Positions 1-35,504 of a stretch of DNA of 35,504 nt are shown one piece after another. This DNA is from Candidatus Aminicenantota bacterium (GTDB taxonomy: Bacteria > Acidobacteriota > Aminicenantia > Aminicenantales > Aminicenantaceae). Under the pieces are notes generated by a model that was not told the DNA's origin, searched no databases, and worked only from the letters and a program-made list of their open reading frames with translations. The translations under genes were made by a program, and so were the position numbers. Position 1 is the stretch's first letter; every line of letters starts with the position of its first letter. The DNA lies in NCBI GenBank assembly GCA_030669305.1, contig DAOVDU010000012.1:1-35504 (forward strand), written 5' to 3'.

Positions 1-618
1 TTCCTGAACGCCTAGTCTTGTATCTTCCACGTTTGCTTGCACAACAACAGTTCCATAGCCATCTTCCTGCCAGTCTTTAAAAAGTTTTATCCGGTTTTCC
101 ATATCAGGCGAACGGATGATTTTTCCATTCTTTATTTCAGATCCTTCATCCATAGCACAGACATTTTCACCGACAGTAAGAATGACTCCAGAAATTGCAG
201 CGCCTATGGCCAATCCTTCCCAATTCTGTTTGGCAACATTCGTGGAACCCATTCCTGGAATGATAAAAGGAACTTTTAATTTGATCCCTTTGTCGTGTCC
301 TAAAGCTGTTTCAATTGTGACTTTTGGGAAAGTTGCTTTATCGCTGTCAGCTTCAACACCATGTGCTCCGACTGCTGTTCCCATGATGCTGAAGTCAGAG
401 AGGTCAACGGGGTATTCCTTTTCAGAGGCTGAAGTAATGATGCCAAAAGGTTGGGGATAGAGAACTTCATGTCCGCGATATGCAGATTTTCCAATCTCGC
501 ACATGCCGATACAGCCATCAACACAGGTTACGCACATCCCGCTGAAAGGACTGATGGAACCCTCGGTTCTATTCTTTGTTAGAGTGGCGGCACTCCTGTT
601 GAGTTTTGTATAAGCCAT
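1..618 (-). CDS. FMN-binding glutamate synthase-like protein (partial, N-terminal 206 residues)
   Basis: The frame is open from ATG at 618 to the window edge, so the C-terminus is missing. A strong Shine-Dalgarno, AGGAGGT, lies about 8 bases before the ATG. The visible part has an N-terminal cysteine cluster (GMCVTCVDGCIGMCEIGKS, residues about 30-48). The start of a glutamate-synthase-type FMN TIM barrel follows, with PFIIPGMGSTNVAKQNWEGLA and the adjacent glycine-rich strands. The family is the FMN-binding, archaeal-type glutamate synthase group (GltB central domain). There is no N-terminal Cys2 glutaminase domain, so this chain cannot release ammonia from glutamine by itself. It lies 26 bases after the NuoG-like gene and is almost certainly the last visible gene of that operon. 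The GltD domain of the NuoF fusion two genes upstream is its obvious electron-donor candidate (inference). The family call is fairly safe; the substrate is not proven. Confidence 0.8.
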   Translation of the reverse strand, partial: MAYTKLNRSAATLTKNRTEGSISPFSGMCVTCVDGCIGMCEIGKSAYRGHEVLYPQPFGIITSASEKEYPVDLSDFSIMGTAVGAHGVEADSDKATFPKVTIETALGHDKGIKLKVPFIIPGMGSTNVAKQNWEGLAIGAAISGVILTVGENVCAMDEGSEIKNGKIIRSPDMENRIKLFKDWQEDGYGTVVVQANVEDTRLGVQE

Positions 619-644
619 TATAATTACCTCCTTATTTACTCATT

Positions 645-1382
645 TTATACATTTTTCTCTTTTGCCTTGCTATTTCTAGTCTGCTCCTTACTGTCGGATT
701 TTTCAGGTGTTTCTCTTACACAAGTCCCACACCGGCCTGCATCATACATCCAGCACTGAAGCTCATCGTAATAATCCAGGCAAGTCGGATCCATGGTTAA
801 ACAGGCATTGCATACAGTCGTATCTGCATCTGGGCCCTGGCATTTCAGTTGACACACAGGACATATATACATACAGCCACCGCAGAGGCGACACACCTCA
901 GATTTGATGTCAAAGGGAGTAGATATTTTTCTCTTATATCCCCGGTTTTGAAAGCCAATCGCACGTCCATCCATTTGTTCTGCACACATTCGTACACAGA
1001 GGCCGCAGAGGATACATTCTTCGTTTCGAATCTTGAACCTGACTTGCGTAACTCCAAATTTAGAAGCCAGGTCCTGAATGGCTTTGGAGTTTGGAGCAAT
1101 CGAGAGCATGAGTTCAATCATCATCTTACGGGCTTCAATGACTCTTTTAGTACCTGTCCTGACCACGAGTCCTTCCTCCACAGGATAAGTACAGGAACTG
1201 ACAAGTTTGGATTTAGGGCCCTCGCCTATCTCAACAAGACAAAGGCGGCAGCCTCCGTATACACTCAGACCTTCGTTGTAACAGAGGGTCGGAATTTCAA
1301 GCCCATAAAATTTGGCTGCCTCTAGAACAGTCCAGCCCTCCTCAGCCTTAACCTCTAAATTATTTATTTTTAAATTAATCAT
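645..1382 (-). CDS. NuoG/HoxU-like Fe-S subunit without the His-Cys cluster, with Cys-rich tail
   Basis: This 245-residue electron-transfer subunit starts with a plant-type [2Fe-2S] ferredoxin domain (Cys34, Cys45, Cys48, Cys64). Two [4Fe-4S] motifs follow (Cys123/126/129/133 and Cys164/167/170/174). In NuoG, HoxU and HydA a His-Cys [4Fe-4S] site lies between these domains. Here the matching stretch (IAPNSKAIQDLA, about 95-106) has no cysteine or histidine, so that cluster is absent. After residue 175 there are further cysteines (177, 181, 191, 194, 201, 210, 218, 221), a tail I do not recognise from HoxU or NuoG. The gene overlaps the NuoF-GltD fusion by four bases (ATGA), which indicates translational coupling. 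It probably wires electrons between the NuoE/NuoF part and another partner. Annotation as HoxU or NADH-quinone oxidoreductase subunit G would be reasonable, but no catalytic NuoG domain is present. Confidence 0.88.
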   Translation of the reverse strand: MINLKINNLEVKAEEGWTVLEAAKFYGLEIPTLCYNEGLSVYGGCRLCLVEIGEGPKSKLVSSCTYPVEEGLVVRTGTKRVIEARKMMIELMLSIAPNSKAIQDLASKFGVTQVRFKIRNEECILCGLCVRMCAEQMDGRAIGFQNRGYKRKISTPFDIKSEVCRLCGGCMYICPVCQLKCQGPDADTTVCNACLTMDPTCLDYYDELQCWMYDAGRCGTCVRETPEKSDSKEQTRNSKAKEKNV

Positions 1383-4300
1383 TTTTTCCTTCCTATGGCT
1401 TTTTTACCGTCTTCGGTTTCCAGTTCACATCTCAGGCAACGCCTTGCTTCTTTAATGGCCATATTCCCGGTTAAACCTAAATCGACTTCTTGGAAATTTT
1501 TATATCTTCCTTTTACAGGCAGCCTCGGCATTTTGGGCCTCTCAGCTTCTTCTATCTCCTTTTCAGTCAATTCAACAGGCTCAATGTATAAGGATGGCCT
1601 ACATATTTTATATTCTTTTGCTAAGCTTTTTCCCTCGAGGTATTTTTCAATGGATTCAGCCGCTGCTTTTCCTGCAGCTATTGCTTCGACTACAGTTTTG
1701 GGCCCTGTTACGACATCTCCACCAGCAAAAACACCTTTGCGATCAGTTGAGAGACTTTCCTCATTAACCACTATAGTGTCCCATTTTGAGATTTTCAGGT
1801 TATCTTTTTCGGTTATGTAACTAGTATCTGGCCGTTCCCCTATAGCAGGAATAAGCGTGTCTAGTTCGACTGTGAATTCTGAACCTTCAATGGGAATAGG
1901 CCTTCTTCTTCCACTGGCATCAATATCCCCTAATTTCATCCGTGTGCATTCCACACCGACCACTTTTCCATTATCAGTCAAAACCTTATTTGGTGCCACC
2001 AAAAATTGGATATCGATTCCCTCTTCGATTGCAGCATCAATTTCTTCTTCAAAAGCAGGCATTTCTTTTATTGTTCTTCTGTATAATATAATAACTTTAT
2101 CTGTATTCTTGTTTCTTATTGCAACTCGGGCAGCGTCAACAGCTGCATTTCCGCCGCCAATGATTCCTGCTTTCTTACCCAATTTTACTTCTTTTCCTAA
2201 ATTAACTTCTTTGAGCAGTTCGAGTGCCTGAATAACTCCCTCTGCATCTTCGTTAGGAATGTTCATTTTCATTGATTTGTGTGCTCCGATAGCAATAAAC
2301 AATGCTTCGTAGCCTTCTTTAAAAAGATCATCCAGAGAGAAATCTTTACCTAATGCTGTATTTGTCTTTATGGTAACGCCTGATTTTAGGATGTTTTCAA
2401 TATCATAGTTTAATTTTCTTTTAGGTAATCTGTGCTCAGGAATTCCTGTGATTAACATCCCTCCAGCAACAGGCAGAGACTCAAATATAGTCACTGAATA
2501 ACCTTTTTTATTTAGATAGTAGCCTGCTGTCAATCCTGCTGGGCCTGCTCCGATTACAGCAACTTTATTTTTCTTTTTTGGTTTTTCTTGTTCTTCAGGG
2601 GGTTTATAGCCCATTTCAATCGCCCAATCCATGATAAATCGTTTTAAGGATCGAATAGCAATAGGCTCTCCTATTTCTGCTGCTCTGCAAACCGTTTCAC
2701 ATGGGTGATGACAAACTCGTCCACAAACAGAGGGTAAAGGATTATCCTTTTTTATGATATTCAGGGCTTCTTCGAATTTTGCCTGAGCTATCAAGGCAAT
2801 ATAAACCGAAGCCTCTTGGTCGATAGGACAAATATATTGACAGGGTGAAGAAATAATTTCTCTGCACACTAAGGCTGGACATTTTTTATGCTTTATGTGC
2901 TCCTGATATTCTTCTTTAAAATATTTAAGTGTAGATAAGACAGGATTTGATGCAGTTTGACCTAATCCACACATTGAAGCATCCTTAACAGTTTTTGCCA
3001 ATTCTTCGAGCAATTCGAGATCGCTTTCTTTTCCTTTCCCCTCTGATATGTCTTTTAAGATTTCCCACATCCGCTGTGTGCCTTCCCGACAGGAAAGACA
3101 TTTTCCGCAGGATTCATCCCGGAGGAAATTCAGGAAATATTTAGCAACATCTACCATGCAGGTTTTCTCATCCAAAACAATCATTCCACCAGAGCCCATT
3201 ATAGAACCGGCTTGAGTCAGGCTTTCATAATCAATGGGTAGCTCTAATTTTTCTTTAGGGATACATCCTCCTGAAGGTCCTCCAGTCTGGACAGCTTTAA
3301 ATTCCTTTCCTCCTGGAATTCCTCCGCCTATGTCAAAAATTACCTCTTTTAGCGTGATGCCCATCGGAACTTCTACGAGGCCAGTGTTGTTGATTTTTCC
3401 AACAAGTGAGAAGATCTTTGTTCCTTTGCTGCCATTTGTGCCAATTTGAGAGAACCAATTGGCTCCTTTGTCAATAATGATGGGAATGTTGGCCCAGGTT
3501 TCAACGTTGTTAATGTTTGTGGGTTTTTTCCACAGGCCTTTTACTACAGGGAAAGGGGGTCTTTGTCGAGGCTCGCCTACTTTACCTTCGATGGAAGCGA
3601 TCAGGGCAGTTTCTTCGCCGCAGACAAAAGCTCCAGCACCTTTGGCGATGCGGAGTTGGAAGTTAAAGCGTTTTCCAAGTATAGCGTTTCCCAAAAGACC
3701 CATCTTTTCCGCCTGGGAAATGGCCCAGGTAATATGTTTTACAGCAAGGGGGTATTCGCCTCGAATATAGATGTAACCTTCTTCTGCACCGATGGCATAG
3801 GCACCAATTATCATCCCTTCCAGGACACGGTGAGGATTTCCTTCCATTATGCTGCGGTCCATGTATGCACCAGGATCACCTTCGTCAGCATTGCAGATAA
3901 TGTATTTTGTATCTCCTTTAGCTTTTCTGGCGAATTGCCACTTTGATCCTGTAGGAAATCCTGCTCCCCCTCTTCCTCTCAGGCCTGATTGTTTGATGGT
4001 GTCGATAATATTTTCTGGAGTCATATTTTCTAAGACTTTGGCAAGCGAATGGTAACCTCCAATGGAGAAATAGTCGTTGATGTCTGTTGGGTCAATAAGG
4101 GCATTGTCTCCTAAAATGATGCGTTTTTGCTTCTTGTAGAAGGCAATATCGCTTTCTTTTGGAGCAGTTTCTTTGGTAATAGGGTCAGAATAAAGAAGCC
4201 GTTCGATGATTTTCCCATTAAGAATAGTGTCAGTGATAATTTCTTCAGCATCCTCAGATTTTACGTGTTGGTAAAAAATGCCCTGAGGGTGGATGATGAT

Positions 4301-4543
4301 GTTTGGTTCAGCTTCACAGAATCCGTGGCATCCTGTGACTTTGATCTTGACTTTATCTTCCATATTTTCATCTTTGATCACTTTTTTTAAAGATTCGATC
4401 ACGTTTAATGAACCTCGAGCCTGGCCACAGGTTCCTGCAGAAACTGTAAGGACTGGTTTTTTCTCAGATGTTTTTTTTTGGATTTGGCTGTTGATGGTTT
4501 GTTTTAATTCTTCGATTGATTTAATTTTACTAATGTGCTTCAT
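1379..4543 (-). CDS. NuoF-GltD fusion: NADH-binding FMN/Fe-S subunit joined to NADPH/FAD oxidoreductase
   Basis: This 1054-residue cytoplasmic flavoprotein has four parts. Residues about 1-110 form a thioredoxin-like [2Fe-2S] domain (TCGQARGS and GCHGFC; three cysteines seen). Residues about 150-540 form the NuoF/HydB core, with the FMN loop GLRGRGGAGFPTGSKW from 187, the NADH-site CNADEGDPGAYMDR, and [4Fe-4S] Cys479/482/485 plus the later SMCG. A linker holds KKCPALVC, Cys555/560, followed by Cys568/572. From about 600 there is a GltD/NfnB-like domain: N-terminal cysteines in VCGRVCHHPCETVC, FAD motif GAGPAG at 665, nucleotide motif GGGNAAVDAAR at 796, and YRR (Arg822/823), which in GltD-type enzymes favours NADPH. 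The gene overlaps its upstream neighbour by 14 bases and its downstream neighbour by 4. HydB ends in a ferredoxin-like domain, and in the Stn complex the GltD domain sits on the NuoG-like subunit; here it is on NuoF. Electron bifurcation among NADH, NADPH and ferredoxin is a plausible role but is inferred. Confidence 0.92.
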   Translation of the reverse strand: MKHISKIKSIEELKQTINSQIQKKTSEKKPVLTVSAGTCGQARGSLNVIESLKKVIKDENMEDKVKIKVTGCHGFCEAEPNIIIHPQGIFYQHVKSEDAEEIITDTILNGKIIERLLYSDPITKETAPKESDIAFYKKQKRIILGDNALIDPTDINDYFSIGGYHSLAKVLENMTPENIIDTIKQSGLRGRGGAGFPTGSKWQFARKAKGDTKYIICNADEGDPGAYMDRSIMEGNPHRVLEGMIIGAYAIGAEEGYIYIRGEYPLAVKHITWAISQAEKMGLLGNAILGKRFNFQLRIAKGAGAFVCGEETALIASIEGKVGEPRQRPPFPVVKGLWKKPTNINNVETWANIPIIIDKGANWFSQIGTNGSKGTKIFSLVGKINNTGLVEVPMGITLKEVIFDIGGGIPGGKEFKAVQTGGPSGGCIPKEKLELPIDYESLTQAGSIMGSGGMIVLDEKTCMVDVAKYFLNFLRDESCGKCLSCREGTQRMWEILKDISEGKGKESDLELLEELAKTVKDASMCGLGQTASNPVLSTLKYFKEEYQEHIKHKKCPALVCREIISSPCQYICPIDQEASVYIALIAQAKFEEALNIIKKDNPLPSVCGRVCHHPCETVCRAAEIGEPIAIRSLKRFIMDWAIEMGYKPPEEQEKPKKKNKVAVIGAGPAGLTAGYYLNKKGYSVTIFESLPVAGGMLITGIPEHRLPKRKLNYDIENILKSGVTIKTNTALGKDFSLDDLFKEGYEALFIAIGAHKSMKMNIPNEDAEGVIQALELLKEVNLGKEVKLGKKAGIIGGGNAAVDAARVAIRNKNTDKVIILYRRTIKEMPAFEEEIDAAIEEGIDIQFLVAPNKVLTDNGKVVGVECTRMKLGDIDASGRRRPIPIEGSEFTVELDTLIPAIGERPDTSYITEKDNLKISKWDTIVVNEESLSTDRKGVFAGGDVVTGPKTVVEAIAAGKAAAESIEKYLEGKSLAKEYKICRPSLYIEPVELTEKEIEEAERPKMPRLPVKGRYKNFQEVDLGLTGNMAIKEARRCLRCELETEDGKKAIGRKK

Positions 4544-5015
4544 TTTTTTTCTCTTTTTTCTTGTACTTCTTTAAAATAGGGCCAACCATTCGGATGGTTG
4601 TCTGAGCATAGTAATTGCCGTCAACAACAACCACAGGGCCAATAGCACAGCACCCCAAACATGCAACAGTTTCTAGGGTGAATTGACTGTCTTTTGTAGT
4701 TTCCCCAGCTTCAATGTCCAGCCTTCTTTCAAACTCCTCCAAGATTTTAGGGCCTCCTCTTACATGACAGGCTGTTCCCATACATACAGTTACAAGATGT
4801 TTTCCTCTGGGTTGAAGGCTAAAAGAGCGGTAGAAAGTCGCCACTCCAATTATATTAATAAGTGGCACATCTAAAGTTTCGGAAACAATTTTCAGAGCCT
4901 CTTGAGGAAGGTAATTATATTCTGCCTGTATATCCTGCAATATAGATATGAGAGCCTTTTTTTCAGTATTATGTTTTGTTATTAAAAGTTGAACTTTTTG
5001 AGTGTCAGCATCCAC
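4530..5015 (-). CDS. NuoE/HydC-like thioredoxin-fold [2Fe-2S] subunit
   Basis: This 161-residue homologue of the 24-kDa subunit (NuoE, HydC, HoxE) is first in the operon. The N-terminal helical domain (ALISILQDIQAEYNYLPQEAL) and the thioredoxin-like domain with cluster ligands Cys78, Cys83, Cys119 and Cys123 (CMGTAC, then CLGCC) are intact. The start is GTG at 5015, with GGAGGG six bases upstream. No nearer ATG fits the family's N-terminus. The lysine-rich C-terminus overlaps the NuoF fusion gene by 14 bases. In bifurcating enzymes this subunit forms a core with NuoF/HydB and carries electrons from the flavin. The duplicated promoter-like sequence at 5154-5214 lies upstream. Family assignment is firm; the partner reaction is inferred from context. 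Confidence 0.93.
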   Translation of the reverse strand: MDADTQKVQLLITKHNTEKKALISILQDIQAEYNYLPQEALKIVSETLDVPLINIIGVATFYRSFSLQPRGKHLVTVCMGTACHVRGGPKILEEFERRLDIEAGETTKDSQFTLETVACLGCCAIGPVVVVDGNYYAQTTIRMVGPILKKYKKKEKKNEAH

Positions 5016-5153
5016 AGATTTCCCTCCAAATCTTTATAGAATTTTAAATAGAAAATACATAAATATGGAAAAATATTGGCAAGCGAAATGCGTAGACTTT
5101 ATCAGATAAACTTATTATTCCTCCTATAAACTTAATTATTATGTATAAAATAA

Positions 5154-5214
5154 AAAAATATTAATAGGATTTTATAACAGATACAGTTTTTCCCGTCAAG
5201 AACATTTTTGGGTT
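5154..5214 (-). repeat. 61-bp dispersed repeat, copy A (with copy at 10224-10284)
   Basis: These 61 bases match 10224-10284 in the same orientation with only two differences, both inside the spacer of a promoter-like sequence. Each copy sits upstream of a minus-strand operon: here the NuoE operon, there the sensor kinase operon. Flanking sequence on both sides is unrelated between the two sites. Confidence 0.9.
5171..5199 (-). promoter_or_regulatory. Sigma-70-type promoter candidate inside repeat copy A, reading into the NuoE operon
   Basis: On the minus strand, TTGACG (5199-5194) is followed after exactly 17 bases by TATAAA (5176-5171). Transcription would start near 5162, giving a leader of about 145 bases before the GTG at 5015. 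The same hexamers and spacing are kept in the other repeat copy. A weaker alternative, TTGCCA with TGTATT, lies nearer the gene at 5082-5054. Confidence 0.5.
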
Positions 5215-5218
5215 AATC

Positions 5219-5302
5219 TGGTTTGTCTGGGTTTGTCTCTCCCCGTCATTGCGAGGAGGGAAGCGCCGTGGCAATGACAGGCAAGACAAATTTGGTTTAA
5301 AT
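5219..5302. repeat. Intergenic repeat patch: TTTGTCTGG words, GTCATTGC palindrome, GGCAAGACAAATTTGG
   Basis: The stretch begins with two TTTGTCTGG-like words. It then holds an inverted repeat, GTCATTGC (5245-5252) with GCAATGAC (5271-5278) around an 18-base loop, and ends in a 22-base sequence (5280-5301) found exactly at 27069-27090. The palindrome resembles the GTCATTGCGAGG-type dispersed repeat seen in many bacterial genomes. It lies just after the gdh stop codon, so as RNA it could act as a 3' hairpin. I see no gene in 5016-5333; this patch, the 61-bp repeat and the promoter fill most of it. Confidence 0.7.
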
Positions 5303-5333
5303 ATAAAATGTTATGGTATTCTTAATGTTGTGA

Positions 5334-6809
5334 TCACGGATAGATGCCTCTTTCCTTGTAGACGGATTCAAGCCGTGAAATAGCTACAACTTGAGCTGCC
5401 GTACGCCAATCGACTTTGAACTTCTCGGCAGTATCATGTACTTGCTCATAGGCGCTTATAATTTTCTTGTGCAGCTTATTATCTACTTCGTCAAGTTCCC
5501 AGAACTCACTTCGCTTGTTTTGGAGCCACTCGAAGTAACTGACAATTACACCGCCAGAGTTACAAAGTATGTCAGGAATCACATCAATCTTTTTTCGCTG
5601 TAGGATAATGTCACCATTTAGATCTGTGGGGCTATTAGCACCTTCGGCAACGAGCTTGACATTCAATAGCTGTGCAGTTTCAGCTGTGATTTGATTTTCC
5701 AAAGCAGCAGGGATAAATATATCAGCTTTTGTGCTAAAGAAAGTTTCATGGTCAATTGGCTTTGCATTCGGATAATCAAGAACTCCGCCATGGTTTTTGA
5801 CATAATTAGCAAGATCATCAGGGTCAATACCCTCACTGTTAAAAATCGTTCCAGTTACATCCTCAACAGCAATGAGCTTTGAGCCTTTCTTTTTCATTAA
5901 ACGTGATGCCCAAGAGCCAACATTTCCAAAGCCTTGTACTATGTACGTAGCACCCTTTAAGTTAAAGCCATGATCATTTGCCCATTTATCGATGAGGAAA
6001 ACTATGCCCTGTCCTGTTGCCTTGTTACGTCCCTTGCTTCCGCCTGATTCGATGGGCTTGCCAGTAACTACATGGAGGCACCGATTCCTCTCATTCGGGG
6101 TTACTGTTGAAAGGTAGGTATCTAGAATCCAGGCCATAATCTGGGGGTTCGTATTAACATCTGGAGCAGGAATATCATATTCTGGACCTATATTGTTTCC
6201 TAAAGCAAAGGTAAAGCGGCGGGCGATTCTCTCCAGCTCATCGGAACTAAAGTCAGCTGGGTCGAGCTGAATCCCTCCTTTTGCACCACCGAATGGGATA
6301 TTAGTAATTGCTGACTTCCAGGTCATCAGGGTCGCAAGTGCGCGGACTTCGTCGATATCCACTGAGGGATGGAATCGCAATCCTCCTTTATATGGTCCCA
6401 GTGCATTGTTATGCTGTATACGGTAACCTGTCATTACTTTTAACCCGCCATTGTCCATTTTTACTGGAAAGTGAACTACAAACTCGTTCATTGTCGCTGC
6501 CAGGATTTTACAAATATCCCGGTCAAAATGCACAACGTCTTCTGCTTTTTCGAGTTGTTTGAGAACATTTTCGTAGAAACTGATTTTTTTCGCCACGGCT
6601 ACGTAATATTTGCAATGCCAGACGCCCCCCTCAGGTTTTGGAAGAGTACAAGTTGCACAAAGCTCACAATGCCTACACAAGCCTCTGTACTCGCTACTAT
6701 CTTCAAGACCAGGCCTACCATGTTCGTAATATAACAATTTCCATTCTCTTGTTTTTGAAATGGGAGTTATATCTTCCTTATTTCTTCTCTTTCGATCCAT
6801 TTCTTTCAT
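5334..6809 (-). CDS. gdhA: Glutamate dehydrogenase (Glu/Leu/Phe/Val family) with Cys-rich N-terminal extension
   Basis: NAD(P)-dependent glutamate dehydrogenase interconverts glutamate with 2-oxoglutarate and ammonia in the cytoplasm. The core shows GGLRFHPSVDIDEVRALA, the substrate/catalytic lysine region GGAKGGI, the APDVNT stretch and the Rossmann motif QGFGNVGS. I start at ATG 6809 (491 residues) because AGGAGGT lies six bases before it. The longer frame from 6854 would begin inside the sigma-54 promoter. Residues 1-75 are extra to the usual family of roughly 415-450 residues and contain Cys45, Cys48, Cys51, Cys54 and Cys66 (GLCRHCELCATC, then GGVWHC), a likely metal or Fe-S site of unknown role. 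The gene stands alone between the NuoE operon and an NtrC-type regulator. Residues deciding NAD versus NADP are not clear to me. Confidence 0.95.
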   Translation of the reverse strand: MKEMDRKRRNKEDITPISKTREWKLLYYEHGRPGLEDSSEYRGLCRHCELCATCTLPKPEGGVWHCKYYVAVAKKISFYENVLKQLEKAEDVVHFDRDICKILAATMNEFVVHFPVKMDNGGLKVMTGYRIQHNNALGPYKGGLRFHPSVDIDEVRALATLMTWKSAITNIPFGGAKGGIQLDPADFSSDELERIARRFTFALGNNIGPEYDIPAPDVNTNPQIMAWILDTYLSTVTPNERNRCLHVVTGKPIESGGSKGRNKATGQGIVFLIDKWANDHGFNLKGATYIVQGFGNVGSWASRLMKKKGSKLIAVEDVTGTIFNSEGIDPDDLANYVKNHGGVLDYPNAKPIDHETFFSTKADIFIPAALENQITAETAQLLNVKLVAEGANSPTDLNGDIILQRKKIDVIPDILCNSGGVIVSYFEWLQNKRSEFWELDEVDNKLHKKIISAYEQVHDTAEKFKVDWRTAAQVVAISRLESVYKERGIYP

Positions 6810-6837
6810 ACTTACCTCCTTTCTCAAAATAAACATT

Positions 6838-6854
6838 TGCAATTTTAGTGCCAA
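6838..6854 (-). promoter_or_regulatory. Sigma-54 (-24/-12) promoter of gdhA
   Basis: The minus strand reads TTGGCACTAAAATTGCA, a full match to the -24/-12 consensus, with GG and GC separated by exactly ten bases. Initiation about 12 bases past the GC would fall near 6827, placing the AGGAGGT ribosome site at the front of a short leader and ATG at 6809. A TATAAT hexamer (6859-6854) touches the -24 element but has no good -35 partner. The next gene upstream encodes a sigma-54 activator (7053-8408). Confidence 0.75.
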
Positions 6855-7003
6855 TTATATGTTATCAGCACGGATGCGTATTTATTTTAAAAAGCGAATG
6901 ATTATATGTGCCTAACTTATTGAAAAGAAAGAAATTCTTGAAATTGAATATTCCTAGTATGGTGTGGATATTTTGTAGCGAGACAGCTAAAAACACATAA
7001 GTC

Positions 7004-7040
7004 ACTGGGGAGCTTTGAACCGCTGGGGAAAATCACCCCT
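7004..7040. promoter_or_regulatory. Possible activator-binding region upstream of gdhA (CTGGGGA direct repeats, GGGG/CCCC dyad)
   Basis: Two CTGGGGA words (about 7004-7010 and 7023-7029) and a GGGG (7025-7028)/CCCC (7036-7039) dyad lie 165-200 bases upstream of the sigma-54 promoter, a normal distance for an enhancer of NtrC-type activators. They also lie immediately after the stop codon of the regulator gene, so a 3' hairpin is the alternative. The sequence does not match a binding site I know. The rest of 6860-7003 shows nothing clear. Confidence 0.25.
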
Positions 7041-7052
7041 GCTATGGAATAC

Positions 7053-8408
7053 TTAGGAGAAGCGTGGATTTTTCATTTTTTTCAACTTTTCTCGCAGAGT
7101 TTTACGGTCGATCCCAAGAATCTCCGCTGCCCGCGTTTTGTTGTCATCCACACTGGCTAAGACGCTGATGATATATTCGGCCTCTACTGCGGCTAAAGTT
7201 CGATTAGGCCTAATTCCTTTAAGAGCTGAGAATCGCATGAGTGAAGGAAAGTCTGGAACATCTATGATATTCCCTTCGATCATGATTACAAGTCTTTGGA
7301 CTATATTCTCCAATTCTCTTACATTTCCAGGCCAGTAATAGCTCTTCAAAACTTGTAATGCACTTTCGGAAAACCTGGGCGGAGGCTTACTAAACTCTAT
7401 GGCAAATTTGGTTGTAAAATTCTTGACTAACAACAAAATGTCTTCCTCTCTCTCTCTCAAAGGAGGAATGTCTATAGTAATAACATTAAGGCGGTAGAAT
7501 AGGTCTTCCCGGAAATCCCCTTTCTTTATTAGACTGAGCAAATCCTTATTAGTTGCAGCAATAATCCTCACATCTGCTTTTTGTGGATGTCTGATTCCAA
7601 CCATATAAACTTCTTTATCTTGGAGAACACGGAGAAGCTTGACCTGCATCGATAGACTTGTCTCACTAATTTCATCAAGAAAGATCGTACCTCCCTCTGC
7701 AGTTTGAAAGAAACCCGCTCTAGTTTCTGTAGCCCCGGTAAAAGCTCCCTTAACATATCCAAAAAGTTCACTTTCAAGTAGCGCCTCTGGGATACCGCCG
7801 CAGTTTATAGGTACAAATGGAGCTGAAGCACGAGGGCTGTTATAATGAATAGCCCTGGCTACAAGCTCTTTCCCTGTACCACTTTCTCCAGTTATGAGTA
7901 TTGTTGCAGAACTTGAAGCAGCCTTCTCAATGGCATTCAAGACTTTATGCATTGCCTCTGATTCACCAATAAGACCATAACGGGCCGGAGGAGGCTTATG
8001 AGGTCGCATGTGTGCAGCTCTACGCATGTGTAATTTATCTAGCACTCTCTTGACTGCGGAAAAGAGTTCCTCATCGGTAAAAGGTTTGGCCAGATATTCT
8101 TCAGCCCCAGTCTTAACTGCCTCGACTGCCCCTTCAATCGAAGGGTAACCTGTAATCATCATCACTTCAGTATCTTTGAAGTTCTCCTGAATGTGTCTAA
8201 CAAGACTCAGACCGTTAACTTTGGGCATTTTAAGGTCTGTTATGACTAAGTCCATTGGAGTGGACTCTAAAATCTTAATCGCCTCAATTGCACCAGGTGC
8301 AGTAAACACTTGATAGCCTTTGGATTCCAGATTTCTTTGTAGCAATTCTAGCGTATCCAGAGAATCATCCACAACAAGGATATGTTCTTTCTTTTCAGAA
8401 GTTCTCAT
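7053..8408 (-). CDS. Sigma-54-dependent response regulator, NtrC family
   Basis: This 451-residue protein has the three NtrC-type parts. A receiver (about 9-122) carries the acidic pair Asp14/15, phosphoacceptor Asp58 and Lys108. An AAA+ domain follows, with Walker A GESGTGKE at 174-181 and the sigma-54-contacting GAFTGA at 221-226. A Fis-type helix-turn-helix lies at the C-terminus (RAAEILGIDRKTLREKL). The ATG directly follows the TAA of the kinase gene upstream, so the two are co-transcribed. GAGGAAG gives a ribosome site inside the end of the kinase. As an enhancer-binding protein it should activate sigma-54 promoters; the gdhA promoter 200 bases downstream is the nearest candidate target (inference). 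NtrC, ZraR/HydG or AtoC would all be possible by homology; the ligand or signal is not visible. Confidence 0.95.
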   Translation of the reverse strand: MRTSEKKEHILVVDDSLDTLELLQRNLESKGYQVFTAPGAIEAIKILESTPMDLVITDLKMPKVNGLSLVRHIQENFKDTEVMMITGYPSIEGAVEAVKTGAEEYLAKPFTDEELFSAVKRVLDKLHMRRAAHMRPHKPPPARYGLIGESEAMHKVLNAIEKAASSSATILITGESGTGKELVARAIHYNSPRASAPFVPINCGGIPEALLESELFGYVKGAFTGATETRAGFFQTAEGGTIFLDEISETSLSMQVKLLRVLQDKEVYMVGIRHPQKADVRIIAATNKDLLSLIKKGDFREDLFYRLNVITIDIPPLREREEDILLLVKNFTTKFAIEFSKPPPRFSESALQVLKSYYWPGNVRELENIVQRLVIMIEGNIIDVPDFPSLMRFSALKGIRPNRTLAAVEAEYIISVLASVDDNKTRAAEILGIDRKTLREKLKKMKNPRFS

Positions 8409-10160
8409 TTAACTTCCTCTCTTTCTTTCTTGTAGCTTTTCTTTGGGTAGTTTAATTTCGATTCTTGTGCCTTGGTCGACCTTACTCTCAACATTGATAG
8501 AGCCCCCGTGAGAGGTTATGATTCCATGGACCACAGCCAGACCCAGGCCTGTTCCCTGCCTAACGTCCTTTGTTGTAAAGAACGGAAGGAATATTTTCTT
8601 TATAACGCTCTCTCTCATGCCAACACCTGTGTCTTCTACAATGAGCGAGACACTTTTATCAAAAGCATTCGTTTTTATCGTTAGTTTGCCTCCGTTCGGC
8701 ATTGCCTGAATTGCATTGACAACAATATTTACAAAAACTTGGGTTAGCTGAGCTGGATCAGCAGTGATCTCTGGTATATCTGGAGATAGAAAAAGTACAA
8801 CTTTTATCCCTTCTTTAGCACATCTAGATTCAAGAAAATAGAATCCCTCTTCAACAACTTGGTTCAGATTAACTTGTGTCTTATGTGGAGGCATCTGTCG
8901 AGCGAACAACATGAGCTTCTTGACAACTTCTCGTGCATGGAGAGAGGCTTTCATTATTTTTTCAATGTCTTGCTTTACCTGTTCTGGGAGTCCCGGATTT
9001 TTTTTTACAAGCTGAATAAACCCAAGGATGCTCCCTAAAGGTTCGTTCAATTCATGGGCCACTCCTGCACTAAGCTGACCGATGGTTGCCAACCGGTCAG
9101 CATGCTGGAGCTGTTCCTGAAGCCTCGCTTTATCCTGCTCGGTCTGTTTTCGTTCTACGATGAGTGCCACTTCTCTTGAGATAGTATCAATAAGACTTCT
9201 TTCCTCTCTAAGAAAAGGCCCTTCGTCAAGTTCCAGCTTCTTCTCCAAATAAACCACCTCTACAGTCCCCCGTCGTTTCCCTCTAACAACAATGTCCGCT
9301 AGCTGTTTTTGACCGCTTTCTTGAAAACGAGGAGTAGAGTAAGAATTTCCATCCAAGGTAATCCTGGCAGAAGCAATCTCTGGGTATAACCAAGCAGGAG
9401 GCACAAGTTCCACAATACCCTGCAGGATCTCTTTCAGGGTTAAGTCTGGACGTTCAACTGTCTTAGCAATGCCATAAAGGCATGTTAGTTCTTTGATTCT
9501 TTCCCGCAACTCTATTTGTGCACGTCTGTGTGTCAGAGCAATTCCAAGTGTTTGAACAACACCTTCGTAAAACTCTACTCCTTCTTTTGTAAAGTAGTCT
9601 GGGAATATGCTCTTCAACTGCAAAAGCCCAATGTTCTCACTTTCAACTGAAATCGGAATTAAAGCTATTGATTTGTAATTTCCTTCAACGATTATTTTGC
9701 AAGTGCTCATATTCCTATTCTGTTTTGCGAGCGATGCAAAGGAATTCTCTGCATTACCTGTCCAGAAGCTTCCCCTCTTCGTAAAAGAAGGCAATGAAGG
9801 ATTAAAATGTCCAAGAACAATGTCTCTACACATTCTTCCCAGGCAATAGTCTATCTGAAAGTTTGGGATAATTTTACCATCTTCTTTTTGTTTAATAGGT
9901 ATGATTCCAAATCGGAAGGACTGCTTTGGAGAGCGAATGATCTCACTACGATAGTATTTGCCATGCTCCTTTATCCACATTTCAACAGAGTCACATCCTG
10001 AGAAATTCATTAGAATTTTCGAGGCTTCACGTGAAAAATCAATTCTTAAGAGGCCACGTAATCCAAGGTTAATTATTCGATGTGATAAAGCATGGAAGTC
10101 TTCTAGAGTGTCTTGACCGAAGGATTGGGCATCAATCCGCTTTGACTTCATTTTTTTCAT
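8409..10160 (-). CDS. Cytoplasmic sensor histidine kinase with GAF domain, partner of the NtrC-type regulator
   Basis: This 583-residue protein has no obvious transmembrane segment. It contains a cysteine-bearing N-terminal sensory region, a GAF-like segment (about 160-310), a HisKA dimerisation domain with phosphoacceptor His369 in AGVAHELNEPLG, and an HATPase domain (NIVVNAIQAMPNGG, VEDTGVGM, GTGLGLAVVHGI). The NtrB-type order and the TAA-ATG junction with the regulator gene make the two a cognate pair. N-terminal cysteines (for example YCLGRMCRDIV) could sense redox or metal, but this is only a suggestion. The start is uncertain: ATG at 10160 and a second in-frame ATG at 10151 both lack a good Shine-Dalgarno. 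The 61-bp repeat at 10224-10284 supplies a promoter candidate upstream. Confidence 0.92.
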   Translation of the reverse strand: MKKMKSKRIDAQSFGQDTLEDFHALSHRIINLGLRGLLRIDFSREASKILMNFSGCDSVEMWIKEHGKYYRSEIIRSPKQSFRFGIIPIKQKEDGKIIPNFQIDYCLGRMCRDIVLGHFNPSLPSFTKRGSFWTGNAENSFASLAKQNRNMSTCKIIVEGNYKSIALIPISVESENIGLLQLKSIFPDYFTKEGVEFYEGVVQTLGIALTHRRAQIELRERIKELTCLYGIAKTVERPDLTLKEILQGIVELVPPAWLYPEIASARITLDGNSYSTPRFQESGQKQLADIVVRGKRRGTVEVVYLEKKLELDEGPFLREERSLIDTISREVALIVERKQTEQDKARLQEQLQHADRLATIGQLSAGVAHELNEPLGSILGFIQLVKKNPGLPEQVKQDIEKIMKASLHAREVVKKLMLFARQMPPHKTQVNLNQVVEEGFYFLESRCAKEGIKVVLFLSPDIPEITADPAQLTQVFVNIVVNAIQAMPNGGKLTIKTNAFDKSVSLIVEDTGVGMRESVIKKIFLPFFTTKDVRQGTGLGLAVVHGIITSHGGSINVESKVDQGTRIEIKLPKEKLQERKRGS

Positions 10161-10223
10161 ACTTTTTATTTACTTTAATATATTAGCATGGAATGTCAAT
10201 ATAAATCCAAGTGGAGTTCCCCC

Positions 10224-10284
10224 AAAAATATTAATAGGATTTTATAAGAGATACAATTTTTCCCGTCAAGAACATTTTTGGGTT
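10224..10284 (-). repeat. 61-bp dispersed repeat, copy B
   Basis: Same-orientation partner of 5154-5214, 59 of 61 bases identical. It lies between purF and the kinase gene, upstream of the kinase. The bases between its end and the purF stop (10285-10335) show no recognisable feature. Confidence 0.9.
10241..10269 (-). promoter_or_regulatory. Sigma-70-type promoter candidate inside repeat copy B, reading into the kinase/regulator operon
   Basis: On the minus strand TTGACG (10269-10264), 17 bases and TATAAA (10246-10241) predict a start near 10232, about 70 bases before the kinase ATG. Both hexamers are identical to copy A. A perfect TTGACA also occurs closer to the gene but has no well-spaced -10. 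Confidence 0.5.
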
Positions 10285-10335
10285 TGTCAAGGCAAAGCTA
10301 AAATATCCTATTCTTAGCAAAATGAAAATGGCAGG

Positions 10336-11706
10336 TTATTTCTCTAATATATTTTTGGATAACTTCTTCGCCGGCTTAACGGGATATACCCCATTAAAGC
10401 AGGCAGTGCAGAATTCACCTTTAGGCAATAACATCGCCTCCAGCATCCCCTCAAGGCTTAAATAGGCCAGACTATCCAGGTTAATAAAATTCCTTATCCA
10501 CTCCACACTATGATGTGAGGCAATTAATTCCTTCTTGGTGGGGAAATCGATTCCATAGAAACAGGGAAATTTGAGCGGTGGGCAGCTCACACGCATATGC
10601 ACCTCTTTTGCTCCCGCCTCGCGTAATGTCTTTACTCGTACTCTACTTGTAGTACCGCGTACAATGGAATCTTCTATAATTGCTATGCGCTTACCTTTAA
10701 GGACATCCTTTATAGGATTAAGTTTTACTCTTACGCGAAAATCTCTAATATGTTGCGAAGGCTGAATAAAAGTTCTCCCAACATAATGGTTTCTAATCAA
10801 ACCTAGTTCAAGAGGAATCTTGGAATCCTCAACAAAACCTATGGCAGCATAACTTCCTGAATCCGGGATAGGCATAACTAAATCGCAATCTACAGGACAT
10901 TCGTGAGCAAGTTGCCTGCCTAAGCGTTTGCGAGTAAGGTACACATTTTTGCCAAATATGTTGCTATCAGGCCGGGCAAAATAGATATATTCGAATATGC
11001 AGAATGCATGTCTTTTTTTGGGAAATGGTTTAATCGATTTCAATCTATTCTTATTGATAAATACAATCTCGCCTGGCTCAATTTCTCTTATATATTTGGC
11101 GCGAATTAAATCCAGAGCGCAGGCCTCACTGGCTAAGACATATGCGCCATTAAGCTTGCCCAAACACAGAGGCCTCCATCCATAAGGGTCTCTTGTCCCA
11201 ATTAATAAATCATTTACCATTAAGACTAAGGAATAAGCACCTTCCAACTGAGTTAACGCCTCAATAAAGCTTGCCTTTAAATCTTTCTTCTCTGACCTAA
11301 CTAAAAGATGAGCGATTATTTCCGAATCCATTGTAGTTTGAAAAATAGAACCTCTTTCCTCCAGAGCGTCCCATAAGTTTAGGGTATTTGTCAGGTTGCC
11401 ATTATGGGCGATGGCAATATGGCCTCTTCTGTGGCTTACTAAAAATGGCTGGATATTTTTTACGAGACTGGCGCCAGTAGTGGAATAACGCACATGGCCA
11501 ACAGCTAAATCGCCGCGCAAAGATTTTATGGCTCTTTCATCAAAGACATTACTAACTAGCCCCATACCTTTGTGGAAGCTAACCTTCTTTCCATCATAAG
11601 CAACTATCCCAGCACTTTCTTCGCCGCGATGTTGTAGGGCATAGAGACCTAGATATGTAAGTCTGGCAGCATCTTTATGTCCGACAATCCCAAATATCCC
11701 ACACAT
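10336..11706 (-). CDS. purF: Amidophosphoribosyltransferase (purine biosynthesis, first step)
   Basis: PurF moves the amide nitrogen of glutamine onto PRPP to give 5-phosphoribosylamine. The protein (456 residues) begins MCGIFGIVG, so after Met removal Cys2 is the glutaminase nucleophile. There is no propeptide of the Bacillus kind. The PRPP loop is IIEDSIVRGTTS. The four cysteine positions that hold the [4Fe-4S] cluster in the Bacillus-type enzyme are kept: CIFEYIYFARPDS, FPCFYGIDFPT and FCTACF. This indicates an oxygen-sensitive Fe-S form. It is the last gene of the purine cluster, separated from purL by 113 bases with no clear promoter or terminator. The Shine-Dalgarno is weak. Identification is secure. 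Confidence 0.97.
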   Translation of the reverse strand: MCGIFGIVGHKDAARLTYLGLYALQHRGEESAGIVAYDGKKVSFHKGMGLVSNVFDERAIKSLRGDLAVGHVRYSTTGASLVKNIQPFLVSHRRGHIAIAHNGNLTNTLNLWDALEERGSIFQTTMDSEIIAHLLVRSEKKDLKASFIEALTQLEGAYSLVLMVNDLLIGTRDPYGWRPLCLGKLNGAYVLASEACALDLIRAKYIREIEPGEIVFINKNRLKSIKPFPKKRHAFCIFEYIYFARPDSNIFGKNVYLTRKRLGRQLAHECPVDCDLVMPIPDSGSYAAIGFVEDSKIPLELGLIRNHYVGRTFIQPSQHIRDFRVRVKLNPIKDVLKGKRIAIIEDSIVRGTTSRVRVKTLREAGAKEVHMRVSCPPLKFPCFYGIDFPTKKELIASHHSVEWIRNFINLDSLAYLSLEGMLEAMLLPKGEFCTACFNGVYPVKPAKKLSKNILEK

Positions 11707-11819
11707 GACTTATATTCTAATTGATATTCTCTTATTTTTTAAATGTTTTTTGCCTCTTGAATGGAGTACTGTCCATAGTGAAAAATATAGGCTGTGCTGA
11801 AACGCCAAACTTAAATTAC

Positions 11820-14027
11820 CTAAGCCATAATCAATGACTGCAACGAATCTATCCATCTCTCGAACATTCCCTCAACAGATAGATTAATTATTTTTCTTTT
11901 ACCCACCAATATCTCTAATTCCTTGCCTCCAGTTCTTCCAATTATCTGAAAAGGCGCACCAAATCTTTCAGCTATATCTCTAATTTTATGGACAGATTTT
12001 TTGCTACAAGAAAGAACAATCCTTGATTGAGATTCACCAAAGAGAGCAGCATCTTTTCTTGCATCAAAAGTTAGACTATCAATAACTGCTCCTACCATAT
12101 TTTCTTTATTGGAAATACAACACTCAGCCAAGGCCACTGCCAGCCCACCTTCAGAGCAATCGTGTGCGGAACTTACCAACCCTTTTCTTATGGCATCAAG
12201 CGCTGTACGTTGTACTGCCTGCTCTAGCCACAAATCCAAATCTGGAGTGTCGCCTTTGACCTGACCGTGAACTTCTTTTAAGTACTCACTTCCTCCCAAT
12301 TCTTCCTTAGAAATACCTAAAAGAATAATTATCTCTTTCTCCTTCTTAAAATACTGAGTGCAGACTTGATGCGCATCATCAACAATTCCAATCATCCCGA
12401 TTGTGGGAGTTGGATTGACTACACCTTTAATGCTTTCATTATAAAAAGAGACATTACCGCTAACAACAGATATATTGAGAAACTTGCAGGCAGAAGCAAC
12501 ACCTTCTACACAATTTTTAAACTGCCAAAATCTATCTGGTCTTTCCGGATTGCCAAAATTAAGGCAGTCAGTAACTGCTGCTGGCTCAGCGCCAGAACAC
12601 ACTAAATTTCTTGCTGCTTCTGCAACCGCAATCTGCGCTCCCTTATATGGATTCAAATAGCAATAGCGACTGTTACAATCAGTAGTAGCTGCAATGGCCT
12701 TGTTCGTTCCCTTTAACCTGAGCACAGAGGCATCAGAACCAGGTAAAGTTACCGTATTAGTCTGAACCATATGGTCATATTGCTCATAAACCCAAACTTT
12801 GCTGGATATAGTGGGAGAGCCCAAAAGTTTAAGTAAAACTCCATTATAATCTTTAGGCTCAGAGATTTTGGTTATATCCAGTTTATTTAAATCATCTAAA
12901 TAGGCTGGCTTTTTGTAAGGCATGTCATAAACAGGCGCTTGTGTCAAAGAATGGGCTTTTATTTCTGCTACAACCTTTCCTTTATCTTTAATGCGCACTA
13001 TATCATCGTCTGTAACCTTGCCAATAACCACAGCATGCAAATCCCACTTGGAGAAGATCTTTTCAATCTCTTTTTCTTTGCCTTTTTTAACGCAAACTAG
13101 CATCCTCTCCTGGGACTCAGACATCATTATTTCCCAAGGTTCCATATCAGCTTCCCTTCTGGGGACTAACTGGAGCTCTACTTCCATTCCTGAATTTCCA
13201 ACGGAAGCCATCTCGCTCGTGGAACAGGTAAGTCCTGCTGCACCCATATCTTTAATCCCTACAACATGCCCTGTAGCCAAAGCCTCTAATGTAGCCTCTA
13301 TTAAACATTTTTCAGTGAAAGGATCTCCAATTTGAACTGTGGGTCTCTTTTCCTCGCCTTCTTTAAATTCGTGTGAGGCCAAAACACTACAACCTCCAAT
13401 ACCATCTCTTCCTGTACTTGATCCAACGTACATAATTGAGTTACCAACTCCTCTGGCGAAAGCCCTGGCTAATTCATCCTTCTTGGCAACGCCAATACTC
13501 ATCACATTAACTAAACAGTTACCGTTATAGCTTTCGTCAAAATATATCTCTCCGGCGACAGTGGGTACCCCAAGACAATTCCCGTAAAATTGAATTCCAT
13601 CTACTACACCGCGCAAAAGATAACGATTATATGGTTCGGTCAAAGGACCAAACCTTAAAGAATTCAAAGATGCTATTGGCCTTGCTCCAGCAGTAAAGAT
13701 ATCTCTGATAATTCCCCCAATGCCGGTAGCAGCTCCCTGTTTGGGCTCAATCTGTGAGGGGTGGTTGTGGCTTTCCATTTTAAAGATTATGGCTAAATCA
13801 TCAACAATAATCCCTCCGGAATCTTCACCGATAAGAGTTGGGTACTTTCCCTTTTTTGGCAAAAGTTTCAGTAAAATACGGGAACGTGGGTATCCGCAAT
13901 GTTCCGACCACTCAACAGAGAACATCGCCAGTTCTGTAGTCGAAGGTTCCCGCTTCAATAAATCTATAATTCTTTTATATTCTTCATCGCTTAAGCCGAG
14001 ACTTCGATAAACCTCAGGCTTCACCAT
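11820..14027 (-). CDS. purL: Phosphoribosylformylglycinamidine synthase, large subunit
   Basis: PurL uses ATP and ammonia to convert FGAR to FGAM. At 735 residues this is the small PurL that works with separate PurQ and PurS, both of which lie directly upstream. Seen motifs are the N-terminal WSEHCGYPRSR, ATP-site EDSGGI, catalytic MESHNHPS, and QGAATGIGGIIRDIFTAGA; the second AIRS-like half contains GSDASVLRLKG and SSAHDCSEGGLAVALAE. Start ATG 14027 lies one base after the purQ stop codon, which implies coupled translation. Length and motif order are typical and I see no frameshift. Confidence 0.97.
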   Translation of the reverse strand: MVKPEVYRSLGLSDEEYKRIIDLLKREPSTTELAMFSVEWSEHCGYPRSRILLKLLPKKGKYPTLIGEDSGGIIVDDLAIIFKMESHNHPSQIEPKQGAATGIGGIIRDIFTAGARPIASLNSLRFGPLTEPYNRYLLRGVVDGIQFYGNCLGVPTVAGEIYFDESYNGNCLVNVMSIGVAKKDELARAFARGVGNSIMYVGSSTGRDGIGGCSVLASHEFKEGEEKRPTVQIGDPFTEKCLIEATLEALATGHVVGIKDMGAAGLTCSTSEMASVGNSGMEVELQLVPRREADMEPWEIMMSESQERMLVCVKKGKEKEIEKIFSKWDLHAVVIGKVTDDDIVRIKDKGKVVAEIKAHSLTQAPVYDMPYKKPAYLDDLNKLDITKISEPKDYNGVLLKLLGSPTISSKVWVYEQYDHMVQTNTVTLPGSDASVLRLKGTNKAIAATTDCNSRYCYLNPYKGAQIAVAEAARNLVCSGAEPAAVTDCLNFGNPERPDRFWQFKNCVEGVASACKFLNISVVSGNVSFYNESIKGVVNPTPTIGMIGIVDDAHQVCTQYFKKEKEIIILLGISKEELGGSEYLKEVHGQVKGDTPDLDLWLEQAVQRTALDAIRKGLVSSAHDCSEGGLAVALAECCISNKENMVGAVIDSLTFDARKDAALFGESQSRIVLSCSKKSVHKIRDIAERFGAPFQIIGRTGGKELEILVGKRKIINLSVEGMFERWIDSLQSLIMA

Positions 14028-14028
14028 A

Positions 14029-14724
14029 TTATTTACTCCCCAACCATTTAAGGATTGAGCGGAGAATTAAAAAACCATCTTCAGAACCTAACTCTGCCTC
14101 AGAACTTCTTTCCGGATGAGGCATCATTCCCAGGACGTTACCTTCTCTGTTTATGATGCCAGCGATATTCGCTAAAGCACTATTGGGATTGGATTCTTTA
14201 TTAACATCTCCATCTGGACTACAGTAGCGGAAAACAATCTGCCCATTTTTCTCCAAACTTTTTAATCCATCATCATCGATATAGTAGTTGCCCTCATTAT
14301 GGGCTATTGGTATCTTCAAAATCTGATTCTTTTTGCAAAGATTTGTAAAAGGTGTCTTTATATTTTCTGTTTTTATATATACGTATTTACATATAAAATG
14401 AAGGTTTGTATTCCTTAACATTGCCCCGGGAAGAAGCCCAGACTCGAGCAATATCTGAAAACCATTACAGATCCCAATTACTATACCCCCTCTATTTGCG
14501 AAATCGATAATTGAATCCATTACTGGAGAAAACCTGGCTACTGCCCCTGTCCTTAAATAATCTCCGTAGCTAAAACCGCCGGGCAATATAATACAATCAA
14601 AATTATCCAATTCTGTATCCTTATGCCAGATATATTTAACCGGCTGTTTTAATACATCCTTAACCACATAAAAACAATCTTGATCGCAGTTAGAACCCGG
14701 AAAGACTACGACTCCAAATTTCAT
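14029..14724 (-). CDS. purQ: Phosphoribosylformylglycinamidine synthase, glutaminase subunit
   Basis: PurQ (231 residues) releases ammonia from glutamine for PurL. It is a class I glutamine amidotransferase with nucleophile Cys86 in GICNGFQIL and the His-x-Glu pair in [10 protein letters not shown] near the C-terminus. PGSNCDQD and the [10 protein letters not shown] loop are typical of PurQ rather than other amidotransferases. The ATG follows directly after the TAG of purS, with the ribosome site GAAGAGGT in the end of purS. Small PurQ without extension fits the PurSLQ complex. Confidence 0.97.
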
Positions 14725-14973
14725 CTATACCTCTTCTATCTTAAAACTATAATCTTCTATTATCGGGTTGGCCAGAAGCTTCTTACACATCTCATTAAGC
14801 CTTTGTTCTGCCTCTTTTTTGTCATTGATGTTTAATTTAACAGTAACCAACTTACCGATACGGACTTCTTCTACTTCCTTATAACCTAAAGAATCTAAGG
14901 CATGTTTTATTGTCAACCCCTGTGGATCTGCTACTGTCTTTTTCAAAGTTATATAAATTTCTGCTTTTAACAT
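14725..14973 (-). CDS. purS: Phosphoribosylformylglycinamidine synthase subunit PurS
   Basis: This 82-residue protein bridges PurL and PurQ in the FGAM synthase complex. The hallmark is the region around DPQGLTIKHALDSLGYKEV followed by VRIGKLVTVKLN, with a short C-terminal helix ending YSFKIEEV. A good ribosome site, AAGGAGAAAGG, precedes ATG 14973. It sits 20 bases after guaA and abuts purQ. Confidence 0.95.
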   Translation of the reverse strand: MLKAEIYITLKKTVADPQGLTIKHALDSLGYKEVEEVRIGKLVTVKLNINDKKEAEQRLNEMCKKLLANPIIEDYSFKIEEV

Positions 14974-14993
14974 CCTTTCTCCTTAATATTATC

Positions 14994-16535
14994 TCATTCC
15001 CATTCTATTGTACTCGGTGGTTTCGAAGAAATATCATATAGCACACGGTTTATCCCTTTAACCTCATTAATAATTCGGCTGGAAACTCTTTCTAGCACTT
15101 CATAAGGAAGTTTGGCCCAATGCGCGGTCATCGCGTCTTCACTGGTAACCGCCCTTATAGCCACAGCATTCTCATAGGTCCTTTTATCTCCCATAACTCC
15201 CACTGTCTTTATAGGAAGAAGCACACAGAATGACTGCCAGAGTTTACGATATAATTTTGCCTTTTTTATCTCATCGATTAAAATCCAGTCTGCCTGGCGA
15301 AGAAGATTTAGTCTTTCTTTGGTAATTGTGCCGATTACTCTCACCGCCAGTCCTGGCCCTGGAAAAGGCTGTCGCAAAATTATATCGTCGGGCAAACCCA
15401 GTTCTCTGCCAACAGCTCTTGCCTCGTCTTTAAATAATTCCTTAAGTGGCTCGATCAACTCAAATTTTAAATGTGGTGGAAGGCCTCCGACATTATGATG
15501 AGTCTTGATAGTTGCCGAAGGTCCTCCCCAGGGGGACCTGGATTCAATTACATCGGGATATAACGTACCTTGGGCTAAAAACTTAATTCTGCCTAATTTT
15601 TTGGCTTCTCTTTCAAAGACCCGAATAAATAATCTTCCTATAATTTTGCGTTTTGCCTCTGGATTTTTAATCCCTTTTAGGCCTCTTAGGAAGATATCCT
15701 GCGCATTTACCACTTTCAGATTAATCCGATAGTAATTCTTAAATCTTTTTTTCACTAGATTTACTTCATTCTTACGCAACAGCCCATTATCAATAAAGAT
15801 GGCTCTTAAATTATTACCCACTGCTTTATGCAGCAATAATGCCAAAACTGAGGAATCAACTCCTCCGCTTAACGCGCAGAGGACCTTCTCAGTTCCTATC
15901 CTATCTCTTAACATCTGGATTGTACTTTGAACAAACGAACGCATATTCCAACTACTTCTACATCTGGCTATATCAAAGAGGAAATTCCTTAATATCCTTT
16001 TGCCTTTTGGCGTGTGCACTACCTCAGGGTGAAATTGCACACCATAGAATCTTCTTGCCCTATCACCCATAACCGCGATTCGCGCATTGTTGGTTGAGCC
16101 GATTATTTTAAATCCGGGAGGAAGTGCTGTTATCTTGTCGCCGTGACTCATCCAGACTGCCTCTTCTTTACCCAGGCCCTTGAAGAGGCTGTTACTGGAT
16201 TTAATTTTAAGAATTGCCTTACCGTATTCTCTTGCCCTAGCCTTGGTCACTTTACCGCCTAAGACCTTGGCCATAAGCTGGGCACCGTAACAGATACCGA
16301 GAACAGGAATGCTTATATTGAAAATATCTTTATCACACATAGGACTTTTTCTTGCCATAACGCCGGCCGGTCCGCCGGAGAGAATAATGGCACTTGGCTT
16401 CCTGGACAAAAGTTTTTGTGCGTCAATTTTGTAAGGGAGTATCTCTGAATATATGCCACATTCTCTTACGCGGCGCGCGATAAGGTAGGTATATTGTGAG
16501 CCAAAATCTAAAATAGCTACCCAATCTTTGTGCAT
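14994..16535 (-). CDS. guaA: GMP synthase (glutamine-hydrolysing)
   Basis: GuaA converts XMP to GMP using glutamine and ATP. The 513-residue chain has an N-terminal class I amidotransferase domain (nucleophile Cys82 in [17 protein letters not shown]), an ATP-pyrophosphatase domain with the PP-loop ALSGGVDSS, and the C-terminal dimerisation domain ending PSTIEWE. It is the first gene of the guaA-purS-purQ-purL-purF cluster. AAGGAAG precedes the ATG at 16535. I found no convincing promoter or riboswitch in the 100-base gap to glnA, which holds only GATAAACTAGATAAACC words of the dispersed-repeat type. Read-through from glnA is possible. Confidence 0.97.
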
Positions 16536-16635
16536 TGTTCTTCCTTAATATATTCTTGTTTGGAAAAAAAGAAAAGGAGGTAAAAAGGATTTGCGTTAGA
16601 TCATCATAGAAGATAAACTAGATAAACCGAGTCAG

Positions 16636-18042
16636 TTAGAGAAAAGGCATGTATTTCTCGATTTCATAGTCGCTGACTTGTTTGTCAAACTCTTTGGACA
16701 CGTTTTTGTTGTACTCCTCGAATTCCCACTTTTTATTAGCCAGAAATTTATAAAAAATGTGGTCACCCAATGTTTCCTTGAGAAGGTCACTTTTTTGCAT
16801 GATTTTGATTGCCTCCTCTAGGTTTTGCGGAAGTGTTTTGATTTTGAATATTTTTTGCCTAGAGTTGCTCATTCTGTATATGTTTTCTTCTACAGGGTCC
16901 TGGAGTTTGTATCCATTTTGAATCCCTCTCATACCCGCCATGAATACAGCAGCAAATGCTAGGTAGAGATTACAGGATGGATCGGGAGATCTGAGTTCTA
17001 TCCTTGTGGCATGTTCTTTTCCAGGTTGGTATTCAGGAACTCTGATGTAAGCAGATCTGTTTCTCTGTCCCCAGGCAACATATATAGGAGCCTCATACCC
17101 TTCGATCAGCCGTTTATAAGAATTGACCCATTGGCTGCATACAGCAGATATTTCTCTTGAATGAGTCATGAGTCCTGCCATGTACTGATGCGCAGTATCG
17201 GAAAGATGATATCTATCTGTTTTATCGAAAAATATATTCTTACCGTTTTTCCAGAGGGATTGATGGATATGCATTCCGCTTCCGTTCTGGCCGTTTAAAG
17301 GTTTGGGCATAAAGGTTGCATATAAATTATGCATTCTGGCCACTTTTTTCACCATGTAGCGGAATATCATGCAGGAATCGGCCATTTCTAAAGCACTGAG
17401 ATATTTTATGTCTATTTCATGTTGGCCATGAGCGACTTCGTGATGGTCATATTCTGATAAAATTCCCATACTTTTAAGTAGGATCTGAATTTCCTTGCGA
17501 ATTTCCCCATGATAGCCGCTGAAAAAGTATTCTCCATGGTCGAGAGGAAAAGCTTCTTTATCATTAGGAAAAATGAAAAATTCGAGTTCAGGTCCGACTT
17601 TAATATCTTCAATTCCGAATTCCTCTCTGCATTTTTTAAGAACCCTTTTTAATATGTATCTTGAATCCCCTTCATAGGGCTGTCCATCCGGGTTGAGAAT
17701 ATCCCCGGACATTATGGCTTCTTTCCATTTTGTGTGCTCATCAAATCCTTTGTATTCCCAAGGTAAAACCCTGAAGGTTGTTGCATCTGGCTTTATGACT
17801 AAGTCACTTTCTTCAATTCGCACAAAACCTTCTACTGAAGAGCCGTCAAATCCTTTTCCTTCATGGAAGGCTCTTTCTAACTCATCGCTGGGGATTGTGA
17901 AATCCATACGTCTTCCCAAAATATCAGGAAACATGATGCGGATGAATTCTATTCGATTTGACGTGTTAAGGACGGTGTCTAAGACTTCCGCTTCATTTTC
18001 ATAGCCGAAACTCTTGAAATTGGTTTTTGAAGAATTGATCAT
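16636..18042 (-). CDS. glnA: Glutamine synthetase, type I-alpha-like
   Basis: GlnA makes glutamine from glutamate, ammonia and ATP as a cytoplasmic dodecamer. I start at ATG 18042 (468 residues), which has AAGGAGAG six bases upstream; longer in-frame starts up to 18138 run into the promoter region. Family motifs seen are GFDGSSVEGF, EFFIFP, the ATP-site GSGMHIHQS, NRSAYIRVPE, and the ARG-loop-type IELRSPDPSCNLYLAFAA. In place of the NLYDLPPEE adenylylation site of the beta type, this enzyme has NIYRMSNSRQ with no following acidic stretch. Control by adenylylation is therefore unlikely. It is divergent from an Lrp/AsnC gene, with candidate operators between them. Confidence 0.96.
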   Translation of the reverse strand: MINSSKTNFKSFGYENEAEVLDTVLNTSNRIEFIRIMFPDILGRRMDFTIPSDELERAFHEGKGFDGSSVEGFVRIEESDLVIKPDATTFRVLPWEYKGFDEHTKWKEAIMSGDILNPDGQPYEGDSRYILKRVLKKCREEFGIEDIKVGPELEFFIFPNDKEAFPLDHGEYFFSGYHGEIRKEIQILLKSMGILSEYDHHEVAHGQHEIDIKYLSALEMADSCMIFRYMVKKVARMHNLYATFMPKPLNGQNGSGMHIHQSLWKNGKNIFFDKTDRYHLSDTAHQYMAGLMTHSREISAVCSQWVNSYKRLIEGYEAPIYVAWGQRNRSAYIRVPEYQPGKEHATRIELRSPDPSCNLYLAFAAVFMAGMRGIQNGYKLQDPVEENIYRMSNSRQKIFKIKTLPQNLEEAIKIMQKSDLLKETLGDHIFYKFLANKKWEFEEYNKNVSKEFDKQVSDYEIEKYMPFL

Positions 18043-18159
18043 TCTGTCTCTCCTTGTTCTATCTTGCCTGTCTTGCATTATTTTTAGTTTGACCTCATTT
18101 AAATAATGACATATTATCCATATTGCAAAAAAAGCCAAGAAGGTTTACAATAGTTGACG

Positions 18160-18188
18160 ATGTTACCGAAATATAATACAATTGTCAA
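18160..18188 (-). promoter_or_regulatory. Sigma-70-type promoter of glnA
   Basis: The minus strand has a perfect TTGACA (18188-18183), 17 bases, and TAACAT (18165-18160). The start would be near 18153, leaving a leader of about 110 bases. The -35 hexamer overlaps the ACAATTGT palindrome at 18178-18185, so a protein bound there would block or touch RNA polymerase. Confidence 0.6.
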
Positions 18189-18247
18189 CAAAAAAGATAA
18201 AAAATGATACTATTATAGCAAAACAATTATGATTTAAAGACAATTGT
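18178..18247. promoter_or_regulatory. Candidate operators in the glnA-lrp divergent region (ACAATTGT twice, ACAATTAT once)
   Basis: The perfect 8-base palindrome ACAATTGT occurs at 18178-18185 and 18240-18247, 62 bases apart (about six helical turns), with a near copy, ACAATTAT, at 18223-18230. One copy overlaps the glnA -35 box; another sits just before the ribosome site (GGAGG) of the Lrp-type gene. Spaced AT-rich palindromes fit Lrp/AsnC-type autoregulation and glnA control, but the binding protein is inferred only from proximity. The rest of the region is AT-rich and lacks a clear promoter for the rightward gene. Confidence 0.45.
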
Positions 18248-18260
18248 TTGGAGGTTTCGT

Positions 18261-18704
18261 ATGATTGATGACCTGGGTAAGAAAATTATCCGAGTGCTCA
18301 ATCAGAATGCCCGGAGAAGCTTTCGTGAAATTGCTAAAGAAGTAGGCACATCGGTTACTGCAGTTATACATAAAATCAAAAAGTTTGAAGAATCAGGAAT
18401 AATAAAAGGATATATCCCTATAGTTGATCCTGAGTATTTTGATTTGAAGCTTATTGCCATAATTGCTCTTCGTATATCAAGGGGAAAATTACTGGAGACG
18501 CAGAAGAAGATTGCCGAGGACCCTCGTGTAGTAGCTGTCTATGATATAACCGGCGAATGGGATTCAATGATTATCGGATATTTTAAGGATCGACAGGACC
18601 TGAACTCTTTCATAAAGAATCTGCTCTCCCAAGAGAATGTAGATAGATCTGTCACTCATATCGTGTTGAATATGGTTAAAGAAGAAAGGCGAATTCTTGT
18701 TTAA
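18261..18704 (+). CDS. Lrp/AsnC family transcriptional regulator
   Basis: This 147-residue regulator has an N-terminal helix-turn-helix (SFREIAKEVGTSVTAVIHKI, about 17-36). A C-terminal RAM ligand-binding domain follows, with the Asp-Ile-Thr-Gly turn and EWDSMIIGYF motif where Lrp-type proteins bind amino acids. GGAGG lies seven bases before the ATG. It is divergently placed from glnA and probably autoregulated. Which amino acid it senses cannot be read from sequence; glutamine or another nitrogen signal is a reasonable guess from its neighbour. Confidence 0.93.
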   Translation: MIDDLGKKIIRVLNQNARRSFREIAKEVGTSVTAVIHKIKKFEESGIIKGYIPIVDPEYFDLKLIAIIALRISRGKLLETQKKIAEDPRVVAVYDITGEWDSMIIGYFKDRQDLNSFIKNLLSQENVDRSVTHIVLNMVKEERRILV

Positions 18705-18711
18705 AGATTTC

Positions 18712-18739
18712 TTGACAGGGCCCAGGAATATGCCATAAT
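18712..18739 (+). promoter_or_regulatory. Sigma-70-type promoter of speD
   Basis: TTGACA (18712-18717), a 16-base spacer and CATAAT (18734-18739) lie between lrp and speD. Initiation near 18746 gives a leader of about 23 bases carrying the GAGGAG ribosome site. This makes speD separately transcribed from lrp. Confidence 0.65.
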
Positions 18740-18768
18740 TAGAATCACTCTATTTGAGGAGAATAAAT

Positions 18769-19200
18769 ATGGCAGAGAAGATACATGAGTCTATTGGTCA
18801 TCACTATATTGTTGAAGCATCTGGTTGTGATCCCGAAATAATCGGAAGCGTAGCAAAAGTTCAGCAGATTTTGGTCAAAGCTGCCGAGATTGCTGGGACC
18901 GAGGTTTGGTCTATTTCCTTCAACAGATTTCCTCCTCATGGAGTCAGTGGGGTTGTTGTTATTTCAGAATCTCATATTTCGGCACACACATGGCCTGAAT
19001 ATGGTTATGGGGCATTGGATTTCTACACATGTGGAAACTCTGTTGATCCAGAGAAAGGAATTGAGTATGCTGTTGGAGCTTTTGGAGCTTCTTCTTCCCA
19101 TATAACTGAAATTACGCGAGGAATTGAGGAGGGTGACAGAGAATTTTATCACAGCTTTATAACCTGGGAAGAAGAATTCGAAAAAAAAGAAGAGAAATAA
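18769..19200 (+). CDS. speD: S-adenosylmethionine decarboxylase proenzyme (polyamine synthesis)
   Basis: SpeD decarboxylates S-adenosylmethionine to supply aminopropyl groups for spermidine. I start at ATG 18769 (143 residues) because GAGGAG lies six to ten bases before it; the frame itself extends to 18754. The self-cleavage site lies between Glu67 and Ser68 (ISESHIS), Ser68 becoming the pyruvoyl group. His73 and Cys88 are conserved in HTWPE and FYTCGN, with spacing identical to the small bacterial/archaeal class 1B enzymes. The C-terminus is short and lysine/glutamate-rich. No speE or other polyamine gene is in the window. Confidence 0.96.
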   Translation: MAEKIHESIGHHYIVEASGCDPEIIGSVAKVQQILVKAAEIAGTEVWSISFNRFPPHGVSGVVVISESHISAHTWPEYGYGALDFYTCGNSVDPEKGIEYAVGAFGASSSHITEITRGIEEGDREFYHSFITWEEEFEKKEEK

Positions 19201-19305
19201 TAAATTTTTTTACAATTTTACAGTTGTTAATAACTTTTAAATTGAAATTTAAGCCATAATCTTCCTGAGAAAATAGACGTTCTTTTGTTCCTTTGCGCCA
19301 TAATA

Positions 19306-19321
19306 TGGCACAAAAATTGCT
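19306..19321 (+). promoter_or_regulatory. Sigma-54 (-24/-12) promoter of the M1-like metallopeptidase gene
   Basis: TGGCACAAAAATTGCT matches the -24/-12 consensus, with GG (19307-19308) and GC (19319-19320) separated by ten bases. The start would be near 19332, about 74 bases before the ATG at 19406. An 11-base palindrome, CCATAATATGG, overlaps the -24 element. The remainder of 19201-19405 is AT-rich and shows no other clear signal. Confidence 0.7.
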
Positions 19322-19405
19322 CCTTTTTTTATAGTGCTTAATAATGTCGGATAAATATGATCTGAGCCTGCCCTATAGATTATTTTAATAGGAAGGCTGG
19401 AGAGA

Positions 19406-22009
19406 ATGAGCCAAATAAAAAAAATCTTTCTAATATCTTTCCTGGTATTTTCTATGATTACTCTATCTATTGCCGAGGAGCAGAGTGTTGATGAATTCAT
19501 TTCCCAAATGAAAAATGCATTAGAACAGAAGAATATCCCAGCCTACCTGGATTGTTTTTCCTCTAAAATAAGAAAGATAGAGGAAGAACTGATTAATACT
19601 ATATTTGATGTGTCCGAGATGGATAGTGTCGCTGTCTTCAAGGCCTATAAAAAGATAGAAACTCAAGATGATGCCACACTATCCGTTAAGATTCTTTTTC
19701 AAAATTCCTATTCAGTGGTTATAGAAGCCTGGCGTTTGACTCTAGAAAAAATGGATGGCCGGTGGCAAGTGAAAGAAAAAAAAGTGACTGGGAGCATTAA
19801 TAATCTGTATAGATTAAAAATTCCATCAGAAAGAGTAGAAAGAGTTAAGCTGATTGAAATAAAGCATGTGGATATCAAAATCACATTCGAAGATGCCATT
19901 ATCTTCTATGACAATATTCCTGCCCATGAAACGGCTCTCTTGATTTTGGGCAAGGGCCATTTGTTTTTTTCTCCTTCATCGCCATTAGAAAAACATCAAC
20001 TGGAATTGATTTATAAAGAAAACATTCTCCAAGATAGGCTCAAATATGCATATCTCCGTTTTTCCGACTCTTTTTTTAAGGATAACATCAAGATAATTAG
20101 AGAGGATGATAAAGAGAATCTAGTGACTCAAGCAGATAAAAACAGAGCCTATTCACTGTTCGTTAAATACTATTTTCGTTCTTTTACAGTAAAAAATTCC
20201 CTGAATGGAGAACTACTCTCCTTCTTGCCTAAGGGGAATAGGGCGCTTTTTGAATTTGAGGGAAGAAAAATAGGGGAATTAACATATATCTTTTCTCCTT
20301 TTGCTGAGGAAGAAGTTAGTCTTTACCAGTGGGAAAAGGAGAGGGTTATCAACCTTTACACTCCTTCTGTTGATAAGAATGAAAAAAGGCTTTTTATCTC
20401 TTTTGGTCAGAAGTTTGATGTGAGTAACTATCAAATCGATATAGCCTTTAATCCTGAAAAATTTTATTTTTCAGGAAAGGCAAAAGTTGAGTTAGAATCA
20501 AAGATTGACTCTCTTAGCGCGCTGAAATTTAAACTTAACTCTAACCTGGAAATACTTCGCATCACTGATGAAGATAAAAATGAGTTGTTTTATACAAAAG
20601 ACGATTTCAGGAGAACTTTGTATATTTATTTTTTACACCTTCCTTCCATGAATGAGAAGGCCTCGATTGAAATTTATTACCGCGGGAAAATAGAGCCTCC
20701 AGAATTGACAGCAGATGTCATTTCCCTTGCTCAATATGATATAACTTACAAGCGTTCTCAAACTGATAAGAGCTTCCTTTATAGTCAATCTTCTTACTGG
20801 TACCCTGTTCCTCCTGACGAAGATTATTTTACAGCTCGTGTGAAGATTATCGTTCCTCCTGAATATTCAATTATCTCCAGCGGCAAGCTGATCGAACAGT
20901 CTGAATTGAAAGGATTAGAGAAAGTTGAAGAGATAGAAAAGACTGGATTTTCGGTTAATGTTTTCGAAACGAAAAAACCTGTCAAATATCTTTCATTTAT
21001 CGTAGGAAAATTTAAAAAAATTAAGGAAACGAGTGCCCCTCTTCCTCTCGAGTATTTCTGCACATCGAATGTCGACTCTAAAAACAATGATATTTTTGAA
21101 CAAACAAAGGATATCCTCGAATTTTATGAAAGCAGATTTGGACCCTATCCTTTTGAAAAATTGAGTATTGTCCGTAGAGTATGGTCCTCTAGCGGCGGAC
21201 ATAGCCCCCCTTCTTTCATTGTTCTCAACGAACTTCCCCGATTTCCTGAGGAAATCCGCTTAATAAGGAGAAGCAGCCCAGTTGATCTTTCTCACTGGAA
21301 GGAGTATTTTCTCGCCCATGAAATTGCTCATCAATGGTGGGGTCAAGGTGTTGCTTGGGATTCTTATCATGACCACTGGATAAGCGAGGGATTGGCTCAA
21401 TTTTCAGCTGTTCTTTATTTAAGAGAAAAATATGGTGAGCGAGACTTTTCCAATATCCTAAAAAAGTTTTCACGATGGATAGAAAAGAAGTCTGAGTGGG
21501 GTCCGATTACTATGGGTTCCCGGATCAGTTATTTTGACTTTGAGGCTTATCAGTCGATCATTTATAACAAAACATCTTTAGTGTTAAATATGCTTAAAGA
21601 TTTTCTCGGTGAAGATTTATTTTTTAAAGGGATAAGAGAATTTTTCATGTTAAACAGGTATAGTGCAGCAAGTACAAATGATTTTTATAAAACCATTATT
21701 GAAACCTCTGGAAGAGATTTAAAGCCATTTTTTAAAAATTGGTTTGAGTCCTACCACCTTCCTGAGGTCAAAGTTTCTAAAACAGTCGAAAAGGGAGCAG
21801 AAGGATTTCTTCTTAATCTGAAGATAACCCAGCAAAAAGAACTATTTGTATTTCCTCTTTGGATAGAATGGATGGAAAATGGAAATAAGGTTAAAAAGAA
21901 GCTTATTATTGACAGAAAAGTCAAAGACTTCAGTTTTGAACTGAGAACTAAGCCTGATAAGATAAAGGTTAATCCGGATCATGCCGTCCCAGGGAAGTTT
22001 TTTAAATAA
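19406..22009 (+). CDS. Exported M1-like zinc metallopeptidase (gluzincin)
   Basis: This 867-residue protein has a typical signal peptide (IKKIFLISFLVFSMITLSIA), so it acts outside the cytoplasm. An unassigned N-terminal region of about 330 residues is followed by an M1-type beta-sandwich domain (DVSNYQIDIAFNPEKFYFSG onward). The catalytic domain has zinc ligands His638, His642 and Glu661 (HEIAH, 18 residues, E in WISEGLAQF). Tyr720 is in the usual transition-state position. The exopeptidase GAMEN motif expected about 35 residues before the zinc site is replaced by a GGHSPPSF stretch (about 595-603). Free-N-terminus recognition may therefore differ from classical aminopeptidases. GGAGAG precedes the ATG. 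The sigma-54 promoter and single-gene setting suggest induced peptide scavenging (inference). The M1 clan call is firm; the substrate is unknown. Confidence 0.9.
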   Translation: MSQIKKIFLISFLVFSMITLSIAEEQSVDEFISQMKNALEQKNIPAYLDCFSSKIRKIEEELINTIFDVSEMDSVAVFKAYKKIETQDDATLSVKILFQNSYSVVIEAWRLTLEKMDGRWQVKEKKVTGSINNLYRLKIPSERVERVKLIEIKHVDIKITFEDAIIFYDNIPAHETALLILGKGHLFFSPSSPLEKHQLELIYKENILQDRLKYAYLRFSDSFFKDNIKIIREDDKENLVTQADKNRAYSLFVKYYFRSFTVKNSLNGELLSFLPKGNRALFEFEGRKIGELTYIFSPFAEEEVSLYQWEKERVINLYTPSVDKNEKRLFISFGQKFDVSNYQIDIAFNPEKFYFSGKAKVELESKIDSLSALKFKLNSNLEILRITDEDKNELFYTKDDFRRTLYIYFLHLPSMNEKASIEIYYRGKIEPPELTADVISLAQYDITYKRSQTDKSFLYSQSSYWYPVPPDEDYFTARVKIIVPPEYSIISSGKLIEQSELKGLEKVEEIEKTGFSVNVFETKKPVKYLSFIVGKFKKIKETSAPLPLEYFCTSNVDSKNNDIFEQTKDILEFYESRFGPYPFEKLSIVRRVWSSSGGHSPPSFIVLNELPRFPEEIRLIRRSSPVDLSHWKEYFLAHEIAHQWWGQGVAWDSYHDHWISEGLAQFSAVLYLREKYGERDFSNILKKFSRWIEKKSEWGPITMGSRISYFDFEAYQSIIYNKTSLVLNMLKDFLGEDLFFKGIREFFMLNRYSAASTNDFYKTIIETSGRDLKPFFKNWFESYHLPEVKVSKTVEKGAEGFLLNLKITQQKELFVFPLWIEWMENGNKVKKKLIIDRKVKDFSFELRTKPDKIKVNPDHAVPGKFFK

Positions 22010-22013
22010 AATT

Positions 22014-22173
22014 CCAAATTCCAAACAAATAAGTTTAAAGTTTAAGGTTTAAAGTATTTATATTTTTAATTTAGTTATTTACCTTAAACATTAAACATTC
22101 AACCTTAAACCCATTTCTATTCTTGCCTTAAACCTTAAACTTTAAACCTTAAACTTATTTGTTTGGAATTTGG
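22014..22173. repeat. 160-bp inverted element built on GTTTAAR/CCTTAAA heptamers (copy 1)
   Basis: The ends are a perfect 25-base inverted repeat (22014-22038 with 22149-22173) starting CCAAATTCCAAACAAATAAG. Inside, 7-base words run in one orientation on the left (GTTTAAA, GTTTAAG, GTTTAAA from 22033) and in the other on the right (CCTTAAA-type words at 22082-22109 and 22126-22153). The element lies between convergent genes, five bases after the M1 gene stop, and could fold as a bidirectional terminator. A related element is at 27084-27190. The remainder, 22174-22278, holds GATAAAC and GGCAGT-type words and no gene. Confidence 0.8.
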
Positions 22174-22278
22174 TGCTTTCTATTTTCTGGGTTACCGGAT
22201 AAAATAAACCAGACAAACTAGATAAACGCAGAAGGCAGTGGGCAGTAGGCTTCGCCTGTAATTGCTGAGAGCTGATAG

Positions 22279-23670
22279 TTAGTCTGGTAGGTTATTTACA
22301 TCCAGCTTAAAGCGTTTAATCATCTCATTAAAGGTAGTAGGCTTGACCCCTAAGAGACTGGCTGCCTTTTTCTGAACCCCGTTTGTTTTTTTAAGTGCTT
22401 CGAGAATAGCTTTTTTCTGGAACATTTGAATCTGCTCTTTGAGGTTGATATCATAGTTAGGTGAAGAAAAAATTGTTTCTTTCTCTTTTTGGAAACTTAA
22501 AAGGAAGGGAGGCAGACAACTTCTGGAAATGAGTTTAGACTTAGTCAGGACAACGGCCCTTTCGATTAAATTTTCCAACTCCCTGATGTTTCCAGGCCAA
22601 TCATAGTGGTCTAGCATTTCCATGACGTCTTCAGTTAAACCGAGGATTTCTTTATTGTTTTCTTTGCTGTAAATATCCAAGAAGTGCTTAACCAGGAGCG
22701 GAATATCTTCCTTTCTTTCACGCAGAGGGGGGATTTCAATTTTGATGACATTCAATCGAAAAAAGAGGTCCAGCCGAAATTTTTTTTCTTCTATAAGCTC
22801 TTCCAAATCAGCGTTCGTTGCTGTAATCATCCTGACATCCACTTTAATCGTAGTTGTTCCACCTAATCTCATGAATTCACGATCTTGCATAACCCGAAGT
22901 AATTTTGCCTGAGTTTCCAGATTGAGTGCAGATATTTCGTCAAAGAAAATTGTTCCTTTATCAGCGGCTTCAAACAGACCTTTCTTTTGGCTAACTGCGC
23001 CAGTAAAAGCCCCTTTTACATGACCAAAGAGATGGCTCTCGAGAAGATCGGGGGGAAGGGAGCCGCTGTTGACGACAATGAAAGAAGAATTAGCTCGGTT
23101 GCTGTTATGATGAATGGCTCGTGCAACCAGTTCTTTACCTGTTCCGCTTTCGCCCTGAAGCAGGATTGTACTCCGTGTAGGAGCTGAAGCTTTAATTATT
23201 TCGAAGACATTTTCAATCGCTTTGCTTTTGCCGATTATGTTTTCAAAGCTGAATTTCTTCTTAAGTTCGTCTTTCAACCGAAGATTTTCATCTTGAAGCG
23301 TTTTGTGCTCTATTGCTCTTTTGACGGTTAAAAGTAATTCATCATGCTTAAAGGGTTTCTGGATATAATCAAAGGCTCCAGTTTTCATCGCAGATATCGC
23401 TGATTCCACCGAGGCATAAGCAGTGATTATGACAATGACTGCATACGGGTCGATTTTCTTTAGCTTTTTAAGGACTTCTATCCCATTCATTCCAGGCATG
23501 AGAAGGTCCAGAAGAATAAGATCATAGGTTTGATATGAATGCTTATTCAAGGCCTCTTCTCCGCTTAAAGAAGTTTCCACTGTATATCCTTCTGATGTGA
23601 GAAGATCCCCTAAGACGTCATGAATGATGGGTTCATCATCAATTATATGAATCATTCTGTTTTTTGCCAT
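22279..23670 (-). CDS. Sigma-54-dependent response regulator, NtrC family (second copy in window)
   Basis: This 463-residue protein has a receiver domain (Asp11/12, phosphoacceptor Asp55), an AAA+ domain with Walker A GESGTGKE and GAFTGA at 220-225, and a C-terminal Fis-type helix-turn-helix (KKAASLLGVKPTTFNEMI). Its start overlaps the end of the kinase gene by 32 bases. An internal ATG at 23655 is also possible, since neither start has a strong ribosome site. The HTH tail differs from the regulator at 7053-8408, so the two should bind different enhancers. Target promoters are unknown; the sigma-54 promoter of the convergent M1 peptidase gene is the nearest one. Confidence 0.94.
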   Translation of the reverse strand: MAKNRMIHIIDDEPIIHDVLGDLLTSEGYTVETSLSGEEALNKHSYQTYDLILLDLLMPGMNGIEVLKKLKKIDPYAVIVIITAYASVESAISAMKTGAFDYIQKPFKHDELLLTVKRAIEHKTLQDENLRLKDELKKKFSFENIIGKSKAIENVFEIIKASAPTRSTILLQGESGTGKELVARAIHHNSNRANSSFIVVNSGSLPPDLLESHLFGHVKGAFTGAVSQKKGLFEAADKGTIFFDEISALNLETQAKLLRVMQDREFMRLGGTTTIKVDVRMITATNADLEELIEEKKFRLDLFFRLNVIKIEIPPLRERKEDIPLLVKHFLDIYSKENNKEILGLTEDVMEMLDHYDWPGNIRELENLIERAVVLTKSKLISRSCLPPFLLSFQKEKETIFSSPNYDINLKEQIQMFQKKAILEALKKTNGVQKKAASLLGVKPTTFNEMIKRFKLDVNNLPD

Positions 23671-26533
23671 TTTTTCTCTTTTTTGATAATGAAGTTTTAT
23701 TTATTTTTTTCTTATCTAAATCCATAGGAATAAAAATAGTGAATAGAGAGCCTTCCCTTTCCTTGCTTTCCACTGTAATACGGCCTTCGTGTTCTTTAAT
23801 GATGGCATAGCTGATGGATAAACCAAGGCCGGTACCTTTTCCGAAGCCCTTAGTGGTAAAGAAAGGGTCAAAGATATGGGGCAAATATTGATCTTTTATT
23901 CCTGTTCCTGTGTCCTTGATTTTTATGACAGCCTGGTTATTCATTTGAGAGAGTTCGATTTTTAGCGTCCCTCCGTCAGGCATGACATCGATGGCATTGA
24001 GGATGATATTGATAAAAACCTGTTGAATCTTTTCTTCCTGAGCCCATAATGGATCGATGGAGTTGATGTTTAGCTCTAAGTTGATATTCATATTTTTTAA
24101 TTTGTAATCGATGAGAGATATAATCTCTTGAAGGCTTTCTTTGAGGTTTACCTGCTGGAATGAGGATTCTGAAGGATTTCGGGCGAAGTTAAGTAGGTTT
24201 TTAATTATTCGGGCAACCCTATCGGTTTGAACTTCGATTTTTTCCAGTATTTGAGAATGATGGGAATTGGCAAATTTTTTCTGGAGTATCTGAACATAAC
24301 TTGAGATTCCTGTTAAAGGAGTATTTATTTCATGAGCCACTCCAGCAGAGAGCAGCCCGATGGAAGCAAGCTTTTCGGAAGTAAGGAGCTGTTGCTGGAG
24401 AGATATCTTTTCTGTGATATCTTCGAAGACAATAACCGTCCCGTAAGGATTCATCTTGTTGTCTAACAGAGGGGTTTTTGTAATATCAAAAATTTTTTCC
24501 CCGTCGGAAGGCATTTTTAGAGTAATTTCGCTCAAGAGGCGGAAACCCAGTTGAGTATCTGGGGGGAAGATGGCTGAAAAATTTTTCTTGCCCAGCACAG
24601 AGCTTAATTTTTTCTCCTTTACTTCTTTTGCTTTCTTTGAAAAGGTTTCCTCGAGTACACGATTCCATCCGGTGATTCTTCCCTTCTGATCAAGAACTGC
24701 AACTCCAACTGTAAGGCTCTCTATTATGTTTTCGCTGTAGTCTTTAAGCCTCTCCAATTCAAGAGCTCTGATGTTAGCTTGGTTATAGAGATAGGCATTC
24801 TCCAAGGCCAAGGCTACCGGGGAAGATATGGTTCTTAGAAGTTCCCAGTCTTCACTGGTAAGGAAAGTATTATCCTTTTTTTTCCCCATTCCAAGACAGC
24901 CAATGATCTTATCTTCGACTTTTAACGACATGAAATGGAAGAAGCCGGAGGAAGAAAGATTTTCGAATTTTTTTTGGAGTTCTTTTTTTTCTGTGAAAGA
25001 AAAAACGGATAAGAATTCCTTTTCCTTTAACTGTTGATAGAGTTTTTCCTCAAAAAAGAGATGTGTCCCAGATAATGGCAACTTGCCTTTGGATATCAGT
25101 ATGTAGAAAGTGTTTTTTTCATTATCCACAGGAAGGAGAAGTGCGATGGTATTGAGTGAGAGAGCGTTGGCAATTAATTCCAATAAGGACTGAGAAAGTT
25201 TTTGAAGATTTCTTTCCCGGCTGATTTCCTGGCTGATGGATAGAAGAGTTTTGCGGTATTTGTAGCTTCGTTTGTAAATTGCTCTATCCATAAGGGATTG
25301 GATGAGCTTTTTTAAAGGTGAAAAGAGAGTCGCACCTAGTACTATGGCAAGTATTCCCAAGATTATTGCATTGAGCCTGTTTTCAGAAAATATTTTAGTT
25401 CTGGAACTTACAATGAAATAGAGAATTGCAATGACTACGTAGGAAAAAATCAGGGTGACTGCTTTCTTTAAAATAACCTCTAGGTCCATGAGTTTATATC
25501 TGGATATTGAGTAGGCAAAAGTCAGAGGAATTAGAGCTTGGAGAACAATGCTGAGTTCAGCTGCCTTTGAAGGAACATGTCCAGTCATGTACGGAATAAT
25601 GTAAAAAGTAGTAAAAGGAACGACGCCAAAGCCAAGGCCATAGGCAATCCATTTTAGCTGTTTTTTTATAATAAGGTTTGAAGCTTTTAAGCTGTCATGC
25701 AAGATAATGGCTAAAGCAACGATTGAAAACAGAGCAAAGTGAAGGAGGTCAAGTTTTTCGGAGGTCTGGTTAAATCTGAGCATAAAAAAGTCATTACTAT
25801 GTTTCATGAAAGGAAGATGAGGAAAAATTTTCGTCAGAAAAAGAATCAAGCCCGGAAGATACAGAGAATAAACTGAGGAAGGCTTAATTTTAAGAATTTT
25901 TTTTCGTATGGGAAAAGTGAGAAAAAAATGAAGTAAAAGGGGAGGAAAAACAAGAAAAGCTATCTTATCAAGCCAGTAAAATGTGCTGTCCAGAATATTT
26001 AGTTGTCCGGTTGGGGAAAAAATATAAAAAGAATAAAAGGCCAAAGAAAGAAGGAAAAAAAGGATATAGGGCATAGTGATAGCTTTCTTTGAATAGAGAA
26101 AAACAATAATGCCTATGACGATCGTGGTCAGTGCAATAAGGGCAAGATAAAAATAGATGAGATTGGCTCCCTTTTTACTCAAATAAAAAAAAGGGACAAG
26201 GATCTCTCCCTCTCGTTTAATTTGGTAGGAAACGCCTTGGTCTGAACTATCAGCTATCCATAGATTTTTAGCAACATCAATGTTGTTTCTTATAGGGATA
26301 TTATTGATGGAAACGAGAATATCACCCTTTTTGATTCCATGTAAATAGGCGGGACTGTCTACTTCGACCTTTATCGCAGTGAGACCTCCAGACTTTTCTT
26401 TCCAAATCACACCGTCTGTAGGTTCTTTCCAAGTAGCTTTTTTATAGATATTTATGCCTCCAAGCACAAGTAAAGCAAAGATGGATATAACGGCCAAGTA
26501 AATCTTCTTATTCATAATGGCTTTTGGGGTCAT
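23639..26533 (-). CDS. Membrane sensor histidine kinase: PDZ-like, multi-TM, GAF, PAS, HisKA, HATPase
   Basis: This 964-residue sensor starts with one membrane helix (about residues 8-30) and a PDZ-like domain (about 40-125; SPAYLHGIKKGDILVSINN). A block of roughly seven to eight helices follows (about 130-400). The cytoplasmic part has a GAF-like domain (about 440-590), a PAS domain (about 610-715; GVAVLDQKGRITGWN), HisKA with His734 in AGVAHEINTPLTG, and an HATPase domain (NIILNAIDVMPDGG, KDTGTGI, GTGLGLSISY). The lysine-rich tail overlaps the regulator gene, so they form one operon. A PDZ domain before the membrane block suggests sensing of envelope proteins or peptides, but that is inference. 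The start is unsure: ATG 26533 or 26515, both without a clear ribosome site. Confidence 0.9.
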   Translation of the reverse strand: MTPKAIMNKKIYLAVISIFALLVLGGINIYKKATWKEPTDGVIWKEKSGGLTAIKVEVDSPAYLHGIKKGDILVSINNIPIRNNIDVAKNLWIADSSDQGVSYQIKREGEILVPFFYLSKKGANLIYFYLALIALTTIVIGIIVFLYSKKAITMPYILFFLLSLAFYSFYIFSPTGQLNILDSTFYWLDKIAFLVFPPLLLHFFLTFPIRKKILKIKPSSVYSLYLPGLILFLTKIFPHLPFMKHSNDFFMLRFNQTSEKLDLLHFALFSIVALAIILHDSLKASNLIIKKQLKWIAYGLGFGVVPFTTFYIIPYMTGHVPSKAAELSIVLQALIPLTFAYSISRYKLMDLEVILKKAVTLIFSYVVIAILYFIVSSRTKIFSENRLNAIILGILAIVLGATLFSPLKKLIQSLMDRAIYKRSYKYRKTLLSISQEISRERNLQKLSQSLLELIANALSLNTIALLLPVDNEKNTFYILISKGKLPLSGTHLFFEEKLYQQLKEKEFLSVFSFTEKKELQKKFENLSSSGFFHFMSLKVEDKIIGCLGMGKKKDNTFLTSEDWELLRTISSPVALALENAYLYNQANIRALELERLKDYSENIIESLTVGVAVLDQKGRITGWNRVLEETFSKKAKEVKEKKLSSVLGKKNFSAIFPPDTQLGFRLLSEITLKMPSDGEKIFDITKTPLLDNKMNPYGTVIVFEDITEKISLQQQLLTSEKLASIGLLSAGVAHEINTPLTGISSYVQILQKKFANSHHSQILEKIEVQTDRVARIIKNLLNFARNPSESSFQQVNLKESLQEIISLIDYKLKNMNINLELNINSIDPLWAQEEKIQQVFINIILNAIDVMPDGGTLKIELSQMNNQAVIKIKDTGTGIKDQYLPHIFDPFFTTKGFGKGTGLGLSISYAIIKEHEGRITVESKEREGSLFTIFIPMDLDKKKINKTSLSKKRKNGKKQNDSYN

Positions 26534-26598
26534 TTTTTTTCTGAATCTTTAGAGAATCCAAAAAATTGAATCATCTTGATAAAAAATATATGTAAAGC

Positions 26599-26883
26599 TT
26601 AATTCAAAATATGTCTCTGCCCAGCCCTTATGGCCCATTTTATGCTTGGTTGATTCAGATATTTCTTCAGAGCTAAGTTTTCCTTCAACCCTAAAGGTTT
26701 TGTGCTTCTGGATAAAAAGGTGCTCATATAATCATATTTAGGCTTTTTTACGATCTGTGGATTCGCTCCCGTTTTTTTTGCATAGAAGAGATTTGAGAGG
26801 GGATATTTTCTTGCTTTAGGAGAAGAGAGAGCAAGCGAAACCAGGAAAAAAAGGATTATGGCTGATAGGATTTTATGTTTCAT
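26599..26883 (-). CDS. Small exported protein of unknown function
   Basis: This 94-residue frame has a clear N-terminal signal peptide (HKILSAIILFFLVSLALSS) followed by a basic, proline-containing mature part of about 70 residues without cysteines. I recognise no family. It lies 65 bases upstream of the sensor kinase gene in the same direction and is probably the first gene of that operon. A periplasmic partner or signal for the PDZ-bearing kinase is conceivable but unsupported. The ribosome site is weak and the predicted transcription start falls only a few bases before the ATG. It may be mis-called, though the signal peptide and a fitting promoter favour a real gene. Confidence 0.55.
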   Translation of the reverse strand: MKHKILSAIILFFLVSLALSSPKARKYPLSNLFYAKKTGANPQIVKKPKYDYMSTFLSRSTKPLGLKENLALKKYLNQPSIKWAIRAGQRHILN

Positions 26884-26892
26884 CTTTACTTA

Positions 26893-26921
26893 AAAATAAA
26901 ACTTTCCTCAGGTTTTGTCAA
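26893..26921 (-). promoter_or_regulatory. Sigma-70-type promoter for the small exported protein / PDZ-kinase operon
   Basis: The minus strand has TTGACA (26921-26916), 17 bases and TATTTT (26898-26893). The start would be near 26886, which leaves almost no leader before ATG 26883 and fits the lack of a Shine-Dalgarno there. Confidence 0.45.
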
Positions 26922-26936
26922 CTTCAATTAAGTCTG

Positions 26937-27090
26937 TTCAGTCTATTCGGTTTATCTGGTTTATCTGGGTTTGTCTCCCTCTCACCCCCTCTCCCTGTCC
27001 CTATTCCCCATTTTCTTCTTTGGCAGTATATCTAAGTAGGCAAGACAAACTAAAGGGCAAGACAATAAGGCAAGACAAATTTGGTTTAAA
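26937..27090. repeat. Intergenic repeat patch: GTTTATCTG nonamers and GGCAAGACAA words
   Basis: Nonamer words of the form TTTATCTGG or TTTGTCT run at 26940-26977. A C-rich stretch follows, then three GGCAAGACAA-type words (about 27038-27078), ending in a 22-base sequence identical to 5280-5301. The left and right words are partly inverted (TTTGTCT with AGACAAA), as in the patch at 5219-5302. This begins the gene-free 648 bases of 26884-27531. Confidence 0.7.
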
Positions 27091-27190
27091 GTTTAATGTT
27101 TAAGGTTTAATTTTATTTATTTTTTACCTTAAACCTTCAACCTTAAACCTTCAACCATTTAAATTCTTACCTTAAACCTTCAACCTTAAA
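27084..27190. repeat. Inverted heptamer element (copy 2 of the 22014-22173 family)
   Basis: Four GTTTAAN words in a row (27084-27111) face CCTTAAA/CCTTCAA words at 27127-27154 and 27170-27190. The joining stretch CCATTTAAATTCTTA between the two right-hand arrays corresponds to CCCATTTCTATTCTTG in copy 1, so the elements are related by descent. The distal CCAAATTCC ends of copy 1 are not present here. Confidence 0.75.
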
Positions 27191-27335
27191 CCAGTTACGT
27201 CTTACGGCTTACGATTCTCGGATTTGAGCTTTGAGTTGTTTACTCTTCATTTCTAACCTTTAAAGATGGAAAAAATCACCATGAGAATCATCTCTAAAGG
27301 CTATTTACATGTTTTATCAATTGCCTAGAAAATAG

Positions 27336-27422
27336 TGAATGGTAAATGGTGAATGGAAAATACTGACATACTGCTATACTGACAGAGAATAAGAAAATGG
27401 TTAATGGTGAATGGAGAATAGA
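27336..27422. repeat. Short tandem words: TGAATGG heptamers and TACTGACA octamers
   Basis: Heptamers TGAATGG, TAAATGG, TGAATGG occupy 27336-27356; octamers TACTGACA, TACTGCTA, TACTGACA occupy 27361-27384; AATGGT-type heptamers return at 27395-27422. The preceding bases 27191-27335 contain a short TTACG-word patch (about 27196-27215) and otherwise nothing I can name. No reading frame here looks genuine. Confidence 0.65.
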
Positions 27423-27457
27423 AAAAACTGATCGGCCGATTTACTGAGGTAATAAAG

Positions 27458-27486
27458 TTGACAAATAAAGGAGTATTCCCTAATAT
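27458..27486 (+). promoter_or_regulatory. Sigma-70-type promoter of the pilus/secretion operon
   Basis: TTGACA (27458-27463), 17 bases and TAATAT (27481-27486) predict a start near 27493, about 39 bases before the first gene of the operon at 27532. Confidence 0.55.
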
Positions 27487-27531
27487 TAGTTTACATTTAG
27501 TTTAAAACTTTATGGGAATTATTGACGAAAG

Positions 27532-28740
27532 ATGCCATATTTTCTTTGCAAGTTAGCCACAGAAGACGGAAACGTTATTTCTCAATCCTTTTTTGCCCCA
27601 TCTTTTAAGGAATGCAAAAGGCGTTTCGAGGAAGAGGGGTTATGTATATTATCGATCAAAAGAGATTGGAAAAGGATAAAGATTCCTGCTGTTCCTTTTG
27701 AAAGGAAGATTAAGGAGAAAGACTTCATCATGTTTAACCAGGAGCTCGTGGCACTCATCAGAGCAGGTTATCCTCTACTCAAGAGTATTGAAATCATAAT
27801 TAGCCGAGTTAAGAATTTACATCTTAAAGAGTTATTGATGTTGGTTGAAAATGAAATTCGTGGCGGTAAATCCCTTTCAGAAGCCTTTGCACATTTTGAG
27901 AAAGACGTTTCTAAAGTTTACCTTGCTTCCCTTATGGCTGGGGAGCGCAGTGGAAACTTAGCAGAAACAATCGGCCGTTTCATTAGTTATGCAAAGGTTA
28001 TTTCCAGCACTAAATCAAGAATTAAGGCTGCCCTTACTTACCCAACTATTCTGATTTTGTTTTCCTTCATACTCATCGGAATACTTGTAAATTTTATCAT
28101 CCCCCGGTTTTCTGAGTTCTATTCTGATTTCGAAGCACAACTTCCTGCTATTACTCGTGCACTGACATCTTTTACTCTTACCATGAGAAGGAATCTTCCT
28201 TTATTGCTTGCCTTTGTATTTTTATTTTCTTTGGTCTATTTTCTGTTGAGAAAAAGAGAAAAAGGCCTTATTTTCTTAGATAGGATCAAGCTCAAAATTC
28301 CATATGGGCGAACAATCTTGCTAGAATCAGCGATTTCTCTTTTTTGCAGGACTCTAAGCCTTCTCCTTGAAGGCGGGATTTCTCTTCTTTCAGCAGTCGG
28401 CATTGCCAGTCAAGCTGTTCCCAATAGATTTCTTTTCGAAAAAACGAAGAGTCTTCCCGATTATATAAAAAACGGAGAAAGCCTGTCTGAATCCCTTAAA
28501 AAAACCGATTTTTTTTCCTCCTTAGCGCTGGATATGATTCGTATAGGAGAGACGTCAGCTAACCTCGAGGGGATGTTAAAGGATATATCTGATGTCTATG
28601 ACGAAAGAATAAGTTCAAAAATCGATACTTTCATTTCCCTTATTGAACCGGTCATTATCATTTTTATGGGCTTGATAGCTGCAGCAATGCTCCTTGCGGT
28701 TTATCTGCCAATTTTTAATATAATAAGAGTAACCCAATGA
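27532..28740 (+). CDS. pilC: Type IV pilus / type II secretion inner-membrane platform protein (PilC/GspF)
   Basis: This 402-residue polytopic protein forms the rotor-like platform on which the assembly ATPase acts. It has the duplicated GspF domain layout. The first cytoplasmic repeat contains FMFNQELVALIRAGYPLLKSIE; a pair of membrane helices lies at about 165-245; the second repeat has LFCRTLSLLLEGGISLL; and the last helix (VIIIFMGLIAAAMLLAVYLPIF) is C-terminal. It is the first gene of a seven-gene operon. The stop overlaps the next start in an ATGA. The ribosome site is weak. Confidence 0.93.
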   Translation: MPYFLCKLATEDGNVISQSFFAPSFKECKRRFEEEGLCILSIKRDWKRIKIPAVPFERKIKEKDFIMFNQELVALIRAGYPLLKSIEIIISRVKNLHLKELLMLVENEIRGGKSLSEAFAHFEKDVSKVYLASLMAGERSGNLAETIGRFISYAKVISSTKSRIKAALTYPTILILFSFILIGILVNFIIPRFSEFYSDFEAQLPAITRALTSFTLTMRRNLPLLLAFVFLFSLVYFLLRKREKGLIFLDRIKLKIPYGRTILLESAISLFCRTLSLLLEGGISLLSAVGIASQAVPNRFLFEKTKSLPDYIKNGESLSESLKKTDFFSSLALDMIRIGETSANLEGMLKDISDVYDERISSKIDTFISLIEPVIIIFMGLIAAAMLLAVYLPIFNIIRVTQ

Positions 28741-30359
28741 TTAATAAAACAAAAAAGGAAAAAGTTAAAAATATTCTTCTCAACGAAGAAAAGGAAACAA
28801 AAAAATTGGCTGATAGATATCGGGTTCCCTATATCGATCTTTCATCCTATTCGTTCAACAGAGAGTTAATTCAGGCTTTCCCTGTTGATTTTATTTACCG
28901 CTCGAATTTTATTCCTTTAGAAGAGAATGAAAATATCGTGAAAATAGCTATTGCTGATCCTTCGGACATTGCAATCATTGATTCCATTGAATCTTTTCTG
29001 GGAAAGAAGGTAGAAGTTTATGCTTCTTCAAAGAGGGCGATTCATGAGGCGCTTCGGAAGAGCGAAACAGCTCTCCAGGTTCTAAAGGATGCCACCGAAG
29101 AGTTCATCATGCAAGTCGTAGAAAAGGAAGGAGGTGAGGAGGAAGAAGTCATCTCGGTTGAGAAGTTGGCAGATCAAGATGGCTCTATTATTAAGCTCGT
29201 TAATTCCATCATTTTTACAGCTGTCCAAAAGAGAGCCAGTGATGTCCATGTAGAATCGAGAGAAAAGGGTGTGGCCATCAAGTATCGCATCGATGGAGTT
29301 TTGAGTGAAGCCATGGAGGCAATCGATAAAAAGTTTCAATCACCCATCATTTCCAGGATTAAAGTCATGTCCGACCTTGATATAGCTGAAAGAAGAGTTC
29401 CCCAGGATGGAAGATTCAGATTGAAAATCAAAGATAAAACCATAGATTTTCGTATCTCCATCATGCCCAGTATTTATGGTGAAGATGCTGTCATCAGAAT
29501 CCTTGATAAAGAGATGATAACAGAGGCCATATCCGAATTGAGATTGGATTTGCTCGGTTTTTCCGATGAAGTACTTAAAGGGTTCGAAAAATATATCATT
29601 CAGCCCTACGGGATGGTTCTTGTGACAGGCCCTACAGGAAGCGGGAAAACAACAACATTATATGCTGCTATAACAGAAATAAAATCTCCAGAGGATAAGA
29701 TTATTACTATTGAAGATCCAGTTGAGTACCAAATAGAAGGAATTACCCAAATTCCTATCAATGAGAAAAAAGGGTTGACATTCGCTCGTGGCTTGAGATC
29801 AATATTGAGACATGATCCTGATAAAATAATGGTCGGCGAGATTAGAGACCCTGAAACCGCCCAGATTGCTATCCAATCTGCTCTAACCGGTCATCTGGTG
29901 TTTACCACGGTTCATGCCAATAATGTTTTTGATGTTATTGGCCGCTTTCTCCATATGAAAGTAGATCCATACAGTTTTATATCTGCGCTGAATTGTATTC
30001 TTGCTCAACGGTTGGTAAGAGTTCTCTGTCCCAAGTGCAAGAAAGCTCTTAAATACGGAAAAGAAATACTGCTTGAATCAGGATTCGATCCAGAAAAGTA
30101 CAAGGATCAGATCTTCTACGAAGTTCATGGTTGTGAGGCATGTAATTTCACTGGCTATCAAGGAAGGACGGCAATAGCTGAATTGCTAGAACTATCCGAT
30201 GAGATTCGGGAGATGATTTTGGCAAGAAAGCCCCTTTCAGAAGTGAAAAAGAGAGCAAAAACTGAGGGCATGCTTTTTTTAAGAGAAGCAGGAATTGAGA
30301 AGCTATTAAAAGGCGTAACGAGCCTTAAAGAACTAAACAAGGTGACTTTTGTTGAATAA
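28737..30359 (+). CDS. pilB: Type IV pilus / type II secretion assembly ATPase (PilB/GspE)
   Basis: This 540-residue cytoplasmic ATPase powers pilus or pseudopilus assembly. An N-terminal GspE-N domain (about 10-110) is followed by the ATPase core: Walker A GPTGSGKT at 298-305, the ITIEDPVEYQI Asp-box region, Walker B-type IMVGEIRDPETAQIA, and the His-box TTVHAN. A four-cysteine zinc motif (CPKC from 431, then CEAC about 35 residues on) marks the PilB/GspE class rather than the retraction ATPase PilT. The gene overlaps pilC by four bases. All motifs are intact. Confidence 0.96.
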   Translation: MINKTKKEKVKNILLNEEKETKKLADRYRVPYIDLSSYSFNRELIQAFPVDFIYRSNFIPLEENENIVKIAIADPSDIAIIDSIESFLGKKVEVYASSKRAIHEALRKSETALQVLKDATEEFIMQVVEKEGGEEEEVISVEKLADQDGSIIKLVNSIIFTAVQKRASDVHVESREKGVAIKYRIDGVLSEAMEAIDKKFQSPIISRIKVMSDLDIAERRVPQDGRFRLKIKDKTIDFRISIMPSIYGEDAVIRILDKEMITEAISELRLDLLGFSDEVLKGFEKYIIQPYGMVLVTGPTGSGKTTTLYAAITEIKSPEDKIITIEDPVEYQIEGITQIPINEKKGLTFARGLRSILRHDPDKIMVGEIRDPETAQIAIQSALTGHLVFTTVHANNVFDVIGRFLHMKVDPYSFISALNCILAQRLVRVLCPKCKKALKYGKEILLESGFDPEKYKDQIFYEVHGCEACNFTGYQGRTAIAELLELSDEIREMILARKPLSEVKKRAKTEGMLFLREAGIEKLLKGVTSLKELNKVTFVE

Positions 30360-30393
30360 GAGGATAGCGTTTCAATAATAGATAGTACAAGAA

Positions 30394-31362
30394 ATGCAAA
30401 ATAAAAAAAGCGAGATACGGAAAATGGCGTCTGTAAAAGATAAAATTAAAGATTTTTTCACCAAGAAACCTGTTCCTCATTCGGCTTTTCAGATTTCATC
30501 TCTTTATATCACTGGAGGGCATTTCTCTCCCTCAGATGGAAAAATCAAGAATCACTTTGTTTTTCCCCTTGAAAGAGGGATAGTTCAGCCCTCTTTTAAC
30601 AAGAAAAACATAAAGAAGCCAGAATTATTGGAAAGGAAGATAAAGGAGGGTATAGAAAGACTTCTTATTTCTGACCACAGAGTGGGTTTCATCCTTCCAG
30701 AGTTATGCCAAAAAGCTTTTGTTTTTTCATTTGATTCGTTACCCCCATCCCAAAAGGAGAGAGAACAGATCATTCGCTTCAGAGTGAAAAAACAGATACC
30801 TTTGCTGGCTCGAGACGCAAGAGTTACTTTTGATTTAATAAAATCAAATGACCAGGTGAAAATTCTTGCCTCGATTATCAGAACTACGGTTGTGGAAGAA
30901 TATGAAAATTTCTTCAGCCAACTCAAGTTGAAAGTAAAAACAATTGGAGCTCCAATTATATGTCTTTCCAATTTGCTCGACTGGGAGAAAGAAAAGAATT
31001 TTCTCTTAATGAATATGGAGGAAGATTCTTATAGTCTTTTGGCTGTTTTAAATTCAGAAATTGTCCTCTGCCGTCAGAAATCCTCAACTCATGAGCACCA
31101 AAATCAGGAGTCTTTAGGCCAGAAAAATGCGACCATTGTTCAGGAAATAGAGAACACGGCTAATTTTATTGAGGATAGAGAAAAAAAGAAGATTGATTCC
31201 TTCTGGTTACGTATAGGCTTACTTGACTCAGAAGAAGAAACATTCTCTTACCTTAAAGGAGAGTTGACTTTTCCAGTCAAAAGAATAGAGTCTTTGCTGA
31301 AGTTTAATCTTACTGCGCAAGAAAAAAAGATGTTATCTCCTTTAATAGGTCAAATTCTGTGA
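30394..31362 (+). CDS. PilM/GspL-like cytoplasmic assembly protein (divergent)
   Basis: This 322-residue soluble protein occupies the pilM position. PilM is an actin-like protein that ties the cytoplasmic ATPase to the membrane PilNO ring. Here the usual nucleotide-binding DIGT-like start is replaced by AFQISSLYITGG, and the typical GVPxxxV elements are hard to find. It has LPPSQKEREQIIRFRVKKQI, which resembles the PilM/GspL segment leading to IP(F/L). It may have lost ATP binding. No membrane helix is seen, in contrast to GspL. The start could be ATG 30394 or ATG 30424 (MASVKDK); neither has a strong ribosome site. The role rests mainly on gene order. Confidence 0.7.
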   Translation: MQNKKSEIRKMASVKDKIKDFFTKKPVPHSAFQISSLYITGGHFSPSDGKIKNHFVFPLERGIVQPSFNKKNIKKPELLERKIKEGIERLLISDHRVGFILPELCQKAFVFSFDSLPPSQKEREQIIRFRVKKQIPLLARDARVTFDLIKSNDQVKILASIIRTTVVEEYENFFSQLKLKVKTIGAPIICLSNLLDWEKEKNFLLMNMEEDSYSLLAVLNSEIVLCRQKSSTHEHQNQESLGQKNATIVQEIENTANFIEDREKKKIDSFWLRIGLLDSEEETFSYLKGELTFPVKRIESLLKFNLTAQEKKMLSPLIGQIL

Positions 31363-31925
31363 AAATGCAAAAGAGATTAAATTTAGATTTTGCAAGCCAT
31401 CCGCTGAAAAATAGAAGATTGTTTTATCTACTTTTTACTTTACTTACGTTTGTTTTTCTTTTTGTTTCCATTATTGCAGGAAATATCTATTTCAAGTATG
31501 GAAATAAGGCTAAAAACATTAAAGCTTCCGTCGCAAAAGTCGATAAGATGATAAAAGGTGCTCAAAGACAAGAAAAGAGATTTACAACTCAAATTAAGGC
31601 GGCTGAAGAGACATTAAAGAGGAAAATAGATCTAATAAATACTTTGATTCTTAGGAAAAGCTTTTCATGGATAGATTTTCTATCGGACTTGGAAAAATCT
31701 CTTCCCGATTCCTGTTATATTGTTTCTTTAGCTCCTTCCCTGAAAGAAGATGCAACTATAGAAGTCAGGTTAGAGGTTGCCTCTCCTAATTTGGATGAAA
31801 TCTTAAAACTTATCACTCGGTTAAATTCTATGCCGTTTAAACGAATAAATTTAATGAAAGAATCAAAAAAGGAAAATGGTTTCTTACTATCGGAGATATC
31901 TTTAATCTATGAGAGAAATATTTGA
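31359..31925 (+). CDS. pilN: PilN-like inner-membrane assembly protein
   Basis: This 188-residue bitopic protein has a short cytoplasmic N-terminus (RLNLDFASHPLKNRR), which corresponds to the PilM-binding INLxxxP motif of PilN. One membrane helix follows (about 22-44), then a coiled-coil and a ferredoxin-like periplasmic domain. The frame starts with GTG at 31359, overlapping the previous stop; ATG at 31365 is an alternative. It overlaps the PilO-like gene by 17 bases. Confidence 0.82.
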   Translation: MKMQKRLNLDFASHPLKNRRLFYLLFTLLTFVFLFVSIIAGNIYFKYGNKAKNIKASVAKVDKMIKGAQRQEKRFTTQIKAAEETLKRKIDLINTLILRKSFSWIDFLSDLEKSLPDSCYIVSLAPSLKEDATIEVRLEVASPNLDEILKLITRLNSMPFKRINLMKESKKENGFLLSEISLIYERNI

Positions 31926-32469
31926 TCTATTAGAACAAAAAGAGCAAAAGATATTGGGCTTGCTCTGCCTATTACTAGTCGTTGCTCTTTTATTTTACTC
32001 TTTTATTGCTTCAGGTGAGAAGAAAACATATCTTCGCACTGTAGACTCCCTCTCGTCCAAGCAAAAAGAATATCAAAAAATAGACTCAAGCAAAACAGAG
32101 AAAAGATTAGAATGGCTTAAATGGAGCGAAGCTCGCCGCGACATAGATACCTTAAAAAAGGAATATTTTTATAAAGAAAAGGAAGATATCAATCAACTAA
32201 GGCAGAACTTAGAAGGAATTTTTAACGAGACAAAAATTCATGCTTCTGATATTAAATATGACTACGAAGAGTTCAAGCGAGAACAAATCAAAAAAGTTAA
32301 TTTAACCTTTAATATAACAGGGTCATATTTTTCACTGAAAAAATTCATTCATTCTGTGGAAAAGCTGCCAAAATTCTTGGTTGTAGAAAAAATCGATTTT
32401 GTTGAAATTGACACTCAAAGCGGGAGGCTCAAGTTAAGGATTATTTTAGCAGGCTATTATGAAAGTTAA
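31909..32469 (+). CDS. pilO: PilO-like inner-membrane assembly protein
   Basis: This 186-residue bitopic protein has one membrane helix (about 14-33; ILGLLCLLLVVALLFYSFIA), a predicted coiled coil (about 40-115) and a C-terminal periplasmic ferredoxin-like domain with FNITGSYFSLKKFIHSVEKLP, a stretch typical of PilO. PilN and PilO pair in the periplasm to form the alignment complex. It overlaps both neighbours (17 and 11 bases), so the assembly genes are tightly coupled. Confidence 0.84.
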   Translation: MREIFDLLEQKEQKILGLLCLLLVVALLFYSFIASGEKKTYLRTVDSLSSKQKEYQKIDSSKTEKRLEWLKWSEARRDIDTLKKEYFYKEKEDINQLRQNLEGIFNETKIHASDIKYDYEEFKREQIKKVNLTFNITGSYFSLKKFIHSVEKLPKFLVVEKIDFVEIDTQSGRLKLRIILAGYYES

Positions 32470-32959
32470 AAATCTGATATTAGTTGGGTTTATTTTTTCC
32501 TTGAGTGTTGCCTTTTGTTTTGGGGTTGAAAAGGAAAAAGATCAAGAAAATATCCCAAAAAAAACTGTTATAAAGAGCCTTATCAGAAAAGATATGTTGT
32601 TAAGAAATAGAGAAGATCTGAAACCTCCGCGGCGAAACATATTTACTCCCAGAAAGTCTGGAATTAGGAGTGCTGAATATGATCTCCAGCAGAGTGAAGC
32701 CGGACCTGATGCTACGTCTAGAACTGCATCTGAAGGCATAATCTCAGGTATAAACCTAAGTGTGAGATACATCGGATACATAGATTCTGGTCAGAAAATT
32801 GTCGCTGTGATTATTTTTCAGGGAAAAGCCCTTGCTGTAGAAAAAGGAGATGTGATTGCAGAGGGAGCTAATGTTGGAAAGATTACACATGGAGAAATAG
32901 AAATCATCGGGCCAGACTCCAAAGCGAGGAAGTATTCTTTTGAAGGAGAGGAGCTATGA
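32459..32959 (+). CDS. PilP/GspC-like periplasmic connector
   Basis: This 166-residue protein has an N-terminal hydrophobic signal (KNLILVGFIFSLSVAFCFG) without an obvious lipobox. A flexible stretch with PPRRNIFTPRK follows, then a small beta-rich domain (LSVRYIGYIDSGQKIVAVI ... KGDVIAEG) of the PilP / GspC homology-region type that joins the PilNO ring to the secretin. It is shorter than GspC and lacks a PDZ domain. The position between pilO and the secretin gene supports the role. It overlaps the secretin gene by four bases. Confidence 0.75.
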   Translation: MKVKNLILVGFIFSLSVAFCFGVEKEKDQENIPKKTVIKSLIRKDMLLRNREDLKPPRRNIFTPRKSGIRSAEYDLQQSEAGPDATSRTASEGIISGINLSVRYIGYIDSGQKIVAVIIFQGKALAVEKGDVIAEGANVGKITHGEIEIIGPDSKARKYSFEGEEL

Positions 32960-35094
32960 AAAAGATAGCGTTTTTACTAATATTTGCATTGGCCCTTTGG
33001 GGCTGTACAACATTAAGCCAAAGCTATAAGTTGGGTACAGAAGCTGCTCTCAATAAAAATTGGGATGAGGCTGTTAAGCACTATGAGAGGGCTGCTCTTG
33101 AAAATCCCAAGGATTCTGTCTACAGACTCGCCTTGCTCCGTGCAAGAATTGCAGCCAGCTATTCTCATCTCTTTAAAGCCCGCCAACTCGCATCTCAAGG
33201 CAAGAAGGATCAAGCCCTAGCTGAGTATGAGATTGCAATTTCCTATGACCCCTACAACAGGAGGATTGCCGAAGAAGCAAGATGGCTCATGGAGGGTAAA
33301 GTTAAAGAAGAGAAACCAAAGAGAGAGGGGATAGAGCTGCCGGTTAAGCTTCAGGTCAGTCTGGAAAAGATGAGGCTGAAGATTGGAAATGGGGCCACGC
33401 TTCGTTCAATTTTTCAAGCTTTGGGAAAACATGCTCAGATCAACATCCTCTTTGATGAACAGTTCAAGGATAAGCCTTTTTCTATCGATCTCGCTGATAT
33501 GGATTTTGAACAGGCTATAGGTTCTCTCTGCTTAGCCTCTAAAAATTTTTCCAGTATAATAGATGAAAAGACAATTATTGTTGTTCCGGACACGCCTCCA
33601 AAAAGAATCCAGTATGAGGTTAATGCTATCAAGACCTTCTATCTTTCTAATGTCAAAGCCGATGAGATTCGTCCATCTCTCCAACAAATACTGCGCTCTC
33701 AATATAAAATGCCAACTATTATCGTTGATAAAAACTTAAATTCTCTCTCGGTGAGAGATGCACCTGCTGTTATTGAATTAGCAGGGAGATTAATCGACCT
33801 CTGGGATAAGCCAAAAGGGGAAGTCATCATTGATCTAGAAATTATGGAAGTATCCCGTATCAAACTGAAAGAGTATGGCTTGGATTTAAATCAGTATGGG
33901 GTGGGATTAGAATACATCGGGCCTGAGGGGGCAGAAGAGGAAGGTTGGTTCAACCTTAAGAATTTAGATTTTTCCAAATCAGAGAATTTTCTAATCAATC
34001 TGCCTATTTCTTTTTTGAAATTATTAGAGTCAGATTCAGACACCAAAATCATCTCCCAGCCTAGGCTTCGAGGAGTTGATGGTGAAGAAATCAAGTACAT
34101 GGTGGGAGATAAAATTCCTATTCCTAAAACCACCTTTACTCCTATCGCAGCTGGTGGAATCAGCCAACAGCCTGTGACCTCTTTTGACTATGAGGATGTG
34201 GGAATTGATGTCAAGATTACGCCTAAGATCCATTTTGAGAATGAGGTTACCCTGGAATTAGAAATAAACATAAGAGCTATCGGAGGAACAGGATTTGCCG
34301 ACATTCCGATAATTTCCACAAGAGAAGTGAAGAATGTCATCAGGCTTAGGGATGGGGAGACGAACCTGTTGGCTGGTCTACTGAAAGATGAGGAGAGAAA
34401 GTCAGCTAAGGGAATTATAGGGCTTAAAAATATACCCATATTGGGCAGCCTGTTTTCCAGCTCTACTCAGACTATACAGCAGACCGATGTAATCCTGACC
34501 ATTACTCCTCATATTATCCGAAAAGTTGATCTCAGCGAGGACGACCTAAAGCCTCTCTGGTTTAATCTTAAGGGGAGTTTTTCTACAAGTGCAGCGCAGC
34601 GCTCGCCTGAGAGGATGGATGTGCTTGATTCGAGTCAGCAAAGAAGGATAGAAGAGATGAGGAGAAGAGAGGAACCTAGAGGGAACCAAATTTCTTTTAA
34701 TCCTGGCAATTTTGAGGTCGCCCAGAGCAGGGAATTCAGAGTCAGTGTGAATCTTAGAACTGAGGATGAGATCGGGAATATGTCGATAAGCTTATCCTTC
34801 AATGCGCAGGTTCTGACATTGAAGCAAATTGTGGCAGGAGGTCTTGTTTCACGGCTTGGGAAAAATGCACCTTTCTTAAAGAATATTGATAATTCCTCTG
34901 GTATGTGTACTATAGGGATTTCAAGTACAGATTTAAGTAAAGGTTTTAAGGGATCAGGAATGATTGCTTCTTTGGTATTTGTAGCTAAGGCTAAGGGAGA
35001 AAGCGTGATTTCTTTTTCCAATGTTTCCGCAAATGGCCCCTCTGGGAAAGCAGTGAGCTTTGAAACCCGCGAGGCCCGTGTTAGAGTTCGATGA
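32956..35094 (+). CDS. Outer-membrane secretin with TPR-like N-terminus and C-terminal cohesin-like domain (PilQ/GspD family)
   Basis: This 712-residue protein has a lipoprotein signal peptide with a lipobox at Cys17 (ALALWGC). Residues about 20-110 look like TPR-type helices (AALNKNWDEAVKHYERAALENP). An STN/N0-type domain follows (about 130-210), then one N-domain (KTFYLSNVKADEIRPSLQQI), and the secretin core (about 300-530) with VGDKIPIPKTT, VGIDVKITPKIH and IPILGSLFSS. The last 140 residues form a beta-rich cohesin-like domain (FNPGNFEVAQSREFRVSVNL ... SGMIASLVFVAKAKG). Secretins form the outer-membrane exit pore for pili or secreted proteins. A built-in lipobox could replace a separate pilotin. 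The gene is last in the operon; no pilin, prepilin peptidase or pilT gene is in the window. Confidence 0.9.
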   Translation: MKKIAFLLIFALALWGCTTLSQSYKLGTEAALNKNWDEAVKHYERAALENPKDSVYRLALLRARIAASYSHLFKARQLASQGKKDQALAEYEIAISYDPYNRRIAEEARWLMEGKVKEEKPKREGIELPVKLQVSLEKMRLKIGNGATLRSIFQALGKHAQINILFDEQFKDKPFSIDLADMDFEQAIGSLCLASKNFSSIIDEKTIIVVPDTPPKRIQYEVNAIKTFYLSNVKADEIRPSLQQILRSQYKMPTIIVDKNLNSLSVRDAPAVIELAGRLIDLWDKPKGEVIIDLEIMEVSRIKLKEYGLDLNQYGVGLEYIGPEGAEEEGWFNLKNLDFSKSENFLINLPISFLKLLESDSDTKIISQPRLRGVDGEEIKYMVGDKIPIPKTTFTPIAAGGISQQPVTSFDYEDVGIDVKITPKIHFENEVTLELEINIRAIGGTGFADIPIISTREVKNVIRLRDGETNLLAGLLKDEERKSAKGIIGLKNIPILGSLFSSSTQTIQQTDVILTITPHIIRKVDLSEDDLKPLWFNLKGSFSTSAAQRSPERMDVLDSSQQRRIEEMRRREEPRGNQISFNPGNFEVAQSREFRVSVNLRTEDEIGNMSISLSFNAQVLTLKQIVAGGLVSRLGKNAPFLKNIDNSSGMCTIGISSTDLSKGFKGSGMIASLVFVAKAKGESVISFSNVSANGPSGKAVSFETREARVRVR

Positions 35095-35108
35095 ACTCTG
35101 TCAGTCTG

Positions 35109-35368
35109 TTAATCAGTTAGTCGGTTAATCTGTTAGTCTGTTAGTCAGTTGAATATTTTAATTAAAAAAACAGACTAACCGTCTAACTGTTTATCTGTTA
35201 ATCGGTTAATCAGTTGGTCAGTTAGTCGGTTAATCAGTTAGTCGGTTAATCTGTTAGTCTGTTAATCTGTTAGTCAGTTGAATATTTTAATTAAAAAAAC
35301 AGACTAACCGTCTAACTGATTAACCGACTAACTGACCAACTGATTAACCGATTAACAGATAAACAGTT
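35109..35368. repeat. Large palindromic array of TCNGTTAR octamers
   Basis: Octamers of the form TCAGTTAG, TCGGTTAA or TCTGTTAG run in tandem and reappear inverted. A perfect 57-base inverted repeat links 35185-35241 with 35312-35368 around a 70-base spacer. A perfect 53-base direct repeat (35137-35189 and 35266-35318) overlaps both, and the longer copies differ by one inserted octamer. It lies 15 bases after the secretin gene and 42 before the tRNA. It could end transcription of the pilus operon or extrude as a cruciform. Apart from this array, 35095-35410 has no gene. Confidence 0.92.
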
Positions 35369-35410
35369 GAATTGACTTAAGCAGAAGTTTTGGCTAAAAT
35401 CTTTGCTATT

Positions 35411-35484
35411 GGCGGTGTAGCTCAGGTGGTTAGAGCATGCGGCTCATATCCGTAGTGTCGGGGGTTCGACTCCCTCCACCGCCA
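35411..35484 (+). tRNA. tRNA-Met (CAT anticodon)
   Basis: A 74-base cloverleaf: acceptor GGCGGTG pairs with CACCGCC; D-arm GCTC/GAGC; anticodon stem TGCGG/CCGTA with loop CTCATAT, anticodon CAT at 35445-35447 approximately; T-arm GGGGG TTCGACT CCCTC; discriminator A at 35484. CCA is not encoded. The G1:C72 pair and lack of the three GC pairs in the anticodon stem exclude initiator tRNA. Elongator Met fits best; tRNA-Ile2 read with lysidine is the alternative. Confidence 0.93.
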
Positions 35485-35504
35485 CTTAATTCAAAACTCA
35501 AAGC

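Follow-up and report, generated by a model that had tools for sequence, protein, structure and literature searches.

The 57-nt palindrome near the end of the window (the whole stretch of 35,504 nucleotides from a Candidatus Aminicenantota contig that was analysed) is probably one locus of a lineage-restricted, non-coding family of dispersed repeats. We give a probability of about 0.7 to this reading, taken jointly with a history of duplication and template switching at this copy and with the view of the family as a tolerated or selfish spreading repeat, which would be harmless where stop codons are already due. What appeared as a single palindrome thus becomes a defined repeat family with a fixed unit, a fixed polarity, attachment to gene 3' ends and independently varying arms.

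The features of the locus are listed in Table 1. The complete array covers approximately 35097-35375 and ends about 40 nt short of the tRNA-Met gene. The original prediction described a perfect 57-base inverted repeat made of TCNGTTAR octamers and interlaced with a perfect 53-base direct repeat, and both repeats were present. The inverted repeat is the longest perfect one, with a loop of 70 nt, and its arms stretch to 71 nt at 97% identity. TCNGTTAR proved to be a fair consensus of the unit, the N position being mostly A, T or G. The 53-nt direct repeat has an offset of 129, and a second perfect direct repeat of 36 nt (35108-35143 and 35229-35264) has an offset of 121. The two offsets differ by exactly one octamer, which agrees with the predicted difference of one whole octamer between the copies. 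When arrays of 12 + 10 octamers were simulated with the genome's own unit frequencies, none of 300 reached 57 nt, the maximum being 35, and the 57-nt inverted repeat is not due to chance. The RNA folding z-score of the array was -21 relative to shuffles. The secretin encoded upstream has a TPR at its N terminus and a cohesin domain at its C terminus, a combination that merits attention.

Table 1. Positions in the window of the octamer array, its repeats and the two neighboring genes.
Feature	Position	Strand	Remarks
Upstream gene, secretin	32956..35094	+	TPR, Secretin_N, Secretin, C-terminal Cohesin domain
Left arm, first hairpin	35097..35152	+	7 tandem TCNGTTAR octamers; array start, 2 nt past secretin stop codon (35092-35094)
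Conserved centre, copy 1	35153..35166	.	ATATTTTAATTAAA, then AAAACAGA (variant of the family's ATAACAGA)
Right arm, first hairpin	35167..35198	-	4 octamers counted, last two degenerate; truncated by duplication
Left arm, second hairpin	35186..35281	+	12 octamers; overlaps preceding right arm where both copies merge
Conserved centre, copy 2	35282..35295	.	Private A variant identical to copy 1
Right arm, second hairpin	35296..35375	-	About 10 octamers
Perfect 57-nt inverted repeat, left arm	35185..35241	.	
Perfect 57-nt inverted repeat, right arm	35312..35368	.	
53-nt perfect direct repeat, copy 1	35137..35189	+	
53-nt perfect direct repeat, copy 2	35266..35318	+	
tRNA-Met (CAT), downstream neighbor	35411..35485	+	Judged incidental

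The original prediction proposed a search for similar arrays in the genome, and these were found in large numbers. A 16-mer pattern of two consecutive octamers (TCNGTTARTCNGTTAR) had 601 matches in the 2.06-Mb genome (a 122-contig assembly of 91% completeness), compared with 1 for the reversed-pattern control, and a BLAST search with the window element gave 102 matches in its own genome. The family thus amounts to about a hundred copies or more in the genome. In 708,556 sampled bases (0.71 Mb) we counted 88 arrays, a density that does not represent the genome average, as the sample consisted of 40 stretches from contigs known to carry arrays. Fifty of the arrays were simple '+-' arrays, with TCNGTTAR first and YTAACNGA second, 35 had one arm, 3 were composite and none was '-+'; the two-arm arrays thus number 53. 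The usual copy reads (TCNGTTAR)n - ATATTTTAATTAAA - (YTAACNGA)n. Five octamers are the commonest number on either side, so that the modal copy measures 5 x 8 + 14 + 5 x 8 = 94 bp. The centre, which is shared by most two-arm arrays, is AT-rich, 14 nt long and has a one-sided bulge, and within the octamer the GTTA core is nearly invariant, leaving two variable positions (N and R).

At five loci the arms and flanks were nearly identical; copies at unrelated loci thus share entire modules, which shows that modules have been copied as units. Two candidate empty sites were also observed (L152:4394 and L155:1777), where GGCAATCTCAT is joined straight to AGTTTTGA; at filled sites the octamer module lies between them. 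No clear target-site duplication was seen at these two sites, which could also be due to excision or represent an older state.

Some octamer modules occur in larger assemblages. At six composite loci (L151 8264, 10340 and 15512; L152 6115; L159 4963; L162 13211) they adjoin another dispersed palindrome (TGTCATTGCGAG...GCGTGGCAATCTCAT) and TTTTGAG/GGAGTRA heptamers, and the order of these parts recurs. At L154 2792-3116 and L165 7949-8247 the octamer arms are widely separated, with a repeat of about 200 nt (GGCTCATCTCCAAAAGAGTTG...) inside the centre or replacing it. Arrays of period 7 are present as well. Those at 22031-22156 and 27084-27192 of the window run GTTTAAR ... AT-rich centre ... YTTAAAC, head to head, and in the genome sample the GTTTAAR/YTTAAAC arrays were '+-' in 29 cases and '-+' in none. 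For two further 7-nt families in this sample, GGAGTRA and GTAAGCC, the strand bearing stop codons likewise tends to point away from the closest gene (22 v 5 and 16 v 4, respectively).

The long perfect palindrome is not a trait of the family. While its persistence had been taken as meaningful in the original prediction, the arms of the other copies are imperfect, and the window palindrome is an outlier among the 88 arrays, where the next longest perfect inverted repeat is 27 nt. Across the centre, the variable bases matched at 0.25 for N and 0.50 for R, compared with 0.33 and 0.50 in shuffles. Since these bases are unmatched across the centre, exact pairing is not maintained. Both the number and the sequence of the octamers were shown to vary in each arm independently of the other, through slippage and substitution. 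The midpoint of the palindrome (35276.5) is about 14 nt off the midpoint of the centre's TTTTAATTAAAA and is therefore out of register with the conserved centre, suggesting that the palindrome had a separate event of origin.

The simplest history of this copy would have four steps. A substitution would first have arisen in the centre of a hairpin module. A tandem duplication of about 129 bp would have followed; its place after the substitution is indicated by the private A variant, which both copies of the centre carry. In part of the duplicate one octamer would then have been lost or gained, giving the offset of 121. Finally, replication template switching may have copied seven octamers of one arm inversely into the other, producing the perfect 57-nt palindrome. 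Template switching between the arms of quasi-palindromes is documented, and it makes the arms identical, according to the portions of PMC7202029 and PMC8604942 available to us. The one-octamer indels, the 121/129-bp tandem duplication and the out-of-register inverted copy support the earlier proposal that the array grows through slippage of units and through inversion.

An alternative is that the palindrome and the duplication were created by the assembly near a contig end. The contig ends at 35504, only 136 nt beyond the palindrome, and arrays are over-represented at such places: arrays lay within 300 nt of 10 of the 49 contig ends sampled, where 1.8 would be expected. This is also the sole long perfect palindrome among the 88 arrays. 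However, unique sequence lies on both sides (the secretin gene and tRNA-Met), hence there is no terminal fold-back, the private base change in the centre is common to both copies, and the family itself is present at dozens of loci. We consider an artefact unlikely. The genome assembly does break preferentially at octamer arrays, a warning that such arrays break metagenome assemblies.

The arrays follow gene ends. None of the 76 classifiable arrays overlapped a gene. An array was found within 30 nt of 53 of 542 gene 3' ends but of only 10 of 524 5' ends (Fisher P 2e-8), individual distances being approximate because genes were called by a simple codon-usage script. Arrays were present in 34% (23/67) of the convergent gaps, compared with 9% of the tandem and 21% of the divergent ones, and the sequence left over in a convergent gap with an array had a median length of 10 nt. 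Many open reading frames terminate within the first one to three octamers, on a TAR stop, and the array often supplies the stop codon. In one-arm arrays TCNGTTAR points away from the nearest gene, at either gene end, in 29 of 31 cases (binomial ~5e-7); with a stricter array definition the ratio was 32 of 37.

This placement bears on the suggestion that the palindrome has a structural or recombination role tied to the tRNA gene. The array adjoins tRNA-Met, and 4 of the 88 arrays have a tRNA gene no more than 400 nt away. The other 84 do not, however, and the arrays, at least 88 in 0.71 Mb, track gene 3' ends instead. The position beside tRNA-Met looks like chance. Plasmid and phage collections gave no match, and the octamer pattern matched only one viral contig. 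A site of recombination or integration tied to the tRNA gene is thus extremely improbable, and this part of the original prediction was not supported.

The arrays could also be bidirectional transcription terminators, or 3'-end hairpins of the flanking genes, that are kept by selection. The strong enrichment at 3' ends and in convergent gaps agrees with this, since arrays take up almost all of the space from one stop codon to the other, and two-arm copies form stable hairpins, with a median folding z of -7.7. In addition, a Saprospiraceae genome has octamer arms flanking a textbook two-way terminator. However, no intrinsic terminator site (a GC-rich stem followed by a T-tract) was found in the window array, and arrays in the genome sample were not enriched for intrinsic terminators. 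Moreover, 35 of the 88 arrays have one arm and are unstructured (median z of -0.1), and compensatory matching of the arms is absent. A search of the window array against Rfam gave nothing above the gathering threshold, the sub-threshold matches being mostly microRNA-type hairpins. A gene with a Rho_N domain is present in the genome. Taken together, we regard a selected terminator function as improbable. As a possible side effect, a transcribed hairpin would give a stable structure to mRNA 3' ends on either strand.

Binding of a DNA- or RNA-binding protein, with a chromosome-structuring or post-transcriptional role, would account for the regular 8-bp spacing, a unit in which the GTTA core hardly changes while two positions vary, the genome-wide spread and the strict polarity. 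It also has published parallels, as protein binding was proposed for the octanucleotide pairs of Geobacter metallireducens and for the TAACTGA repeats of Beggiatoaceae, in the sections available of PMC2700814 and PMC4679880, respectively. However, copy number per locus varies widely, and the placement follows gene ends rather than promoters or an even spacing, which makes such sites very unlikely. We therefore favour a tolerated spreading repeat and treat the terminator and protein-binding roles as candidate functions.

No mobility machinery tied to the family was found at the two Y1 transposase loci examined. The sequence flanking each locus, about 1.5 kb to either side, contains no octamer arrays, and no link of the REP/REPIN type, with a cognate RAYT, was found. 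Unlike classical MITEs, the elements lack fixed terminal inverted repeats: the number of octamers at their ends varies, and it is the centre that is conserved. These points, together with the lack of a clear target-site duplication noted above, weigh against our main reading.

With regard to its distribution, the element appears confined to this lineage. A 24-nt pattern was missing from 58 of the 59 other relatives listed and had a single match in the remaining one; none was found in the other ~395 genomes drawn from the phylum. The relatives listed included no second genome of the genus, and 'lineage-restricted' is the closest statement possible. A 32-nt pattern, on the other hand, matches many unrelated genomes, and the octamer unit and its polarity recur in Bacteroidales and Saprospiraceae. 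In the Bacteroidales genome RGIG7852, 18 arrays are '+-' and none is '-+'; most lie at 3' ends, and their centres are unrelated. In Saprospiraceae SJ15 (L119 171-362) a perfect two-way intrinsic terminator right after a stop codon has octamer arms on both sides. The first set of foreign loci comprised 22 '+-' arrays and 1 '-+'. As these loci were found with a TCNGTTAR-based pattern, the shared unit is partly a matter of ascertainment, but the polarity is not.

This consistent polarity, also in other phyla, suggests more order than neutral slippage would give, and it counts against the tolerated-repeat view. One dedicated process might build or spread (TCNGTTAR)n arms in unrelated phyla, the arms invariably pointing outward from gene ends and meeting head to head in the gap; such a geometry would be that of fused telomere-like ends or of an enzyme extending free 3' ends by octamers. 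We hold this joint proposal to be a long shot. If it were true, the shared unit and polarity (0 '-+' arrays in the own genome, and 1 '-+' against 22 '+-' elsewhere) would be its signature. The rules of the family hold again in unrelated phyla, where the centres are unrelated, and how short-period intergenic repeats arise and spread thereby becomes a testable comparative question.

Several known repeat systems resemble the octamer family. The short tandemly repeated repetitive (STRR) heptamers of heterocystous cyanobacteria are degenerate short-period intergenic arrays and are alike in array type. They have a period of 7, however, and are not known to form palindromes around a fixed centre. REP/BIME and REPIN elements with RAYT transposases are likewise dispersed intergenic palindromes (PMC3116915, PMC3733652, as far as the available portions describe them), but the octamer family is made of octamer arrays, none of which flank the Y1 transposases of its own genome. 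In the literature on octamer MITEs we found nothing closer than the two systems below.

The first is the TAACTGA direct heptamer repeats of marine Beggiatoaceae, Cyanobacteria and Bacteroidetes (MacGregor 2015, PMC4679880), here compared through the available part of that paper. Their unit is nearly contained in YTAACNGA, and they too are tandem and intergenic, with stop codons in all frames and a patchy distribution over unrelated phyla. TAACTGA points to start codons and, in one case, TCAGTTA points away from a stop codon, which is the polarity of the octamer family relative to genes; here, TCNGTTAR reads away from the gene in 29 of 31 one-arm arrays. By contrast, their period is 7 instead of 8, their unit is exact where ours varies at N and R/Y, and they lie mostly 5' of genes, ours mostly 3'. 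The BOGUAY genome was reported to have only one inverted pair, while most arrays of the octamer family are inverted two-arm arrays.

The second is the paired octanucleotide arrays of Geobacter metallireducens, with the unit GTTGCTYN (class 1) and also TWGTTGAY, as described in the available sections of PMC2700814. They consist of degenerate octamers in tandem, arranged as inverted pairs on opposite strands and present in many copies in a genome, and the same pairing is found here in the 50 of 53 two-arm arrays that are simple '+-'. They were reported as unique to that species when compared with its relative, which is a further resemblance, and both genomes contain more than one period class. 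The Geobacter arrays differ in their units, in having a variable spacer and in being proposed as IHF/HU sites, and gene-end polarity does not figure in those sections. Judged by its sequence features, the octamer family unites those of the TAACTGA repeats and of the Geobacter arrays in one element, to which it adds a fixed centre and placement at gene 3' ends.
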